In this document: piece by piece, positions 1 to 64,000 of the stretch
How the letters are laid out: each line of letters begins with the position of its first letter
Numbering within the stretch: the stretch's first letter is position 1
DNA from: Streptomyces mirabilis
Lineage (GTDB): Bacteria > Actinomycetota > Actinomycetes > Streptomycetales > Streptomycetaceae
NCBI RefSeq assembly: GCF_039503195.1
Contig: NZ_JBCJKP010000001.1
Coordinates: 5,208,001 to 5,272,000, forward strand
Length of the DNA stretch: 64,000 nucleotides
Direction: 5' to 3'
Made by a program: the position numbers and the translations under genes
Notes under the pieces: generated by a model
Databases searched by the model: none
What the model was told of the DNA's origin: nothing
What the model saw: only the letters and a program-made list of their open reading frames with translations

Positions 1-36
1 AAGAACGGGCCCGACGACGAGCCCGATGCACAGCCC

Positions 37-83
37 CCGCCCCAACCGGGCAGCCCCGCGGGGGCCCCACCCGGTTGGGGCGG
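37..83. terminator. Strong inverted repeat at window start
   Basis: A 14-bp perfect stem (arms 37-50 and 70-83) encloses a GC-rich loop. It probably terminates a gene lying left of the window. No gene is visible in positions 1-390. Confidence 0.55.
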
Positions 84-85
84 CG

Positions 86-197
86 GCCCCGCAGGGGTCG
101 GGCACGCTGCCCCGCAGGTGACCAGAGCTCAGCCCCGCAGGGGTCGGGGGCTCGACCCAGCAGGGTCAGACGCACAGCCCCCAGGTGACCGGAGCTC
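86..197. repeat. Short interleaved direct repeats
   Basis: GCCCCGCAGGGGTCGG occurs at 86-101 and 132-147. CAGGTGACC(A/G)GAGCTC occurs at 115-130 and 182-197. The two families alternate, so this looks like a duplicated intergenic block. No coding content is evident. Confidence 0.6.
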
Positions 198-331
198 GCC
201 CCCCGCCGCGCGGAGGTCACGCTCCGTCGGCCCACAGCGGCTTCATCGCCGCGTACGCCGCCCACCAGCAGATTTTACATTCGCCAATACTTGCCTTTGC
301 CATCTTTTTAGTCCAACGGCAGCGATATCGT

Positions 332-373
332 TTGCCTGCAGCAACCAACTGGATTTATGGTTGCCCCAAGCAA
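332..373. promoter_or_regulatory. Paired TTGC-N5-GCAA operator upstream of marR
   Basis: Two copies of the palindrome TTGC-N5-GCAA lie at 332-344 and 361-373, with starts 29 bp apart, just before the ribosome binding site (AGGAGG, 381-386) of the MarR gene. The surrounding 270-390 stretch is unusually AT-rich for this chromosome, as expected for a promoter. Autoregulation by the MarR protein is an inference from position and symmetry. Confidence 0.6.
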
Positions 374-390
374 CGAATACAGGAGGTGTG

Positions 391-882
391 ATGGCCGAGC
401 AGGCGCAGTACGAGGAATTGGCTCGTCAGCTCAGTGCCGTCGGTGCCGTGAAGCGGGAGCTCGGGCGGATCCTGCCGCACGACTGCCCCGCGGGCTCCGC
501 CGCCGTACTGACCCTCCTCGGCCGGCACGGCGACATGCGGATGAGCAGGCTCGCCGAGCTGCTCGCCGTGGACATGTCCGTGACCAGCCGCCACGTCGCC
601 CACGTCGCCGACCGGGGCTGGATCGAACGCCTCCCCGACCCCGCCGACAAACGCTCCCGCATCCTGCGCCTCACCGACGCGGGACGCGAGCAGCTCACCG
701 AACTCTCCCGCCGCTCCTCTCGGCTGTTCGCCGACCGGCTGAGCGACTGGTCCGACCACGAGGTCGGCCTGCTCATCCACCTGATGGGCCGGCTGCGCGA
801 GAGCTTCGGCGACTGCCGTGCCGTACCCCGGCCGCCCTACGTGCCGGAAGCAAGCGAACTGACCACCCGTACACCCGCATAA
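391..882 (+). CDS. MarR-family transcriptional regulator
   Basis: 163-residue winged-helix regulator. The ATG at 391 is chosen because AGGAGG sits 5 bases upstream, although the frame is open further up. Residues about 30-100 give the MarR core: a recognition-helix region around MSVTSRHVAHVADRGWIER followed by the wing (DPADKRSRILRLTDAG). It ends 19 bp before the MFS pump, so the two are almost certainly co-transcribed. The expected role is ligand-relieved repression of the pump, acting at the paired palindromes just upstream. The inducer cannot be predicted. Family assignment is firm. Confidence 0.93.
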   Translation: MAEQAQYEELARQLSAVGAVKRELGRILPHDCPAGSAAVLTLLGRHGDMRMSRLAELLAVDMSVTSRHVAHVADRGWIERLPDPADKRSRILRLTDAGREQLTELSRRSSRLFADRLSDWSDHEVGLLIHLMGRLRESFGDCRAVPRPPYVPEASELTTRTPA

Positions 883-901
883 GAGCAAGAGAAGGAAGCC
901 C

Positions 902-3433
902 ATGGCAACGACCACACCAGCCGGTGTGCGGGCTCACGCCAAGCACGGAGGTGCACCCTCCGACGGCGCTCCGATGACACATCGTCAGATCATGGAGGCC
1001 CTCTCCGGGCTGCTGCTCGGTATGTTCGTCGCGATCCTGTCGTCGACGATCGTCACCAACGCCCTGCCCGAGATCATCGGCGACCTGGGCGGCGGTCAGT
1101 CCGCCTACACCTGGGTCGTCACGGCCTCGCTGCTGGCCATGACCGCGACCACGCCTCTGTGGGGCAAGCTCTCCGACCTGTACAGCAAGAAGGCGCTCGT
1201 ACAGATAGCCCTCGTCATATACGTGCTGGGATCGGCCGCCGCCGGTCTGTCCCAGAACCCCGGCATGCTCATCGCATGCCGCGTGGTCCAGGGCGTCGGC
1301 GTCGGCGGTCTGTCCGCCCTCGCCCAGATCGTCATGGCCGCGATGATCTCCCCGCGTGAGCGCGGCCGTTACTCCGGCTACCTCGGCGCGACCTTCGCTG
1401 TCGCAACCGTCGGCGGCCCGCTGCTCGGCGGTGTCATCACCGACACCTCGTGGCTCGGCTGGCGCTGGTGCTTCTACGTCGGCGTGCCGTTCGCGATCAT
1501 CGCGCTGATCGTGCTGCAGAAGACCCTGCACCTGCCCACCGTGAGGCGGGACGTGAAGGTCGACTGGGGCGGCGCGTTCTTCATCTCCGCCGCGGTCTCG
1601 CTGCTGCTGGTCTGGGTCACCTTCGCCGGTGACAAGTACGACTGGGTGTCGGGGCAGACGTACGCGATGGTCGGAGGCGCGATCGTCCTCGGCCTGCTGT
1701 TCGTGCTCGTCGAGTCCAAGGCGAGCGAACCCATCATCCCGCTGCGGCTGTTCCGCAACCGCACCATCACCCTTTCCTCCCTCGCCTCGCTCTTCGTCGG
1801 CGTCGCGATGTTCACCGGCACCGTCTTCTTCAGCCAGTACTTCCAGCTGGCCCGTGACAAGTCCCCGACGATGTCGGGCGTCATGACCATCCCGATGATC
1901 GGCGGCCTGTTCATCGCCTCCACGGTCTCCGGCCAGGTCATCACCAAGACCGGCCGGTGGAAGTACTGGCTGGTCAGCGGCACCGTCTTGATCACCGCGG
2001 GCCTGGGCCTGCTGGGCACCATCCGCTACGACACGACCTACTGGCACGTCGCGATCTTCATGGCGCTGCTCGGTCTCGGCGTCGGCATGACGATGCAGAA
2101 CCTGGTGCTGTCCACGCAGAACCAGGTGGCCCCGTCCGACCTCGGCTCGGCCAGCTCCACGGTGACGTTCTTCCGCTCCCTCGGCGGTGCGATCGGCGTC
2201 TCCGCGCTCGGCGCGATCATGTCCACCCGGATCACCGACTACGTCAAGGACGGCCTGACCGGCATCGACCCCAAGTACGCGGCCGCCGCGTCCGGCTCCG
2301 GCTCCGGCACCATCCCGAACATGGACGCGCTGCCCGCCCCGCTGCGCACCGTCCTGGAGAGCGCCTACGGTCACGGCATCGCGGACGTCTTCATGATCGG
2401 CTCCGCCCTGGCACTGCTCGCCTTCCTCATCGTCCTGTTCATCAAGGAGGTCCCGCTGCGGACCTCGGGCGCGCTGGCCCAGGCCGCGGAGGCGAAGGCG
2501 GAGGCCACCGAGCCGACGGCTACGGCCACCGCCGAGGCACCCGCCGCCGACGAGAGGATTCCGAGCTGGGCGGCCGTCGCCGAGACGAGCCTCGCGGCCG
2601 GACCCGAGGGCACGCAGCGGCTCGCCGCCGTCGCCACCGCGACACGGGAGAGCGCACCGCTGCCCGCCTCCGGCGGCGTAGCGGTCCGCGGTCACGTCCG
2701 CGGCGCCGAGAGCGCCCCCGTCCCGCAGGCCGCGGTCACGCTGATCTCGCTCGCGGGACGGCAGCTGGGCCGGTCGGTCGCGCAGGCCGACGGCTTCTAC
2801 ACGGTGGACGCTCCCGGCACGGGCTCGTACGTCCTGATCGCCTCCGCCGACGGTTTCCAGCCGCAGGCCTCGACGATCACCGTGAACGACGAGCCGGTGG
2901 CGTACGACATCCTGCTGAGCGGCACGAGCGGGCTGAGCGGACTCGTCCGGGCCGCCGGGACCGGCACCCCGGTCAAGGACGCCATGGTGATCGTGACCGA
3001 CGTCCGCGGTGACGTGCTGGCCACCGGGACCACCGGTGAGCAGGGCCAGTTCACCTTCGCCGAACTGGTTCCGGGTCCGGTGACCATCGCGGTGAACGCG
3101 GCCGGCCACCGCCCGCAGGCCCTCACCGTCGAGGTCGGCGGCGCCGGGGTCACCCGGGTCGAGGTCGAGCTCAGCGCGGGCGCCCAGCTCCAGGGCGTCG
3201 TACGGGCCCCCGGCGGCCCCCTGGGCGACGCCCGGGTCACGCTGGTCGACGCGGCCGGCAACGTGATCGGCACCGCCAGGACCGGCACGGACGGCGCGTA
3301 CGCCTTCACCGACCTGGACGGCGGCGAGTACACCGTCATCGCGACGGGTTACCCCCCGGTCGCGACGGCTCTCACGGTCACCGGCCGTGGCGTCGACGAC
3401 CACGACATCACCCTCGCCCACCCCGGCGAGTAG
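902..3433 (+). CDS. DHA2 (EmrB/QacA) MFS exporter with three C-terminal carboxypeptidase-regulatory-like domains
   Basis: 843-residue protein. Residues about 30-515 form a 14-helix drug:H+ antiporter with the family signatures (for example GKLSDLYSKK after helix 2 and ACRVVQGVGVGG). After an Ala/Glu-rich linker (about 520-585) come three tandem beta-sandwich repeats of the carboxypeptidase-regulatory type, at about 590-675, 676-758 and 759-843. Each has a G.V....G.P...A.V.L...G pattern followed by a DG.Y.F....G.Y.... pattern. Ordinary DHA2 pumps end near 500 residues. A 14-helix pump puts both ends in the cytoplasm, so these usually exported domains would be cytoplasmic. It sits between a MarR gene and a YceI gene carrying the same domain. 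Confidence 0.92.
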   Translation: MATTTPAGVRAHAKHGGAPSDGAPMTHRQIMEALSGLLLGMFVAILSSTIVTNALPEIIGDLGGGQSAYTWVVTASLLAMTATTPLWGKLSDLYSKKALVQIALVIYVLGSAAAGLSQNPGMLIACRVVQGVGVGGLSALAQIVMAAMISPRERGRYSGYLGATFAVATVGGPLLGGVITDTSWLGWRWCFYVGVPFAIIALIVLQKTLHLPTVRRDVKVDWGGAFFISAAVSLLLVWVTFAGDKYDWVSGQTYAMVGGAIVLGLLFVLVESKASEPIIPLRLFRNRTITLSSLASLFVGVAMFTGTVFFSQYFQLARDKSPTMSGVMTIPMIGGLFIASTVSGQVITKTGRWKYWLVSGTVLITAGLGLLGTIRYDTTYWHVAIFMALLGLGVGMTMQNLVLSTQNQVAPSDLGSASSTVTFFRSLGGAIGVSALGAIMSTRITDYVKDGLTGIDPKYAAAASGSGSGTIPNMDALPAPLRTVLESAYGHGIADVFMIGSALALLAFLIVLFIKEVPLRTSGALAQAAEAKAEATEPTATATAEAPAADERIPSWAAVAETSLAAGPEGTQRLAAVATATRESAPLPASGGVAVRGHVRGAESAPVPQAAVTLISLAGRQLGRSVAQADGFYTVDAPGTGSYVLIASADGFQPQASTITVNDEPVAYDILLSGTSGLSGLVRAAGTGTPVKDAMVIVTDVRGDVLATGTTGEQGQFTFAELVPGPVTIAVNAAGHRPQALTVEVGGAGVTRVEVELSAGAQLQGVVRAPGGPLGDARVTLVDAAGNVIGTARTGTDGAYAFTDLDGGEYTVIATGYPPVATALTVTGRGVDDHDITLAHPGE

Positions 3434-3441
3434 TTGATACC

Positions 3442-3495
3442 CCGGCCCGTGGGGACGCGCGCGCTCTGAGCGGAGGTGCGCCCCCCACGGGCCGG
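3442..3495 (+). terminator. Hairpin between MFS and YceI genes
   Basis: Arms 3442-3454 and 3483-3495 form a perfect 13-bp stem just after the pump stop codon. It may attenuate read-through into the YceI gene rather than separate the two completely. Confidence 0.6.
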
Positions 3496-3539
3496 TTTCA
3501 TGGCGACCGATTTTTAGTGTTTTGCAGGGAGAAAACGGG

Positions 3540-4361
3540 ATGGGACTGACCGCACGGATTCGCACGCGGGACGGATGGGCCGTGTCGCACGCGGTCGTCA
3601 CGGTGACCGACATGACCGGGACGCAGGTGCTGCGCGCCGAGGCCGACGCCGAAGGCGCCGTGCACGACCCGACCCCCCTCACGCCCGGCGCGTACACCGT
3701 GATCGTGACCGCGGTCGGGTACGCGCCCGCCGCCTCCAGCGCGATCGTGACGGCGAGCGGCCGGGCCGAGATCGGCAATGTGACCCTCGCCCGCCAGGGC
3801 GGCAACGAACTGCCGCCGCCCGGACCCTGGACCGTCGACCCGGCGCACTCCTCCGTCGGCGCCGTCGCGCAGCACCTGGGCATCTCCAGCGTGCACGGCC
3901 GTTTCACGGACTTCTCCGCGACGATCGAGATCGCCCCGGACGACGTGTCCAAGTCCCGTGTCGAGGCCGTGATCACCGCGGCCTCGATCGACACCGGCAA
4001 CGGCATGCGCGACGGCCACCTGAAGTCCCCCGACTTCCTCGACGTCGAGACGTACCCGCGGATCACCTACCGCTCGACCGGCCTGACCCCGGCCGGCTCC
4101 GACCGCTGGACCGTCCACGGCGAACTCACCATGCGCGGCATCGCCCGCCCGGTCGACCTGGACCTCGCCTACCTGGGCACGGGCGGGGACCCCTGGGGCG
4201 GCACGCGGGCCGCCTTCCGGGCGACGACCGAACTCCACCGCGAGGACTTCGCCATGAACTACAACCAGGTCATCCAGGCAGGCATCTCGGCGATCGGCAG
4301 CACGCTGAAGGTGGAGTTGGACGTCCAGGCGGTGCAAGGCGTGCCACTCCCGCAGGCGTGA
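3540..4361 (+). CDS. YceI-family protein with N-terminal carboxypeptidase-regulatory-like domain
   Basis: 273 residues. Residues 1-92 are one carboxypeptidase-regulatory-like repeat, close in pattern to those on the pump upstream. Residues about 97-270 are a YceI domain, a lipocalin-like barrel that binds polyisoprenoids in known members, with the family features WTVDPAHSSV near its start and the FTDFSATIEI and DFLDVETYPRITYRS strands. The ATG at 3540 is preferred over a TTG at 3522 because GGGAG lies at suitable spacing. No signal peptide is visible, unlike the periplasmic YceI of Gram-negatives, so the product is probably cytoplasmic. Shared domains and position suggest it works with the MarR-controlled pump. 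Confidence 0.9.
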   Translation: MGLTARIRTRDGWAVSHAVVTVTDMTGTQVLRAEADAEGAVHDPTPLTPGAYTVIVTAVGYAPAASSAIVTASGRAEIGNVTLARQGGNELPPPGPWTVDPAHSSVGAVAQHLGISSVHGRFTDFSATIEIAPDDVSKSRVEAVITAASIDTGNGMRDGHLKSPDFLDVETYPRITYRSTGLTPAGSDRWTVHGELTMRGIARPVDLDLAYLGTGGDPWGGTRAAFRATTELHREDFAMNYNQVIQAGISAIGSTLKVELDVQAVQGVPLPQA

Positions 4362-4389
4362 GGTGAGCGCACCTTCCCGGCGGGCAGCC

Positions 4390-4395
4390 TAGGCT
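4390..4395 (+). promoter_or_regulatory. TAGGCT -10 box, leaderless start
   Basis: TAGGCT ends 7 bases before the ATG at 4403, and no Shine-Dalgarno sequence is present. Transcription would begin at or next to the start codon, a common Streptomyces arrangement. Confidence 0.6.
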
Positions 4396-4402
4396 GACTC
4401 AC

Positions 4403-4909
4403 ATGGCACCGAACATCGCTACGAACACCGCCGTGTCCCTGGACGAACTGCTCGACTTCGTACGCCCCCGCCACCGCGCCATCCTGCTGACCCGGAGGGC
4501 GGACGGCAGCCCCCAGGGCTCCCCCCTGACCTGCGGGGTCGACGACGCCGGGCGGATCGTCGTCTCGACCTACCCCGAACGCGCGAAGACCCGTAACGCC
4601 AAGCGGGACGAGCGGGTCAGCCTGATCGTGCTGAGCGACGAGTGGAACGGACCCTGGGTCCAGATCGACGGCACGGCCGAGGTCGTCGACTCCCCCGAAT
4701 CCGTCGAGCCGCTCGTCGAGTACTACCGGAACATCGCGGGCGAACACCCGGACTGGGACGAGTACCGGGAGGCCATGCTCAAGCAGGGCAAGTCGATCAT
4801 CCGGGTCACGCCGGTGAAGTGGGGACCGGTCGCGACGGGCGGCTTCCCGGCCCGGCTGTCCCCCAGGAGTAGCCCGGGAACGGCCGAGAAGGAGCGGGGC
4901 AGGCCCTAA
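4403..4909 (+). CDS. PPOX-class F420-dependent oxidoreductase
   Basis: 168 residues forming a split beta-barrel flavin-fold enzyme. The F420-dependent pyridoxamine-oxidase-like pattern is clear: RHRAILLTRRADGSPQGSPL at the N-terminal strand pair, VVSTYPERAKTRNAKRDERV for cofactor contacts, then WVQIDGTAEVVD. Such enzymes reduce substrates with F420H2; the natural substrate here is unknown. The gene appears leaderless. It is convergent with the TetR gene, and the two stop codons share the bases CTAA (4906-4909), so the 3' ends overlap. Confidence 0.88.
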   Translation: MAPNIATNTAVSLDELLDFVRPRHRAILLTRRADGSPQGSPLTCGVDDAGRIVVSTYPERAKTRNAKRDERVSLIVLSDEWNGPWVQIDGTAEVVDSPESVEPLVEYYRNIAGEHPDWDEYREAMLKQGKSIIRVTPVKWGPVATGGFPARLSPRSSPGTAEKERGRP

Positions 4910-5679
4910 CCCCGGGCGACCATCGTCTCGATCCCCGCGATCAGCGTTTCCAGCGCGAACGTGAAGTCCCGCTCCCGCATCTCCTCGACCGTGTCACCGC
5001 CGCGGGCCTCCATGAGGTCCGCGGCGTTCTCGAAGTTGGCGGAGAACTGCGGCTGTTCGCCGATCGTGCTCATGGCCTGACGGAAGTACTCGTCCTGGGT
5101 CATCCCCGCCGAGGCGCAGCGCTGCACGAAGTGGCCCTCGATGGTGCCGAACCCGTACACGAACTGGAAGACCGCCGAGAGCGCGCCCATCTGGCCGTGC
5201 CGGGGCAGGCCGGTGTTGCGGATCACCTGCTGGACGCAGAGCGAGAAGGCCATGGAGTGCGGGCCGATGTTCAGGAAGGTCCCGATCAGCGGGGACACCC
5301 AGGGGTGGCGGACCAGCAGCGCGCGATAGCCGGTGGCGAGGGAGCGGAGCTGGTCGCGCCAGTCCTCGCCCGACTCCGCGTCGGGCAGCTCCAGTTCGCC
5401 GAAGACCGCGTCGAGGGCGAGCTCCAGCAGGTCGTCCTTGGTGTCGACGTACCAGTACACGGACATCGCGGTGACGTTCAGCTCGGCGGCCAGCCGGCGC
5501 ATGGAGAACTTCGCCATGCCCTCGGCATCCAGCAGCCGTACGGTGACCTCGGTGATCCGGTCCCGGTCGAGCCCCGACGGCTGCCCGCCCCCGCGCGCCG
5601 CAGCGCCCCGGGGAGCCTTGCCCTCCAGCCAGACACTGGTCCGCCCCGGACGCTCGGCACGGTCGGCTGCCCTCACCAT
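4906..5679 (-). CDS. TetR-family regulator (TetR_C_1 type)
   Basis: 257 residues from the ATG at 5679. The open frame extends upstream but has no better start. The N-terminal tail (about 35 residues) is followed by a helix-turn-helix with FSMRRLAAELNVTAMSVYWY, typical of TetR. The remainder is a helical ligand domain resembling the tetracycline-repressor C-terminal class. It lies 79 bp downstream of, and in the same orientation as, the DHA2 pump gene that it presumably represses. The likely operator is the inverted GYTGTAC motif at the pump start. Confidence 0.9.
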   Translation of the reverse strand: MVRAADRAERPGRTSVWLEGKAPRGAAARGGGQPSGLDRDRITEVTVRLLDAEGMAKFSMRRLAAELNVTAMSVYWYVDTKDDLLELALDAVFGELELPDAESGEDWRDQLRSLATGYRALLVRHPWVSPLIGTFLNIGPHSMAFSLCVQQVIRNTGLPRHGQMGALSAVFQFVYGFGTIEGHFVQRCASAGMTQDEYFRQAMSTIGEQPQFSANFENAADLMEARGGDTVEEMRERDFTFALETLIAGIETMVARG

Positions 5680-5695
5680 GGCGCACCTTCCTCGG

Positions 5696-5740
5696 GACTC
5701 GAAACTCGAGACTCGAAACTCACAACTGATGACTCGGAAC
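5696..5740. repeat. Direct repeats between pump and TetR genes
   Basis: GACTCGAAACTC occurs at 5696-5707 and 5710-5721 (period 14), with a weaker third copy GACTCGGAAC at 5731-5740. They fill the leader of the TetR gene and could be regulatory. Confidence 0.55.
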
Positions 5741-5758
5741 CCTGATGCTAAGCGGGCG

Positions 5759-7300
5759 CTACGCCGACACCGCCATCGCGGAGTCTGCCCTCTCCGCACG
5801 TCGTAGCAACGCCGCGGCCAGCAGTCCACCGAGAAGGACGGCCACCGCGCCCACCAGTTGGCTGGTCTCCAACCCCGACGAGAACGCGTCCGTGATCCGC
5901 CCGCGCTCCTCCTCCGAACCCGCCGAGGCCAGCGCGGCCGGGAGCGAGGCCGCCGCCACCGGAATCAGCGCCGCGAACCGGGAGTTGAGGATCGCCCCGA
6001 GGACCGCCACGCCGAGGCCGTTGCCGAACTCGGCGAGCGTGCCGTTGATGCCCGCGCCCACGCCCGCCTTCTCCGGCGGAATCGCGCTCATGACGGCGTG
6101 TGCCATGGCCGGGTTGGCCACGGCGGCGCCCGCGCCGATCAGCAACAGCCCGAGCAGTGTGTCGCCGTACCCGTGCGCGGCGAGCGTGGCGATCGACACC
6201 AACCCGGCCGACATCAGCGTCATGCCGAGCGCGATCGACACCGGAGTGCCGAGTCTCGCCGTCCACTTCGCCGAGAGGCCGGAGAAGTTCAGCGCCACGA
6301 CCGCGAGCGCGAGCGGCGCCGTACGCAGTCCGGCTTCCAGGGGGCCGTATCCCAGGACGAATTGGAGGTGCTGGGTGAGGAGGAAGAGGGCACCACCCAT
6401 GCCGAAGGTGATGAGGACGGCTCCCGCCACGGCTCCCGTGAAGCGCCGGTCGCGGAAGAAGTGCAGGTCGAGCATGGGGTACGGGATGCGGCTCTCCCAG
6501 TACGCGAAGGCGGCCAGCACCAGCACGGCGACCGCGTCCGTGGCCAGGACCCGGCCCGACGTCCAGCCGTGTTCGGGGCCGGAGATGATCGCGTACACGA
6601 GTGCGGTCATACCGATCGTGGAAAGCAGCGCTCCCAGGAGGTCGGGACGGTCCCCGCGCGGACTCTTCGACTCCGGTACGAGGGCCACCACCGCGGCGAG
6701 GCCCAGGGCCACCACCGGCAGGTTGACCAGGAAGATCGCGCCCCACCAGAAGTGGTTCAGTATGAAGCCGCCGAGGAGCGGCCCGGCCGCGAAGCCGAGG
6801 GCGTTGACGGCGCTCCAGATGCCGATGGCCTTCGGGTGCTCCGCGGGGGTGAAGACCTGCATGGCGACGGCGAGCGTGGTGGTCAGCAGGAGCGCGCCGC
6901 CGACGCCCATCCCGGCCCGTGCGGCGATCAACTGGCCCGTGGAGTCGGCGAGTCCGGCCACCACCGAGCCGATCCCGAAGAGGACCAGACCCGCGATCAG
7001 CATCTTCTTGCGGCCGTAGCGGTCGGCCGCGCTGCCCGCCGTGAGCAGCAGCCCGGACTGCACCAGCGAGTACGCGTTGATCATCCACTGGATGTCGGAG
7101 GTGGCCGCGCCCAGCTCCCGGGTGAGGGAGGGGATCGCGACGTTCAGGACGGTGTTGTCGAGCAGCACGGTCAGTTGGGCGAGGCAGATGACGCCGAGGA
7201 TCAGCCAGCGTTGGGGGTGGCCTTGCGGCTGGTCCTCGAGGGTCCTGGGGGAGTCGTCGACATGCTGTACACCGTAGAACAGCTCCCATACAGCGTACAA
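5759..7300 (-). CDS. DHA2-family MFS multidrug exporter
   Basis: 513 residues from a TTG at 7300, which has GGAG 7 bases upstream. A start further in cannot be excluded, because TTGTAC and TACGGT, 18 bases apart, could be a promoter inside this 5' end. The 14-helix DHA2 pattern is complete: LDNTVLNVAIPSL in helix 1, GSAADRYGRKKMLIAGL between helices 2 and 3, and the antiporter motif around GPLLGGFILNHFWWGAIFLV. It is an efflux pump driven by proton exchange. The co-oriented TetR gene follows. Unlike the pump at 902, it has no extra C-terminal domain. Confidence 0.92.
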   Translation of the reverse strand: MYAVWELFYGVQHVDDSPRTLEDQPQGHPQRWLILGVICLAQLTVLLDNTVLNVAIPSLTRELGAATSDIQWMINAYSLVQSGLLLTAGSAADRYGRKKMLIAGLVLFGIGSVVAGLADSTGQLIAARAGMGVGGALLLTTTLAVAMQVFTPAEHPKAIGIWSAVNALGFAAGPLLGGFILNHFWWGAIFLVNLPVVALGLAAVVALVPESKSPRGDRPDLLGALLSTIGMTALVYAIISGPEHGWTSGRVLATDAVAVLVLAAFAYWESRIPYPMLDLHFFRDRRFTGAVAGAVLITFGMGGALFLLTQHLQFVLGYGPLEAGLRTAPLALAVVALNFSGLSAKWTARLGTPVSIALGMTLMSAGLVSIATLAAHGYGDTLLGLLLIGAGAAVANPAMAHAVMSAIPPEKAGVGAGINGTLAEFGNGLGVAVLGAILNSRFAALIPVAAASLPAALASAGSEEERGRITDAFSSGLETSQLVGAVAVLLGGLLAAALLRRAERADSAMAVSA

Positions 7301-7302
7301 CG
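7264..7302. promoter_or_regulatory. Inverted GYTGTACRCYGTA operator at pump start
   Basis: GCTGTACACCGTA lies on the plus strand at 7264-7276. GTTGTACGCTGTA lies on the minus strand, read from 7302 down to 7290. Together they form an inverted pair around the start of the pump gene, a likely TetR-type operator. Confidence 0.55.
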
Positions 7303-7350
7303 CAGTTCTCCGGGCGTACGAAAAGGGCGTACGAGCGGGGCGTACGAAAA

Positions 7351-7390
7351 GGGCGGTGGCCCGGAGCTGGATCGCTCCGGGCCACCGCCC
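7351..7390 (-). terminator. Terminator of the glycosyltransferase operon
   Basis: Perfect 17-bp stem (7351-7367 and 7374-7390) with a 6-base loop, 23 bp past the stop of the GT39-type gene. Confidence 0.85.
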
Positions 7391-7412
7391 TGCGTGCAGG
7401 ACCTGCTGCCAG

Positions 7413-9659
7413 CTACTTGGTCGGCTGCGTCAGGTCGTAGAAGGTGGCCGAACCGACCGTCACCTTCTTGAAGTTGGCCGTGACCCACGAGCTGATCTGG
7501 GAGGAGGTGGAGGTGGTGGAGTTGCCGCCGCCCATGCCACCCATGCCGCCGCCCGAGATGAAGTAGTGGACCTTGCCGTCCGTCACGTACTTCTTGAACT
7601 GGGCCAGCGTCGGGGACGGGTCGGTGCCGTTGAAGCCGCCGATCGCCATCACCGGCTTGCCGGTGGCGAGCTGGTAGCTCGCGGAGTTCTGGGAACCGAT
7701 GGCCGCGGCCGCCCAGGTGTAGTCGCCCGCTTTCGTCTCCAGCAGCTTCTTGGCCGCGGGGCTGACGGTCGCGCCGTTGAGCAGACCGCCCACGCCGCCA
7801 CCGCCCATGCCGCCCTCGCCCATCGCGCCACCGCCGGGCATGCCGCCCTGCTGGTTCTGGCCCTGGGTGTTGCCGTTGCCCTGCCGGTTCTGACCGGGGA
7901 AGCCACCGGTGCCGCCCGTACCGCCCATCGGGGGCCGGCCCATGCCGCCGCCCTGCTGGGTGGTGCCGTTGCCGCCCTGCTGGTTCTGGCCCTGGGTGTT
8001 GCCGCCACCGGGGAAGCCGCCCCGCATGCCACCGCCGCCACCGGGACCACGGCCGCCCATCATGCCGGCGCCCGCGGGACCGGCCGTGACGATCGAACCG
8101 GTGTGCCCGGTGTTCACCGTGGACAGCGTGTACGCCGTCGGGCCCGCGACCGAGGCCACGAAGCTCAGTCCGACCGCCGCGAGGGCCAGTTGACGGCCCA
8201 GCCTGGCCGCGAAGATCAGGCCGAGCGCGCCGACCAGACCGCCGATGAGGACCAGCCACTTCAGCCACGGGAGGTAGGTGGGGGTGCGGTTGAGGAGGAC
8301 GTATCCCCAGGCGGCGGTCGCGGTGACCGCGCCGGCGAGGGTGAGCGAGGCCCAGACCTTGCTCCGCTCCTCCCACAGCACCGTCGCGCCCATGCCGACG
8401 ACGGCCGCGATGTAGGGGGCCAGGGCCACCGTGTAGTACTGGTGGAAGATGCCGGCCATGTAGCTGAAGATGATCGCTGTCATCAGCAGCGCGCCGCCCC
8501 AGGCGAGGAACGAGCTGCGCGTCAGGTCGGTCCGCCTGGCCTTGCGGGTGAGCACGATCCCCGCGACGAACAGGATCAGCGCGGCGGGCAGCAGCCATGC
8601 GATCTGGCTGCCGATCTCCGAGTTGAACATCCGGTTCCAGCCGGTCTCGCCCCACTGGCCGGTGCCACCGCCACCGCCGCCACCACCGACGCTGCCGGTC
8701 TCGTCGCCGTTGATACGGCCGAGGCCGTTGTAGCCGAAGGTCAGCTCAAGGAAGGAGTTGTTCTGCGAGCCGCCGATGTACGGGCGGGAGGACGCGGGCC
8801 ACAGCTCCACGATCGCCACCCACCAACCGCCGGCGACGACCATCGCCACCGCCGAAAGACCCAGCTGTGCGAACCGCTTCCTGAGCTGCACCGGCGCGCA
8901 GACCGCGTACACGACCGCGAGCGGCGGCAGGATCAGGAAGGCCTGCAGGGTCTTCGCGAGGAAGGCGAAGCCGACCGCGACACCCGCCCAGACCAGCCAC
9001 TTCGTCCGGCCGTCCTCCAGAGCGCGGACCACGCAGTAGATCGTGACGGTCATCAGCAGCGCGAGCATCGCGTCCGGGTTGTTGAACCGGAACATCAGCG
9101 CGGCGACGGGAGTGAGCGCGAGCACCGCACCCGCGATCAGACCGGCCGCTGGGCTGAAGCGACGGCGCAGTGCCCCGTACAGGACGCCGACCGTGGCGAC
9201 ACCCATCAGCACCTCGGGGACGAGGATCGCCCACGAGGTGAGACCGAAGATCCGTACCGACAGGGCCATCGGCCACAGCGAGGCCGGGGGCTTGTCGACG
9301 GTGATGGCGTTGGCCGAGTCGAGCGAGCCGAAGAAGAGGGCCTTCCAGCTCTGGCTGCCGGCCTGGACGGCCGCGGAGTAGAAGGAGTTGGCGTACCCGG
9401 AGGCGCTCAGGTTGCAGAGGTAGAGCAGGCCGGTGGCGACGAGCAGGGCGAGGAAGGCGGGGCGCACCCAGCGCGGGTCCTCGGGCCGGCCGCGCCAGAC
9501 GCGGTGGAAGAACGGCTGCTCGGGCTCACCGGACCGGGGGGCCGCGATGGGCGGCACCACGGGCTCCTGCAGAGCCGTCGAGCTCGGCGGTCCCCAGAAG
9601 AGCTCGGCGCCGGAGGGGCTCGCGCCCTCCTGGTGGCTCGTATCGGACTGAGTCGTCAT
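7413..9659 (-). CDS. GT39/ArnT-like membrane glycosyltransferase with Gly/Asn/Gln-rich insert
   Basis: 748 residues. A short cytoplasmic tail is followed by about a dozen membrane helices of the PMT_2 (dolichyl-phosphate-mannose protein mannosyltransferase/ArnT) superfamily. The first outer loop holds the family's acidic signature region (SFDS-like, here SLDSANAITVDKPP). Residues about 535-640 are a low-complexity stretch of Gly, Asn, Gln and Pro (for example GGGNTQGQNQQGGNG), then a compact C-terminal domain. Such enzymes move a sugar from a polyprenyl-phosphate donor to an outer-surface acceptor. Its ATG overlaps the stop of the GT2-GtrA gene (ATGA), so the donor-making enzyme and this transferase are translationally coupled. 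Confidence 0.88.
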   Translation of the reverse strand: MTTQSDTSHQEGASPSGAELFWGPPSSTALQEPVVPPIAAPRSGEPEQPFFHRVWRGRPEDPRWVRPAFLALLVATGLLYLCNLSASGYANSFYSAAVQAGSQSWKALFFGSLDSANAITVDKPPASLWPMALSVRIFGLTSWAILVPEVLMGVATVGVLYGALRRRFSPAAGLIAGAVLALTPVAALMFRFNNPDAMLALLMTVTIYCVVRALEDGRTKWLVWAGVAVGFAFLAKTLQAFLILPPLAVVYAVCAPVQLRKRFAQLGLSAVAMVVAGGWWVAIVELWPASSRPYIGGSQNNSFLELTFGYNGLGRINGDETGSVGGGGGGGGTGQWGETGWNRMFNSEIGSQIAWLLPAALILFVAGIVLTRKARRTDLTRSSFLAWGGALLMTAIIFSYMAGIFHQYYTVALAPYIAAVVGMGATVLWEERSKVWASLTLAGAVTATAAWGYVLLNRTPTYLPWLKWLVLIGGLVGALGLIFAARLGRQLALAAVGLSFVASVAGPTAYTLSTVNTGHTGSIVTAGPAGAGMMGGRGPGGGGGMRGGFPGGGNTQGQNQQGGNGTTQQGGGMGRPPMGGTGGTGGFPGQNRQGNGNTQGQNQQGGMPGGGAMGEGGMGGGGVGGLLNGATVSPAAKKLLETKAGDYTWAAAAIGSQNSASYQLATGKPVMAIGGFNGTDPSPTLAQFKKYVTDGKVHYFISGGGMGGMGGGNSTTSTSSQISSWVTANFKKVTVGSATFYDLTQPTK

Positions 9660-11206
9660 CGTGCGTCCCTCGTGTCCCTCGGGTCGTGATCGTGCGGGCG
9701 CACCGCCTGCAGCTGCATGGTTGCGTCCCCCCAGGTGCGGTCCGCGGCTTCACCGGCGCGGAACTCGTCGGTCTGGTTGTGGTCGTGATTGATGTACGGA
9801 GCTTGGGGCGCCGTCGCGGTCGGGCGCTGGGGCAGCGGCGTGTGCGGGTGCTGCTGACGCGGGAGCTGCCGCGGGTGCTGGTACTGCGGGTGCGCCGCCG
9901 ACGTCGTGCCATAGGTGGGCGAGGCCGGGTTGTGCGAGGCGACGACGGTCGAGGCTCCCCTCTCGTCACGCCGGTCCGGGAAGACCCAGGCGCGGAAGAG
10001 CAGGAACCGCAGCACGGTCGCCGCGAGGTTGGCGGCGATGAGCACCGCGAGTTCGGTGGAGTGCGCCGGGCTGCTCGTCGCCGCGTTCAGGGCGGCGAGC
10101 GAGCCGCTGGTGAGGGCGAGGCCGATACCGAAGACGACCAGGCCCTGTGCCTGGTGCCGGACCGCGCTGCCGCGACCGCGGACGCCGAAGGTCAGACGGC
10201 GGTTGGCCGCGGTGTTGGCGACGGCCGACACGAGCAGGGCGAGCGCGTTGGCGATCTGCGAGCCCGAGAACGAGCGGAAGCCGCTGTACAGGAGCAGGTA
10301 GAAGAGGGTGGACAGGACGCCCACCACACAGAAGCCGACGAGCTGGCGGGCCAGACCCTTGGGCACGTCGGTCAGGTCGCGGTCGCGCGGATCGTCCCCG
10401 AAGGGGCGCGCGAGCCGGTCGAGGGGGAGTGAACCGGTGGCGAGGGCGCGCCCCACGCGCCACACACCCTTCAGGTCGTCGGTCGCGGTCTTCACGATGT
10501 GCACGGTCGAGTCCGGGTCGTCGACCCAGTCGACCGGCACCTCGTGGATGCGCAGTCCGGCGCGCTCGGCGAGCACCAGCATCTCGGTGTCGAAGAACCA
10601 GCCGGTGTCCTCGATCAGCGGCAGCAGCACCTGGGCGACATCGCGGCGGATCGCCTTGAAGCCGCACTGCGCGTCCGAGAAGCGGGCCTGCAGCGAGCCG
10701 CGCAGGATCAGGTTGTAGGTGCGACTGATGAACTCCCGCTTGGCACCGCGCACCACGCGCGAGCTGCGGGCGAGCCGGGAGCCGATCGCGAGGTCCGAGT
10801 GGCCCGAGATCAGCGGGGCCACCAGCGGGAGGAGGGCGTTGAGGTCGGTGGACAGGTCCACGTCCATGTAGGCGAGGATCGGAGCGTCCGAGGCCGACCA
10901 CACGGTGCGCAGCGCGCGCCCGCGGCCCTTCTGCTCAAGCCGGAAGGACCTGACCTCCGGTATCTCCGACTCCAGCCGTGCGGCCACCTGAGGGGTGGTG
11001 TCCGTCGAGGCGTTGTCCGCGACCGTGATGCGGAACGCGTACGGGAAGGTGCGCTTGAGATGCTCGTGCAGTCTCACCACACACGGCTGGAGATCCTTCT
11101 CCTCGTTGTAAACGGGGATCACTACGTCCAGGACAGGCGTACCGGCGGACCCGGCCGGGAGGTGCTCCCGCGCCGGCAGGTTGCCGGGAGAAGAGTCGGT
11201 TCGCAT
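9656..11206 (-). CDS. Polyprenyl-phosphate glycosyltransferase (GT2) fused to GtrA-like membrane domain
   Basis: 516 residues from the ATG at 11206. The frame runs to 11242, but that would overlap the kinase stop. Residues about 25-260 are a GT-A fold: VVIPVYNEEKDL nucleotide site, YMDVDLSTDLNALLPL DxD metal motif and the CGFKAIRR acceptor region, as in dolichyl-phosphate glucosyl/mannosyl synthases. Residues about 285-420 are a four-helix GtrA-like flippase domain. A His/Pro/Gln-rich tail follows. It probably makes and flips a polyprenyl-phosphate sugar for the GT39-type enzyme next to it. Signal control comes from the two-component genes immediately upstream. Confidence 0.9.
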   Translation of the reverse strand: MRTDSSPGNLPAREHLPAGSAGTPVLDVVIPVYNEEKDLQPCVVRLHEHLKRTFPYAFRITVADNASTDTTPQVAARLESEIPEVRSFRLEQKGRGRALRTVWSASDAPILAYMDVDLSTDLNALLPLVAPLISGHSDLAIGSRLARSSRVVRGAKREFISRTYNLILRGSLQARFSDAQCGFKAIRRDVAQVLLPLIEDTGWFFDTEMLVLAERAGLRIHEVPVDWVDDPDSTVHIVKTATDDLKGVWRVGRALATGSLPLDRLARPFGDDPRDRDLTDVPKGLARQLVGFCVVGVLSTLFYLLLYSGFRSFSGSQIANALALLVSAVANTAANRRLTFGVRGRGSAVRHQAQGLVVFGIGLALTSGSLAALNAATSSPAHSTELAVLIAANLAATVLRFLLFRAWVFPDRRDERGASTVVASHNPASPTYGTTSAAHPQYQHPRQLPRQQHPHTPLPQRPTATAPQAPYINHDHNQTDEFRAGEAADRTWGDATMQLQAVRPHDHDPRDTRDAR

Positions 11207-11220
11207 GCGAACGACTCTCG

Positions 11221-12831
11221 TCACACGCCCTGTTGCACCCATGTGGTGGCGCTGTGCTGTGCCTGTGAGAACAGTTGCGCCTTTGTTTCCACGAACGGAT
11301 CGACGGCGATCGCGGGCAGATGAAGGGTGAACACCGTCCGTCCGGGCATGCTGTCCACGGTGACGGCACCGCCGTGCGCGGCCGCGACGGCCTGCACGAT
11401 GGCCAGTCCCAGGCCCGTCGAGCCGGAGGACCGGGAGCGCGAGGAATCACCGCGTGCGAAGCGTTCGAAGACGCGCGGAAGCAGGTCGGGCGGGATGCCG
11501 GGCCCGTCGTCCTGGACGTCCACGCACAGCCACGGTCCGTGCCGGTGCACGCGTGCGGTGACGGTCGTACCGGGCGGGGTGTGCGTTCTGGCGTTCGCGA
11601 AGAGATTGACCATGACCTGTTGCAGCCGTGCGGCGTCCGCGAGGACCAGCGCGGGCTCCTCCGGCAGTTCGAGCCGCCAGTTGTGGCCGCGACCGGCCGC
11701 CCGGGCGTCGCTCACGGCGTCGATGACGAGCGGTACGAGGTCGGTCTGGTCGTACTGGAGCGGGCGTCCGGCGTCCAGCCGCGCGAGCAGCAGCAGGTCC
11801 TCGACGAGCAGGGTCATGCGCCCGGCCTCGGACTCGATCCGGCCGAGGGCGTGCCGGGTGTCGGGCCCGGTCTCCTCGCGGCCGCGTCTCGTCAGCTCGG
11901 CATAACCGCGGATCGACGCCAGCGGTGTACGCAGCTCATGACTCGCGTCCGCGACGAACTGCCGTACGCGCATCTCGCTCTGCTGGCGTGCGTGCAGGGC
12001 GCTGTGGATGTGGTCGAGCATGCGGTTGAGTGCGGCGCCGACCTGGCCGACCTCGGTGTGCGGGTCGGCCTCGGACTCCGGCACCCGCTCGTAGAGGGTG
12101 ACCTCGCCGGTGTGCAGGGGGAGTTCGGAGACGCGGGTGGCGGTGGAGGCGACCTTGCGCAGGGGGCGCAGGGCGAGCCCGACGAGGACGCTGCCCGCGA
12201 TGCCGGCGGCGATGAGACCGGCGGCGGTGACGCTGACCTCGACGAGGATCAGGGTGTTGATGGTGCTGTTGACGTCCGAGGTCGGTACGGCGACGTAGTA
12301 GCTGCCGTTGTCGCCGGTCTTGTACTCGACGCGATACTCACCCTCGCCGGGGATGTCCACGGTGTGCGGCTTGCCGTCCTGGGAAACGGAGCCGAGGGCC
12401 GCGAGCTGCGCCTTGGTGAGAGTCTTTGCGTTCATCTCGAGGTCGCTCGTGGACTTCTCACCGCGCTGGGCATCGGTGATGGAACCGTTCACCACCTTGG
12501 CCGCGATGGTGCCTGGGGGCTGCGGACCCTTGGTGACGAAATCTTTGAGTTCGGTCGGGCGCGACTGCACCCTCTGCCCACCGGGCGCGCCGATGCCGTT
12601 CCTGGGCTGCGCGCCGGGCGGACCGAACGAGCCGGACGCGCGCGAGGCGACCTCGGTCAGCTGCCTGTCCAACTGGTCGTAAAGGTGCGACCGCAACGCA
12701 AGCGTCGTCACCGTGCTGATCACCGCACACACCACGGCGATCAGCACCACGGACGCGACGACGAGCCGCGTCCGCAGCGTGCGCGGCTGTCGTCCTCGCC
12801 CCTGCTTACGCGGCCGTCGTCGCCCGCTCAT
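11221..12831 (-). CDS. Two-component sensor histidine kinase
   Basis: 536 residues. A basic N-terminus is followed by a first membrane helix (about 22-47), an extracytoplasmic sensor region (about 50-190) and a second helix (about 193-220). Then come HAMP (about 221-280), HisKA with phospho-acceptor His298 in DASHELRTPLASI, and HATPase_c with N, G1 (DDGPGIPP) and G2 (GSTGLGLAIV) boxes. It overlaps the response regulator stop by 4 bp and is followed after 14 bp by the GT2-GtrA gene. The sensor loop has no recognised ligand-binding family. All four operon genes are likely to serve cell-envelope glycosylation. Confidence 0.95.
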   Translation of the reverse strand: MSGRRRPRKQGRGRQPRTLRTRLVVASVVLIAVVCAVISTVTTLALRSHLYDQLDRQLTEVASRASGSFGPPGAQPRNGIGAPGGQRVQSRPTELKDFVTKGPQPPGTIAAKVVNGSITDAQRGEKSTSDLEMNAKTLTKAQLAALGSVSQDGKPHTVDIPGEGEYRVEYKTGDNGSYYVAVPTSDVNSTINTLILVEVSVTAAGLIAAGIAGSVLVGLALRPLRKVASTATRVSELPLHTGEVTLYERVPESEADPHTEVGQVGAALNRMLDHIHSALHARQQSEMRVRQFVADASHELRTPLASIRGYAELTRRGREETGPDTRHALGRIESEAGRMTLLVEDLLLLARLDAGRPLQYDQTDLVPLVIDAVSDARAAGRGHNWRLELPEEPALVLADAARLQQVMVNLFANARTHTPPGTTVTARVHRHGPWLCVDVQDDGPGIPPDLLPRVFERFARGDSSRSRSSGSTGLGLAIVQAVAAAHGGAVTVDSMPGRTVFTLHLPAIAVDPFVETKAQLFSQAQHSATTWVQQGV

Positions 12832-13568
12832 GACGCCGCGGGCTTGATCAGGTAACCGGCCCCACGCCTGGTGTGGATCATCGGCTCACGTCCGGCGTCG
12901 ATCTTGCGGCGCAGGTACGAGATGTAGAGCTCGACGACGTTGGCCTGGCCGCCGAAGTCGTACGACCACACGCGGTCGAGTATCTGTGCCTTGCTGAGTA
13001 CACGCCGGGGATTACGCATGAGGAACCGCAGGAGTTCGAACTCCGTCGCGGTGAGGTGGATGTTCTCCCCGGCACGCGAGACCTCGTGACTGTCCTCGTC
13101 GAGGGTGAGGTCGCCGACGACGAGCACGGAGTCGGAACGCCGGTCGGCGGCACCGGAGCGGCGGATCAGTCCGCGCAGCCGGGCCACGACCTCCTCGAGG
13201 CTGAAGGGCTTGGTGACGTAGTCGTCGCCGCCGGCTGTCAGCCCCGCGATGCGGTCCTCGACGGCGTCCTTGGCCGTGAGGAAGAGGATGGGCACGTCGG
13301 GCAGATCGCGGCGCAGGCGCCCCAGGACCGCGAGGCCGTCCATGTCCGGCAGCATCATGTCGAGGACAACGGCGTCGGGCCGAAACTCGCGCGCGGTCTG
13401 CACCGCACCCTGTCCGTCACCCGCGCTGCGGATCTGCCAGCCTTCGTAACGAAGGGCCATGGAGAGCAGCTCGGTGATCGACAGCTCGTCGTCCACTACC
13501 AGCACTCGGACGGGGCTCCCGTCCGGCCTCAGCAGTTCGGTGCGCCCCTGGGGCGAGGTCGTGGTCAT
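12828..13568 (-). CDS. OmpR-family response regulator
   Basis: 246 residues. The ATG at 13568 has AAGGTG upstream; the longer open frame to 13637 would run through the inverted repeat and is rejected. The receiver domain shows Asp26/Asp27, phospho-acceptor Asp70 (VVLDMMLPDMDG), Thr98 and Lys120. A winged-helix OmpR/PhoB output domain fills the C-terminal half (ATEFELLRFLMRNPRRVLSK). First gene of the RR-HK-GT2-GT39 operon. It probably binds the inverted repeat upstream and autoregulates. Confidence 0.95.
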   Translation of the reverse strand: MTTTSPQGRTELLRPDGSPVRVLVVDDELSITELLSMALRYEGWQIRSAGDGQGAVQTAREFRPDAVVLDMMLPDMDGLAVLGRLRRDLPDVPILFLTAKDAVEDRIAGLTAGGDDYVTKPFSLEEVVARLRGLIRRSGAADRRSDSVLVVGDLTLDEDSHEVSRAGENIHLTATEFELLRFLMRNPRRVLSKAQILDRVWSYDFGGQANVVELYISYLRRKIDAGREPMIHTRRGAGYLIKPAAS

Positions 13569-13620
13569 AGCGGACACCTTGTCGGGGTCCTCTGAGAGCA
13601 CGCTTTCGGGGACCTGTGAT

Positions 13621-13654
13621 TTCCCTGAGAAACACACAGGTGCCTCTCAGGGAA
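13621..13654. promoter_or_regulatory. Inverted repeat upstream of response regulator
   Basis: TTCCCTGAGA (13621-13630) and TCTCAGGGAA (13645-13654) are perfect inverted 10-mers, 53 bp before the response-regulator start. This is a candidate operator for the operon. Confidence 0.55.
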
Positions 13655-13703
13655 CTCCTGGGAAGGTCACGAAGTTCCCGACGGCCGTTCCGGGGCGCCC
13701 CGT

Positions 13704-14660
13704 TCAGGGACGGATCGCGAAGAGACGAGCGCCGTTCTCGTAGCAGACGGCCCGCAGCCAGTCGTCTCCCAGCCCGAGCCGTTCGAGGGCGTGCAGCTGG
13801 TGCACGTACGGATAGGGGATGTTCGGGAAGTCGGTCCCCAGCAGGACCCGGTCCCCCAGGTCGACGAGCCGGTTCCCGGCCTCCCGCGGAAACGGCGCGA
13901 ACCGCTCGCTGAAGTCCGTGAACGCCATCGTCGTGTCCAGCCGCACCTCCCCGTAGCGCTCCGCGAGGGTGAGGAAGTCCTCGTACTCGGGCATCCCCAT
14001 GTGCGCCACGATCAGCCGCAGTCGGGGATGCCGGGCGAGGACACGGGCGACCGGCTCGGGCCCGGTGTGTTTGCCGGGCGCGGGACCGGACCCGCAGTGG
14101 ACCACGACAGGGACCCCGGCCTCGGCGAGCAGCCCCCAGGTGGAGTCGAGGAGTCGATCACTCGGGTCGTACGCCCCCACCTGGACGTGCGCCTTGAAGA
14201 CGCGAGCCCCCTGCTCCAACGCCTCCCGCACGTACCCCTCGACGCCCGGCTCGGGGAACAGGGTGGCGGTGTGCAGACAGTCGGGCGTCCGGCGGGCGAA
14301 GTCGACGGCCCAGGAGTTCAGCCACTGCGCCATGCCGGCCTTGTGCGGGTAGAGCATCGCGGTGAAGGCCCGTACCCCGAACTCCCGGATGACCGCGAGC
14401 CGCTCGCCCTCCTCCGCGCGGTAGGTGATGGGCCACTCGACGCCGCCGGTCAGCGGCCCGAGCGCGTCGAAGTAGTCCCACACCTTGCGCAGGACGCGCT
14501 CGGGCATGAAGTGCGTGTGGACATCGACGAGCCCCGGGAGCCCGAGCCGCTGCCAGAACCGCCGTACGTCTTCCCCGCCGGACCCGTCAGCCCCTCCAGA
14601 CCCGTCAGTCCCGCCCGACCCGTCAGTCCCGCCAGTCGCCCGCACGCTCGCTCCTGCCAC
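13704..14660 (-). CDS. Amidohydrolase-family (TIM-barrel) metal hydrolase
   Basis: 318 residues from a GTG at 14660; the start is uncertain. The first 30 residues are a repetitive Gly/Ser/Asp tract (GGTDGSGGTDGSGG) that may be non-native. The catalytic barrel begins at LVDVHTHFMPERV, the HxH metal motif of amidohydrolase_2. Later metal and active-site residues are VVHCGSG, LIVAHMGMPEYEDF and LLGTDFPNIPYPY. Members include decarboxylases and lactonases; the substrate cannot be told from sequence. The minus-strand ABM-domain gene ends 41 bp upstream. Confidence 0.85.
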   Translation of the reverse strand: MAGASVRATGGTDGSGGTDGSGGADGSGGEDVRRFWQRLGLPGLVDVHTHFMPERVLRKVWDYFDALGPLTGGVEWPITYRAEEGERLAVIREFGVRAFTAMLYPHKAGMAQWLNSWAVDFARRTPDCLHTATLFPEPGVEGYVREALEQGARVFKAHVQVGAYDPSDRLLDSTWGLLAEAGVPVVVHCGSGPAPGKHTGPEPVARVLARHPRLRLIVAHMGMPEYEDFLTLAERYGEVRLDTTMAFTDFSERFAPFPREAGNRLVDLGDRVLLGTDFPNIPYPYVHQLHALERLGLGDDWLRAVCYENGARLFAIRP

Positions 14661-14701
14661 TTCGCCCTGCCTCCGTGCCCTGCTCGGTCCCGATGCTCTG
14701 C

Positions 14702-15055
14702 TCAGTCCCCTGGAGTCCGCTCGTACTCATGGCTCCGCTCGACCTTGGCGATGTGCAGTGTGTAGCGCTCGTACCACTCGGCGCGGCCGCGCCGCTGCGC
14801 CGCGCGGTGCTCGGCGTGCCCGCCCCACTCCCGGATCGCGTCCGCGTCCCGGAAGTACCCGACGGTGATCGCCAGGCCGCCCGGCGTGCGCGCGTAGTCC
14901 ATGCCGAGGTAGCCCGGGATGTCCTTCACCAGCTCCTCCATGCGCTCGGCGGTCTCTCCGTACCCTCCGTCGTCCTCGGTCCTGACGGAGGTGAACACGG
15001 CGGCGTAGTAAGGGGGTTCGTGGGCGGCGACAGGTGCAATGGAGTGATCGCTCAT
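14702..15055 (-). CDS. Antibiotic-biosynthesis-monooxygenase (ABM) domain protein
   Basis: 117 residues from the ATG at 15055. It is a small ferredoxin-like fold protein with the family pattern: YYAAVFTSVRT first strand, PGYLGMDYAR second strand, LAITVGYFRDADAIREWGGH and HRAAQRRGRAEWYERYTLHI. ABM proteins include heme- and quinone-directed monooxygenases, but many are of unknown function. It lies 41 bp upstream of the amidohydrolase and may be co-transcribed with it. Confidence 0.85.
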   Translation of the reverse strand: MSDHSIAPVAAHEPPYYAAVFTSVRTEDDGGYGETAERMEELVKDIPGYLGMDYARTPGGLAITVGYFRDADAIREWGGHAEHRAAQRRGRAEWYERYTLHIAKVERSHEYERTPGD

Positions 15056-15188
15056 GGCAACCACTGTCGGGCCGGGTCGCCCCACTCGTCCAGGCCCTTT
15101 CCGAACGGGATCCAAGAGGGATCCAACTCTTGACCCTCGGAGAACGGCATCCGCGCGGGCACTCGGACCCGGGCACTCACGCGGGCAC

Positions 15189-16061
15189 TCAGAAGAGTCC
15201 GTCCTGCCTCACACTCCTGTCCTCCCACTCCCTTACGGGAACCGTCAGTTGTTCACCCCTGACCGCGGTCAGCTCCCATCCGGTCATGATCCGCGTATCG
15301 ACCACGACGACCCCTCGCCCGGTCGCCAGATGCAGATCGGGTCCGGCCGCGGCGACCAGCTCCCCGCTCACCACACCGCCCGCGACCAGCTCGCTCACGA
15401 CACCGATGGCGGGCTGGAGCCCTTCGAGCCCGAACACCTCGGTGTGGTCGACGGCCTGGAAGGGCGCCCGCTCCAGGGACTCGGGCCAGCCTTCGAGCTC
15501 CATGACCCGCGCGTGCAGCTCCCGGATCTCCTCCAGCCGCTCGCCCGCCCCCGGCAACGCTGCCCGCACCGCCCGCTTCTCGGCGTACGGGATCCGGTCC
15601 GGCACCCGGAGCGCGGCCCGCAGCAGCTCCTCGGTCCGCCGCGCCGCCATCAACGGCCCCTGCCCCAGCCAGCTGAAGACGACGGCCCCCTGCTCCAGCA
15701 GCCGAGCCGACCCGCGCGCGGCCCCGGTGATCCCGACCTTGACCATGCCGGGCCCGAACCACGCGAGGTACACCCGGTAGGGCCGCGGGTCGTCGGCCAT
15801 CGTGTCGGCGGCCACGGAGTGCGCGCGATCCAGCCGCGCGCACTCCTCACAACGGGCCCCCGCGCTCCGCCCCGACACCACCGCCCGCACCGGACATGCG
15901 TTCCCCCGCGCCCCCACACACGTCCGTACGCCCTCGTCCACCACCCCAAAGGCCACCCGCTTCCCCCAGGACAGCGCACTGCCCCGTCCGCCGCCCCACA
16001 TCAGCACGGGGCCGTCCGCAGACCATCGCAGACCCGAACATCTCCACGTCTGTGCCATCAC
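15189..16061 (-). CDS. DUF2797 protein
   Basis: 290 residues. It carries four cysteines in two pairs (C...C at about 49-56 and CEEC at about 73-76), a possible zinc site, then the DUF2797 signature VYLAWFGPGMVKVGITGAAR and a helical region with PYAEKRAVRAALPGA. This family is widespread in actinobacteria and has no assigned function. The 3' end coincides with a small tandem repeat (GGGCACTC three times, 15157-15190). Transcribed away from the MarR gene at 16603. Confidence 0.85.
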   Translation of the reverse strand: MMAQTWRCSGLRWSADGPVLMWGGGRGSALSWGKRVAFGVVDEGVRTCVGARGNACPVRAVVSGRSAGARCEECARLDRAHSVAADTMADDPRPYRVYLAWFGPGMVKVGITGAARGSARLLEQGAVVFSWLGQGPLMAARRTEELLRAALRVPDRIPYAEKRAVRAALPGAGERLEEIRELHARVMELEGWPESLERAPFQAVDHTEVFGLEGLQPAIGVVSELVAGGVVSGELVAAAGPDLHLATGRGVVVVDTRIMTGWELTAVRGEQLTVPVREWEDRSVRQDGLF

Positions 16062-16128
16062 TCACGAGCGTAGGCGTTGCCACCGACAACGGGGCCGGCG
16101 ATCAAGCCGCCTCCGCCCGGGCAGCCGT

Positions 16129-16497
16129 TCAGGTGATGGACTCGGTCACGGGTTCACCGCTCACAGGCTTACCGCCGACAGCCACGTCCGACCTGGTCGC
16201 GGGCCGCCCGCGCCCCGCCAGCCGGCACCCCACGCACCCGGGGTGCCCCTGCCGCGCGCCGAGGTCCCTGACCCGCAGTCCCCACTCCGAGGCCGGCCGT
16301 CGCCCGGGCGGCTTGCCCCATCCGGCGAGATGGAGCACCCAGGTGACCAGCACGCTCACGGCCACGACCGCCAGGCCGCCCCACTCCCCGAGGGCGTTGT
16401 CGGCGCAGACCCCCAGCCCGATGCCCACCACCCCCGCGGTGGCGATCCCGAATCCGATCCAGCCCGCGAGGGTGTGCCCCTCGTCATGCTTGCTCAC
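16129..16497 (-). CDS. Small two-helix membrane protein, HGxxPAAW-like
   Basis: 122 residues. The start resembles the actinobacterial HGxxPAAW family but reads EGHTLAGW, so the key proline is lost. Two membrane helices lie at about 11-31 and 38-60, followed by a basic cytoplasmic tail with a CVGC pair (about 90). Function is unknown. It is divergent from the MarR gene, with a palindrome between the two starts. Confidence 0.7.
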   Translation of the reverse strand: MSKHDEGHTLAGWIGFGIATAGVVGIGLGVCADNALGEWGGLAVVAVSVLVTWVLHLAGWGKPPGRRPASEWGLRVRDLGARQGHPGCVGCRLAGRGRPATRSDVAVGGKPVSGEPVTESIT

Positions 16498-16537
16498 GTA
16501 TTGCCTCCCTCTGTCCGAACAGCGGAGTTTCGTGATG

Positions 16538-16557
16538 TGAGGGACTAGAATCCCTCA
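16538..16557. promoter_or_regulatory. Palindromic operator in divergent promoter region
   Basis: TGAGGGA-N6-TCCCTCA sits between the divergent starts at 16497 and 16603. A further direct motif (CTCATACGCTAAG and CTCACGCACTAAG) follows. It is the probable binding site of the MarR protein. Confidence 0.6.
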
Positions 16558-16602
16558 TACGCTAAGAAATCTACCCCAGAAACATCTCACGCACTAAGGG
16601 AA

Positions 16603-17088
16603 ATGCCCATGCAGCAGGGCACGCCGCGCCCACCCGCGACTCCGGCCCAGGCGCTGAACGCGATGGACCACCTCATCGCGACGGGCATGATCGGCCAGCA
16701 GGAGATGGCCCAGCGGCTGAACCTGAACGTCACCGACCTCACGTGCTTCGGCTTCGTCCTGGAGGCGGGCGACAGGCTGCTCACGGCCGGCGACCTCGCT
16801 GAGCGGGCCCATGTCACGACGGGCGCCGTCACGGGGATCCTCAACCGCCTCGAACGCGCCGACTACGTCACCCGCCGTCCCGACCCCGACGACCGCCGCC
16901 GCGTCCGCGTGGCCGCGAACCCGGATGCGGTCGCCCGCGTCAAGGCCCTCTACGAGCCGCACTACGCCCGCGTCACCGAACTCTTCTCCGACTACTCGCC
17001 CGCCGAAATCGCCATCCTGTACGACTTGTTCACCCGTACGGGAAGGCTGATGGGCGAATACCTGGAGGAGCTGCGGAAGGGCGACTGA
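16603..17088 (+). CDS. MarR-family transcriptional regulator
   Basis: 161 residues from the ATG at 16603, with AAGGGA upstream. The helix-turn-helix (TAGDLAERAHVTTGAVTGIL) and wing (DYVTRRPDPDDRRRVRVAAN) match MarR proteins. It is divergent from the small membrane protein at 16129-16497 and may control it. No adjacent plus-strand target is present; the next plus-strand gene is 0.9 kb away. The ligand is unknown. Confidence 0.92.
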   Translation: MPMQQGTPRPPATPAQALNAMDHLIATGMIGQQEMAQRLNLNVTDLTCFGFVLEAGDRLLTAGDLAERAHVTTGAVTGILNRLERADYVTRRPDPDDRRRVRVAANPDAVARVKALYEPHYARVTELFSDYSPAEIAILYDLFTRTGRLMGEYLEELRKGD

Positions 17089-17100
17089 GCCGGCGCGCCT

Positions 17101-17729
17101 TCACCTGACATGGAGAGGGCCCGAAGCCGCAAGAATGGGATGCGACTTCGGGCCCTTCTCCTTCGTCCGGCGTCGTTCGCCCGACGCCCTTCGGCGTTCC
17201 TCGGCCATGCGCCCCAGGGCCACCGCCATCGCGTCCTGGCTCCAGGCGATCACCTCCTGGCCGCGAGCGATCACCTCCTGACTCCGAAAGATCATTTCCT
17301 GGCTGCGCGCCATCGCGTCCTGGTTCCGGGTCGTGGCGCTCCGGTCACCGTTCGACTCCCGCAACAGCTGATTCCTCTCGGCCGGCAACTGCTCCCGTCG
17401 AGCCGCCAGCCGATTACCCTCAGCCATCAGGGCATTGCGCTCGGCAGCAATTCGTTCCGCTCCGCCACCCGCGCCGCGAACTCCTCGTCCGCCCGAATGT
17501 TCCGCTCCTCGAGCCGCACGATGGCATCGGCGACCTGCTGAAGCACGACGTAGGTGACGCCACCCCCGGGGGCGGGCTGTACGGGGGCCGGCTCGAGTTC
17601 GTAGCAGCCGTCGCGCTGGATGGTCACGACGACCTCGGCCACCCAGGCCTTGAAGGGCTCGCAAGACGCTTCGCGCAAGATCCTCGAGGCTCTGTTGGCA
17701 ATCTTCCGCAACATGTGGGAAGCATGCAA
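17101..17729 (-). pseudogene. Coiled-coil protein gene broken by one base near 17447
   Basis: The 5' part (from the ATG at 17729) encodes a Glu/Arg-rich helix ending ...FAARVAERNE, then hits a stop at 17427. The helix resumes in another frame as AAERNALMAEGNRLAARREQL. Adding one base near 17447 joins the halves into a continuous heptad-like helix. The downstream half also carries repeats of the form RxQExIxRxQE (about 10 residues each). No family is recognised. The break is not in a homopolymer, so it may be a true mutation or a programmed frameshift. The C-terminal codons overlap the MarR terminator. Confidence 0.6.
17112..17161 (+). terminator. Terminator after MarR gene
   Basis: Arms with GGGCCCGAAG and CTTCGGGCCC form a long hairpin with a single bulge, just past the MarR stop. 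It also lies inside the last codons of the minus-strand coiled-coil gene, so it could act in both directions. Confidence 0.7.
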
Positions 17730-18021
17730 CTCCCTTAGAAATCAATGATGTTCACTCGGCAGGCGACAGCAGGATCGATTCCCCGCAAGCACCCCCCACA
17801 GGAAGCCCGCCGCGGCGACAGCGTGCAGGCCGGGGATTGTGCTCAGCCCAACGACATCGGTCAAGTCCCGACTTCTCGCGTCACGTGATTCAGGGGCATG
17901 ACCCGATTCAAAGGAACGGGCCTAATGGACACATGCGATGCGCGGCCGGAAACCCGTAATTCGCAGACCATTCGTCAACCTACTTTCCACCCTCCCCCCA
18001 CTTCCACGGGATGTGAATTTC

Positions 18022-18684
18022 ATGAATCGACGTTCCCATTTCCAGCGCCTTCTGCTGCTCGCCGCCTCGACCACCGTGATCGCCGGAGGCGCGGTGTTGC
18101 CCAGCAGCGCGATGGCCGCCACGGCGGCGCCGCACACGGCCACCGTCACCACGGTCGCCCCCGATCACGACGCTCACCGTCAGCACGGCGGCCCCGCCTC
18201 CGCCGAGCAATGGGTGGAGACCACCGACGCTGTGAGCGGCATCAAGTTCCGGCTCCCCGGAAAGCCCGATGTCATGCAGTTCACCCAGGCCGTGGACGGA
18301 ATGAACGGTCGCCTTTACAAGGTGCGGACCGACAACGGGGTCATCGTCTTCGCGGTCTTCGACCTGCCCCGCGCCCAGGGGGAACTCGACGACGCTCTTC
18401 GGGGCTTGGTGGACGGCTACAACGCGGGCGCCCAGTCCCCCGAGCACAAGCTCTCCAGCACCGGCGTCCACAAGATCACGGTCCACGGCCAGCCGAGCCT
18501 CGACGCGCGTCTCTCCGCCCCTGACGGCGCTGCGGGTTCCGCCCGCCTCATCGCCGGCGACGCCCATTTCATCGAGATCATCTCTCTCAGCCCGAAGGGG
18601 AAGGAGAAGCCCATGCATGAGACGTACCAGCAACTCCTCGCGAGCGTCCACAACCCGCACACCCACGCCACCCGTGCCGACTGA
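18022..18684 (+). CDS. Secreted protein of unknown function
   Basis: 220 residues from the ATG at 18022. The longer frame from 17938 lacks a signal-like start. A clear Sec signal peptide (NRRSHFQRLLLLAASTTVIAGG, cleavage near SSAMA-ATA) precedes a mature domain. A pattern FRLPGKPDVMQFTQAVDGMNGRLY and a late DAHFIEIISL strand suggest a compact alpha/beta fold resembling small secreted actinobacterial proteins. No enzyme motif is evident. The upstream spacer (17730-18021) holds no other gene. Confidence 0.75.
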   Translation: MNRRSHFQRLLLLAASTTVIAGGAVLPSSAMAATAAPHTATVTTVAPDHDAHRQHGGPASAEQWVETTDAVSGIKFRLPGKPDVMQFTQAVDGMNGRLYKVRTDNGVIVFAVFDLPRAQGELDDALRGLVDGYNAGAQSPEHKLSSTGVHKITVHGQPSLDARLSAPDGAAGSARLIAGDAHFIEIISLSPKGKEKPMHETYQQLLASVHNPHTHATRAD

Positions 18685-18850
18685 TCCCTCCGGGGCCTCT
18701 GAACCGCCTGCGCGCCGTCCGCACACCTGGCCCCATTACCGCGGACCCATTCCGACATCCATGGAATCGAGATCCACATGGAATGGAGACGGAATTCGAC
18801 GCCCGCGTCCATGAAATTACGGCCGTCAGCTTCCCGGTTCTGAGCCCGCA

Positions 18851-18881
18851 GCCGCCGGGCATGTACGTCACGCCCGGCGGC
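18851..18881 (-). terminator. Hairpin downstream of the 18887 open frame
   Basis: GCCGCCGGGC and GCCCGGCGGC arms (18851-18860, 18872-18881) enclose an 11-base loop. It lies 6 bases past the stop of a minus-strand open frame. Confidence 0.6.
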
Positions 18882-18886
18882 TGCCT

Positions 18887-19193
18887 TCAAGTGGTTTGCG
18901 CACGGGGGTTGCATCGGGTGGCGCCTGCACCAGTGGAGGGGCGGACGCAGAAGTCGATGCCGGGCCCACCGTTTCGCGCCGGGTCCGCAGTCAAGGGCGT
19001 CGTTGCCGTTCTGGCCGAGGAGGGGGTGAACTGCCGTGAGGCCGCAGGCACGTTCGGGCCGGGATCGGTGGCCGTGACGGTGAACGTGCATCCGGGCCGC
19101 TCGTGCACGCCGTACGTGCTCCTGCCAGCGGCCCGGAACCGCTCCTTCGAGGCGCTGTGCAGCTGGCGTCCCGGGTAGCTGTCGATCGACTCC
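18887..19193 (-). pseudogene. Possible 3' gene remnant, unrecognised
   Basis: A minus-strand frame open from about 19193 to 18887 ends just before a good terminator hairpin. It has no convincing start; the only in-frame candidate is a GTG near 19108. It encodes a Cys-containing, Thr/Pro-rich stretch without recognisable domains. The presence of a terminator suggests the tail of a truncated gene. The rest of 18690-19198 holds nothing else that can be supported. Confidence 0.25.
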
Positions 19194-19198
19194 CAGGA

Positions 19199-19597
19199 CT
19201 ATCCGATGAGGGTCTCCTTCGGACGGACTACGCAGAACTCGTGCCCCTCCGGATCGGACAGCACGGTCCACGACTCGCCGCCGCTCTGCCCGACGTCCGC
19301 TCGGCGAGCGCCGAGGGCAAGGATTCGCTCGATCTCGGCTTCCCGGTCCTCCGCCGTAGAGGTCAGATCGAGGTGCAGGCGGTTCTTGACGACCTTGCGG
19401 TCGGTCACCGGCATGAAGCAGATTCCCACCGGGGCCGTCTCGTCCGGCCCGATCACGACCTCCCGCTCCCGCTCGGACAGGATCCGCCAGCGCAGCACCT
19501 CGGCCCAGAACCGGGCCAGGGCGGGCAGGTCGTGGGCGTCGATGACGATGTGATGCAGCGAGACAGGCATGCCGAACAGTGTTCCCGTTGAGCTCAT
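19199..19597 (-). CDS. VOC-family (glyoxalase-like) protein
   Basis: 132 residues from 19597, or 123 from the ATG at 19570, which starts in the usual place (MPVSLHHIVIDAHDLPALAR). The fold is a single vicinal-oxygen-chelate unit pair with HHIVIDAHD, LHLDLT and VLSDPEGHEFCVV motifs. The metal-binding pattern His...His...Glu is plausible. Members range from dioxygenases to drug-binding resistance proteins, and the substrate cannot be predicted. A second, distinct VOC gene lies at 35110. Confidence 0.85.
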   Translation of the reverse strand: MSSTGTLFGMPVSLHHIVIDAHDLPALARFWAEVLRWRILSEREREVVIGPDETAPVGICFMPVTDRKVVKNRLHLDLTSTAEDREAEIERILALGARRADVGQSGGESWTVLSDPEGHEFCVVRPKETLIG

Positions 19598-19647
19598 GGA
19601 CAGAACAGAAGCGGTTGCCGGGGAACACTGGCGTCAAGGCAAAAGCC

Positions 19648-19679
19648 AGAGACCCCGTGGATCACTCCACGGGGTCTCT
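19648..19679 (-). terminator. Terminator of tRNA-Arg
   Basis: Perfect 14-bp stem (19648-19661 and 19666-19679) with a TCAC loop, 9 bp downstream of the tRNA 3' end. Confidence 0.85.
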
Positions 19680-19688
19680 GGTCTGGTG

Positions 19689-19761
19689 TGCACTCGGCAG
19701 GATTCGAACCTGCAACCTTCTGATCCGTAGTCAGATGCTCTATCCGTTAAGCTACGAGTGC
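19689..19761 (-). tRNA. tRNA-Arg(ACG)
   Basis: 73 nt cloverleaf with a 7-bp acceptor stem (GCACTCG/CGAGTGC). The anticodon loop CTACGGA gives anticodon ACG, and the T-loop is GGTTCGAATCC. The CCA end is not encoded. It has its own terminator. Confidence 0.97.
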
Positions 19762-19912
19762 TTGTTTTTTTGTTTCCTGCTTCGTCCCGCTTCCCGGGCT
19801 TTCGGCCCGCTCGCGGCGACAGGAAGAACATTACATGACTGCCGCCGCCATGTGAAATCCGTTTGCCGCACCCCTTGCGAGCTGGGCAAACGCGCTCCAG
19901 AGGGGCTCAACG

Positions 19913-19946
19913 CCGAAGCCCCGGTCCAGCTGGACCGGGGCTTCGG
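19913..19946 (-). terminator. Terminator of tRNA-Ser(GCT)
   Basis: A 34-bp perfect palindrome, 9 bp beyond the 3' end of tRNA-Ser. Confidence 0.85.
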
Positions 19947-19955
19947 ATCTTGGCG

Positions 19956-20046
19956 CGGAGGCGGAGGGATTTGAACCCTCGATGGGCTTTAAGGCCCAAA
20001 CCGCATTAGCAGTGCGGCGCCATAGACCGGACTAGGCGACGCCTCC
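19956..20046 (-). tRNA. tRNA-Ser(GCT)
   Basis: 91 nt class II tRNA. The acceptor stem is GGAGGCG/CGCCTCC with discriminator G. The anticodon loop CTGCTAA gives GCT, followed by a long variable arm with a TGGGCC..GGCCCA-type stem. Confidence 0.96.
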
Positions 20047-20256
20047 CGCACAACCGCCCACGCGAGCGCGAGTGGTGCGTGCAGATGATGACACAGCCGG
20101 GTGGGGTGTCACCAATCGGCTCCCACGGTACTAGGCAGTCGGGTCACAGAGCAAAGTCCCGAGGAGCCGGAGAGTCGGAGAGCCGAACCTCTGAGACGCG
20201 CGGGGGCAGGTGTCGGTCGCGCGCAACCGCTCGGGGCCCCTCGCGTTAGTCAGGTC

Positions 20257-20754
20257 ATGTTGCGTCGTCTCGTCCTCACCGCCGCCGCGTCCGTCGCGGC
20301 ACTGTCCGTCGTACCCGCCCTGCCCGCCGTCGCCCAGGCCGGAGCCGCCCGCGCGGAACCGGCCTCCCTGAGCCTGATGCCTCCGCCGGCCCGCGGCGAG
20401 GATTCCGGGGACCGGCTGACCGTGACCGTCCAGCACGCGGAAGGCGGCGACGGGACGTACGAGCTGCGGTGTCATCCCGATGGCGGCAGTCACCCCGACG
20501 TGGGCAAGGCGTGCGCGACGCTGGACCAGCGGACCACGTGGGGCAAGGACCCCTTCGCCCCCGTGGCGCCCGGCACGATGTGCACGATGATGTACGGCGG
20601 TCCGGCCACCGCCCATGTGACCGGGACCTGGGCCGGGCGGCCCGTCGACGCGCGGTTCGACCGGGCGGACGGCTGCCAGGTCGCACGCTGGGACGCCCTC
20701 GTCCCCCTGCTCCCCGGCTCCGCCCACCGTCGCGGCACCGCTCGGTCATGGTGA
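20257..20754 (+). CDS. Subtilisin-inhibitor-like (SSI) secreted protease inhibitor
   Basis: 165 residues from the ATG at 20257. The signal peptide is about 1-27. The mature part matches the SSI fold: LTVTVQHAEGG, four cysteines (72, 86, 109, 140) placed as in SSI for two disulfides, and the reactive loop CTMMYGG with P1 Met111. It should inhibit subtilisin-like serine proteases outside the cell. The usual P1' Val and following Asp-Pro are replaced (Met-Tyr-Gly-Gly), so specificity may differ. The C-terminus is a few residues longer than in typical SSI. Single gene, no operon. Confidence 0.9.
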   Translation: MLRRLVLTAAASVAALSVVPALPAVAQAGAARAEPASLSLMPPPARGEDSGDRLTVTVQHAEGGDGTYELRCHPDGGSHPDVGKACATLDQRTTWGKDPFAPVAPGTMCTMMYGGPATAHVTGTWAGRPVDARFDRADGCQVARWDALVPLLPGSAHRRGTARSW

Positions 20755-20956
20755 CGCCACGGTTCGGCGAGGTAGGGAGGGAAGGGATGAAATGCGCGGT
20801 CACAGGTTCTTCCGTTCTTCTGCGTGCGACCTCCCTCTCATCCGGCGCCGCGAGCGCAACCTCTGCCCGTAGACTCGCTCGCGTGACACGCTGCGGGCAG
20901 GTTGGCAAGATGGCCCTCGCGGTCGGCAAGGTGCGGTAACAGGGAGGAAGCGTCTC

Positions 20957-23900
20957 GTGAGCAGCAGGCCATCCCGAGGCGCTGCTCGCCTCGCAGCCAT
21001 ACTGGACGCGCTGCCCGATGCGTTGGTGCTGGTCAACGCCAATGGCACGGTCGTCAACGCCAACACCATCGCCCTGGAGGCCTTCGAGGCCCCGGGTACG
21101 GCTCTGGTGGGCCGGGGGCTGCTCGATCTGCTGCCGCAGTTCGACTCGAGGCTGATCCCCGGGTCCATGCGGCGGCCCGAGACGATCGACCAGCGCGGGC
21201 GGACCAAGCCGACCAGGATGATCGCGCGGCGGACCGACGGCAGCGAGTTCCCGGTCGAGGTCACCAGCGCGAACCTGGAGAACGGCCAGCAGGCCTACGA
21301 CAGTTACGGTCCCACCCCTGACGAGCTGCTCATGCTCGTCGTACGCGATCTGTCGGGCACCGTCGACACCGAGGCCGAACTCGCGCGTTCGCAACGACAG
21401 ACCGAGATGATCCTGCGCGCGGCGGCCGAGGGTGTCGTGGGCACGGACACGGAGGGGCGGGTCGTCCTCGTCAATCCGGCGGCCGCCCAGATACTGGGAT
21501 ATCGGGCCAGTGATCTCGGCGGGCAGGACCTGCACGCCCTCATCCTTCACTCGCGCGCGGACGGCGAGCCCTTCGCGTACGAGGAGTCCCCGCTCGCCGA
21601 CACCCTGCGCTCCGGGCGCAAGCACCGGGTGCGCGGGCAGGTGCTGTGGTCCAAGTCCGGGGACAAGGTGCCGGTCGACCTGACGACCGCTCCGGTGCGT
21701 GACGGGGACCAGCTCGTCGGCGCCGTGATGACCTTCACCGACCGACGGCCGTACGACAGCCTCGTCGAGGAGAGGGACGCCGAGGCCACCCAGCACGCGG
21801 AGGAGATCGAGCGGATCGGCGAGGAGCACGCGGCGGAGCTGGCGGAGCTGCGCGAGCGGCACGCCGCCGAGCTCGCCGAGGTGAGCGAGCGCCACGAGGA
21901 GGAACTCGCCGCGGGCGACGAGCGGTACGCGGCGCTCGGCGAGCGCGAGAAGGACCGCTACGAGGCACTGACCGCCCGGCACGATCAGCTCCTCTCGGTG
22001 CTCGGCCAGTCCCTGCGCGGGCCCCTCGACCAGCTGCGCGGTGAGCTCTCCAAGCTCGCCGCCGACGACGCCGGCCAGCTGTGGCCCGAGGCCAACCAGG
22101 TGCTTCACCACCTCGCGGCGGGCTACTCGCGGATCACGACCCTCGTCGACAACGTGCTCGGCTATCAGCGGCTGGACGCGGGGGCCGAGCAGATCGTCCG
22201 TACGAACGTGATGCTGGACGCGGTCGTCGCGGCCGGTGTCGACGGGGCCGTCGAACTGATCGGGCCCGGGCGTGTGCAGTTCGCCGTGCACGCGCCGCCC
22301 ATCGAGGCCGAGGTCGACCCGCAGCGGCTCGCGCAGGCGCTGGCGCACCTCATCGCGGACGTGGCCGGAGTCGACGCGACCGGCAACGCGCCGGTGTCCG
22401 CGGGCGGCTACATGGACAACACCGTCGTCGTGGCGGCGGCGCAGCGCGGCGAGGTCGTACGGATCGAGGTGCGCGGGCCCTACAGCGGGGGAGACCCGGT
22501 GCACGAGCCGATCGTGCGCGGGATCGTGCGCGCGCACGGCGGCGTGCTGCAGACGCACGAGGTACCGGGAATGAGCGGCAGCGCGTTCGTCCTGGAGGTG
22601 CCGATCGGCGACGGGGCCGGAGCGATGGCCCTCGAGGTCCCGGCGTCGACCGGTGCCGAGATCGCCCTCCCCGAGCAGGCCTCGCACCAGAACGGCGGCA
22701 ACCAGGGCGGTGGCAGGCGGCGGGCCCGGCGGTCCTCCGTGGACGCCTTCCTGGAGAGCGAGGTCGCCCCCGCGGAGACGGTCACGACCGAGGGCGGTGC
22801 GGCCGCTCCCACCGGGCGGCGCAGGCGCCGGACGGCCGCGGAGCAGGAGGCCGCCGAGGTGTCCGTGCCCGCGCAGGCCCAGGGCCCCGGTGACGGCGAT
22901 GGCGTCGCCACCGGGCGCCGTCGTGGGCGGCCGAGCCCGGTCGAGGGCGCGGACGGCGACCCGGTCGAGGGTGTGTCGGAGGGCGCGGTCGTCATGGCGG
23001 CCGAGCACGGGGCGGGAACCGCGGCCGCGGGTACGGGACTGGGCGGGACGGTGCCTCCGCAGGGGGTTCCCGTGGCTTCTCCGCAAGGGGTACCCGTGCC
23101 GTCCGGGCGGCGGGCACGGCGTGACGGCGAACAGCACGCGCTGCCGCCCGCGTTGCCCTCGGCTCCCAGCGCCCCGAGCGCGCCCGGTACTCCGGGTGCC
23201 CCGGAGGCCGTCCCCGCCGAAGGTGTCGGCGCGCAGCCGACCGGGCGGCGTCGGCGGGCGCTGGCCGCGGCGGCCGAGCGGGCAGCCGTGCAGGAAGGGG
23301 GAGCCCGGACCGTGTTCGCGCTTCCGCCGGCGGAGGCGGACCGCTCACCCGAGTACGTCCAGGCCGAACAGGTCCAGCAGGCGCAAAGGGCCCAGCAGCA
23401 GCTCCTGGAGCAGGCGGGCGACGCCGTCGGTGCCGTCGCCGGTCGTGGCCAGGGGGACGAGGGCCGGCACGACGGGATGCCGCACGACCCGGCCGACGAT
23501 CACACTCCGCCCCAGCCGCACCCGGTTCCCGCGCCGTCGGGAGTGCGGGCCCGCCAGGCCCCGGCTCGGCCGGACACGGCGGCGGTTCCGGCCCAGGGCG
23601 CCCCGGTACCGGCCACCCCGGCACAGGCCGTCCCCGCGCAGGCCCCGGCCCCTTGGCCGGCCCCGAACGCCGACGACACCTCCGGCGCCGGCGCCCCCGT
23701 AGCTCCGGCAGCGCCCGTACCGCCCGGTGCCCCCGCCCCGGCGGCCGCCGCCCGCCGGGCCCAGCCGCAACCGCAGGCGCAGACTCCTGCCCCGGCACCC
23801 CCCTCCCGCCGGAGCAGCCCGCGCAGCCGGTGCCGCGGCCGGGTGCTCAGCCGCGGGTCGCCCAGCCGCTGCCCGCCGAGGCCGTCGCGCCGATCGACCC

Positions 23901-25041
23901 CAACTCGACGCAGGGGCGCGCGTTCAGCGTGCGGACGCTCGGGCAGGGCGTGCCGTTCAGCCGTCAGCCGGCGCCGAACCAGCCGGGGGCCGCACCGGCC
24001 CAGGCCCAGGCGCAGGCACAGCAGACCGCCACGCCTCCCCCGCACCAGACCAACGGCTCCGGCCGCCGCCGCAAGCTCGGCACTCCCCCCGAGCCCGCTT
24101 CCGAGCGCCCCGAAACGACGGCGCGTCCGCACCCGGAGGCCGGGCAGACCGCCACGGCTCCCGGGCCGAGGCTGCCCGGAGCGACCGAGGGCGCCGGTCG
24201 GTCGTACGCCATAGGAGCCCCGGACAAGAACGCCGACGAGGGTCCTGAGCCGCTGGACGGTCCCGGTGGCGCGGTCGAGGTCGCCGACCAGCCGCAGCCG
24301 CGGCCCGTGGACGACGAGCTGCCCCCGGAGCCGCTGGACAACCCGCGCCGCCTCCTCGTGTGGCCCGCGCCCGACGTGACGACCCAGCAGGCGCTGAGCG
24401 ACCGCGGCTACCGGCCCGTCATCGTGAACTCGCGCGAGGAGGTGGACGCACAGATCGCCGCGTTCCCGGCCGCGCTGTTCGTGGACCCGCTGACCGGTCC
24501 GATCACCCGCACCGCGCTGCAGTCGCTGCGCCAGGCCGCCGTCGCCGCCGAGGTCCCGGTACTGGTGACGGCGGGACTGGGGCAGGCGACGCGGGAGGCG
24601 GCGTACGGCGCCGATCCCGCCGTACTCCTGAAGGCGCTCGCGCCGCGGGACTCCGAGCAGCACCCGCCGCGTGTGTTGCTCATCGAGGAGCACGCGGAGA
24701 TCGCGCTGGCGTTGACCTCGACGCTGGAGCGGCGCGGAATGCAGGTCGCGCGGGCGTCCACGGACGCGGACGCCGTCACGCTGGCCTCTCAGATGCGGCC
24801 GAACCTGGTCGTGATGGATCTGATGCAGGTACGGCGTCGGCGCGCCGGGATCGTGGACTGGCTGCGGGCGAACGGGCAGTTGAACCGCACCCCGCTCGTC
24901 GTCTACACCGCGGCTGTCGACCAGGCCGAACTGCCGCGCCTCGCCGCGGGTGAGACGGTCCTGTTCCTCGCCGAGCGCTCGACGAGCGTCGAGGTGCAGG
25001 ACCGGATCGTGGATCTGCTGGCGCGCATCGGCACGAACTGA
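20957..25041 (+). CDS. Large PAS-PAS-coiled coil-ATPase-like protein with C-terminal receiver domain; frame broken at 23798-23803
   Basis: GTG start with GGGAGGAAG upstream; about 1360 residues once repaired. Order: PAS (about 10-85), second PAS (about 140-260), a long Glu/Ala/Arg coiled coil (about 265-340), a degenerate histidine-kinase-like dimer/ATPase region (about 340-560), a Pro/Ala/Gly-rich linker with repeated TGRRRR motifs (about 570-1130), and a receiver-like domain (about 1230-1355; LLIEEHAEI, LVVMDLMQ). The H-box histidine of a true kinase is not seen, so it may be a scaffold or pseudokinase. The frame shifts inside a run of six C; a seventh C joins both halves exactly. Either a sequencing error or slippage is possible. 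Confidence 0.85.
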
Positions 25042-25080
25042 CCCGCTGCGCCGCAGGCCTCGAACTGGGTTCACGCATAA

Positions 25081-25124
25081 GACGGTTGGGGTGCTGTTTC
25101 ACGTGAAACAGCACCCCAACCGTC
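25081..25124. terminator. 44-bp perfect palindrome terminator
   Basis: Perfect 22-bp inverted repeat between the convergent PAS-protein gene (stop 25041) and the acyl-CoA ligase (stop 25143). Its centre is the parS sequence. Confidence 0.8.
25096..25109. other. parS centromere-like site
   Basis: GTTTCACGTGAAAC matches exactly the ParB-binding parS site known from Streptomyces chromosomes. There, sites cluster around oriC and seed the segregation complex. Here it forms the centre of a terminator palindrome. Confidence 0.9.
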
Positions 25125-25142
25125 ATTCTGCCGCCGAGGACC

Positions 25143-26798
25143 TCAGAGCTGGGTGACGTCCAGCGTGCCCTCCGCGTACTGCCTGCGCAGCACCTTCTTG
25201 TCGAATTTGCCGACGCTCGTCTTCGGGACCGACTCGATGATCGTCCAGCGCTCGGGGAGCTGCCACTTGGCGATCTTGCCCTCCTCGGCGAGGAAGGTGC
25301 GCAGCGACACGAAGTCGGCGGTGGCGCCCTCCCTCAGGACGACCGTGGCGAGGGGGCGCTCTCCCCACTTGTCGTCGGGGACGGCGACGACGGCTGCCTC
25401 GGCGACGGCCGGATGGGACATCAGCGCGTTCTCCAGGTCGACGGAGGAGATCCACTCGCCGCCCGACTTGATGACGTCCTTGGCACGGTCGGTGAGGATC
25501 AGGAAGCCGTCGTGGCTTATCGTGCCGACGTCGCCGGTCTTGAGCCAGCCGTCCTCGCTGAACTTGTCGGCGGGGCGAACCGGTTCGGCGCCCTGGCCGC
25601 CGTAGTACGCACCCGCGATCCAGGGGCCGCGCACCTCCAGCTCGCCCGCGGACTCGCCGTCCCAGGGGAGGCGTTCGCCGCTGGGGCCGGCGAGTCGGGC
25701 CTCCACGCCGGCCGGGAAGCGGCCCTGGGTGAGGCGGTACGCGAACTCCTCGTCCGTGCCGACGACACTGGCCGGCGGCCGGGCGATCGTGCCCAGCGGG
25801 GAGGTCTCCGTCATGCCCCAGGCGTGGCAGACGCGCATGCCCAGCTTGTCGAAGGCCTCCATGAGGGAGGGCGGGCAGGCCGAGCCGCCGATGGTGACCT
25901 GGGTGAGCGAGGAGACGTCCCGGGGCTCGGCGTGCAGTTCGCCGAGCAGGCCCTGCCAGATGGTGGGGACGGCCGCGGCGTGCGTCGGCCGCTCGGACTC
26001 GATCATCTCGGCGAGCGGCGCGGGCTGGAGGAAACGGTCCGGCATGAGGAGGTTGACGCCGGTCATGAACGTGGCGTGCGGCAGGCCCCAGGCGTTGACG
26101 TGGAACTGGGGGACCACCACGAGCGAGGTGTCCTGGTCGGTGAGCCCCATCGACTGGGCCATGTTGACCTGCATGGAGTGCAGGTAGATCGAACGGTGGG
26201 AGTAGATGACGCCCTTGGGGTCGCCGGTGGTGCCGGAGGTGTAACACATGGCCGCGGCGGCACGTTCGTCCAGCTCCGGCCAGTCGTACGTGGTCGGCTT
26301 GCCTGCGATCAGCTCGTCGTACTCGTGCACCTGGACGCTCGCGCCCTCGAGCAGCGAACGGTCACCGGGGCCCGAGACGACCACGTGCTCGACCGTCGGC
26401 AGATGGGGGAGCAGCGGCGCGAGGAGCGGGAGCAGCGAGCCGTTGGCGATGATGACGCGGTCGGCGGCGTGGTTGACGATGAAGACGAGTTGTTCCGCGG
26501 GGAGGCGGAGGTTGAGCGTGTGCAGGACCGCGCCCATGGAGGGGATACCGAAGTACGCCTCGACGTGCTCGGCGTTGTTCCACATCAGCGTCGCCACACG
26601 GTCGTCGTCCTCGACACCCAGGTCCTCGCGCAGCGCGTGCGCGAGTTGGGCGGCCCGGTCGCCGATCTCGGCGTAGGAACGGCGCTGCGGCTCTCCCTCA
26701 CCCGTCCAGGTGATCACCTGCGAGGTGCCATGGATGGCCGACCCGTGGGTCAGGATCCTCGAGATCAGCAGCGGTACGTCCTGCATCGTGCTCAGCAC
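25143..26798 (-). CDS. AMP-dependent acyl-CoA synthetase (fatty-acid-CoA ligase type)
   Basis: 551 residues from a GTG at 26798, chosen because GGGAGGA lies 5 bases upstream; an ATG at 26819 lacks such a site. ANL-superfamily motifs are complete: the P-loop-like YTSGTTGDPKGV (A3), GMTETSPLG (A5), the hinge TGDVGTISHDGFLILTDRAKD (A7/A8) and the catalytic Lys in GKFDKKVLRR (A10). It activates a carboxylic acid to the acyl-CoA via an adenylate. Proximity to the sterol-type beta-oxidation operon suggests a related substrate, but that is inference. Confidence 0.92.
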   Translation of the reverse strand: MLSTMQDVPLLISRILTHGSAIHGTSQVITWTGEGEPQRRSYAEIGDRAAQLAHALREDLGVEDDDRVATLMWNNAEHVEAYFGIPSMGAVLHTLNLRLPAEQLVFIVNHAADRVIIANGSLLPLLAPLLPHLPTVEHVVVSGPGDRSLLEGASVQVHEYDELIAGKPTTYDWPELDERAAAAMCYTSGTTGDPKGVIYSHRSIYLHSMQVNMAQSMGLTDQDTSLVVVPQFHVNAWGLPHATFMTGVNLLMPDRFLQPAPLAEMIESERPTHAAAVPTIWQGLLGELHAEPRDVSSLTQVTIGGSACPPSLMEAFDKLGMRVCHAWGMTETSPLGTIARPPASVVGTDEEFAYRLTQGRFPAGVEARLAGPSGERLPWDGESAGELEVRGPWIAGAYYGGQGAEPVRPADKFSEDGWLKTGDVGTISHDGFLILTDRAKDVIKSGGEWISSVDLENALMSHPAVAEAAVVAVPDDKWGERPLATVVLREGATADFVSLRTFLAEEGKIAKWQLPERWTIIESVPKTSVGKFDKKVLRRQYAEGTLDVTQL

Positions 26799-26966
26799 GG
26801 CGTCCTCCCGGGGCGACATTGCCTACGAGGTGGTAAGGGATGCGCTGATTCTGCGCACATACCACGCGGTATGTCACTAGCTCCGGACGATCGATCAGGT
26901 CACAGGGGTCGTTCGGCTCGGACGGGAACTTCCCGCAGGGGCCGTTCGGCCCGGATCTGCCGAAGG

Positions 26967-27512
26967 TCAGCGCACGGGTTCCAGCTCCGGGTCCTCGCGC
27001 AGCTTGCCCAACGCCCGTGACACCGCCGACTTGACCGTGCCGACCGAGACGCCGAGCACCTCCGCGGTCTGCGTCTCGCTCAGGTCCTCGTAGTACCGCA
27101 GAACGACCATGGCCCGCTGCCGCGCCGGGAGCTTCATGATCGCGCGCCACATCGCGTCGTGCAGCGCCTGCTGCTCGGCCGGGTCCCCGGCGGGAACGTC
27201 CTCGGGCTCCGGGAGCTCGTCGCACACGAACTCGTCGACCTTGCGCTTGCGCCACTGCGAGGTCCGGGTGTTCAGCAGCGCACGCCGTACATAGCCGTCG
27301 AGCGCGCGATGGTCCTCGATCCGCTCCCACGCGACGTAGGTCTTGGCCAGCGCGGTCTGCAACAGGTCCTCGGCGTCGCTCGGGTTCGCGGTCAGCGAGC
27401 GGGCGGTACGCAGCAGCACCGGCTGGCGGGCCTTCATGTACGACGAGAACGACGGATACGGAAGGGTCCGTGTCCCGCCGTTCGAACCGCTGGTGCAGAC
27501 GAGTGAGGTCAT
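26967..27512 (-). CDS. SigE-family (SACE-type) ECF-like sigma factor
   Basis: 181 residues. Sigma region 2 is at about 25-95 (DAEDLLQTALAKTYVAWERI). Region 4 is at about 125-172 (LPARQRAMVVLRYYEDLSE then TAEVLGVSVGTVKSAVSRAL). It belongs to the short SigE-like sigma-70 class common in Streptomyces, many of which lack an adjacent anti-sigma factor. None is present here. Upstream (27540-27700) there are repeated CCTGAGGG motifs and a hairpin. Confidence 0.92.
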   Translation of the reverse strand: MTSLVCTSGSNGGTRTLPYPSFSSYMKARQPVLLRTARSLTANPSDAEDLLQTALAKTYVAWERIEDHRALDGYVRRALLNTRTSQWRKRKVDEFVCDELPEPEDVPAGDPAEQQALHDAMWRAIMKLPARQRAMVVLRYYEDLSETQTAEVLGVSVGTVKSAVSRALGKLREDPELEPVR

Positions 27513-27574
27513 GGCTCCACGCTAGGAGTGACCCCTACCTTTTCGGATCGGCCGCAGGTCCCGAAGAGGTGTCC

Positions 27575-27697
27575 CCCTCAGGTTGTAGGAGGGGGGCTGG
27601 CCCCACCTCCTGAGGGTGGACGAGCGGCGCCTGCACCCTGAGGGTTCACCCCTGAGAGACCCGTACGGCCGTAGTACGGCGGCTGCCGCCGTACTAC
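27575..27697. promoter_or_regulatory. CCTGAGGG repeats and hairpin between sigma and thiolase genes
   Basis: CCTGAGGG occurs inverted at 27575-27582 and direct at 27609-27616 and 27637-27644. A 12-bp stem hairpin (27671-27697) follows. The hairpin may end the minus-strand lipid operon, and the motifs may serve the sigma-factor promoter. No gene lies in 27513-27775. Confidence 0.5.
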
Positions 27698-27775
27698 CCG
27701 GGATGTCCCCGAGGGGCCCCGAGGACTCCGCGACGCGGGGCGAGTGGGGAGAGCGGGGCGAGCCCCACAGCGTAC

Positions 27776-28945
27776 TCATCCCCCGTCCGCCCCCAGGATC
27801 AACCCCGACGTGGGGACCCCCGTGCCCGCGGTGACCAGGGTGCGACCGGCGCCCGGTATCTGGTTCACGGACGTGCCGCGCAGCTGGCGAACGGCCTCCG
27901 CCACCCCGTTCATCCCGTGCAGGTACGCCTCCCCGAGTTGCCCCCCGTGGGTGTTCAGCGGCAGCCGCTCCTCGGCAACGAAGTCCGCGGCCTCCCCCGG
28001 CTTGCAGAACCCGAACTCCTCCAACTGCATCAGCACGAACGGCGTGAAGTGGTCGTACAGGATGCCCACGTCGATGTCCGTAGGGGTCAGCCCCGAGGTC
28101 CGCCACAGCTGGCGCGCCACGACCCCCATCTCCGGCAGCCCGGTCAACTCGTCCCGGTAGAAACTCGTCATCTGCTCCTGCGCCCGGCCCGCGCCCTGGG
28201 CCGCCGCCGTGATCACCGCGGGCGGATGCGGCAGCTCCCGGGCACGCTCCACGGAGGTGACGACCAGCGCTTGGCCGCCGTCCGTCTCCTGGCAGCAGTC
28301 CAGCAGCCGCAGCGGCTCCACGATCCATCGCGAGGCCGCGTGTTCGGCGAGGGTGATCGGTCTGCCGTGGAAGTACGCCGCCGGGTTCGTCGCCGCGTAC
28401 TTGCGGTCCACCACGGCGACGTGGCCGAAGGCCTCGGGCGTCAGTCCGTAGGTGTGCAGATACCGCTGGGCCGCCATCGCCACCCAGGACGCCGGGGTGA
28501 GCAGCCCGAACGGCAGGGCCCAGCCCAGCGCGACGCCCTCGGCCGACGGCTCCCGCTGCTGCACCCCCGCTCCGAATCTCCGCCCCGACCGCTCGTTGAA
28601 CGCCCGGTAGCAGACGACGACCTCGGCCACCCCGGTCGCCACCGCGAGTGCCGCCTGCTGGACGGTCGCGCAGGCCGCGCCGCCTCCGTAGTGCACCCGG
28701 GAGAAGAAGGACAGCTCGCCGATCCCGGCCGCCTGGGCGACGGTGATCTCCGGGCTGGTGTCCATGGTGAACGTGACCATCCCGTCCACCTCGGCCGGTG
28801 TCAGTCCCGCGTCGTCGAGCGCCGCCCGCACCGCCTCCGCGGCGAGCGTCAGCTCGCTGCGCCCGGAGTCCTTGGAGAATTCGGTGGCCCCGATCCCGAC
28901 GATCGCCGCCCGGCCGCCGAGCCGGTCCCTCGTGCGTACGCTCAC
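27776..28945 (-). CDS. Thiolase-like lipid-transfer protein (Ltp2-like aldolase/thiolase)
   Basis: 389 residues, GTG start overlapping the upstream MaoC stop (GTGA). Thiolase fold of the SCP2/Ltp class: AAIVGIGATEFSKDSGRSE, HYGGGAACATVQQAALAVA around the nucleophile region, where the usual Cys is not in the standard place, and NTHGGQLGEAYLHGMNGVAEA near the C-terminus. In Mycobacterium tuberculosis the equivalent igr-operon gene ltp2 encodes a retro-aldolase that works only with the DUF35 domain of ChsH2. The same partner types are next to it here. It is the last gene of the five-gene operon. Confidence 0.88.
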   Translation of the reverse strand: MSVRTRDRLGGRAAIVGIGATEFSKDSGRSELTLAAEAVRAALDDAGLTPAEVDGMVTFTMDTSPEITVAQAAGIGELSFFSRVHYGGGAACATVQQAALAVATGVAEVVVCYRAFNERSGRRFGAGVQQREPSAEGVALGWALPFGLLTPASWVAMAAQRYLHTYGLTPEAFGHVAVVDRKYAATNPAAYFHGRPITLAEHAASRWIVEPLRLLDCCQETDGGQALVVTSVERARELPHPPAVITAAAQGAGRAQEQMTSFYRDELTGLPEMGVVARQLWRTSGLTPTDIDVGILYDHFTPFVLMQLEEFGFCKPGEAADFVAEERLPLNTHGGQLGEAYLHGMNGVAEAVRQLRGTSVNQIPGAGRTLVTAGTGVPTSGLILGADGG

Positions 28946-29433
28946 GAGGCGCCTCCGGGCGGCAGGGTGACCGTCACGGTCCCGGTCACATGTCTGCCGA
29001 TGCCGTTCGCCCCGACGACGCGCACGGTCGCGGTGTCGCCCTCGACCTCTTCGACCCTGCCGGTCAACACCATCGTGTCGCCCGGGTAGTTGGGTGCTCC
29101 CAGCCGTACGGCCACCTTGCGGAGGACGGCGTCCGGTCCGAAGTGGTCCGTGATGTACCGCCCGACGAGGCCGTTGGTGGTCAGGATGTTCATGAAGACG
29201 TCGGGGGAGCCCCTGTGCCGTGCCAGCTCGGCGTCGTGGTGCACGTCCTGGTAGTCCCGGGACGCGATCGCCCCGGCCACGATCAGCGTGCGCGTGATCT
29301 CGATCTCCAGCGGCGGCAGCTCATCACCGGCCCGCACCCGCTCGCCCGCTCCGACCCGCACCCGCGCGCGCTCCCCAGCCCGCACGCGCTCGCCCTCTCC
29401 GACCCGCGCGCGCTCCCCTTCCCCGGCCCTCAT
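28942..29433 (-). CDS. MaoC-like hydratase subunit (ChsH1-like)
   Basis: 163 residues from the ATG at 29433, which overlaps the upstream dehydrogenase stop by 4 bp. The first 35 residues are a repetitive Arg/Gly/Glu/Ala tract (RAGEGERARVGEGERVRAGE) encoded by tandem DNA repeats, absent from normal MaoC proteins. Then a hot-dog fold follows: ASRDYQDVHHDAELARHRGSP carries the (S/A)-x-D-x-N/H-P-like hydratase motif, then NYPGDTMVLTGRVEEV. It should pair with the MaoC half of the ChsH2-like protein to form a heteromeric enoyl-CoA hydratase. Confidence 0.85.
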   Translation of the reverse strand: MRAGEGERARVGEGERVRAGERARVRVGAGERVRAGDELPPLEIEITRTLIVAGAIASRDYQDVHHDAELARHRGSPDVFMNILTTNGLVGRYITDHFGPDAVLRKVAVRLGAPNYPGDTMVLTGRVEEVEGDTATVRVVGANGIGRHVTGTVTVTLPPGGAS

Positions 29434-30499
29434 GTCTCCTCCTCCCCGCTCGCGATCAGCTCCCCCAGTTCCTGGAGGACTTCGCTCCCGCACCCCAGGT
29501 ACGCGTCCAGCTGCCGCCCCCACAGGAAGTGCCGGTGCACCGGGTGCTCCAGGTCGGCGCCCGTCCCTCCGTGCAGATGCTGGCCCGCGTGAACGACCCG
29601 CTGACCCGCCTCGGACGCCCACCAGGCCGCGGTCAGCGCGTGCGTCGCGTACGCGAGCCCCTCGTCGCGCCGCCACGCCGCCTCGTACGCCGTCACGCGT
29701 ATCGCCTCGGTGTCCATGTACGCGTCCGCGGCCTGGAGTTGGACACCCTGCTTGACGGCGAGCGGACGTCCGAACTGCTCGCGCGTGTTGGTGTGCTCCA
29801 CTGCTCGTGCCAGCGACCCGGCGCACACCCCGGCCTGCATCCCCGCGAAGGCCGTCCGGGCGGTGGCGAGCACGTCGTCGTAGGCGTCCGTCCCGCCCAC
29901 CGGCTCCCCCGGCGTCCCGTCGAGCGTCAGCCGTCCCGCCGCCCAGGGCGCCGTCAGCTCGACCGGCGCGCACCGCGCGTCAGCGGTCCGCACGAGCCAC
30001 AACCGGCGCCGGTCGTCCGCGACGAGCACATGGGTGGCGTCGCGCAGCCACGGCACCACGGGGACGACTCCGCTCAACCGCCCCGCCGCGTCCGCCCGCA
30101 CACCCCCCGGCTCGAAGACCGCCCCGCACACCACGGCCGTCCCGTCCCCGATCCCCGGCAGCAGCCGCTCCCGCTGCTCCGGTGATCCGTGGGCGGACAC
30201 CGCCAGCAGCCCGTACACACAGCTCGCCGCGAACGGCACCTGGGCCGTGGTCCGCCCCTGCTCCTCCAGGAGCAGCACCAGGCCGAGGAGCCCCGTGTCC
30301 GCGACGGCCGCCACCAGCCCGGCCGCGCACAGCGCCTTCCATGTCTCGGCGTCGCTGCCGGTGCCGGATGGAAGTCCCCCTGCTCGAGCGAAGCCGAGAG
30401 ATCGAGGGAGGCGAGCCGCTCCGGGGTGGAGAGGTCGCCGAAGATCCGCGCGGCCAGGGCGCGGGCGGCCGCCTGTTCCTCGGTGGGCGTGAAGTCCAT
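29430..30499 (-). pseudogene. Acyl-CoA dehydrogenase (ChsE1-like), frame broken near 30370-30400
   Basis: The ATG at 30499 begins a normal acyl-CoA dehydrogenase N-terminus (DFTPTEEQAAARALAARIFG). The frame is lost after LSASLEQGDFHP. It resumes two bases out of phase as ETWKALCAAGLVAAVADTGL and continues to the end at 29430 (EQFGRPLAVKQGVQLQAADAY, GGTGADLEHPVHRHFLWGR). The break coincides with a Streptomyces-type dispersed repeat (30366-30410), so an element insertion is the likely cause. A 294-residue frame from 30314 could still be translated. Short, FAD-poor dehydrogenases of this kind are the ChsE1 (FadE28) partner in the igr operon. Confidence 0.75.
30366..30410. repeat. Short dispersed repeat, family A (copy 1)
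   Basis: The core TCCCCCTGCTCGAGC is followed by a CGAAGCCGAGAG-type arm. A related copy is at 50660-50700. As I recall, similar elements occur at many places in Streptomyces genomes, usually between genes; here it sits inside a coding sequence. Confidence 0.65.
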
Positions 30500-30500
30500 G

Positions 30501-31409
30501 TCAGCGTCCCCCCTCCGCACCGGCCCGGAAGACCGGCAGCACCAGCTCCTCGTCGTACCGCTCGAACCGGAGCCGCACGGGCATCCCGATCCGCACCTTG
30601 TCGGACGGCACCCCGATGACGTTGCTGACGATCCGGACACCCTCGGCCAGTTCGATCAGGCCCACGGCGTACGGAGGGTCGAAGGCGGGGAACGGCGGGT
30701 GGTGCATGACGACGTACGAGTAGACCGTCCCCTCTCCGCTCGCCTCGACCGTGTCCCACTCCGGGGAGCCGCACGCGCCGCAGCCCGGCAGCCAGGGAAA
30801 CCGCAGCGTCCCGCAGCCGCCGCACCGCTGGATCAGCAGCTGGTGCCGGCCGACGCCCTCCCAGAACCCGGCGTTGTCCCGGTTGACGACCGGTCGTGGC
30901 CGGGCCGCCTTGGACCTGGTGCGCGCGGGGGCGTACTTGAGGATCCGGAACCGGTGCGTCCCCGCCGGCTCCCCGTTCGCCCGTACGTCCATCCGTGTCG
31001 TGACGAAGTGCCCGGTGCCCAGCTTGGTGGTCTTGCGCTCGGAGACCGACTCGATCACCGCGTCGAAGGTGATCTCGTCGCCGGGACGCAGCGGGCGCAG
31101 ATACTCCTGCTCGCAGTCGGTGGCGACCACGGAGGTGCAGCCGGCCTCGTCGAGCAGGCCGAGCAGTTCGTCGTACGCGTCCGAGCGGCCCTCGTGCCCG
31201 GACAGGCCGCCCATCGTCCATACCTGGAGCATGGTGGGCGGCGCCACGGCGTCCGGACCCGTGTACGCCGCGTTGGTGTCGCCCATCGCCTCGCACCAGT
31301 GCCGGATCATCGGCTCGTTGACCGGGTCCTTGCCCACGCCCGCGACGGCGGCCGCACGCCCTTCGTACGCCTTGAGCCGCGCCTCCAGCTCGGCCACCTC
31401 GTCGCTCAC
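30501..31409 (-). CDS. MaoC-DUF35 (OB-fold) fusion, ChsH2-like
   Basis: 302 residues from a GTG at 31409 that overlaps the upstream dehydrogenase stop (GTGA). Residues about 1-165 are a MaoC-like hot-dog domain (GDTNAAYTGPDAVAPPTML, LRPGDEITFDAVIESVSERK). Residues about 175-300 are DUF35 with a four-cysteine zinc rubredoxin-like knuckle (CGGCGTLRFPWLPGCGACG) and an OB-fold (GEGTVYSYVVMHHPPFPAFD). This exact fusion is ChsH2 of the mycobacterial steroid side-chain pathway: the hydratase half pairs with ChsH1, and DUF35 supports Ltp2. Both partners are encoded just downstream. Confidence 0.9.
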   Translation of the reverse strand: MSDEVAELEARLKAYEGRAAAVAGVGKDPVNEPMIRHWCEAMGDTNAAYTGPDAVAPPTMLQVWTMGGLSGHEGRSDAYDELLGLLDEAGCTSVVATDCEQEYLRPLRPGDEITFDAVIESVSERKTTKLGTGHFVTTRMDVRANGEPAGTHRFRILKYAPARTRSKAARPRPVVNRDNAGFWEGVGRHQLLIQRCGGCGTLRFPWLPGCGACGSPEWDTVEASGEGTVYSYVVMHHPPFPAFDPPYAVGLIELAEGVRIVSNVIGVPSDKVRIGMPVRLRFERYDEELVLPVFRAGAEGGR

Positions 31410-32569
31410 CGCCGCCCCCTCGCCATCCCGAGCCGCATGGTCGCCACGATCTCCCGCTGCACCTCGCTCACCCCGCCCCCGAACGTGTTGATCTGCGCCG
31501 CCCTGTTCATCCGCTCCAGCTCGCCGTCCCCGAACACACCCGGCGAACCGGAGCGCACCAGCGCCTGCGGACCCACGACTTCCTGACACATTCGGTACGA
31601 AGCGACCGCCGATTCCGTTCCCGCGACCTTCACGCCGCTCGCGTCGCCCGGGGCCAGTCGGCCGGCCCCGACATCCCCCACCAAACGCCAGTTGAGCAGG
31701 CGCGATGCCGCCAGCCGGGCATGCACTTCGGCCAGCCGAGAACGCACCCAGGGCTCGTCAACCCGCCGCCGCCCCGTCACCGGATCGGGGGTGCGTGCCG
31801 CGCGCAGCGCGGCCGCGTAGAAGTCCTCGGCCTGCATGCCGATCGCGGCGAGGGCGACCCGCTCGTGGTTGAGCTGGTTGGTGATGAGCTCCCAGCCGCC
31901 GTTCTCCTCGCCGACGAGGTTCGAGGAGGGGACGCGGATGCCGTCGTAGTACGTGGCCGTGGTGGTCAGCCCGCCCACCGTCTCGATCGGTGTCCACGAG
32001 AAACCCGGCGCGTCCGTGGGCACGAGGACGATCGAGATGCCCCGGTGCTTGGGCGCGTCGGGGTCGGTGCGGCAGGCGAGCCAGATCCAGTCGGCGTGCT
32101 GGGCGTTGGAGGTGAAGATCTTCTGCCCGTCGATCAGCCAGGACTCGCCCTCCCGCACGGCGCGGGTGCGCAGCGAGGCCAGGTCCGTGCCCGCCGAAGG
32201 CTCCGAGTACCCGATCGCGAAGACGAGGTCGCCGCTGAGGACGCGCGGCAGGAAGTACTCCTTCTGCGCCTCGCTCCCGTACTTCATGAGGGTCGGTCCG
32301 ACGGTGTTCAGCGTGACCATCGACACCGGCGCTCCGGCCCGGTACGCCTCGTCGAAGAAAACGAACTGCTCGTCGGCTCCGCGCCCCTGGCCCCCGTACG
32401 CGACGGGCCAGCCGATGCCGAGCAGTCCGTCGGCGCCGATGCGGCGCAGCAGCGCGCGCTGTCTGCCGGGGTCGTCGGCGGGCGGGGGACCGTCGGGCAT
32501 CAGGTCCCGGAAGTACGTACGCAGTTCGGCGCGCAGCCGTTGCTGGCGCTCGGTGGGGGCGAGGTGCAC
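31406..32569 (-). CDS. Acyl-CoA dehydrogenase (ChsE2/FadE29-like)
   Basis: 387 residues, GTG start. Complete dehydrogenase fold: FAIGYSEPSAGTDLASLRTR, then DGQKIFTSNAQHADWIWLACRT for substrate and flavin binding, and RMCQEVVGPQALVR with INTFGGGVSEVQREIVA for flavin contacts at the C-terminus. It is the first gene of the operon, behind a palindromic operator. With the second, smaller dehydrogenase it would form the heterotetrameric alpha2beta2 enzyme characteristic of steroid side-chain oxidation. Substrate assignment is inferred from gene order. Confidence 0.92.
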   Translation of the reverse strand: MHLAPTERQQRLRAELRTYFRDLMPDGPPPADDPGRQRALLRRIGADGLLGIGWPVAYGGQGRGADEQFVFFDEAYRAGAPVSMVTLNTVGPTLMKYGSEAQKEYFLPRVLSGDLVFAIGYSEPSAGTDLASLRTRAVREGESWLIDGQKIFTSNAQHADWIWLACRTDPDAPKHRGISIVLVPTDAPGFSWTPIETVGGLTTTATYYDGIRVPSSNLVGEENGGWELITNQLNHERVALAAIGMQAEDFYAAALRAARTPDPVTGRRRVDEPWVRSRLAEVHARLAASRLLNWRLVGDVGAGRLAPGDASGVKVAGTESAVASYRMCQEVVGPQALVRSGSPGVFGDGELERMNRAAQINTFGGGVSEVQREIVATMRLGMARGRR

Positions 32570-32606
32570 GGCGGCGGCCCTCCCGGACCTCGTACGAACA
32601 AGGCTT

Positions 32607-32623
32607 TCTGACTGTCCGTCAGA
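32607..32623. promoter_or_regulatory. TCTGAC-N5-GTCAGA operator before lipid operon
   Basis: Perfect 6-bp inverted arms around a 5-base spacer, 38 bp before the start of the first dehydrogenase gene. It has the size of a TetR-family operator. It is not the KstR or KstR2 consensus of mycobacteria. No regulator gene is adjacent. Confidence 0.6.
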
Positions 32624-32677
32624 TAGTGGGAGCTGTCAAGGTCACGACGGGAGGGGACCGCCGGGGAGGGATGCGCG

Positions 32678-32723
32678 AAAGCGTCTGCGCGACGGCACCG
32701 AAGTGCCGTCGCGCAGACGCTTT
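32678..32723 (-). terminator. Strong hairpin terminator
   Basis: Perfect 21-bp stem with a CGAA loop and flanking A/T runs, 74 bp beyond the stop of the small secreted protein gene. Confidence 0.88.
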
Positions 32724-32796
32724 TCCACCCCCAGAGCACCCCACACGGTGCTTCAAGGCCGATGAGCCCGTCGAAAGCGGGCGAATCGGCCCCGGC

Positions 32797-33102
32797 TCAC
32801 CAGAGGTTGGTGAAGTTGATGACGGTGTGCGACTGGTCGATGGCCGTGAACGCGGAGTTCTTGACCTGCGCCGTGTTGCTCTGGTTCGAGGCCCCGGCGC
32901 CGACCGCCTGCTGTTGCGTGGTGGAGGAGTTGCCGCTGTTGTTGTGTCCGACCCCGCTGCCGCTGACGGTTGCCACGCCCGCGTTCGATCCGTCGTCCGC
33001 GAATGCGCCGTTGTCCGCCGCGGCGACACCCGTGAAGAGGGCCGCGGCGAGGGGCAGGGCCGAGACGGCGGCGAGAACACGGGCGGTACGGATGCTTGCC
33101 AT
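32797..33102 (-). CDS. Small secreted Asn/Ser/Gln-rich protein
   Basis: 101 residues from the ATG at 33102, with GGAGG 8 bases upstream. Signal peptide about 1-29 (ending GVAAA-DN). The mature chain of about 70 residues is rich in Gly, Ser, Asn and Gln (VGHNNSGNSSTTQQQAVGAG) and ends in a hydrophobic HTVINFTNLW. It has no cysteines. Composition resembles small surface-active or amyloid-prone streptomycete proteins, but it has no chaplin or rodlin motif, so no function is assigned. Strong RBS and terminator suggest high expression. Confidence 0.75.
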   Translation of the reverse strand: MASIRTARVLAAVSALPLAAALFTGVAAADNGAFADDGSNAGVATVSGSGVGHNNSGNSSTTQQQAVGAGASNQSNTAQVKNSAFTAIDQSHTVINFTNLW

Positions 33103-33463
33103 GTGAATTCCTCCAAGAACCGGATGTACGGACCGGCGCGAACCGGGAAGTACTGCTCGTTCCAAGGCGGTTGGCCGACCGCCCCGGCGCTGCTCACGAC
33201 GTCGCGAGTCCAGAGTTGCCCACCGAATCCCCGGCGAACCACCCCGGAAGCCGTGATTCGCCCTCAAGCGTGAGTACATGTCGATAAACCCTCTTCATGA
33301 CAAGAAACCCCAGCTCAGACCGGATCGGACAGCTCGACCCCGGGCACCCCAAGAGGGGAACCGTTCCGCCACTTTTTGGCCAATCCTGCCTAAATCACCT
33401 TCTCGACACCCCCGCGCCCGGCAAGCCCTTCCCTTTTTCGAACACTCGTACGAACATGGATGC

Positions 33464-34384
33464 ATGGCCACCATCGACCGGCAGGCCACGACCCTGGCCC
33501 TGGCCCACGCCCTGTCCGCCGCCGAACGCGGCCTCGCGGTGATCCCGCTGTCCCGCACGAAGCTCCCGGCCCTGCGCTCCCCCCACCGCGACGACCCCGA
33601 TCCCGACCCGACGTCCCCTCCCTGCCACGGCGCATGCGGCCGCTTCGGACACGGCGTGTACGACGCCTCCACCGACCCCCGCCGCATCCGCGCGCTCTTC
33701 GCCGCCGCTCCCTGGGCGACCGGCTACGGCATCGCCTGCGGCCTCGACCCGCACCGCCTCATCGGCATCGACCTCGACACCAAATCCGGTACGGACTCCT
33801 CGGCCGCCCTGCGCGAACTGGCCCTGCGCCACCTGTTCACGATCCCGGAGACGGTGGTCGTGCTGACCCCGAGCGGCGGCCGCCACCTCTGGCTGACCGG
33901 ACCGCCCGACGTGGTCGTCCCCAACTCGGCGAGCCGACTGGCCCCGGGCATCGACATCCGCGGCGCCGGCGGCTACCTGGTCGGCCCCGGCTCCCGCACC
34001 GAGCACGGCGTGTACGGAACGGCCCCGGGCACCGCCCAGTTGGCGCCGGCGCCCTGTCCGCGCGAACTCCTGCGCCTGCTCACGCCCCCGCCCCGCACAC
34101 ACCACCGCGCGCCCCCTGCGACCGGCCAACACGGCCAGGGGCTGGTCCAGTTCGTGCTCGCCGCCCACGAGGGCCAGCGCAACACCCGCCTCTTCTGGGC
34201 CGCCTGCCGCGCCTACGAGAACGGCATCGGCGCGGAGCTGACCACCGCACTCGTCGAGGCCGCCGTCCGCACCGGTCTCACCGAACGCGAGGCCCGCTCG
34301 ACGATCGCCTCGGCGTCCCGGATGACGTTCCCACGCCCCGGACCACCGGAAAACGGCACGACACCACGAACCGCCCGTCCCTAG
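33464..34384 (+). CDS. Bifunctional primase/polymerase-like (prim-pol) protein
   Basis: 306 residues from the ATG at 33464; the frame is open upstream to 33278, but the domain begins here. Residues about 5-200 form the prim-pol fold: RGLAVIPLSRTKLPA, the zinc-like CHGACGRFGHGVYDAS, the metal motif IGIDLDTKSG, and SGGRHLWLTGP with the conserved His, followed by GIDIRGAGGYLVGPGS. The C-terminal part (about 225-290) is a helical region with GQRNTRLFWAACRAYENG, as in phage/plasmid primases. All catalytic residues appear intact. It stands alone in the chromosome without replication genes nearby. Confidence 0.88.
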   Translation: MATIDRQATTLALAHALSAAERGLAVIPLSRTKLPALRSPHRDDPDPDPTSPPCHGACGRFGHGVYDASTDPRRIRALFAAAPWATGYGIACGLDPHRLIGIDLDTKSGTDSSAALRELALRHLFTIPETVVVLTPSGGRHLWLTGPPDVVVPNSASRLAPGIDIRGAGGYLVGPGSRTEHGVYGTAPGTAQLAPAPCPRELLRLLTPPPRTHHRAPPATGQHGQGLVQFVLAAHEGQRNTRLFWAACRAYENGIGAELTTALVEAAVRTGLTEREARSTIASASRMTFPRPGPPENGTTPRTARP

Positions 34385-34387
34385 GCT
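34382..34387 (+). promoter_or_regulatory. TAGGCT -10 box, leaderless start
   Basis: TAGGCT ends 7 bases before the ATG at 34395, overlapping the end of the primase-like gene. No Shine-Dalgarno sequence is seen. Confidence 0.55.
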
Positions 34388-34394
34388 GCGGGCC

Positions 34395-34826
34395 ATGGCC
34401 CTGACCCGCGTCACCCTCACCTCGGGCAGAACCGTCGCGATATCCGACCTGCGTCTCACCTCGACCTATGGCGGAATGCTCGAGGGCTACCCCTTCAAGC
34501 GCTGGAACGACCGCATCGTCGACGGCCTGGCCCGACGCACCGCGGCGACGTTCCCCAACACCCCGACGCACCTCGTCACACCCCACCGAGACCATCCGGA
34601 CCTGCCCGCCCGCGGCTTCGGTCCGGTCGAACTGCTCCCCGCCGTGACCTGTGTCGGCCTCTTCTTTTCCAGCGCGGTCGACCCCGCCGTCGACCCCGTC
34701 CTCCACCGCTCGGCCCTCGCGGTCGCGTGGTTCCAGGCCACCACCGACCTCCCGTCCGGCCACACCGCCGATCCGGCCCTGCGCGCCATCCCCTGGGAGG
34801 AAGCCGCCCAGGACTTCGAAGTGTGA
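34395..34826 (+). CDS. Conserved hypothetical protein
   Basis: 143 residues, soluble, with no signal or membrane segments. An N-terminal strand pair (LTRVTLTSGRTVAISDLRLT) and a GGMLEGYP loop are followed by mixed alpha/beta sequence. It probably belongs to a streptomycete family of unknown function. It starts 10 bp after the primase-like gene from a leaderless promoter. No catalytic motif is recognised. Confidence 0.75.
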   Translation: MALTRVTLTSGRTVAISDLRLTSTYGGMLEGYPFKRWNDRIVDGLARRTAATFPNTPTHLVTPHRDHPDLPARGFGPVELLPAVTCVGLFFSSAVDPAVDPVLHRSALAVAWFQATTDLPSGHTADPALRAIPWEEAAQDFEV

Positions 34827-35097
34827 GCCGTCGCGGGCCTGCCGCAGGAGGTGCCCGGAAGCTCTGCAAGCACCCGGCCGCGCTCCGCTCCGCCGGACGG
34901 CCTTCCCGGCTGCGCCGACGCCCACCCACACATGGACAGGACCAGGACCACGGCCAGGGCCAAAAGTCGAGCACCGGACGGAGCCCGCCACGGTCAAGGA
35001 CGATGCCTCCGGCGGGGGATCGGCCGGCCCACCAATCAGCCGCTGCACGGCTCCCCTCAAGCGCTACAAGCGCCTGTCCGCGATGCCCCGGTAGGCC
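34827..35097. other. Intergenic, no gene seen
   Basis: Proline- and arginine-rich chance frames only; no start site with ribosome binding sequence and no repeat or hairpin of note. Confidence 0.5.
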
Positions 35098-35103
35098 TAG
35101 GCT
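35098..35103 (+). promoter_or_regulatory. TAGGCT -10 box, leaderless start
   Basis: TAGGCT ends 6 bases before the ATG at 35110. Confidence 0.55.
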
Positions 35104-35109
35104 CGGCTG

Positions 35110-35463
35110 ATGACCTTGGAATGGCAAAACGTAATTGTTCACTCGGCAGATCCGGAGGCCCTGGGGCAGTGGTGGGCCGAGGCTCTTGGTTGGGTGGTGG
35201 TCCACTCCTCTGATGTGGAGTTCGCGATCCGCCCGGAGCCGGATCGCCGACCGGGGTTGGAGTTCGTCCGGCTCGATGAGGCCAAGAAGGCCAAGAGCCG
35301 GCTGCATCTCGACTTCGTGCCTGATGATCAGGACGCCGAGGTGGCTCGCCTTGAGGCTCATGGCGCACAGCGTGTCGATATCGGTCAGGGTGACCAGTCG
35401 TGGGTCGTCATGGCAGACCCCGAAGGCAACGAGTTCTGTGTCCTTCGCCAACGACCTCAGTGA
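35110..35463 (+). CDS. VOC-family (glyoxalase-like) protein
   Basis: 117 residues. It shows the pattern of small actinobacterial VOC proteins: VIVHSADPEALGQWWAEALG at the start, SRLHLDFVPDDQDAEVARL in the middle, and WVVMADPEGNEFCVLR at the end with its conserved PEGNEFC. It probably binds a small molecule or metal; the function is not predictable. It appears leaderless. Base composition is somewhat lower in GC than its neighbours, in line with its place at the edge of the accessory region. Confidence 0.85.
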   Translation: MTLEWQNVIVHSADPEALGQWWAEALGWVVVHSSDVEFAIRPEPDRRPGLEFVRLDEAKKAKSRLHLDFVPDDQDAEVARLEAHGAQRVDIGQGDQSWVVMADPEGNEFCVLRQRPQ

Positions 35464-35759
35464 GAACTCCTGAGAGCGTTTACCTTGTGCCCTGTGCCCG
35501 CACGTCCGCGCCGCGGTAGCCACCGGCCACCACGGCGAAAGCCAGTCGCAGAGGGCACCGAGGGTGCCCACCCCTGATGCGCTCCGTCGACCGCTCCGTA
35601 CAGGCGCGGAGAGAGGCGGCGTGGTCGATCGGAACTGGGGCGATGCCATCAGCGACCGATCCTCACAGAGCTACGGATCAGAAGACGCCGTGCCCCTACC
35701 GTGCCCGATCCACCGGTGACTGACGTGGAACCACGGAGGTTGGCGGACAACGCACATGA
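35464..35759. other. Intergenic at island edge, nothing recognised
   Basis: About 300 bases without a supported gene, promoter or repeat. It lies at the 3' side of tRNA-Ser(TGA), where integrative elements commonly insert. Confidence 0.5.
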
Positions 35760-35798
35760 GAACGGCCCCCGACCGATTCACCTGGTCAGGGGCCGTTC
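35760..35798 (-). terminator. Terminator of tRNA-Ser(TGA)
   Basis: 15-bp stem with one mismatch (35760-35774, 35784-35798), 5 bp past the tRNA 3' end. Confidence 0.8.
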
Positions 35799-35803
35799 AC
35801 CTG

Positions 35804-35890
35804 CGGTGGGTGTGGGATTTGAACCCACGGTGACATCGCTGCCACGACGGTTTTCAAGACCGTTCCCTTAGGCCGCTCGGGCAACCCACC
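35804..35890 (-). tRNA. tRNA-Ser(TGA)
   Basis: 87 nt class II tRNA. The acceptor is GGTGGGT/ACCCACC with discriminator G. The anticodon loop CTTGAAA gives TGA. It has a long variable arm and the T-arm GTGGGTTCAAATCCCAC. A degenerate relative lies at 42225-42313. Confidence 0.97.
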
Positions 35891-36170
35891 TCGGCCCCGC
35901 CCACCAGGGTCGGAGCGGGTACAGCCTACCCGGCCCCGAGCGTCTCACGGGGGCATGGTCCACGTGGGGTCCCCTGGCTCTGTTCCACGCCCCGTGCCCA
36001 CTGCGCTGATCATCAGCACCCGGTCCAGGGCCCCAGGCCGACGCGGGTAGGCCTAGGGCTGTGCCGGCCTTGTCGGCCTCCCCAGAGAGAAAGGCCCCGC
36101 GGGTCCCTGTGCCCGAGCCCTCCCGCGGACTCCGTGGAGTACGAGCGCAGAGAGGACCCAGCGATCGGTC

Positions 36171-36413
36171 CACTTCTACGACCCGGCCAGTCCCTGGCAG
36201 CGCGGCTCGAACGAGAACACCAACGGACTGCTGTGGCAGTACTTCCCTAAGGGCACCGACCTTTCGGTGCGCGACCGCGAGCACCTGGACACCGTCGCAG
36301 CCGAACGCAACAGCCGCCCACGCAAGACGCTCGGCTGGGAAACCCCAGCCGAGCGTCTGCATAACCGCTCGCCACCACACGTCAATGATCACGTGTTGCG
36401 ACGGTCCCTTTGA
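36171..36413 (+). pseudogene. IS30-family transposase C-terminal remnant
   Basis: An 81-codon frame without a start encodes the end of an IS30-type integrase domain: SPWQRGSNENTNGLLWQYFP carries the catalytic Glu of the DDE triad, and RPRKTLGWETPAERL is the family ending. The first two catalytic Asp and the whole N-terminal part are missing, and no terminal inverted repeats are evident. It is a dead fragment that marks past insertions in the island. Positions 35891-36170 hold no gene. Confidence 0.88.
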
Positions 36414-36512
36414 ATCCGCCCTGTATCCAGGGGCGCAGTTTCCTCGTGAACGTGAGACTTTGCTTCTCAGAAGCCGCCGACGTTGCAATACGGCCATGAG
36501 AACGAGCGGCTG

Positions 36513-37720
36513 TTATCGAGCCTTGTGACTGCCGCTCTTGTAGCCGTTACCCCACGATCCCTTGTCTCCCTTATGGCCCTTAGGACCCCTGTCTCCCTTA
36601 TGCCCCTTCGGGCCTCTGTCTCCCTTGTCGCCCTTGTCTCCCTTATGCCCCCGAGGGCCCCTGTCTCCCTTATCACCCTTCGGACCCTTGTCTCCCTTCG
36701 GACCGGGAGGCCCAGAGGGTCCGGGAGGCCCAGAGGGTCCGGCGGGTCCGGTCGGACCAGCAGGCCCAGAGGGGCCGGTCGGACCAGCAGGCCCAGAGGG
36801 GCCAGTGGATCCGGTCGGACCGGCAGGCCCAGAAGGCCCGGCGGGTCCGGTCGGACCAGGAGGCCCAGAGGGGCCAGTGGATCCGGTCGGACCAGCAGGC
36901 CCAGAAGGCCCGGCGGGTCCGGTCGGACCAGGAGGCCCGGCCGGGCCTGTCATGCAAACCGCCCTCGTGATGACGTTGTGGTCCAGCGTGACCGCACCGT
37001 TACGCGCCAGCGCCCGGCCCTCGATCGCCGCGTTGGTGTTCACCGTGATGGACTGCAGGGCCAGGATGTTGCCCTTGAAGAAGGAATTGGTGTCGAGGGT
37101 GGCGGAGCTCCCCACCTGCCAGAACACGTTGCAGGCCTGCGCTCCATTGACGAGCAGGACGTTGCTCGCCGGGGCCGTGATCAGAGTGGAGGCGATCTTG
37201 AAGATGAAGACGGCGTTCGGGTCACCCTTGGCGTCGAGAGTGACAGTCCCGGTGAGATTCAGCGACGACGAAGCGTTGTAGACGCCGGGAACCAGCGTGA
37301 GTCCGCCGATGTTGCCCGGGGACGTCAGGTTGGTGTTGGTTGCCCTGCTGGCCGCGTCGTTGTATGCGATGGTCAGGTCGGACTGAGCCTGAAGGGCGGC
37401 GGCATCGGCGACGTGCTGCACTCCGTTGACGATTCCGGGCGGAAAGCCCGTCACCGAGCTCCCAGGGCTGACTCCCAGGTCGCCGTTGACGACCGTGGGG
37501 GGACCGGGGGGACGACCACATTGGTGACGTTTGTACCGGCCAGGACCGCGTAACTCGTGGCGGTCCCCAATCCCACCGGGGCCTCGGCTGCGCGCGCAAG
37601 GTTCGAGATCAAAGTCATCGTCAGTAGCAGCGCGGTCGCGGGCACCATGACGACAGTTGCTCTGAATCTCCGTGTTCGCCGCCTGTCGGGAGGGGCGGAG
37701 GGGATGGCATCCACTGCCAT
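36513..37720 (-). CDS. Secreted ice-binding-like (DUF3494) protein with collagen-like C-terminus; frame broken at 37506-37511
   Basis: About 402 residues if repaired. The ATG at 37720 has AAGGAAGGA upstream. Signal peptide about 1-43 ([20 protein letters not shown]). Residues about 45-265 are a DUF3494 ice-binding fold ([66 protein letters not shown]). A Gly-X-Y collagen-like tract of about 130 residues follows, first Pro/Ser rich, then Lys/Asp charged, and a short basic end. The signal peptide and fold are in different frames, separated at a run of six C on the coding strand; a seventh C restores one frame. DUF3494 proteins bind ice or act as adhesins, and a collagen stalk favours surface adhesion. 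Confidence 0.85.
36553..36953 (-). repeat. Collagen-like Gly-X-Y coding repeats
   Basis: DNA repeats of 9 and 18 bases encode triplets such as [13 protein letters not shown] and, nearer the C-terminus, [13 protein letters not shown]. Such tracts change length easily by slippage. Confidence 0.9.
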
Positions 37721-37853
37721 GGACGAGTCCTTCCTTGTCACCGTTGACCTCGGTCGCCAGGCTTCCTGGCGACTGAGGCGAGCTCTGGTCAGGCCACAGG
37801 CCGCTGTACTCGCGACGAGATCTCACAGAATCGTGATGCACCGTCACTTAATC

Positions 37854-38172
37854 TCAGAAACTACCTATATCAATGCAAGTAGTACCTTCGAGGCCAAAGG
37901 AGCTGCGGCGGCGTGACGTTCGCCCTACCGGCGGATGCCGACGGATCAATCGGCCCATCGACGCAGCAGGATGCCGAGCACAATGACGCCGTCGACCCTG
38001 GCCCTGGCTGGGGTGGTGCAGCAGCGCAGTACCGCAACCGAATCTCGTATCCTCCGCCAGCGCCTCACCAGGCGCGATGTCGAACGGCACCACTGCTCAC
38101 AGTGGAGCCATTCGACGCCCACGACGGGCACCCTTTCGAGCCGAGGCCACCAAGGCGAGTCCTGACCCCCAT
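37854..38172. other. Intergenic between ice-binding and NUDIX remnant
   Basis: AT-richer start (37850-37890), then open frames without recognisable content. Probably part of the decayed island. Confidence 0.4.
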
Positions 38173-38490
38173 CGCCTGGTCGAGGACGGCGAGTCCCCGG
38201 AGGAGGCGGCGGCCCGTGAAGTCCTGGAAGTGACGGGCTGGCGTCCTGGCCCCATCAAGCCACTGATCTACGACGAGCCGGCCAACGGGATCACCGACTC
38301 GCAGCACCATGTCTTCCGCGCGGATGGCGCGACCCACGTCGGACCGCCCACCGAGAGGAACGAGTCCGACCGCATCGAGTGGATCCCCCCTCAGCGAGGT
38401 GCGGGGGGATGATCGACCGCCGCGAGATCGTGAGCAGCGGATCGCTCGTCGGCCTGCTGTACCTGCTCATGGATGAAGCGATCCGCTGAG
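38173..38490 (+). pseudogene. NUDIX hydrolase remnant
   Basis: The Nudix box region is visible as LVEDGESPEEAAAREVLEVTGW, but the N-terminal strands before it are absent. The 3' part needs one C removed at 38385-38390 and one G removed at 38404-38409 to read through IPLSEVRGMIDRREIVSSGS and LVGLLYLLMDEAIR to the stop at 38488. Two homopolymer shifts plus a missing start argue for real decay. Families like this often sit next to XRE regulators in Streptomyces, as here. Confidence 0.75.
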
Positions 38491-38625
38491 CGGGGAGGAG
38501 GAGCTCCCGTAGCCGCGCCTCGAAGGCCAGGGCTACGGGCGGCTCTTGCCTGCACGGGGCCAACTGGTCGCAGAACCCCCTGAGATGGCCCGACACTCGC
38601 TCGGACGCCACCGCCGACGCGGGCA

Positions 38626-39059
38626 CTAGAGCGTGGCGGTGGCGCACGCCTGATCAAGCTTGCCCTGGTCCAACTGCGTACGAGCCAGCCAGAACGCGTG
38701 AAACGCACCCAAGATCGCCTGGCAAGCCCGAGCATGTGGCCTGGGATGCGCAAGCCGTCCGCGATGCGCTCGACGACGTCCATGTGGAGCAACTGGCGGC
38801 GGCCTGCGATGACTTCGCCGACTCGGCTGGGCGTCAGCTCGCATCGCCTGGCGATCATCGATGGGTAGATGCCCGCTCTCGTTTTCACCAGTCGGAAGAC
38901 TCTGGCGAAGTCCCGTACCCGACACGCATGGAGCATTTCGGGATCGGTGAGCAGCCAGCCTGGCAGGCAGTTCCTGCGGCCGGTCGGCTTCGGGCCTTGG
39001 GCAAGCTCCCACACTGCGGGGGCTACGCAACGTCGCTGATTCTCTACTTCTCGCGACAT
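38626..39059 (-). pseudogene. XRE-family regulator remnant with internal deletion
   Basis: The start (ATG at 39059) leads into a helix-turn-helix domain: FARVFRLVKTRAGIYPSMIA, RRCELTPSRVGEVIAGRRQL and ADGLRIPGHMLGLARR. After about 145 codons the frame shifts directly into the last helix pair of a TPR-like domain (AFWLARTQLDQGKLDQACAT) and ends at 38626. The roughly 250 residues of TPR repeats normally between these parts are missing. So this is an internally deleted Streptomyces XRE/TPR regulator. It is divergent from the small genes at 39124. Confidence 0.75.
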
Positions 39060-39123
39060 TACCCAAGTTGGGTAATCAGCCTGACCTTTTGGCGGTGGCC
39101 CCCGGGTCGCGATGCTCCTGTGT

Positions 39124-39354
39124 ATGGCGAGCAATCAGCAGACCAGACCAGGCGTCGGTGAACTGGCGAAGGACAGTGCCAGGGGACGTATCGGCGTCGT
39201 CATGGGTGAGATCGGCGGCCGCGTTCAGATAAGGCCGATCCGCGGCGGCCGGGAGTGGGATGCCATGCCGGACAACGTGGTGGCGCTCAGTGCGCGAGAG
39301 GAACTGAGCGCACGTCTGGCCGTGAAGAACGGCAACAGTCGGGTCGGGCTGTGA
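39124..39354 (+). CDS. Small conserved hypothetical protein
   Basis: 76 residues, soluble, with TRPGVGELAKDSARGRIGVVMG and VQIRPIRGGREWDAM motifs. Such small proteins, carrying a beta-barrel-like RGRIGVVMG segment, are often found beside XRE regulators in Streptomyces. Divergent from the XRE remnant. The stop codon overlaps the next start (TGATG). Confidence 0.7.
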   Translation: MASNQQTRPGVGELAKDSARGRIGVVMGEIGGRVQIRPIRGGREWDAMPDNVVALSAREELSARLAVKNGNSRVGL

Positions 39355-39452
39355 TGCGCGCCATCGGCCGGTGCGCCGGGGTCCTGTTCATCATCTGCAT
39401 CAGCGGTTCGTGCGGCTTGGTGATCGGCATGGCCCTCGGTACCAGCCCGTAG
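39354..39452 (+). CDS. Small membrane peptide
   Basis: 32 residues. The ATG at 39354 overlaps the previous stop by one base, so translation is likely coupled. A single hydrophobic segment (GVLFIICISGSCGLVIGMAL) spans most of the peptide. It has no homology that I can recognise. Coupling to the upstream gene supports it being real. Confidence 0.5.
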   Translation: MRAIGRCAGVLFIICISGSCGLVIGMALGTSP

Positions 39453-39605
39453 ACCGGTCGCCCCCGGACGGGTGCCAACTCCCCGGCTCCCCAACCCGTT
39501 CGGGGTCGACCATCCAAGCCCGCTTCCCGGTCGTCGATGAGCCGAGCTCGGCGATCAGGGCGGGAGGTAAATGCCCATGCACCACCTCACACGAGGAGAT
39601 TGCAC

Positions 39606-39788
39606 ATGACGGCAACGGCGAACGATCAGAAGACCGGTCGCGCGGTGGCTGGTGAGGAGCTGTTCGAGAGCCTCGCCCACTTCGTGGTCATCCACAACGG
39701 GCAGGCGTCCGAGCGTGCCGAGCGGATCGCGGACCAGGCGGTCGCGTTCCTGGTCACGGCGCCACCAGGGCGTCTCGCTCTGGCTTGA
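39606..39788 (+). CDS. Small hypothetical protein truncated by integrase remnant
   Basis: 60 residues from the ATG at 39606, preceded by CACACGAGGAGATTGCAC with GGAG. The first 50 residues form an amphipathic helical stretch (ELFESLAHFVVIHNGQASER, AERIADQAVAFLV). The end runs into the integrase remnant in another frame, so the native C-terminus is probably lost. Confidence 0.5.
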   Translation: MTATANDQKTGRAVAGEELFESLAHFVVIHNGQASERAERIADQAVAFLVTAPPGRLALA

Positions 39789-39945
39789 GTCCGGCGTCTC
39801 CCCGGCCGAGGTCGCCCGACGAGCGGGCCACAGCATTGCGGTCCTGTTCCGCTTCTACGCCAAGGCGATCCACCGCAACCAAGCGCGGGCCAACCAGCAG
39901 ATCCAACAGGCTCTCGACGCGATCAACGAGCCCGACGTCGAGTAG
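39757..39945 (+). pseudogene. Tyrosine-recombinase (integrase) C-terminal remnant
   Basis: A frame without a start encodes the last part of a phage-type integrase: HQGVSLWLESGVSPAEVA, ARRAGHSIAVLFRFYAKAIH, then a Gln-rich helix to the stop at 39943. The second and third His and the Tyr nucleophile region (FRFYAK) are present. The catalytic Arg boxes and the rest are missing. It is fused to the small gene upstream. It supports an integrative element once having occupied this region. Confidence 0.8.
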
Positions 39946-40018
39946 GTAAACCGGCTCGTAGGGGCGTCCCCTGTGGGGCGCCCCCGCCCAGCGGGGTCTC
40001 AGCGGGGCGATGGCGTTC

Positions 40019-41101
40019 TCACGCACCGGTACCTTGCGCGCCGGGGCGCTGCTTCTGGGCGTCGACGACGGCCCGCTCCAGCACGGCGGTCCAGTTGATG
40101 ACCGTGCCGGGCTTGATGCCGTCGGCCTGCTTGACCTGGACAGCGCGGCTGCCGAGATAGGCGTACGTCTTGGGGTCGAAGATCCACTCGGTGCGGTCGC
40201 CGCTCTTCTGGTCGACGTGGGCCAGGGCGATTCCCTCGCGTCCCGCGGCGTCCTTGGCATGCTCCACCACCACCACCCCGGGGATCTTGGCCGCGGCCCG
40301 GTACAGCGCCGCGTTCAGCTTCGCCGGTGCGAGCTCCTCGTTGAGCAGGTCACCGACCGTGGTGAATGCCTGCTGGTCCGGGGAGTTCCCCTGGCCCTTG
40401 GTCTCCTTGTAGATCTTCTTCAGCAGGGCGTCCGGGTCGGTGGGCAGCGTCTTGAGGTAGTCGTAGGAGGGGCCGCCCAAGCTGCTCTCGACGTCCGTGT
40501 TGAGGGTGACGCCGCCCTTGGGCTGGTAGCCGGGCTCGTCCAGCCAGCCCTGCTTGCCGTCGGGGGAATTCCAGACCTCACGGATATGCAGGGGCTCGAC
40601 CAAGGTCTTGGACTCGTCTGCGTCGGTGTGCGAGACGGAGAGGTAGGAGACCTTGCTCTTGATGTAGATGTACTGCCCCGGGCCGGGTTCGGGCGTCTCG
40701 CTGGCCGAGGCGGCGGCGGCGATGTGCTCGACGGTGGAGGCGAGCTGGGCGGTGCTGCCGGGCTCGATGCGCACGACCGGCGCTTCGACCGGGGGCGGGG
40801 TGGCCGCGACCGTGCCGTTGCCCCCGGAATTGGTCAGCGCGGTGAAGGCGAAGGCGCCGGCCAGGGCAGCGGCGGTGACCGGGACACCGATCAGCAGGAC
40901 ACGGCGTGCCGGGCGGCGGGCCGGCGCAGGGGCGGGTGCAGGGGCGGGTGCAGGGGCGGTGCGCTGGATCTCGTTCATCAGGTGCTCCTCTAGAAGCAGG
41001 TGACGGTCGAGCGACAGGTGCGGGTCTCCCGGCGCCGGCAGCAACCGGGCCAGCTCCGCGTGGTCCAGCGACTCCTCACGCCGAGACTTCTTGCGGATCA
41101 T
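40019..41101 (-). CDS. Membrane-anchored CU044_5270-family protein, partner of ECF sigma
   Basis: 360 residues. The ATG overlaps the sigma stop (ATGA). A cytoplasmic N-terminus (about 1-66) with an Ala-Pro repeat is followed by one membrane helix (about 68-90). The exported domain has YIYIKSKVSYLSVSHTD, GPSYDYLKTLPTDPDALLKK, GVVVVEHAKDAAGREGIALA and WIFDPKTYAYLGSRAV, the pattern of CU044_5270 proteins. Such proteins are commonly coupled to ECF sigma factors and may act as anti-sigma-like sensors, although no zinc HxxxCxxC motif is present. Confidence 0.85.
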   Translation of the reverse strand: MIRKKSRREESLDHAELARLLPAPGDPHLSLDRHLLLEEHLMNEIQRTAPAPAPAPAPAPARRPARRVLLIGVPVTAAALAGAFAFTALTNSGGNGTVAATPPPVEAPVVRIEPGSTAQLASTVEHIAAAASASETPEPGPGQYIYIKSKVSYLSVSHTDADESKTLVEPLHIREVWNSPDGKQGWLDEPGYQPKGGVTLNTDVESSLGGPSYDYLKTLPTDPDALLKKIYKETKGQGNSPDQQAFTTVGDLLNEELAPAKLNAALYRAAAKIPGVVVVEHAKDAAGREGIALAHVDQKSGDRTEWIFDPKTYAYLGSRAVQVKQADGIKPGTVINWTAVLERAVVDAQKQRPGAQGTGA

Positions 41102-41799
41102 TCGGACCTCTCCTCGTACGACTCGTGTGACCGGGCCGCAGAAGTGCGGCCGCCCTGTACTTGTCCGTTGCGCGGTAGCGGTTCCTTGCCTTTTCTCAGT
41201 TCTTCGTCGGCCAGCCTGCTCAGCCGTTTACGGGCGCGGGACAGGCGCGAGCGCACGGTGCCGACCGGGACGCCGAGCACGGCCGCCGCCTCCGCGTAGC
41301 CGAGCCCGGACCAGACACAGAGTGTGAAGACCTCGCGCTCGCTCCGGTTCAGCTTCTTCAGCACCCGCTGGGCGGCAGCCAGCTGGTCGGCATCGGCTAT
41401 ACGGCCGACGAGTTCGTCGGCGAAGTCCGGGACCGTTTCCTTGGCCGGCAGGCGCTCCAGCGCCCGCTTGTGGCGGCGCGCGGCGCGGGTGGTGTTGCGC
41501 AGTACGTTCACGGCGATGCCCATGAGCCAGGGGCGCGGGCTGTCGCCCTCGTCCCGCAGCTTGACGCGCAGCCGCCACGCCTCCAAGAAGGTCAGCGAGA
41601 CGATGTCCTCAGCGACGGTCCAGTCCCCGGTCACGCGCACCGCGTGCCGGTGGACCAGTCGGGCGTGGTCACGGAAGAGCTCGCGGAACGCCTCGGGGTC
41701 GCCTGCCCGTATCCGGGTGTGCAATGAGTAGTCCACGTCAAGCCTTGTCCACACGGCGGGGCGGGTTCCCGTGGCGTGCGTCACACGGTCAGGAGACAT
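41098..41799 (-). CDS. ECF-type RNA polymerase sigma factor
   Basis: 233 residues from the ATG at 41799 (GGAG upstream); a GTG at 41736 is an alternative. Region 2 is at about 40-110 (DWTVAEDIVSLTFLEAWRLR). Region 4 is at about 155-205 (LNRSEREVFTLCVWSGLGYA, EAAAVLGVPVGTVRSRLSRA). The Arg/Lys/Gly-rich tail is longer than usual. It is translationally coupled to the membrane protein that follows, so the pair probably forms a surface-signalling unit. Confidence 0.92.
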   Translation of the reverse strand: MSPDRVTHATGTRPAVWTRLDVDYSLHTRIRAGDPEAFRELFRDHARLVHRHAVRVTGDWTVAEDIVSLTFLEAWRLRVKLRDEGDSPRPWLMGIAVNVLRNTTRAARRHKRALERLPAKETVPDFADELVGRIADADQLAAAQRVLKKLNRSEREVFTLCVWSGLGYAEAAAVLGVPVGTVRSRLSRARKRLSRLADEELRKGKEPLPRNGQVQGGRTSAARSHESYEERSE

Positions 41800-41824
41800 C
41801 GAGCTCCGCGGCCAGGCTCGCACA

Positions 41825-41945
41825 TCACGGCCACCGTCTCCGTGGGCTGAGCGGCACCTCGGGCGGCAGCGAGTACTGGGCGGCACGGCCGTTGAGCAGC
41901 AGGGCAGGTGGCTTTCTCAGGTTGGGTGGAGGTCTTGTCTGTCAT
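41825..41945 (-). other. Possible small ORF broken by one base upstream of sigma gene
   Basis: ATG at 41945 begins TDKTSTQPEK. One base removed near codon 12 would give PPALLLNGRAAQYSLPPEVP and a stop at 41825. The peptide is speculative but has biased, protein-like composition. Between 41946 and 42170 nothing is recognised. Confidence 0.2.
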
Positions 41946-42170
41946 CGGCTCGAACTGTGGAGATCTCCTAAGAGCTCGCGCAGGCAGGCGAGTTGGGGTA
42001 CCTCGGTAGCAGAACAGGCGTAGGCCCTGGTGATCATGGAGCTGCGACGCTGTGATCACCGGGGAGACCTGTGCCTGCCCTGCCCGCGGCCCGACATCCG
42101 GTCCACGCCTGGTCCACACACGCTGATCCACAACGTGACGGAGCCGGATCAAGGTAAGAGCTCGATGCAG

Positions 42171-42201
42171 AAGGGGTGCCTCTCGGCGAGAGGCACCCCT
42201 T
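42171..42201 (-). terminator. Terminator downstream of tRNA-Ser-like gene
   Basis: Perfect 14-bp stem (42171-42184, 42188-42201) with a 3-base loop, 24 bp beyond the tRNA-like 3' end. Confidence 0.75.
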
Positions 42202-42224
42202 CCGACCAGCACGTCTATGACCTG

Positions 42225-42313
42225 CGGTGGCGGTGCGGTCCGAGCCCACGGGGACGCTTTCGCGTCCTCACGTTTTTCGAGACCGTTCCCTTGGGCCGCT
42301 CGGGCAACCCACC
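42225..42313 (-). pseudogene. Degenerate tRNA-Ser(CGA)-like gene
   Basis: The 5' half matches tRNA-Ser(TGA) closely: acceptor strand GGTGGGT, D-arm CCCGAGCGGCC and anticodon loop CTCGAAA, which would read CGA. The rest diverges. There is a G-A mismatch in the anticodon stem, a T-loop CTCGGAC instead of TTCRANN, a mismatched T-stem, and two mismatched acceptor pairs. It is either a decayed tRNA or a tRNA-like relic left at an integration site. It keeps a good terminator. Confidence 0.7.
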
Positions 42314-42359
42314 CCGCGCCACCGGCGATCGTCGGTGGCGCGGGGACACGACTGACCGG

Positions 42360-43844
42360 TCAGCTGTCGCCGTCGCGCTGTCCGAGGGTGACCTCGGCCG
42401 TGTGGGTCTTTCCGTCGCGCGTGTACGTGAGCTTCACGACGTCGCCGGGCTGGTGGGTCCAGATCTCGCCGATGAGGGTCGGGCCGCTGTCGATCACCTG
42501 GTCGTCGAGCTTGGTGATGACGTCGCCGGGCTTGAGACCGGCCTTGTCTGCGGGGCCGCCGGAGGTGACCGCCGCGGAGCCGCTCGCGCCCTGCTCGGTG
42601 ATCTTCGCGCCGCCGGTGCCGTCCTCGAGGGAGACCGAGGCGCCGATCACCGGGTAGACCGGCTTGCCGGTCTTGATCAGCTGCTGGGCGACGTGCTTCG
42701 CCTGGTTGATCGGGATCGCGAAGCCGAGGCCGATGGAGCCGGACTGGCTGGTGCCGCCCAGACCGCCGCTGCTCGAGGACTGGATCGCCGAGTTGATGCC
42801 GATGACCGCGCCCTGGGCGTCAAGGAGAGGGCCACCGGAGTTGCCCGGGTTGATCGAGGCGTCCGTCTGCAGGGCGCTCATGTAGGAGGCCTTGCTGCTG
42901 GCACTGCCGTCGCTGGAGGCCACGGGGCGGTTCTTGGCGCTGATGATGCCCGTGGTCACCGTGTTCGAGAGGCCGAAGGGCGCGCCGATCGCGATCGTGG
43001 AGTCGCCGACCGCCACCGCGTCGGAGTCACCCAGGGTGAGCGGCTTCAGGTCCGACGGCGCGTTCTTGAGCTTGATGACCGCGACGTCGTAGCCCTGCGC
43101 GTGACCGACGACCTCGGCGTCGTACTTCTTGCCGTTGGGGAAGGTCGCGGTGAGCTTGCCGCCGTCGACCGCGTCCGCCACGACGTGGTTGTTGGTGAGG
43201 ATGTGGCCCTGGGTGTCGAAGACGAACCCGGTGCCGGTGCCGCCCGAGCCGCTGCTGCTCTCGGCCTCGATGGTGACGGTGCTCGGCAGCGCCTTGGCGG
43301 CCACGTTCGCGACCGTGCCCGAGGCCCGCTTCACGTCACCACTGCCGCTCGGCGCGGAGACGGTCGTCGAGTCGGTGGAGTTGTCGTTGTTCTTGGCCAG
43401 CGAGTAGCCGATGCCGCCGCCGACGCCGCCCGCGACCAGCGCGGCCACCAGGATCGCCGCGACCAGGCCGCCGCGCCGGTTCTTGGGCTTCGGCGCGGGC
43501 TGCTCGTACGAGGAGCCCCAGCCGCCCGCTCCCGAGCCGCCACCGTCCGCGTACGAGGGAACGGCGGGCGGCGGGGGCGGCCAGCCCGCCTCGGCGGCGG
43601 AGACCGGCGCTCCGGACGCTCCGGGGGCGTGCCCGTGAGCCTCAGGAGCCCCGGCGCCCATCGACGCGTACGCCGGTGTCTGCTCCGGTGCGCCGGGGGC
43701 GCTCGGAGGCACCGCCGGGAGCTGGGCGGTCGGCGCGCCCCCTTCGGGCGCAGCGCTCTGCGCGGAAGCAGCGGGAGTTTCCACCGGCACGGGAGGTGCG
43801 GACGGGGCCGGGGGTACTGCAGTGCCCTCGTTCTCGGTGCTCAC
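42360..43844 (-). CDS. HtrA/DegP-like membrane-anchored serine protease with PDZ domain
   Basis: 494 residues. A long Pro/Ala-rich cytoplasmic tail (about 1-120) precedes one membrane helix (about 127-149). The trypsin-like protease has catalytic His220 (LTNNHVV), Asp253 (GYDVAVIKL) and Ser336 (NPGNSGGPL). A PDZ domain (about 395-490; GGPADKAGLKPGDVITKLDD) completes it. It should degrade or chaperone damaged envelope proteins outside the membrane. It is divergent from the glycerophosphodiesterase gene, with an AT-rich stretch near 44030-44060. Single gene. Confidence 0.95.
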   Translation of the reverse strand: MSTENEGTAVPPAPSAPPVPVETPAASAQSAAPEGGAPTAQLPAVPPSAPGAPEQTPAYASMGAGAPEAHGHAPGASGAPVSAAEAGWPPPPPAVPSYADGGGSGAGGWGSSYEQPAPKPKNRRGGLVAAILVAALVAGGVGGGIGYSLAKNNDNSTDSTTVSAPSGSGDVKRASGTVANVAAKALPSTVTIEAESSSGSGGTGTGFVFDTQGHILTNNHVVADAVDGGKLTATFPNGKKYDAEVVGHAQGYDVAVIKLKNAPSDLKPLTLGDSDAVAVGDSTIAIGAPFGLSNTVTTGIISAKNRPVASSDGSASSKASYMSALQTDASINPGNSGGPLLDAQGAVIGINSAIQSSSSGGLGGTSQSGSIGLGFAIPINQAKHVAQQLIKTGKPVYPVIGASVSLEDGTGGAKITEQGASGSAAVTSGGPADKAGLKPGDVITKLDDQVIDSGPTLIGEIWTHQPGDVVKLTYTRDGKTHTAEVTLGQRDGDS

Positions 43845-44111
43845 AGCTCTTCTCCTCGGTCCACGGCTGTTGTTCTCGGTCGCACTCGGTCACGCTCACT
43901 CACGCTTGTCAGACGGTCCGGCGCGATGCAGCTGTGCTGGTGTGCATGTGCTTTTTGTACGCCGTCAGCTTTTCCCACGGGACGTCAGAGCACCATAAGC
44001 GGTGGCTGTGGGTCCAGGACCATCCTTTATATCGGGCTCTTTATACTAAAAAGGAACATTCCTGGTGTCTCGGCCCTCACGTCGGCCCTGCGACGGTGGC
44101 ACCATGACGCG

Positions 44112-44921
44112 GTGACCCACGCACGACAGCACCCGATTCAGGTCGTCGCCCACCGCGGGGCCTCCGAAGACGCTCCCGAGCACACCCTGGCCGCGTACAG
44201 GAAGGCGATCGAGGACGGTGCGGACGCCCTCGAGTGCGATGTACGACTGACCGCGGACGGACATCTCGTCTGTGTACACGACCGCCGCGTCAACCGTACG
44301 TCCAACGGCCGCGGAGCCGTCTCCGCCCTGGAGCTCGCCGAGCTCGCCGCCCTGGACTTCGGCTCCTGGAAGAACCGCGACGAGTCCCCCGACTGGGAGT
44401 ACGGCCCCGGGGACCCACAGGACACCTCCGTCCTCACCCTGGAGCGACTGCTCGAACTCGTCGCCGACGCGGGCCGCCACGTGGAGCTGGCCATCGAGAC
44501 CAAGCACCCCACACGTTGGGCGGGCCAGGTCGAGGACCGGCTGCTGCTCCTCCTGAAGCGCTTCGGCCTGGACGCCCCGGCGAGCGCCGCCACCTCTCCG
44601 GTGCGCGTCATGAGCTTCTCGGCGCGCTCCCTGCACCGCGTCCGGTCCGCGTCCCCGACGCTGCCGACGGTCTATCTTCTGCAGTTCATCTCGCCCCGGC
44701 TGCGCGACGGACGACTGCCGGCCGGTGTCCGGATCGCAGGCCCCTCGATGCGGATCGTGCGCAGCTACCCCCGATACATCGAACGGCTGAAAAGAGCCGG
44801 TCATCAGGTCCACGTCTGGACGGTGAACGAACCCGAGGATGTCGATCTCTGCGTTGAACTGGGCATCGACGCCATCATCACCAACCGCCCACGCGCGGTG
44901 CTGCACCAACTCGGCCGCTGA
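44112..44921 (+). CDS. Glycerophosphodiester phosphodiesterase
   Basis: 269 residues from a GTG at 44112; no signal peptide, so cytoplasmic. TIM-barrel GDPD domain: catalytic VVAHRGASEDAPEHTLAAY, the metal-binding EDGADALECDVRLTADGHLV and VCVHDRRVNRTSNG give the expected His-Arg, Glu-x-Asp and His residues. The C-terminal HVWTVNEPEDVDLCVELG is also typical. It hydrolyses deacylated phospholipids to glycerol-3-phosphate and an alcohol. Followed after 224 bp by an ATP-binding regulator. Confidence 0.95.
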   Translation: MTHARQHPIQVVAHRGASEDAPEHTLAAYRKAIEDGADALECDVRLTADGHLVCVHDRRVNRTSNGRGAVSALELAELAALDFGSWKNRDESPDWEYGPGDPQDTSVLTLERLLELVADAGRHVELAIETKHPTRWAGQVEDRLLLLLKRFGLDAPASAATSPVRVMSFSARSLHRVRSASPTLPTVYLLQFISPRLRDGRLPAGVRIAGPSMRIVRSYPRYIERLKRAGHQVHVWTVNEPEDVDLCVELGIDAIITNRPRAVLHQLGR

Positions 44922-45145
44922 CCTCGCGGCTCGTCGTCCGGAAACCACCGCTCGAGGTGCCGACGACAGCCGTCGAACCACGTCAACCACTGCCGAAATC
45001 CAGCCACTCGGTTACAGGGAGTGCACCGGCGCGTTCGTTCCGTGTTCGATCGTTACGAGTGCGTCAGCAGACGTGGATTGGCCGGTTTCCGGTCCAGTCC
45101 AGAAGGGCATCCACACCGTGGCGTGGGGCAAAGGAGGTCTCGGGG

Positions 45146-45697
45146 GTGGCGTTGGTGGTGGCACAGGAGGTGCCCACGTCGTCGAGCATGGCCGTTCCCC
45201 ATGGCCCTGCGGGCGTGGGGAAAGCAAGACATCGGATGCGCGATCAACTGCGCACCGGTGGAGTGACGGAATCGGTCATCGACGACGCCGTACTGATCCT
45301 TTCCGAACTTTTGAGCAATGCGTGCCGGCACGGCAGGCCCCTCGGCGACGCCCTCGCCGGGGACGGCGACGTGCGGGCCGCGTGGCGCGTCGACGCGTCC
45401 GGGAGGCTCACCGTCGAGGTGACGGACGGCGGTGGTCCGACCCGCCCGGTTCCCGCCACACCCTCGGTCACCGCACACGGTGGCCGCGGGCTGAACATCA
45501 TCACGGCGCTGGCCAAGGACTGGGGCGTACGGGACGACACCCGCGGAGAGGTCACCGTGTGGGTCGTCGTCCAGGACGACGTGACGGACACGGCCGCCGC
45601 GCGTCGGCGTGACGACTTCGCTACGCGCGTCGCGTCACCGGGTGTGACGGGACTGCCCGGGCTGGACTTCACGGACGCCTTCGACGACGTGGACTGA
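45146..45697 (+). CDS. SpoIIAB/RsbW-like ATP-binding protein
   Basis: 183 residues. The GTG at 45146 is chosen because a near-perfect AAGGAGGT lies 7 bases upstream; the frame is open further left. HATPase_c_2 domain: AVLILSELLSNACRHGRPLG (N box), LTVEVTDGGGPTRPVPATPS (G1) and TAHGGRGLNIITALAKDWG (G2). Such proteins are serine kinases or anti-sigma/anti-anti-sigma regulators in Streptomyces. No sigma or antagonist gene is adjacent. A second family member is at 55507. Confidence 0.88.
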   Translation: MALVVAQEVPTSSSMAVPHGPAGVGKARHRMRDQLRTGGVTESVIDDAVLILSELLSNACRHGRPLGDALAGDGDVRAAWRVDASGRLTVEVTDGGGPTRPVPATPSVTAHGGRGLNIITALAKDWGVRDDTRGEVTVWVVVQDDVTDTAAARRRDDFATRVASPGVTGLPGLDFTDAFDDVD

Positions 45698-45709
45698 CCA
45701 GGGCAGGAC

Positions 45710-45732
45710 GGGGCGGGACGGGGCCGGGCGGG
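45710..45732 (+). other. Potential G-quadruplex tract
   Basis: Five G runs of 3-4 bases separated by 1-2 bases, directly after the ATP-binding protein gene. It satisfies the usual G3-N1-7 pattern with very short loops. Surrounding 45698-45840 has no gene. Confidence 0.5.
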
Positions 45733-45890
45733 ACGCGACGGAGCGGGGCGGAAACCACGGGCGGAAGCCCCGGACGGAAGGTCCGGTTCCGTGACGACTC
45801 GGTGCGTTGTCCACAGGGTCCCGTCGGCTGACGTACGAGCGGCTAGGCTCGCGCCAGTACGAGACGAGCCGTGATCGGGAGACACCCACG

Positions 45891-46856
45891 ATGGCCAAGA
45901 AGCGACCCCAGACGAAGGCCAAGCAGCCTCAGCTCAAGGACGGGGAGATCCCGGTAGTCGGCGCTCGCGAGCCCTGCCCCTGCGGCAGCGGCCGCCGCTA
46001 CAAGGCCTGCCACGGCCGGGCGGCCGCACACGCGGTGACGGAGCTGGTCCAGCGCCCCTTCGAGGGCCTGCCGAGCGAGGGCGACTGGGTCGCGCTGCGC
46101 GAGCTGGTGCCCGCCGCCACGGTCGAGCTGAAGCTCAAGGAGAGCCTGCCCGAGGGAGTTCCCTCGGTGACGCTCGCCACCGTCCTGCCGATGGCCTGGC
46201 CCGCGCTGCGCCGCGACGACGGCTCGGTCCTGATCGGCCTGCAGAACGACACGGCGTCCGGCGACATCAGCCGCGACCTCGCCGACACCCTCCAGCGCGC
46301 GCTCACGGCCCAGCCCGGCACCCCGATCCAGGGCCGCCGCGCCCCGGCCGACGGCCCCCGACTGCAGGAACTGCTCGACCCCGAAGGCGCGTTCGAGCCA
46401 GTTGTGCACTCGGGCTTCGAGTTCTGGGTCCCGGACGCGGAGCACTCGACGCCGGAGGTCACCGCCTCCCTGGAGCGGGCCAACGCGGCGGCGATCCCGA
46501 CCGTGAAGCTCTCCGGCGTGGACGCGGCGTACTGGTGCGAGACCCCCGACAAGAACCACCTGCGCTGGGTGATGCCGTACCCCGAGGAGCAGCTTCTGGA
46601 CGCGCTCGCGCGGCTGCACGCGGCCGGTCGCTCGAGCCTCGGCGAGGGCACGCGGCTGGTCGGTTCCTTCCGTGCGCACGGGCTCACGGTGCCGGTCTGG
46701 GACCTGCCGACGGGCGTCACGGCCGACGATGTGGAAAAGCCGGCGGCCGAGTTCGCCGAGCGGCTCGCGACCGCCCTGGCCTCGGACGCACCGCTCACCC
46801 CGGACGAGCGGCGAGCACGCGGCGGCCTCACGAACCGACAGGTCACGCTCAGCTGA
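45891..46856 (+). CDS. DUF5926 protein with SEC-C zinc motif
   Basis: 321 residues from the ATG at 45891. A basic Lys/Gln N-terminus is followed by a SEC-C metal-binding motif (EPCPCGSGRRYKACHG, about 27-42), then a large alpha/beta domain of the actinobacterial DUF5926 family (LEGLPSEGDWV-type region, CETPDKNHLRWVMPYPEEQL). A TAGGCT box lies at 45843-45848, so the transcript would have a short leader with GGGAGA as binding site. SEC-C motifs occur in SecA and in many translation- or quality-control-related proteins. Function unknown. Confidence 0.85.
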   Translation: MAKKRPQTKAKQPQLKDGEIPVVGAREPCPCGSGRRYKACHGRAAAHAVTELVQRPFEGLPSEGDWVALRELVPAATVELKLKESLPEGVPSVTLATVLPMAWPALRRDDGSVLIGLQNDTASGDISRDLADTLQRALTAQPGTPIQGRRAPADGPRLQELLDPEGAFEPVVHSGFEFWVPDAEHSTPEVTASLERANAAAIPTVKLSGVDAAYWCETPDKNHLRWVMPYPEEQLLDALARLHAAGRSSLGEGTRLVGSFRAHGLTVPVWDLPTGVTADDVEKPAAEFAERLATALASDAPLTPDERRARGGLTNRQVTLS

Positions 46857-47009
46857 CACACAGCTGGGGCACTGACCGACCGGTCAGCTGGTCGGCGCTT
46901 CACGGAGTGGGTGACTCCTGTCACAACTCCCGGCGGTGACAGGTAAATCCGTGTCCGAATAGCCGAGATCGAATTTGCGAACCGCCGATCTCTTGTTACC
47001 GTTCGAGTA
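46857..47009. other. Intergenic with two inverted repeats, candidate leader or small RNA
   Basis: CTGACCGACCGGTCAG (46872-46887) and CTGTCAC...GGTGACAG (about 46918-46941) are inverted repeats, followed by an AT-richer stretch and a good plus-strand terminator at 47011-47048. No protein frame fits. A small plus-strand transcript is possible. Confidence 0.35.
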
Positions 47010-47010
47010 G

Positions 47011-47048
47011 CCCGGTTGCTGGTGCATCCCCCGTCGCCAGCAACCGGG
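47011..47048 (+). terminator. Terminator-like hairpin
   Basis: Perfect 12-bp stem (47011-47022, 47037-47048) followed by TCTTTCC. It lies between convergent genes 45891(+) and 47120(-), 155 bp past the plus-strand stop. Confidence 0.75.
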
Positions 47049-47119
47049 TCTTTCCATGTCCGGATTTTCCTGAGACGTCAACCGCCTTGCTACGGGGCCG
47101 AGTTGCTCCCCGAGGCACT

Positions 47120-47803
47120 CTACGGACCGCTCTCCGGTCCCCTTCCCGAGGTGCTCTCGGAGTCGCTCCCCGAGGCGCTCTCGGCCTCGCTCCCCGACCG
47201 CAGCAGCATCGGCCCGCTCCCGGCGCTTCTCGCGAACTCGGCGACCGCCGTGTACGCCCCCACACCCCCCTCCGTACGCCCTCTGGGCGTCTCGCACACC
47301 CCCGGGTCGTCCTCGGCGCCCACCGCGCAGTTCATCTCCACGGTGCGGCCACCGGGGCCCATGAGGCTCAGTGTGGAGCTCAGCTCGTCACCGGTCGCGT
47401 TGCGGTAGTAGGTGCGCGCCCAGCTGTCCTCCCCCTGGGTCATGACACAGGTCTGCGCCTCGATGCCGTCGGGGGAGGAGAGTTCGGGGCCGCACCGGGC
47501 GGCGGTGGCCCGGCCGAGGCCCAGAAGCCGGGGCACGGGCGCGGAAGCGGGAGGGGTCGCGGAAGAGGAACGGGGAGCGGCGGGGGCTGCCGTTCCCTTG
47601 TCGTCGATCGTCCGGGACGCGCGTAGGGCCTCGGAGCTCCCGTCACCGACGGGTCCCGCGGAGGCCACGGTCAGTGGCAGGGCGACCGTGAACACCACGA
47701 GGCCCGCCAGCGCCACCAGGCGAACCCTGTGGAAGTCCGGCCCGGCACGTAGAGACGATGGGGCTCTGTGTCCCCCGGAATGACGCTGCATAGTGCGGAA
47801 CAT
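47120..47803 (-). CDS. Secreted or membrane-anchored protein of unknown function
   Basis: 227 residues. The N-terminus has a basic stretch and a hydrophobic segment (about 27-48) that could be a signal peptide or anchor. A disordered Pro/Ser linker precedes a small domain with four cysteines (AARCGPELSS, ETCVMTQGEDSWARTYYRN-like region, EMNCAVGAEDDPGVCETP). The C-terminal Ser/Glu/Gly repeats (SGSDSESTSGRG) are encoded by imperfect tandem DNA repeats. No function is recognised. Confidence 0.75.
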   Translation of the reverse strand: MFRTMQRHSGGHRAPSSLRAGPDFHRVRLVALAGLVVFTVALPLTVASAGPVGDGSSEALRASRTIDDKGTAAPAAPRSSSATPPASAPVPRLLGLGRATAARCGPELSSPDGIEAQTCVMTQGEDSWARTYYRNATGDELSSTLSLMGPGGRTVEMNCAVGAEDDPGVCETPRGRTEGGVGAYTAVAEFARSAGSGPMLLRSGSEAESASGSDSESTSGRGPESGP

Positions 47804-47846
47804 AACGAGCGTGGGTGGGCGCGCGGCTCACCGCGCGCCGGGCACC

Positions 47847-48512
47847 CTACAACTCGGGCGCGCTCACACCCGTACGAGTGAGCGCCTCCACCACCGCGTC
47901 CACCACGGCCTCCACATCGGGCACCCAGGGCGCGGCCGAGCCGGGCAGTGGTGCGCGCTCCCAGCGGATCTGGCCCTGGCCGGTCTCGGACGGGGGCAGC
48001 GCGATGTAGCCGCCCTCGCCGTGGAAGCGCAGGGACCCCGGCACGAAGTCCTTGGCGTAGAGGAGCTCGCCGAGCTGCTCCATGGAGTAGGGCGCGACGA
48101 GGATCGCCCAGCGCGTGGGCGCCGCGACGACCGGGCCGAGACGCATGCCCGTGCGGTCGAGCGCGTCGAGTGCGCGGGCCGCCGCGAGGGCGGGCAGGCT
48201 CACCGCGCAGGGGGCCGTGCCTCCGGTGGCCAGCACGATGGGTGCGGACGGCCGGTTGGTCCACCACCAGCGCACCATGCGCTCGTCGGTGGTGGCCGCG
48301 AGGAGGCCGGGGTCGAAGGGGTGGGCACCGGGCACCGTGCACTCCGGGTCCGGGCACCCGCAGCGGGCACGCCCCTGCGGGTCCGGTGCCACACCCGGGA
48401 GCACGGGCCACTGCCAATCGGTCGCGAAGGTCAGGGCCGCGCTGAGCATCTCAGGCCTCCCGTTGTTTCGCCTGGACAGGAGCCTGCGTCGCCTTCCGAG
48501 GATCTCGCGCAT
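47847..48512 (-). CDS. Primase/polymerase-like (prim-pol N-terminal) protein, probably inactive
   Basis: 221 residues. It resembles actinobacterial prim-pol N-terminal proteins: ALTFATDWQWPVLPGVAP, then a zinc-like C-x-CPDPEC pair, WWWTNRPSAPIVLATGG and GGYIALPPSE. The metal-binding acidic DxD pair is not present where it should be; the region reads CAVSLPALAAARALDALD. A catalytic function is therefore doubtful. The family is frequent next to phosphatase genes in Streptomyces, and the PP2C-type gene is divergent here with a long intergenic space. It is distinct from the intact prim-pol protein at 33464. Confidence 0.75.
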   Translation of the reverse strand: MREILGRRRRLLSRRNNGRPEMLSAALTFATDWQWPVLPGVAPDPQGRARCGCPDPECTVPGAHPFDPGLLAATTDERMVRWWWTNRPSAPIVLATGGTAPCAVSLPALAAARALDALDRTGMRLGPVVAAPTRWAILVAPYSMEQLGELLYAKDFVPGSLRFHGEGGYIALPPSETGQGQIRWERAPLPGSAAPWVPDVEAVVDAVVEALTRTGVSAPEL

Positions 48513-48687
48513 GAGCGCTCGTTCCTTTCCGTTGCACGCCTGGCAACACCGTGGATCACATCACGTCATGTGTCGATCACTTCACTGTGCGTACCTGCTG
48601 GCGCATCACACCCTTGCGCACGGCAAGGGGAACCCATCTGGGCCGAGCATTGGCTGCGTCCGCGTCCATACTGTGTCTGTCTAAAGC

Positions 48688-48786
48688 ATGGGCATGGCGT
48701 GGGGTGGCGGCGCCTGGCGTTTTGCCGTCCCGCTGTTTCTTGCCGCCTCCGCCACGGGAGGATGGGGCACGGTCGTCGGTGGTTAA
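48688..48786 (+). CDS. Possible small hydrophobic peptide
   Basis: 32-codon frame, Trp/Gly-rich (GMAWGGGAWRFAVPLFLAAS). It lies in the 454-bp gap between divergent genes, after a TACTGT box at 48669. No ribosome binding site is evident. It could be a leader peptide or chance. Confidence 0.25.
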   Translation: MGMAWGGGAWRFAVPLFLAASATGGWGTVVGG

Positions 48787-48966
48787 GACGCCCGGGTCCG
48801 TCGCCAGGTTCCGGGCGGATCCCAACCACCCCTGGCCTTCACCGAGTACGTACCCATCACGACCGCTGTGACGCTCCGTCGAACGAGGCCAGTCGACCTC
48901 AATAACCCGTTACCTGAGTCAGTTTTAAGCCAACTTTGCTTTCCCGCAAGGGTTACCGAGGGTCTC

Positions 48967-50517
48967 ATGGACACCAGGAATCCCAGCAGGACAATGCTGG
49001 ACATCCCCTCACGAGTGCGTGTACATGTGGAGACACTGCTAGCGGCGCAGAACGACATGGGGGTTTGCGATGCTATCGAGCAATACGCACCGGTCGGAAA
49101 GCCGGACACCATGAACGCCCCTCACGTTCCGAAAGTGGCCGGAATCGATTCAACGGTTCCCGCGCCCGCACACACTGTCGCGCCGACGACCTCCGTCACG
49201 GGTTCCGCAACGGGCTCCTCTTCGGCCACCTCGTCCACCGGCCCCGGAGCCGTTCTCCAAGATCGGCTCGCCGGCTGGGTGTCCGACCTCACCACCCTCC
49301 ACGAACTCACCGAGCGCCTGGTGCGCACCGCGACACTGAACGACGCGCTGCAGGAACTGCTGCGCGCCGGAGCCGCCCTCGTGGGCGCCCGGCGCGGTCT
49401 CGTCGTCATGGAACCGGGCGACGGACTCGGCCCGGACACCACCATCGGTCTGGGCCTCGCCCGCGCCGACCTCGGCCACATCGAGACCGTCCCGCGCAGC
49501 GCCATGTCGTACGGCAGGATCCTGGACGGACTGCCCGGCGGCGAGGGCGAGATCTCCCAGCCCGACCTCCTCTCCGAGGACGGGCTCGACCCCCGCCACC
49601 GCGAGGTGGCCGCCCGGCTCGGCTACGCCGCGAGCTACGCGCTGCCCCTGTCCACCAAGGCGGCGGGCCGGCTGGGGGCCGCCGTATGGCTCTACGACGA
49701 ACCCGCCGAACCGGTGGAGCGCCAGCGCCACCTCGTCGGCCTCTACGCCCGCTACGCGACCGAACACCTGGCACGGCTGCTGGAGCTGGACCGCACACGC
49801 GCGTGCATGAAGACGATCTCCCAGGAGCTGCTGCCGCCGCGGCTGCCCCGGGTCTCCGGTGTCCAGCTCGCCGCCCGGCACCGCACGGGCCCGCGCGGAG
49901 GCGGCGACTGGTACGACGCGCTGCCGCTGCCCGACGCCGCGCTCGGCCTCGCGGTCGGCTCCGTCACCGGGGCCGGGCCCAGCGCGGTCGCCGCCATGGG
50001 CCGGCTGAGGGCCTCACTGCGGGCGTACGCCGTGATGGAGGGCGAGGACCCCGTCGCCGTCCTGTCCGACCTCGAGCTGCTGCTGCGCCTGACCGAGCCC
50101 GCCCGCTCCGCGACCGCCCTCTTCGCGTACTGCGAGCCCGCCCTGCGCAAGATCACGCTCGCCGGGGCCGGACACAGCCCGCCGCTGGTGATCGGCGCGC
50201 GGCGCACCGAGTTCGTGGAGACCTCGCTGTCCGCGCCCCTGGGCATGCTCGCCTGCTGGGAGGCGCCCAGTGTCGAACTGACGGCCGAGCCCGGCGAGAC
50301 CGTGCTGCTCTACACCGACGGCCTGCTGCACCGCACCGGCGACCCCATGGACCGCGCCTTCGCCCGGCTGCACGCGGCGGCCGCCAGCGTCCCCAGGACG
50401 CTGCGTGAGGATCCCGGCGCGCTCGCCGACCATGTTCTGCGGTCCGTGCTGCCGGACGGGCTGGACGAGGCGGACAGCGGGGAGGACGTCGTACTCCTGG
50501 CGGCGCGCTTCGACTGA
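48967..50517 (+). CDS. GAF-PP2C (RsbU/SpoIIE-like) phosphatase-family regulator
   Basis: 516 residues from the ATG at 48967. An N-terminal helical part (about 1-100, with a Ser/Thr-rich linker) leads to a GAF domain (about 105-265). The SpoIIE-type phosphatase domain (about 275-512) starts QELLPPRLPRVSGVQLAARH, then GGDWYDALPLPDAALGLAVG. The second metal-binding Asp of the usual VGDVxGHG is Ser here (VGSVTGAG), while the C-terminal GEDVVLLAARF keeps its Asp. Activity may be reduced or lost. The promoter region (48900-48945) is AT-rich. Confidence 0.88.
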   Translation: MDTRNPSRTMLDIPSRVRVHVETLLAAQNDMGVCDAIEQYAPVGKPDTMNAPHVPKVAGIDSTVPAPAHTVAPTTSVTGSATGSSSATSSTGPGAVLQDRLAGWVSDLTTLHELTERLVRTATLNDALQELLRAGAALVGARRGLVVMEPGDGLGPDTTIGLGLARADLGHIETVPRSAMSYGRILDGLPGGEGEISQPDLLSEDGLDPRHREVAARLGYAASYALPLSTKAAGRLGAAVWLYDEPAEPVERQRHLVGLYARYATEHLARLLELDRTRACMKTISQELLPPRLPRVSGVQLAARHRTGPRGGGDWYDALPLPDAALGLAVGSVTGAGPSAVAAMGRLRASLRAYAVMEGEDPVAVLSDLELLLRLTEPARSATALFAYCEPALRKITLAGAGHSPPLVIGARRTEFVETSLSAPLGMLACWEAPSVELTAEPGETVLLYTDGLLHRTGDPMDRAFARLHAAAASVPRTLREDPGALADHVLRSVLPDGLDEADSGEDVVLLAARFD

Positions 50518-50584
50518 GGTCCGCGCTTCGAGTGCGGTCGATCCACACTTCGAGTGCGGTCGGTCCACGCTTCGAGTGCGGTCC
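50518..50584 (+). repeat. Tandem 22-bp repeats after the phosphatase gene
   Basis: The unit CTTCGAGTGCGGTC occurs three times with period 22 (from about 50525, 50547 and 50569), directly after the stop codon at 50517. Confidence 0.75.
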
Positions 50585-50659
50585 TGTGGGGCCGCCGCGC
50601 TGAGCTCTGCGCGTAACAGGACTTCCGGCCCTGGGCCCGCTCCCGTACGACCGTACGAT

Positions 50660-50700
50660 GATGGGTGTCCCCCTGCTCGAGCACAGCGGAGAGCTGGGGC
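50660..50700. repeat. Short dispersed repeat, family A (copy 2)
   Basis: GGTGTCCCCCTGCTCGAGC followed by a GGAGAGCTGGGG-type arm. It matches the element at 30366-30410 in core and order. It lies 33 bp before the aminopeptidase start, in its leader. Confidence 0.65.
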
Positions 50701-50732
50701 GAAGGTCCAGAGTCGTATCTAGGAGGCAGACC

Positions 50733-52235
50733 GTGTCGGAGGCGCTCAACCCGGAGACCCCGGAAGCCGTGCTCGACGATGCCGCTGACGAAGCGGGCGA
50801 AGAAGAGCCGATCAAGCAGCGCAAGAACGGCCTGTACCCGGGCGTGTCCGACGAGCTCGCCGAGAACATGAAGTCCGGATGGGCCGACACCGAGCTCCGC
50901 GGCCTCACGCCGATCGCGCAGGCCGAGTACACCGCCACCCGCCGCGCCGCGCTCTCCGCGCGCTTCCCGGGCGAGCGCCTGGTGATCCCGGCGGGCAACC
51001 TGAAGACGCGCTCGAACGACACGGACTACCCCTTCCGCGCCTCGGTCGAGTACGCGTACCTCACCGGCAACCTGACCGAGGACGGCGTCCTGGTCCTGGA
51101 GCCCACCGTCTCCCCGAACGGGAACGGCGGTCACAAGGCGACGATCTACCTGCTGCCGCGCTCCGACCGCGAGAACGGCGAGTTCTGGCTGTCCGGGCAG
51201 GGCGAGCTGTGGGTCGGCCGTCGTCACTCCCTCACCGAGGCAGAACAGCTGTACGGCATCCCCGCCTCCGACGTGCGGGAGCTGGCCGGCAAGCTGCGTG
51301 AGGCCACCGGTCCGGTCCGGGTCGTGCGCGGCTACGACGCCGGCATCGAGGCGGCCCTGACCGACAAGGTCACCGCCGAGCGCGACGAGGAGCTGCGGGT
51401 CTTCCTCTCCGAGGCGCGGCTGATCAAGGACGACTTCGAGGCCGGCGAGCTCCAGAAGGCCGTCGACTCGACGGTGCGCGGCTTCGAGGACGTCGTGAAG
51501 GTCCTGGACAAGGCCGAGGCGACCAGCGAGCGCTACATCGAGGGCACCTTCTTCCTGCGCGCGCGGGTCGAGGGCAACGACATCGGTTACGGCTCGATCT
51601 GCGCCGCCGGCCCGCACGCCTGCACGCTGCACTGGGTGCGCAACGACGGGCCCGTGCGCTCCGGAGACCTGCTGCTGCTCGACGCGGGCGTGGAGACGCA
51701 CACGCTCTACACCGCCGACGTCACGCGCACCCTGCCGGTCAACGGCCGCTACAGCGAGATCCAGAAGAAGATCTACGACGCCGTGTACGAGGCCCAGGAG
51801 GCCGGTATCGCCGCCGTGCAGCCCGGTGCCAAGTACCGCGACTTCCACGACGCCGCGCAGCGCGTGCTGGCCGAGAAGCTCGTCGAGTGGGGTCTGGTCG
51901 AGGGTCCGGTCGAGCGTGTCCTGGAGCTGGGTCTGCAGCGCCGCTGGACCCTGCACGGCACCGGCCACATGCTCGGCATGGACGTCCACGACTGCGCCGC
52001 CGCGCGGACCGAGACGTACGTGGACAGCACGCTGGAGCCGGGCATGTGCCTGACGGTCGAGCCGGGCCTGTACTTCCAGGCGGACGACCTGACCGTCCCC
52101 GAGGAGTACCGGGGCATCGGCGTGCGCATCGAGGACGACATCCTGGTGACCGAGGACGGCAACCGGAACCTGTCGGCGGGGCTGCCGCGCCGCTCCGACG
52201 AGGTCGAGGCGTGGATGGCGGCTCTGAAGGGCTGA
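50733..52235 (+). CDS. Aminopeptidase P family (Xaa-Pro) metallopeptidase
   Basis: 500 residues from a GTG at 50733; AGGAGG lies 7 bases upstream. An N-terminal AMP_N domain (about 45-190; PIAQAEYTATRRAALSARFP) precedes the pita-bread catalytic domain. The dinuclear-metal ligands are LLLDAGVE, YTADVTRT, HGTGHMLGMDVHD, LTVEPGLYF and GVRIEDDILV. It removes N-terminal residues before proline. The acidic first 30 residues are unusual for the enzyme but common in streptomycete homologues. The dispersed repeat just upstream may end or modulate transcription. Confidence 0.95.
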   Translation: MSEALNPETPEAVLDDAADEAGEEEPIKQRKNGLYPGVSDELAENMKSGWADTELRGLTPIAQAEYTATRRAALSARFPGERLVIPAGNLKTRSNDTDYPFRASVEYAYLTGNLTEDGVLVLEPTVSPNGNGGHKATIYLLPRSDRENGEFWLSGQGELWVGRRHSLTEAEQLYGIPASDVRELAGKLREATGPVRVVRGYDAGIEAALTDKVTAERDEELRVFLSEARLIKDDFEAGELQKAVDSTVRGFEDVVKVLDKAEATSERYIEGTFFLRARVEGNDIGYGSICAAGPHACTLHWVRNDGPVRSGDLLLLDAGVETHTLYTADVTRTLPVNGRYSEIQKKIYDAVYEAQEAGIAAVQPGAKYRDFHDAAQRVLAEKLVEWGLVEGPVERVLELGLQRRWTLHGTGHMLGMDVHDCAAARTETYVDSTLEPGMCLTVEPGLYFQADDLTVPEEYRGIGVRIEDDILVTEDGNRNLSAGLPRRSDEVEAWMAALKG

Positions 52236-52309
52236 CGTAGGGGGCTGGGCGTAGGGCCGGCGTAGGGCTGATGGCCGGGTACGAGAAGTGCCCGGCCCTT
52301 CGTCTGCGG

Positions 52310-52383
52310 GTAGGTCGTGGCTGGTCGCGCCCACGCGGCGGAGCCGCATGGTGTCACGGCCCCGCGCCCCTTTGGGCGCGGGA
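52310..52383 (+). repeat. Short dispersed repeat, family B
   Basis: The segment with CCCACGCGGCGGAGCCGCAT, followed by a CCCCGCGCCCCTTTGGGCGCGG hairpin, resembles another element that, as I recall, is common between Streptomyces genes. It separates the aminopeptidase from the MocR gene and can form a terminator-like stem. Confidence 0.55.
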
Positions 52384-52399
52384 ACTCACGGGGGGATGA

Positions 52400-53839
52400 G
52401 TGGGCGACGACTTCTGGTCCGGTGTCGGGGTGGATCTGCATCTGGAGCCGGACGTGGCCGCGGGGCGCAGGACCGGGCTCGAACGGGCTCTGCGGGACGC
52501 GGTGCGCGACGGCCGGCTCGCTCCGGGCACACGGTTGCCCCCGACCCGGCGGCTCGCGACCGAACTCGGCATCTCACGCGGGACCGCCAAGGGGGCGTAC
52601 GACCAACTGGTCGCCGAGGGGTACCTGACAGCCCGGCAGGGGTCGGGCACCGAGGTCGCGGTGCTTCCCGCGGACGCCGTGTCGGAATCCGTCGGGGCTC
52701 CCCGCGCGCGTGCGCCCCGTTTCGATCTGCGGCCGGGCAGCCCGGACGTCGGTACGTTCCCGGCGGCGGCGTGGCTGCGGGCGCTGCGCCGCGCGATCGC
52801 GACGGCGCCCTCCCTGGCGTACGACTACGGTGACCCGCGCGGCCGGATCGAACTGCGGACCGCGCTCTCGGGCTACCTGGGACGGGCCCGGGGCGTGATC
52901 GCGCCGCCCGAGCGGATCGTGATCACCTCGGGATACGTGCAGGGGCTCGCGCTCCTCACGCGTGTGCTGGACGGCGGGGTGGTCGCGATGGAGGACCCCG
53001 GACTGCCGTTCCACCGGGACGTGGTGCGGCGGGGCGGAGCCACGGTGGTACCGCTGAAGGTGGACGAACGAGGCGCCTGCGCGGGGGAGTTGGCTTCCTC
53101 GTCGGCGGACGCGGTCGTCGTCACGCCCGCCCATCAGTACCCGACCGGGGTGACCCTGCACCCCGAGCGGCGGCGGGCGCTCACCGACTGGGCACGCGCG
53201 CGCGGCGGACTGATCGTCGAGGACGACTACGACGGTGAGTTCCGCTACGACCGGCAACCCGTCGGCGCCCTCCAGGGCATGGCACCGGGACAGGTCGCCT
53301 ACCTGGGTACGGCGTCCAAGACCCTCGGCCCCGCCCTGCGGCTCGGCTGGATGGTGCTGCCGCCGCACCTGGTCGACGCGGTGGCCGACGTGAAGCTGCA
53401 CAGCGACCATCACACCGAGTCCATCGGCCAGTTGGCGCTGGCCGAGATGATCACCAGCCACGCGTACGACCGTCATGTGCGTGCCTGCCGACTGCGGTAC
53501 CGGCGACGCCGGGACCAGTTGCTCGACCGGCTGGGGGCGCGCAGGAGCGTACGCGGTATCGCGGCCGGGCTGCACGCACTGGTGGACGTGGCGGACGAGG
53601 CGGAGGTGCTGGCGCGGGCGGAGGAGGAGGGGCTCGCGGTCGGGCATCTCGGCGAGCACTGGCACGAGCGCGGCGAGGGGCGCCCTCAGGGCTTGGTCGT
53701 GGGCTACGGGACTCCCCGGGAGCGGATCTATCCGGAAGCGCTGGAGGCGTTGGGGCGGGTGCTGGACGGGAGCCGGGAGGTGTCGGGCGGGAGCCGGCGG
53801 GTGTCGGGCGGGAACCAATTGGGTCGCAAAAAGGCGTGA
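52400..53839 (+). CDS. MocR/PdxR-type regulator (GntR-aminotransferase fusion)
   Basis: 479 residues, GTG start. An N-terminal GntR winged helix (about 20-85; APGTRLPPTRRLATELGISR) is joined to a fold-type I aminotransferase domain (about 100-460) with PLP-lysine motif GTASKTLGPALRLGWM and DDYDGEFRYDRQPV. MocR proteins bind DNA and sense PLP or amines, as in control of vitamin B6 or GABA genes. The last 25 residues contain a short repeat (SREVSGGSRRVSGGN). The next gene is an MFS transporter with its own leaderless promoter, which could be a target. Confidence 0.93.
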   Translation: MGDDFWSGVGVDLHLEPDVAAGRRTGLERALRDAVRDGRLAPGTRLPPTRRLATELGISRGTAKGAYDQLVAEGYLTARQGSGTEVAVLPADAVSESVGAPRARAPRFDLRPGSPDVGTFPAAAWLRALRRAIATAPSLAYDYGDPRGRIELRTALSGYLGRARGVIAPPERIVITSGYVQGLALLTRVLDGGVVAMEDPGLPFHRDVVRRGGATVVPLKVDERGACAGELASSSADAVVVTPAHQYPTGVTLHPERRRALTDWARARGGLIVEDDYDGEFRYDRQPVGALQGMAPGQVAYLGTASKTLGPALRLGWMVLPPHLVDAVADVKLHSDHHTESIGQLALAEMITSHAYDRHVRACRLRYRRRRDQLLDRLGARRSVRGIAAGLHALVDVADEAEVLARAEEEGLAVGHLGEHWHERGEGRPQGLVVGYGTPRERIYPEALEALGRVLDGSREVSGGSRRVSGGNQLGRKKA

Positions 53840-53851
53840 GGATTGGTCCTG

Positions 53852-53878
53852 TTGACAGGTCCACCGGGCCCGTAGCGT
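53852..53878 (+). promoter_or_regulatory. TTGACA/TAGCGT promoter, leaderless MFS start
   Basis: TTGACA (53852-53857) and TAGCGT (53873-53878) are separated by 15 bases, and the -10 ends 7 bases before the ATG at 53886. Confidence 0.6.
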
Positions 53879-53885
53879 CGGAGTC

Positions 53886-55379
53886 ATGACGAATCCGGCA
53901 GCATCCGCGCGGTCGAGCCGCCTCGTCCCGCCCGTGGGACCGCAACGCGTCCTGGCTCTCGCCCAGCTGACCAACTCCGTGGGGGACGGCGCCTATTACG
54001 TGACCTCCGCGCTGTACTTCACGCATGTCGTGGGGCTGGCCCCCGCGCGCGTGGGGCTCGGGCTGACCGTCGCCTGGGCGATCGGCTCCCTTGTGGGCGT
54101 ACCGCTGGGACGGCTCGCCGACCGGCGCGGGCCGCGTGGCACGGCGGTGCTGCTGGCCCTCGCGACCGGAGCGGCGGTGGCGTCCTTCCTGGTCGTCCGC
54201 GGCTTCCTCCCCTTCGTCCTCGCGGCCTGCGCGTACGCCTCCGCACAGTCGGGGCTCGGGGCGGCCCGGCAGGCGCTGCTCGCCGGGCTGATACCGGCCG
54301 GGGAGCGGACCGGGCTGCTCGCCCATCTTCAGTCGACCCTCAACGCCGGTCTGGCGGTGGGGGCCGGCCTCGGCGGGCTCGCACTGCACGCCGGTACACG
54401 GGACGCGTATCTCGGGGTGTTCGCGCTGGACGCGGTGAGCTTCCTGCTCTGCGCGGGTGTGCTGCTGCGGCTGCCGTCCGTGCCGCGCGCGACCGTGCGG
54501 CACGGTCACAGGGCCGGTGTCCTGCGCGACCGCCCGTACGTGCTCGTCACGTTCCTCAACACCGTGCTGCTGCTGCGGATGCCGCTGCTCAGTCTGGGCA
54601 TTCCGCTGTGGATCACCGAGCGCACCCAGGCGCCCGCCTGGCTGGTCTCCGCGTTGTTCGTCCTCAACACCGGTGCGGTGATGGTCTTCCAGGTGCGGAT
54701 GGCGCGCGGTGTCACGGGCCTCGCCTCGGCCACGCGCGCGATACGCCGTTCCGGGTTCGTGATGCTGGTGTCCTGCGCGGTCTTCGCGCTGTCGGCCGGT
54801 GCCTCGCCGTGGGTCGCGGCCGGGGTCCTAGTGGCGGGCGCGGTGCTCCAGGTCGTCGCCGAGATGCAGCAGTCGGCGGGTTCCTGGCAGGTGGGCTTCG
54901 ACCTCGCCCCGGCCGACCGCATGGGCGAGTACCAGGGCTTCTTCGGCACGGGCGTCACGGTGGCGCGCACCGCGGGCCCACTGGTCCTGACCGCGCTGCT
55001 GGTGGGCTGGGGCACCCCGGGATGGCTGCTGCTGGGGGGACTGATGCTGGGGGCGTCGTACGGGATGGGCCCGGCGGTGCGGTGGGCCGCCACGCGCGAG
55101 GCGACAGCCCACCGCCGGTACCGGGACCGGCATCAGGTCCGCAACCGGGACCAGAACGGGAGTCAGAACCAGGAGCAGGACCACGACCGCCCTCCGACAG
55201 GGCTGGTCCGTCGCACGGCGCCGTCGAGCGCGGCGACCCGCCGTCGCACACCGAGCAGTCCCGCGGCGCCGACGAGGCGGCCGGTCCCGACGACGGAGGC
55301 GCCCTCCGATCCGCCCCGCCCACACCACAGGTCCCCGGCGGCGGCTTCGGTCTCATCGGCATGCGCGAACGCGCTCTGA
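53886..55379 (+). CDS. MFS transporter with abnormal C-terminal tail
   Basis: 497 residues. Twelve membrane helices fill about 10-415 with the MFS loop motif (GVPLGRLADRRGPRGTAVLL) between helices 2 and 3. After about residue 420 the protein continues as an unusual hydrophilic tail rich in Arg, Gln, Asp, then Pro/Ser (RDRHQVRNRDQNGSQNQEQD). The last 70 codons overlap, in another frame, a histidine-kinase C-terminal remnant (55310-55510). The tail is probably not native. Substrate unknown; it may be regulated by the MocR protein upstream. Confidence 0.88.
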   Translation: MTNPAASARSSRLVPPVGPQRVLALAQLTNSVGDGAYYVTSALYFTHVVGLAPARVGLGLTVAWAIGSLVGVPLGRLADRRGPRGTAVLLALATGAAVASFLVVRGFLPFVLAACAYASAQSGLGAARQALLAGLIPAGERTGLLAHLQSTLNAGLAVGAGLGGLALHAGTRDAYLGVFALDAVSFLLCAGVLLRLPSVPRATVRHGHRAGVLRDRPYVLVTFLNTVLLLRMPLLSLGIPLWITERTQAPAWLVSALFVLNTGAVMVFQVRMARGVTGLASATRAIRRSGFVMLVSCAVFALSAGASPWVAAGVLVAGAVLQVVAEMQQSAGSWQVGFDLAPADRMGEYQGFFGTGVTVARTAGPLVLTALLVGWGTPGWLLLGGLMLGASYGMGPAVRWAATREATAHRRYRDRHQVRNRDQNGSQNQEQDHDRPPTGLVRRTAPSSAATRRRTPSSPAAPTRRPVPTTEAPSDPPRPHHRSPAAASVSSACANAL

Positions 55380-55510
55380 CCTCGAAGCCGCCTCCGGGCC
55401 GGGCCCAGACCCGGATGCGGCTTCGAGGTCAGGGCCGAACTCCCGCTGGGCGAGGCCGCGTTGGCGATCCACGAGACGGCCTTGGCGATCCGCTCCCGCC
55501 CGGGCGCTAA
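55310..55510 (+). pseudogene. Histidine-kinase C-terminal remnant with inverted duplication
   Basis: In one frame GGGFGLIGMRERA is the G2-box region of NarL-type kinases. In another frame, directly after, AGPRPGCGFEVRAELPLGE and AIHETALAIRSRPG complete the normal C-terminus, ending at the TAA at 55508. The linking stretch is replaced by an inverted copy of the AGPxPGGGFEVRA codons, which creates a hairpin at 55376-55432. The rest of the kinase gene is missing. Confidence 0.6.
55376..55432. terminator. 16-bp stem hairpin between convergent genes
   Basis: Arms 55376-55391 and 55417-55432 are perfectly complementary; the loop can pair further (CTCCGGG/CCCGGA). It contains the MFS stop codon and separates the MFS gene from the minus-strand regulator. 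Confidence 0.75.
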
Positions 55511-55962
55511 ACCGCCATCAGCGGCGCGTCCTTCTTCCACTTGAGGATCTTGTCGAAACTGACCACCGCGCCGCCCCGCCCCGGCTCGTTGCCGATCTGG
55601 ACGTGATCGGCGAGTTCCCGGATCAAGCAGAGCCCCCGGCCGTGCTCCGCGTCGCCGCGGACCGGGCGGAGCGCGGGACGCGCACGGCCCGGGGCGAAGC
55701 CCGGGCCGGAGTCGGAGACCTCGATGCGGCACTTCTCGCCGTCGAGGTAGGCGGTGACCCGATAGGCCTCGGACGCCGTACCGGGAGCGGCGTCGCCGCC
55801 GTGCTCCACGGCGTTGGCGCAGGCCTCGGTGAGGGCCACGGAGAGGTCGTACGAGACGTCCGGATCGACACCCGCCGTCTCCATCGTGCCGAGCAGCAGA
55901 CGTCTGGCGAGCGGAACGCTCGCAGCCTCACGCCGCAAATGGAGTGACCACCAGATGCTCAT
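55507..55962 (-). CDS. SpoIIAB/RsbW-like ATP-binding regulatory protein
   Basis: 151 residues. HATPase_c_2 fold: LSVALTEACANAVEHGGDAA (N box), CRIEVSDSGPGFAPGRARPA (G1) and GDAEHGRGLCLIRELADHVQ (G2). It starts SIWWSLHLRREAASVPLAR, as in many Streptomyces anti-sigma-type kinases. It could phosphorylate an STAS anti-anti-sigma or bind a sigma factor. Neither is adjacent. The start region is divergent from the copper cluster. Confidence 0.9.
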   Translation of the reverse strand: MSIWWSLHLRREAASVPLARRLLLGTMETAGVDPDVSYDLSVALTEACANAVEHGGDAAPGTASEAYRVTAYLDGEKCRIEVSDSGPGFAPGRARPALRPVRGDAEHGRGLCLIRELADHVQIGNEPGRGGAVVSFDKILKWKKDAPLMAV

Positions 55963-56196
55963 GCTCCAGCCTCCCGGCCGCGGCTCGACATACCGTTACG
56001 TATTGCCGCAAGCACCTGTGCGCAATCGCCTGCGTGACGTGATGCCGCCCATACGGCGGATGCGCACGCGACAACGATCGGTGTATGTGCGGGTGGTTCG
56101 GCCCAGATCGTGATCTTCCGGACCACGGCTCGCGGACCGTCATCTTGCGGACCTGCCGTGGGAAGCGGGTGGGTCGAGTGCGATGATGAGCCCGCC

Positions 56197-57018
56197 ATGA
56201 CTGCCCCCCACCAGCGCAGGGCGCGCTCCGGACACGAGCTCCGGATTCTGCGGGCCGCGGTGTTCGCCGCGGTCTGTGTCGTGCTGGCCGCGGCCGGTCA
56301 TGGGCTCGCCTCCTGCGCCACCGTCCCGCTGTGGACGCTCGGCGCCGGATTCCTGGCGGTCTTCGCCGTCGCCGCCGTGCTGGCGGGACGGGAGCGTTCA
56401 CTACTCGGCATCGCCGCGCTGCTCGCGGGCGGTCAGACCGCGCTGCACACGCTCTTCGGGCTCGCCGGGACCGCTACGGCGGGCTCGGGCTCCATGTCGA
56501 TGGCCGACACCTCACTCGTGGAACGTGCCGCACGCCTCGTGTGCGGCACGACCGCGGCGGCGATCAGCCCGGCCCAGGCCATGAAGATCCTCGCCGACGC
56601 ACGGCTCGACACGGGCACCACCCCGTCCATGTCCATGCCCATGCCCCACTCCTCGGACGCGATGTCGGCCGCCACGGGGTCCTCGATGTCCGTGTGGCCG
56701 TCCCTGCCGATGCTGCTCGGCCACGTCCTCGCGGCCGTCGCCGCCGGCTGGGTGCTGCGCCGCGGTGATCTGGCGCTGCTGCGGCTGATGCGGCTGTCCG
56801 CGCACGGAGTCGCGGAAGGGGCGCTCGTACGATCCCTGCGCGGGGCGCTCGCGCTCGTACGCGCCCTGCGGGCCGGACTGCCGGGTACGCCCGACGCGAC
56901 ACCGCGCGCCCGGCGCACCGCACTTCTGACGCCGCCCAAGCCCCGTACCGCCGAGCTTCAGCACAGCGTCGTCCGCCGTGGACCGCCCCACTCCACCGCT
57001 CTCGTCCTCGCCGCCTGA
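56197..57018 (+). CDS. Met-rich membrane protein preceding the copper cluster
   Basis: 273 residues from the ATG at 56197. Three or four membrane helices lie at about 20-40, 46-66, 72-92 and 168-190. The loop between them holds Met/Ser/His-rich stretches (SGSMSMADTS, PSMSMPMPHSSDAMSAATG), which are typical of copper-binding loops. The C-terminal part is cytoplasmic and Arg-rich. It is the first plus-strand gene before YcnI, Sco, ECuC, CopCD and DtpA, which supports a role in copper handling. No family function is established. Confidence 0.8.
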   Translation: MTAPHQRRARSGHELRILRAAVFAAVCVVLAAAGHGLASCATVPLWTLGAGFLAVFAVAAVLAGRERSLLGIAALLAGGQTALHTLFGLAGTATAGSGSMSMADTSLVERAARLVCGTTAAAISPAQAMKILADARLDTGTTPSMSMPMPHSSDAMSAATGSSMSVWPSLPMLLGHVLAAVAAGWVLRRGDLALLRLMRLSAHGVAEGALVRSLRGALALVRALRAGLPGTPDATPRARRTALLTPPKPRTAELQHSVVRRGPPHSTALVLAA

Positions 57019-57064
57019 CACGACGCACCACTTCGCGGACCGATCCGAAGGATCCGTCCGGACC

Positions 57065-57100
57065 GATCCGAAGGATCCGAAGGATCCGAAGGATCCGAAG
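57065..57100 (+). repeat. Four tandem GATCCGAAG units
   Basis: A 9-bp unit is repeated four times exactly; a fifth copy is at 57042-57050, followed by an imperfect one. They lie in the leader between the Met-rich protein and ycnI. Length variation by slippage is likely. Confidence 0.9.
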
Positions 57101-57219
57101 GGGACGCCGTCGTGCGGCACGCGCGCGTGCACGCGAAAACACCCCCAGGGGCCCCTCGCACCTTTCGCACGCGCACCCCCTTCTCCTCTCATCGGACTGA
57201 AAGTGGAGTGCTCTCTTCC

Positions 57220-57957
57220 ATGAAGGCTTCCCGTATCGCCGCCGCCGGTGCCGTCGCCGCCTCGGCCGTCCTCGCCGTCTCCTCCCCCGCCTTCGCCCAC
57301 GTCAGCGTGCAGCCGGAGGGCGAGGCCGCCAAGGGCGGTTACGCCGTCGTCGACTTCAAGGTCCCCAACGAGCGCGACGACGCCTCGACCAACCAGGTCG
57401 AGGTGAACTTCCCGACCGACCACCCGCTCGCCTCCGTCATGCCGCAGCCCCTCGACGGCTGGTCCGTGAAGGTCACCAAGACCAAGCTGGCCAAGCCGCT
57501 CACGATGCACGGCGAGAAGATCTCCGAGGCCGTCAGCAAGGTCACCTGGACCGCCACCGGCAAGGGCATCGAGCCGGGCTTCTTCCAGAAGTTCCCGCTC
57601 TCCGTCGGCGCGCTCCCCGAGGACACCGACGAACTCGTCTTCAAGGCGATCCAGACGTACGACAACAAGGAGGTCGTGCGCTGGATCGAGCCGCAGAAGG
57701 CGGGCCAGGAGGAGCCCGAGAACCCGGCTCCGGTGCTCACGCTCTCCGAAGCGTCCGCGGACGGCCACCACGGGTCCTCCGGCACCGCCGAGGATGCCTC
57801 CGACACCTCCACGGCGGCCCCCGCCTCGTCCACCTCCGCCTCCTCCGCGGACAGCAGTGACACCACCGCGCGCGTCCTCGGTGTCGTCGGCATCGTCGTC
57901 GGCGCGGCGGGCGTGGCGTACGGCGTTCTGGCCGGCCGTCGGCGCACCGAGGCCTGA
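57220..57957 (+). CDS. YcnI-family (DUF1775) copper-binding protein
   Basis: 245 residues from the ATG at 57220. The signal peptide ends at AFA, so the mature protein begins with His27 (HVSVQPEGEAAKGG). An N-terminal histidine with a nearby Glu is the copper site of YcnI proteins. The DUF1775 domain (about 27-165) is followed by a Ser/Thr/Ala linker and one membrane helix (about 220-240) with a basic end. It is anchored outside the membrane and presumably binds or passes Cu(II). Next to Sco and ECuC, it fits copper delivery to extracytoplasmic enzymes. Confidence 0.92.
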   Translation: MKASRIAAAGAVAASAVLAVSSPAFAHVSVQPEGEAAKGGYAVVDFKVPNERDDASTNQVEVNFPTDHPLASVMPQPLDGWSVKVTKTKLAKPLTMHGEKISEAVSKVTWTATGKGIEPGFFQKFPLSVGALPEDTDELVFKAIQTYDNKEVVRWIEPQKAGQEEPENPAPVLTLSEASADGHHGSSGTAEDASDTSTAAPASSTSASSADSSDTTARVLGVVGIVVGAAGVAYGVLAGRRRTEA

Positions 57958-58063
57958 GGCCCATCGCACGCCTCCTTTGTGCACCGGTAGGTCGTACGCC
58001 CTCGTCAAAGAGGTCGTACGACCCCGGTGCACACCGGAGCCCTCACATCTGGGACATTTTTCT

Positions 58064-58714
58064 ATGCGCAAGAAGACGTATGCCGCGGCCGCCCTGTTCG
58101 CCGCCGCCGCACTGACCCTCTCCGCCTGCGGCAGCGGCGACGACAGCAAGCCGATCGCCGACGTGTCCGCCGAGGCCGGCACGGGCAAGGCCGCCACGGT
58201 CCTCGACAAGGCGTTCGAGAAGCCCGACCTCGTCCTCAACGACACGAACGGCAAGAAGTACGACTTCCGGGCCGAGACCAAGGGCGTCCCGACGCTGATC
58301 TACTTCGGCTACACCCACTGCCCCGACGTCTGTCCGACGACGATGAGCAACCTCGCCGTCGCCAAGAAGCAGCTGCCCAAGGCCGAACAGGACAAGCTCA
58401 AGGTCGTGTTCGTCACCACCGACCCGGCCCGCGACACCCCCGCCACGCTCGGCAAGTGGCTCAGGGGGATCGACCCCGCCTTCGTCGGCCTCACCGGCGA
58501 CTTCCCCACCATCCAGGCGGGCGCCCGCACCCTGGGCATCTCCATCGAGCCGACGGCGAAGGACAAGAACGGCAAGCTCGTCTCCGTGCACGGCACCCAG
58601 GTCATCGCGTTCTCGCCGAAGACCGACGGGGGCTATGTGATCTACGGCGAGGACGCCACCGTCGACGACTACACCAAGGACCTCCCCAAGCTCATCAAGG
58701 GAGAGAATCCGTGA
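58064..58714 (+). CDS. sco: Sco-family copper chaperone lipoprotein
   Basis: 216 residues. The lipobox is LSAC with Cys22. Thioredoxin-like fold with copper ligands Cys86 and Cys90 (YTHCPDVCPTT) and His176 (VSVHGTQVIAF). In S. lividans the equivalent Sco protein passes copper to cytochrome c oxidase, and its gene lies in the same cluster with ECuC and DtpA. Its stop overlaps the next start (GTGA). The leader from 57958 contains inverted GTACGACC-type arms. Assignment is strong from motifs and gene order. Confidence 0.95.
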   Translation: MRKKTYAAAALFAAAALTLSACGSGDDSKPIADVSAEAGTGKAATVLDKAFEKPDLVLNDTNGKKYDFRAETKGVPTLIYFGYTHCPDVCPTTMSNLAVAKKQLPKAEQDKLKVVFVTTDPARDTPATLGKWLRGIDPAFVGLTGDFPTIQAGARTLGISIEPTAKDKNGKLVSVHGTQVIAFSPKTDGGYVIYGEDATVDDYTKDLPKLIKGENP

Positions 58715-59196
58715 GCCGACCCGGAGGCCCTTCGAGGCGTCTCGCGGGATGCGTGGCGCTGACGGCCACGGCGCTGGCGCTGGCGGGCTGCGGCTCCGAC
58801 GACTCCCCCTCGAACAAAGCGGGCAAGCCCGAAATGAAGATCACCGGCGCCTACATGCCCGCCCCCGTCATGGACACCATGGCCGCCGGCTTCTTCACGG
58901 TCACCAACTCCGGCGGCGCCGACACCCTGACCTCCGTCACCAGCGACCTCGCCCCGGACGTCACGCTGCACTCCACCAAGGGCGGCGCGATGGAGGAGCA
59001 GAAGTCGTTCGCCGTGCCCGCCGACGGGTCACTCGACTTCGCGAGCGGCGGCAACCACCTCATGTTCGAAAAGCTCACCCACAAGCCTCTGGAGGGCGAG
59101 AAGGTGTCGGTGACGCTGCACTTCACCAAGGCGGGCGCGGTGAAGGTCTCCATGCCGGTGAAGTCCGCGACGTACAACCCCAAGACCGGGCACTGA
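58711..59196 (+). CDS. ecuC: Extracytoplasmic copper chaperone (PCuAC family, ECuC)
   Basis: 161 residues, GTG start coupled to sco. Lipobox LAGC at Cys27. PCuAC fold with Cu(I) ligands His87, Met94, His116 and Met118 (LHSTKGGAM, then NHLMFE, 21 residues apart). It accepts copper and passes it to Sco or to target enzymes outside the membrane. In S. lividans the ECuC-Sco pair supplies copper for cytochrome oxidase and the radical-copper oxidase GlxA. Followed after 13 bp by the CopC-CopD fusion. Confidence 0.95.
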   Translation: MSRPGGPSRRLAGCVALTATALALAGCGSDDSPSNKAGKPEMKITGAYMPAPVMDTMAAGFFTVTNSGGADTLTSVTSDLAPDVTLHSTKGGAMEEQKSFAVPADGSLDFASGGNHLMFEKLTHKPLEGEKVSVTLHFTKAGAVKVSMPVKSATYNPKTGH

Positions 59197-59209
59197 GGGA
59201 GGGATCACC

Positions 59210-61372
59210 GTGACACAGGCCATCGCTCCCCGTGCGGCTGCCACCACCACTGGAGGGGTCGCTTTTCGGGTACGGGCACTGCTGTTGCTGCTCCTCGCCG
59301 TGATCGGCGCGGTCCTGGCCGGCGCGGCGCCCGCCTCCGCGCACGCCGCGCTGACCGGCAGCGACCCCCAGCAGGGAGCGGTGGTCGGCCGGGCACCCAC
59401 CCAGGTCTCGCTGACGTTCTCCGAGAAGGTCGCGATGTCCGACGACGCGGTGCGCGTGCTCGACCCCAAGGGCAAGCGCGTCGACACCGGCAAGGCGACC
59501 GACCTGGGCGGCACCACCTACGGCGTGAAGCTCCACTCGGGGCTGCCCGACGGCACGTTCACCGTCACCTACCAGGTGGTGTCGGCGGACAGCCATCCCG
59601 TTTCGGGCGCCTTCACCTTCTCCGTCGGCGCGCCCTCGCAGACCTCCGTCGCGCTCTCCGACCCGGCCGTGGGCGGCGGAGTCGTCGGCGCACTCTACGG
59701 AGTCGGGCGGTATGTCTCGTACGCCGGATTCATCCTTCTGGTGGGTGGCGCGGCCTTCGTACTGGCCTGCTGGCAGCGCGGCGCCGGGGTCCGTCCGGTG
59801 CAACGGCTCGTGGTCTCCGGGTGGCTCGCGCTGACCGGCGCCACCCTCGCGCTGCTGCTCCTGCGCGGTTCCTACGTCGGCTCCGGCAAGGTCGGCGACA
59901 TCTTCGACCTGACGCTGCTCGGGCAGGTGCTACAGACCAAGGCGGGCGCGGCACTGGTCTCGCGGCTGCTGCTGCTCGCCGCGGGCGCGCTGTTCATCGC
60001 GGTGCTCTTCGGGGCGTACGCGCGGCGGGACGAGGCCGACGCGACCGACGAGGGCGACGCGACCGACGAGGGCGACGTGTCCGGCAGGAGTGACGCGTCC
60101 GACAAGGGGGACGGGTCCGACAAGAGCGGTGTCGATGCCGATGCCGAGAAGAGGGACCTCACCTTCGGGCTCGCGATCGGCGGCGCCGTCGTCGCGGCGG
60201 GCCTGGCGGCGAGCTGGGCGATGGCCGAGCACGCCTCCACCGGTATCCAGGCGGGCCTCGCGATGCCCGTGGACGTGCTGCACCTGCTGGCGGTCGCCGT
60301 CTGGCTGGGCGGCCTGTCGGCGCTGCTCGTGGCGCTGTTCCGGGCGCCCGTCGAGACACAGATCGACGCGGCGGCCGTACGGCGCTTCTCGCGCCTCGCG
60401 TTCGGCAGCGTGACCGTGCTGGCCGCGACCGGGATCTACCAGTCCTGGCGCCAGGTCGGCTCCTGGTCGGCGCTGACCGGAACGTGGTACGGACAGTTGC
60501 TGCTCATCAAGATCGGCCTGGTGGCGGTCCTCGTCGGCACCGCGTGGATCTCGCGGCGCTGGACGGCGCAGCTGTCCGAGGCGCCGCAGGCGAAGGCCTT
60601 GGCGACGGCCGGGGCCAAAGCCGGAGCCGGAACCGGGACGACAGCCGGGGCGACGGCTCTCGCCGAACTGCGGACGAAGCAGCCGACGAAGGTGCCCGCG
60701 AATTCCAGGGACTCCAGCTCTGGGGGCTCGGATTCCCCCAACGCGGATTCCAAGGACTCGAACTCCGGACACTCGAACTCCAGGGACTCGAGCTCCGGAG
60801 ACTCCCGGCGTGCCGCTCAACTCGCCCGGCAGCAGACCGCCGTGGCCACCGCGCGTCAAAAGCGCCTCCGCGACGCCGACCCGGCCCGAGCCGGCCTGCG
60901 CCGCTCGGTGCTCGCCGAGGCCGGCATCGCCGTCGTCCTGCTGGCCGTGACGACCGTGCTGACGTCCACCGAGCCGGGGCGCACGGAGGAGGCGGCCAAG
61001 CTGGCCACCTCGTCCTCCTCGCAGCGGTCCGGGCCGCTCTCCCTGAAGCTCCCGTTCGACACGGGCGGCCAGGACGGCAAGGGCACCGCGGAGGTCACCC
61101 TCGACCCGGCCCGCGTCGGCGGCAACGAAATGCACGTCTACGTGGAACGACCGAACGGCAAGGCCTTCGACGTCCCCGAGGTGAAGCTCGCCTTCACCCT
61201 GAAGGCCAAGAAGATCGGGCCCCTGCCCGTGACCCCCGACCGCATCGCCACCGGCCACTGGTCGGCGATCGGGGTGCAGATCCCCATGGCGGGCGACTGG
61301 GAGATCGCGGTGACCGTGCGCACCTCCGACATCGACCAGACGACCGTCACCAAGAACGCGAAGATCGGCTGA
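59210..61372 (+). CDS. CopC-CopD (YcnJ-like) copper transport fusion with repeat-rich loops
   Basis: 720 residues, GTG start. Signal peptide to about 45, then a CopC domain whose mature N-terminus is His (HAALTGSDPQQGAVV) with later DSHPVSGAF for copper. CopD-type membrane helices follow (about 160-460), then a YtkA-like outer beta domain (about 610-715; DTGGQDGKGTAEVTLDPARV). Two loops are low complexity and variable: Asp/Gly/Ser repeats at about 280-310 and Ser/Asp/Asn repeats at about 500-525. It probably moves copper across or along the membrane. It is 8 bp from dtpA. Confidence 0.92.
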   Translation: MTQAIAPRAAATTTGGVAFRVRALLLLLLAVIGAVLAGAAPASAHAALTGSDPQQGAVVGRAPTQVSLTFSEKVAMSDDAVRVLDPKGKRVDTGKATDLGGTTYGVKLHSGLPDGTFTVTYQVVSADSHPVSGAFTFSVGAPSQTSVALSDPAVGGGVVGALYGVGRYVSYAGFILLVGGAAFVLACWQRGAGVRPVQRLVVSGWLALTGATLALLLLRGSYVGSGKVGDIFDLTLLGQVLQTKAGAALVSRLLLLAAGALFIAVLFGAYARRDEADATDEGDATDEGDVSGRSDASDKGDGSDKSGVDADAEKRDLTFGLAIGGAVVAAGLAASWAMAEHASTGIQAGLAMPVDVLHLLAVAVWLGGLSALLVALFRAPVETQIDAAAVRRFSRLAFGSVTVLAATGIYQSWRQVGSWSALTGTWYGQLLLIKIGLVAVLVGTAWISRRWTAQLSEAPQAKALATAGAKAGAGTGTTAGATALAELRTKQPTKVPANSRDSSSGGSDSPNADSKDSNSGHSNSRDSSSGDSRRAAQLARQQTAVATARQKRLRDADPARAGLRRSVLAEAGIAVVLLAVTTVLTSTEPGRTEEAAKLATSSSSQRSGPLSLKLPFDTGGQDGKGTAEVTLDPARVGGNEMHVYVERPNGKAFDVPEVKLAFTLKAKKIGPLPVTPDRIATGHWSAIGVQIPMAGDWEIAVTVRTSDIDQTTVTKNAKIG

Positions 61373-61380
61373 ACCTCACC

Positions 61381-62679
61381 ATGGCTGACCAGCCCACTCC
61401 GGAAGCCACCACGGAAAAGACCCCTCCAGGAGAGGCCGTTTCCCAGAAGCCCTCTTCTGGCGGGGTCTTTTCCCGGCGACGGCTGCTCGGCACCGCCGGC
61501 GCCACCGGTCTCGCCCTGGGGACGGCCGGAGGTGCCGCCGGCTACGCGGCAGCGCCCGCCGCCGACAAGGCCGCGCCCCTGACCTCGCTCGGCGCGGACA
61601 CGGTGATGTTTCACGGGAAACATCAGCCCGGCATCACCACCGCGCTCCAGGCCCGTGGCCACCTCGTCGCATTCGACCTGGCCGCGGGCGCGGGCCGCAA
61701 GGAGGCCGCCGCACTGCTGCGCCGCTGGTCGACGACGGCCCAGCGGCTGATGGCGGGCGAGGCTGCCGCGCAGGACGACACCGACGTCGCCCGTGACGCC
61801 GGACCGTCCTCGCTGACGGTCACCTTCGGCTTCGGAAACAGCTTCTTCGCCCGGACGGGTCTGGAGAACCAGCGCCCGGTCGCCCTCGACCCACTGCCCG
61901 ACTTCTCCTCCGACCACCTCGACAAGGCGCGCAGCAACGGCGACCTGTGGGTGCAGATCGGCGCCGACGACGCCCTGGTCGCCTTCCACGCCCTACGCAC
62001 GCTCCAGAAGGACGCGGGCAGCGCGGCCCGGGTGCGCTGGCAGATGAACGGCTTCAACCGCTCGCCCGGCGCCACGGCCCAGCCGATGACGGCCCGCAAC
62101 CTGATGGGCCAGATCGACGGCACCCGCAATCCGAAGCCGTCCGAGTCCGACTTCGACCGGCGCATCTTCGTGCCGGCCGCCGGCGACCCGGCCTGGATGG
62201 CGAACGGCTCCTACGCCGTCGTACGCCGGATCCGGATGCTCCTCGACGACTGGGAGAAGCTGTCGGTCAAGGCCCAGGAGGACGTCGTGGGGCGGAGGAA
62301 ATCCACCGGGGCGCCACTGACCGGTGGCACCGAGACGACCCCGATGAACCTCGACAAGACCGACGCCGACGGCAACCTGGTCGTCCCCCTCAACGCGCAC
62401 GCCCGGATCACCCGGCCCGACCAGAACGGCGGCGCCGCGATGCTGCGCCGCCCGTTCTCCTTCCACGACGGCTTCGACCCGGACGGGGTGCCCGACGCGG
62501 GCCTGCTCTTCGTCTGCTGGCAGGCGGATCCGCTGCGCGGTTTCGTCCCGGTGCAGCGCAAGCTCGACCGCGGCGACGCCCTGTCGACCTTCATCCGCCA
62601 CGAGGCGAGCGGGCTGTTCGCGGTGCCGGGTGGTGCGGCGGAGGGAGAGTACGTGGGGCAACGGCTGCTGGAAGGGTGA
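61381..62679 (+). CDS. dtpA: Dye-decolorizing peroxidase DtpA
   Basis: 432 residues. A twin-arginine signal (SRRRLLGTAG, about 31-60) exports the folded heme enzyme. DyP motifs: distal Asp246 (MGQIDGTRNP), proximal heme His340 (NAHARITRP) and Arg357 nearby (LRRPFSFHDG). In S. lividans DtpA is a Tat substrate needed for maturation of the copper radical oxidase GlxA and for morphogenesis, and its gene follows sco and ecuC as here. The DNA for VMFHGKHQPG contains a near-parS palindrome. Confidence 0.95.
   Translation: MADQPTPEATTEKTPPGEAVSQKPSSGGVFSRRRLLGTAGATGLALGTAGGAAGYAAAPAADKAAPLTSLGADTVMFHGKHQPGITTALQARGHLVAFDLAAGAGRKEAAALLRRWSTTAQRLMAGEAAAQDDTDVARDAGPSSLTVTFGFGNSFFARTGLENQRPVALDPLPDFSSDHLDKARSNGDLWVQIGADDALVAFHALRTLQKDAGSAARVRWQMNGFNRSPGATAQPMTARNLMGQIDGTRNPKPSESDFDRRIFVPAAGDPAWMANGSYAVVRRIRMLLDDWEKLSVKAQEDVVGRRKSTGAPLTGGTETTPMNLDKTDADGNLVVPLNAHARITRPDQNGGAAMLRRPFSFHDGFDPDGVPDAGLLFVCWQADPLRGFVPVQRKLDRGDALSTFIRHEASGLFAVPGGAAEGEYVGQRLLEG
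61608..61621. other. Near-parS palindrome inside dtpA
   Basis: GTTTCACGGGAAAC differs from the Streptomyces parS consensus at one central base. It lies within codons for MFHGKH of dtpA. Confidence 0.55.
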
Positions 62680-62700
62680 TCCGCGGGGGACGGGGCCCAT

Positions 62701-62706
62701 TAGGGT
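62701..62706 (+). promoter_or_regulatory. TAGGGT -10 box, leaderless pheA
   Basis: TAGGGT ends 7 bases before the pheA ATG at 62714; no Shine-Dalgarno sequence is present. Confidence 0.55.
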
Positions 62707-62713
62707 GACGGGT

Positions 62714-63649
62714 ATGTCGGCGACGCGCTACACCTATCTCGGCCCCGAGGGAACGTTCACCGAGGCCGCCCTCCGCACGCTCCCGGAAGCCGCGACACGG
62801 GAGCTGGTGCCCATGGTGTCCGTGCCGGCCGCGCTCGACGCGGTGCGCGCGAGCGAAGCCGCGGGCGCCCTCGTCCCGATCGAGAACTCGGTCGAGGGCG
62901 GTGTCACCGCCACCCTCGACGAGCTCGCCAAGGGCGAGCCGCTGATGATCTACCGCGAGGTCGTCCTGCCGATCGCCTTCGCCCTGCTGGTCAGGCCCGG
63001 CACGGCCCTGAAGGACATCAAGACGGTCACCGGCCACCCGGTCGCCCAGCCGCAGGTACGCAACTGGCTCGGCGCCCACCTGCCGAACACCGTGTGGGAG
63101 TCGGCGGCCTCGAACGCGGACGGTGCCCGGCTGGTCCAGGAGGGCCGGTACGACGCGGCCTTCGCGGGCGAGTTCGCGGCCACGACCTACGGGCTCGAGC
63201 CACTGGTCACCGAGATCCACGACGCGGCGAACGCCGAGACCCGCTTCGTGCTGGTCGGCCGTCCGGCCCGGCCCGCGGCCCCGACCGGCGCCGACAAGAC
63301 GTCCGTGGTCATCTGGCTCGGCGACGACCACCCGGGTGCGCTGCTCGAACTGCTCCAGGAGTTCGCGGTGCGCGGCGTCAACCTGATGCGGATCGAATCA
63401 CGGCCGACCGGCCAGGGCATCGGCAACTACTGCTTCTCGATGGACGCCGAGGGCCACATCACGGACCGCCGTGTGGGCGAGGCGCTGATGGGTCTCAAGC
63501 GCATCAGCCCCCAGGTGCGCTTCCTCGGGTCCTATCCGCGGGCCGGGGTCGCTCTGGAGGACGTACGGCCGCTGCGGCCCGGGACATCCGACAGCGCGTT
63601 CTCGGCGGCGTCGGACTGGCTGGCGCGCTGCCAGGACGGACGGTTCTAG
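62714..63649 (+). CDS. pheA: Prephenate dehydratase
   Basis: 311 residues. PDT domain (about 5-185): YTYLGPEGTFTEAALRTLPE, LVPIENSVEGGVTATLDEL and the catalytic Thr-Arg-Phe motif in NAETRFVLVGR. A C-terminal ACT domain (about 200-280; DHPGALLELLQEFAVRGVNL, MRIESRPT, then YCFSMDAEG) gives allosteric control by phenylalanine. It converts prephenate to phenylpyruvate in phenylalanine synthesis. No chorismate mutase part, as in other actinobacteria. Independent promoter after dtpA. Confidence 0.97.
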   Translation: MSATRYTYLGPEGTFTEAALRTLPEAATRELVPMVSVPAALDAVRASEAAGALVPIENSVEGGVTATLDELAKGEPLMIYREVVLPIAFALLVRPGTALKDIKTVTGHPVAQPQVRNWLGAHLPNTVWESAASNADGARLVQEGRYDAAFAGEFAATTYGLEPLVTEIHDAANAETRFVLVGRPARPAAPTGADKTSVVIWLGDDHPGALLELLQEFAVRGVNLMRIESRPTGQGIGNYCFSMDAEGHITDRRVGEALMGLKRISPQVRFLGSYPRAGVALEDVRPLRPGTSDSAFSAASDWLARCQDGRF

Positions 63650-64000
63650 GCCGGTTCCAGGCCAGAACCAGATCCGGAGTCAGAACCAGAGCCAGGCCGG
63701 ATCCAGGTCGGATCAGGCCCGTTCGGGTTCCCGCGTCGGGGGCTCGTCGGCGTGGGCTTTTCCACTGCCCTTCTCCGGATTCCATCAGTCCTACCTGCCG
63801 ATTTTCGTCATCCACAGACGTTATCCACAGGTGTGCTTCTCGACCTGGGGACAAGTCGACAAGGAAGCACTACATCATCGACAAATCGGCCTACAGGGCC
63901 CAAGTTCGTCCACAGCCCCGCACGTCACCCCTCGTCCACTCTTTTCCCTTGATCAATCCTTTGGGGCGAAGCATTTCCACTCGAACGTGGGTGTGCGGAT
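63650..64000. promoter_or_regulatory. Intergenic with DnaA-box-like cluster, right window edge
   Basis: No gene is supported in these 350 bases. TCATCCACA (63808-63816), TTATCCACA (63821-63829), the reverse of TTGTCCCCA (63846-63854) and TCGTCCACA (63906-63914) all lie within 107 bp. The Streptomyces DnaA box is TTGTCCACA. Short repeats of AACCAGA-like sequence follow pheA (63650-63720). Confidence 0.6.

Follow-up and report, generated by a model that had tools for sequence, protein, structure and literature searches.

Why should a drug-type exporter carry, behind its last membrane helix, a row of domains of the same kind as the one that heads the protein encoded next to it? The locus that raises this question lies in the window, i.e. 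the whole 64,000-nucleotide stretch of DNA that was analysed. It comprises a MarR-family repressor gene (391-882), a gene for a tailed MFS pump (902-3433) and a gene for a YceI protein with a carboxypeptidase-regulatory-like, transthyretin-fold domain (CPD; 3540-4361), and it constitutes a conserved actinobacterial locus. The operators, genes, domains and inverted repeat given with coordinates below are on the forward (+) strand.

Composition of the locus

The DHA2-type exporter body (902-2521), for which 14 helices are expected, matches PF07690 (MFS_1) with 163.1 bits and TIGR00711 (EmrB/QacA-like) with 221.3 bits, slightly below the cut-off of 230.2. Among its PDB relatives are EfpA and 8pnl, a putative triacylglyceride transporter. 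The body is followed by three C-terminal CPDs, t1 (2687-2923; residues about 596-674), t2 (2924-3175; about 675-758) and t3 (3176-3415; about 759-838). The helix script returned 13 segments and missed helix 2, so that its uncorrected count of loop charges (13 even, 16 odd) was shifted. After manual placement of helix 2 the loops hold 19 Lys and Arg residues inside and 10 outside; with MFS motif A also placed manually, a cytoplasmic tail is predicted, as the initial annotation had proposed. The architecture described there, a pump with three CPDs after its last helix next to a CPD-YceI fusion, was confirmed in the sequence.

The YceI protein consists of an N-terminal CPD (3546-3797), in which the codon of Trp13 occupies 3576-3578, and a YceI (bacterial lipocalin) barrel (3822-4337). 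The CPD begins at residue 3 and there is no N-terminal signal, so that the earlier claim of a missing signal peptide stands and the protein is predicted to be cytosolic. According to Foldseek the barrel is closest to the polyisoprenoid-binding TT1927b (1wub, E 1.6e-18), and it resembles antibiotic-sequestering lipocalins (7bwl, BcnA). Among the YceI lipocalins (BcnA/BcnB and others; 7bwl, 5ixh, 1y0g, 1wub) BcnA is a secreted, single-domain protein, whereas the YceI of the window lacks a signal, is fused to a CPD and is encoded beside an exporter. Similarly, the BcnA-LcoA pair combines a secreted YceI with a cytochrome b561 gene, whereas here YceI lacks a signal and no such gene was recognised among the neighbours examined. 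The transthyretin-like domain is known from metallocarboxypeptidases (1qmu, 5aq0), but the two proteins of the locus contain no peptidase and reuse the domain as tail and tag. A PDB sequence search with the CPD of YceI alone gave nothing convincing. The Foldseek search with the YceI model also returned a cohesin-dockerin complex (2b59_B, E 6.8e-3), a match too weak for use.

The CPD-YceI gene is surrounded by genes for MarR, MFS, PPOX, TetR and MFS proteins. The PPOX-class F420-dependent oxidoreductase (TIGR03618; 4403-4909) is a frequent yet separable neighbour, present in 41 of 80 named loci. Further neighbours are upp, tadA and two SigF-type sigma genes, a neighbourhood that we take to be the SCO4034-SCO4041 region. 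A scan for sigma-70 promoters found none, and the one terminator-like site found (3493-3509) is at chance level (shuffle mean 0.8).

Relation to the SAV4189-SAV4190 operon

Upstream of marR we found three sites that resemble the published 13-bp operator consensus of SAV4189, TTGCCYKHRSCAA (PMC6036246): site a (291-303, TTGCCTTTGCCAT, one mismatch), site b1 (332-344, TTGCCTGCAGCAA, an exact match) and site b2 (361-373, TTGCCCCAAGCAA, one mismatch). They are the only three in the 64 kb at up to one mismatch; shuffled windows gave a mean of 1.37 matches and 17 of 100 shuffles reached three anywhere in the window. The case for operators therefore lies in their clustering within 83 bp and in conservation across 32 upstream regions, 17 of which have a site near -100. 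Since these matches lie just upstream, the MarR and pump genes of the window are best equated with SAV4189-SAV4190, which corresponds to SCO4032-SCO4031 in S. coelicolor and is widely conserved in Streptomyces (PMC6036246); the orthology of the repressor is taken from operator and operon order. The likeness extends to the arrangement of marR, a short gap (19 nt from 882 to 902, compared with 22 nt in S. avermitilis) and a large MFS gene (deleted region +104 to +2446; PMC6036246). An identification as SCO4121-SCO4122, the locus of a MarR-regulated MFS pump in S. coelicolor, was set aside on neighbourhood and naming: the flanking genes do not seem to fit that region, and SCO4031/SCO4032 are the names given to the pair in PMC6036246.

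The repressor SAV4189 lets go of its operator with hygromycin B and thiostrepton, and no known substrate is given for the exporter SAV4190 (PMC6036246). In contrast to our locus, the published operon is described without a CPD tail and without a YceI gene, neither being mentioned in the main text of PMC6036246. The initial annotation had suspected an undescribed system; judged from the operators and gene order that holds for the tail and YceI but not for MarR and pump, which were already known. At search level, no description of the combination of tailed pump and CPD-YceI was found in the open-licence PMC literature.

Joint inheritance of tail and CPD-YceI

In a survey of 246 Streptomyces species, 178 had CPD-YceI and 62 had the pump without it. 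Tail matches were obtained in 170 of the 178, with the tail seen beside YceI in 141, although in most of the 178 the tail frames are known as search matches only; one species has the tail off frame and seven gave no match or fell outside the tail search. All 13 species that were read, the window included, are tailed. The tail matched at E<=1e-80 in 157 of 160 searched species with CPD-YceI, and lay within 1.5 kb of YceI in 128 of the 132 searched species with a listed YceI place. Among the 62 pump-bearing species without CPD-YceI an intact tail is missing in 55, kept in five (in three of which a broken YceI adjoins it) and unclassed in two. Three pump relatives (L096, L208, L119) have the tail and no trace of YceI, and in G300 and G349 the tail beside YceI belongs to a frame no longer than about 600 aa, the contig itself being long. 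Their pump bodies may be broken; G349 gave no pump-body match.

The reverse combination, a tailless pump by an intact YceI, which the initial annotation had itself named as speaking against its proposal, is found at two of the loci whose reading frames were inspected. In L212 (species G514) the tail is frameshifted off the pump, the one clear case of damage to the tail only among the 178, and in L256 the tail is split from the pump and its frame continues into YceI.

A tree of 107 pumps gave the same picture, with 16 changes of the tail and 15 of YceI, both traits changing together. Across 10 independent pairs contrasting in the tail, YceI differed in the same direction in 7.5 and in the opposite direction in 0.0 on average, single pairings showing 1 (median p 0.016, range 0.004-0.125). 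PPOX and TetR, used as control traits on this tree, do not follow the tail (1.4 and 2.9 of 10 pairs, versus 7.6 for YceI in the same run). Moreover, over 100 loci the divergence of the tail correlates with that of the YceI barrel at r 0.90 and with that of its own pump body at 0.585 (partial correlations 0.85 and 0.29, or 0.71 and 0.56 without four exchanged pumps), values that are inflated by the shared descent of neighbours. The co-occurrence of the two architectures, which the initial annotation had suggested looking for, is thus found as a coupling in species survey, tree and divergence alike.

In S. acidicola (L227) the CPD-YceI gene adjoins an unrelated pump that bears the same tail: the pump body is 28% identical to that of the window, the tail 65% and YceI 76-79%. 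Three other loci (L235, L238, L271) have bodies 43-47% identical. Judged by these identities, the tail-YceI pairing has been kept through exchange of the pump body. The joint inheritance of tail and CPD-YceI is the new finding.

Proposed docking and its alternatives

The inheritance of the tail together with the neighbouring CPD-YceI suggests that a carrier docks on the pump. We give about an even chance to the reading in which a SAV4189-type repressor controls an exporter with a docking tail, to which a cytosolic CPD-YceI carrier hands over its cargo. The MarR protein would repress the 14-helix drug-type exporter; the lipocalin-like YceI would have as its cytosolic ligand a toxin or metabolite of hydrophobic or amphipathic nature; and the three cytosolic CPDs of the pump would form the docking arm for the CPD of the carrier, so that at the inner mouth of the pump the cargo would be captured, handed over and exported. 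Visible in the sequence are the architecture, the operators, the joint inheritance and the pairing kept after the pump-body exchange. Cargo and hand-over are our inference, as is a physical CPD-CPD contact, for which Trp13 of YceI would be the first candidate residue: it is invariant in all 100 pump-linked CPD-YceI copies compared and absent from all 11 unlinked paralogues. On the other side, avermectin yield went up upon deletion of the pump, an effect that says nothing of a carrier (PMC6036246). The initial annotation had proposed a docked lipid carrier; the evolutionary coupling is as docking predicts, but nothing shows a lipid cargo.

In the general view, secondary exporters of this class take their cargo from the membrane or the cytosol unaided. 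In mycobacteria, LprG-Rv1410 (P55) combines a DHA2-type MFS triacylglyceride exporter with a lipid-binding protein encoded by an adjacent gene; LprG, a lipoprotein with a different fold, is exported and acts outside. The locus resembles this pair in the match of its pump to 8pnl and in the adjacent gene of a putative carrier, but this carrier is predicted to be inside the cell and shares a domain with the pump tail. If true, a cytosolic lipocalin docked on a pump tail would be a new way to supply an exporter, an inner-side counterpart of the carriers in the periplasm or at the outer face, and would account for the tail match found in most of the sampled Streptomyces species, in an operon that affects avermectin yield.

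Alternatively, pump and YceI could protect in parallel, the one exporting and the other sequestering the same compound in the cytosol, with the CPDs only stabilising or dimerising each protein. YceI lipocalins can catch antibiotics alone (PMC5350466), and many tailed pumps have no YceI nearby. Moreover, the four CPD types (that of YceI, t1, t2 and t3) are each conserved at 66-74% and mutually only 28-38% alike, and the CPD of YceI is therefore no recent copy of a tail domain. Nevertheless, we regard parallel protection as unlikely, since it leaves unexplained why the tail, rather than the pump, tracks YceI (55 of 62 without an intact tail), and in one lineage tail and YceI go with a different pump.

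The coupling might also be mechanical. Tail codons and yceI are adjacent, so joint loss is easy, and single deletions could take both without any functional link. Debris at L155, L169 and L172 resembles such deletions, which would begin where the pump body ends and extend into YceI, and L098 fits the pattern as well. The genes are separated by an inverted repeat (3442-3495) with a perfect 13-bp stem (3442-3454 with 3483-3495) and a 28-nt loop, and over 96 pump/YceI junctions the median best stem is 11 bp versus 7 bp in simple shuffles. However, any stop or frameshift would damage the tail only, yet L212 is the one clear case in 178, for most of which the tail frame is known as a search match; tail and YceI are broken separately in L194, where assembly errors are possible; and in L227 the pairing sits on another pump. 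Mechanical co-loss is improbable.

A role in lipid or quinone protection appears quite improbable too. YceI would shield or move prenyl or peroxidised lipids as in BcnA-LcoA, and the exporter would remove damaged lipid products. The Foldseek match to TT1927b, the pump relatives 8pnl and EfpA and the detoxification of lipid peroxyl radicals by BcnA, LcoA and PsrA (PMC9113575) agree with this. Against it, BcnA is secreted whereas our YceI lacks a signal, none of the examined neighbour genes was recognised as a cytochrome b561, and the compounds known to induce the operon are hygromycin B and thiostrepton (PMC6036246). In a last reading many exporters would share the tail as a module for regulation or membrane partitioning, and CPD-YceI would be one of several soluble proteins recruited by it, but no cargo carrier. 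This fits the C-terminal CPDs that MFS, MMPL, SLAC1 and DUF3533 proteins carry in this genome, but is hardly credible given how closely this type of tail is paired with this type of YceI.

The docking reading can be widened, tentatively and with considerable doubt, to an actinobacterial CPD docking code on the cytosolic membrane face, in which exporter tails and matching carrier tags would bring one soluble lipocalin-like carrier to one or several of a set of unrelated exporters (DHA2 pumps of several subfamilies, MMPL proteins, SLAC1-type channels, DUF3533 proteins). The locus of the window would then be the best-documented pair and the S. acidicola exchange the code at work. No YceI was found near CPD-tailed pumps of other subfamilies at 40 loci chosen outside the pump-YceI loci already read; docking of YceI therefore cannot be all that such tails do. 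Paralogues of CPD-YceI (L077-L087, about 39-46% identical) were considered as members of a second carrier-pump pair and rejected, a CPD-tailed pump lying beside none of these 11 loci. At one of them, L083, an MFS gene without a tail lies some 1.5 kb off, and comEC-, holA- and lepA-like neighbours, identified on L077 and L081 only, are common to about seven of the 11.

Coupling of the CPD tail to CPD-YceI

The co-occurrence of the two architectures in actinobacteria, which the initial annotation had proposed to look for, is found in both samples searched. In 296 genomes of the class, excluding the window, CPD-YceI occurs at 24 places (at least 50% identity); a complete tailed pump lies upstream in 23 of these, and at the 24th, situated at a contig end, a tail is upstream. 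Named genomes contain at least 581 CPD-YceI loci; of the 80 best, which come from Streptomyces, Streptacidiphilus, Actinacidiphila, Microbispora, Sphaerisporangium, Planotetraspora, Streptosporangium, Actinomadura and one other actinomycete, 75 have the pump with three CPDs. Locus L227 has a different tailed MFS pump beside CPD-YceI, L270 begins within the tail, and no pump was read at L228 (upstream sequence missing) or at L279. In L256 (Streptomyces macrolidinus RY43-2, 1379-4816) the pump frame stops in the linker, and the tail, separated from the pump body, is encoded in a second frame that continues stop-free into CPD-YceI. The resulting single frame of four CPDs and the barrel may be genuine or may stem from faulty assembly.

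Within 246 Streptomyces species the pump body (E<=1e-200) was detected in 236 and CPD-YceI (E<=1e-90) in 178, four of which (G349, G391, G483 and G486) lack a pump-body match at this threshold. All 13 CPD-YceI species that were read directly are tailed. A tailless pump beside an intact YceI gene, which the initial annotation had taken to speak against docking, was seen in one of the 178 species, G514, where the tail is frameshifted and YceI intact. The tail was matched in 157 of the 160 species searched (E<=1e-80), the exceptions being G305 (pump frame of 944 aa), G431 and G437. Four further CPD-YceI species, outside the tail search, have pump frames of 844-1022 aa. The position of YceI was listed for 132 of the 160 searched species, and in 128 of these no more than 1.5 kb separates it from the tail; the four exceptions are G463, with the tail match on a different contig, and the three species without a match. 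For the 28 species without a listed position, the tail frame measures at least 811 aa in 26. Frames shorter than 700 aa were found in seven of the 128 adjoining cases, two of them on long contigs (G300, C1:3930999-3932854; G349, C3:10501000-10502961). There the tail adjoins CPD-YceI, but since the open frame of the tail spans only some 600 aa, the pump at these two loci may have a disrupted or a different body.

The reverse comparison covers the 68 species without CPD-YceI, of which 62 have the pump (64 loci, all fetched). No intact tail is present in 55 of the 62; G153 and G400, whose loci lie at contig ends, are counted in neither group. Five species retain an intact tail: in G413, G386 and G359 YceI persists in broken frames, and in G182 and G510 no trace of it was found beside the tail. 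A search for debris at 21 loci recovered YceI remnants in four loci from species without CPD-YceI (L169, L172, L194, L155) and in L098, outside Streptomyces. Some of the breaks may be assembly errors.

A tree of 107 pump bodies, built by a quick method and with 33 open branches, shows 16 changes of the tail and 15 of YceI. Both are present in 24 rows, neither in 72, the tail only in seven and YceI only in one; three rows cut by contig ends were left uncounted. In 10 independent pairs on supported branches that differ in the tail, YceI differs in the same way in 7.5 and in the opposite way in 0.0 on average, the latter count being 1 in a few of 200 pairings (median p 0.016, range 0.004-0.125). 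With YceI as the starting trait there are 13 pairs, and the corresponding values are 7.9 and 0.0 (median p 0.008). In a control run of 10 pairs, with five further rows omitted as near contig ends (L072, L146, L147, L157, L200), YceI followed the tail in 7.6, as compared to 1.4 for the neighbouring PPOX gene and 2.9 for TetR. Some of the joint losses of tail and YceI look like single deletions, which speaks against the docking reading.

Divergence and pump exchange

The tail tracks YceI more closely than it does its own pump body. Over 100 loci the divergence of the tail correlates with that of the barrel at 0.90, of the YceI CPD at 0.83 and of the body at 0.585; given the body, the partial correlations are 0.85 (barrel) and 0.78 (YceI CPD), and given the barrel that with the body is 0.29. 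When the four exchanged pumps are removed the partial values converge (0.71, 0.66 and 0.56 for barrel, YceI CPD and body), so that much of the gap derives from those four. In L227 (S. acidicola) identity to the locus of the window is 28% for the body, 65% for the tail, 79% for the YceI CPD and 76% for the barrel. Its pump is akin to that of L094 (body 83%, tail 79% identity), beside which there is no YceI.

The four CPD types are conserved separately (66-74% identity within and 28-38% between types). Trp13 of the YceI CPD is present in 100 of 100 pump-linked copies and in none of 11 unlinked paralogues, and it is not the common residue of any tail domain. This second Streptomyces CPD-YceI family (L077-L087), with a CPD that lacks Trp13, has conserved neighbours resembling comEC, holA and lepA, and no CPD-tailed pump adjoins it.

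CPD tails without YceI

C-terminal CPDs occur on five further membrane proteins of the same genome: a second MFS pump with three CPDs (L089:4484-6898), an MMPL protein (L090:3559-5979), a SLAC1-type channel (L126:3721-5124), a third MFS protein (L127:2757-4667) and a DUF3533 protein (L128:4170-5630). No YceI lies near the second pump. Nor was any found in 40 loci, some cut by contig ends, that encode CPD-bearing pumps of other subfamilies, MMPL or SLAC1 proteins and were picked as hits outside the pump-YceI loci already read. These tails count against the docking reading, as do the following cases. The tail is retained without a trace of YceI in L096, L208 and L119; in the last (4324-7797) a pump relative ends in three CPDs and a DUF1622 segment, with no YceI adjoining. 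An MMPL exporter from another family of the class (L118:2066-5452) also carries three CPDs at its C terminus.

Topology, proposed mechanism and the published pump

The cytoplasmic placement of the tail and the missing signal peptide of the YceI protein, both claimed at the outset, agree with the predictions. The hydropathy script gave 13 segments and missed helix 2, so that its raw count of charges (even 13, odd 16) is shifted. With helix 2 positioned by hand, ahead of the loop that carries MFS motif A, the pump loops contain 19 K+R inside versus 10 outside, and the tail is predicted to lie inside; the YceI protein opens directly with its CPD. Comparing positive charges after versus before the last helix in the CPD-tailed proteins of this genome gave 2 to 0 (MMPL), 5 to 1 (SLAC1), 4 to 1 (third MFS protein and DUF3533) and 2 to 1 (pump 1); pump 2 is opposite, with 2 to 3. 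In the proposed mechanism the tail would act as a docking arm and CPD-YceI, predicted to be cytosolic, as a capture protein. Architecture, operators and coupling are shown at the level of sequence; contact between tail and YceI, the identity of the cargo and its hand-over are what we infer. Hydrophobic antibiotics are bound by YceI lipocalins (PMC5350466), in keeping with a drug-induced operon.

PMC6036246 reports that the MarR-type repressor SAV4189 (homologue SCO4032) is encoded on one transcript with the MFS gene sav_4190 (homologue SCO4031) and has the operator consensus TTGCCYKHRSCAA. Hygromycin B and thiostrepton release SAV4189 and induce the pump gene 71- to 75-fold, and deletion of the pump raises avermectin by 56-67% (PMC6036246). 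Judged by operator, order and spacing, the operon of the window is taken as the putative orthologue of this pair. In its regulator and pump, the export system suggested at the outset to be undescribed is thus already published; the main text of PMC6036246 mentions neither YceI nor carboxypeptidase nor sav_4191.

Between the pump and yceI genes lie long perfect inverted repeats (window 3442-3495 and 95 homologous junctions), with a median of 11 bp versus 7 bp in simple shuffles over the 96 junctions; a single extreme value, 114 bp, is probably artefactual. The repeat is possibly an attenuator or a stabilising hairpin. Upstream of the operon, in L293:14482-16585, there are two genes for SigF-type sigma factors, with tadA and upp farther upstream, genes that we take to agree with the SCO4034-SCO4041 region. 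On the other side, on the minus strand (window 4906-7300), a TetR regulator and an SmvA/LfrA-like MFS pump are often kept beside the operon, the TetR gene being present in 51 of the 80 best loci from named genomes.
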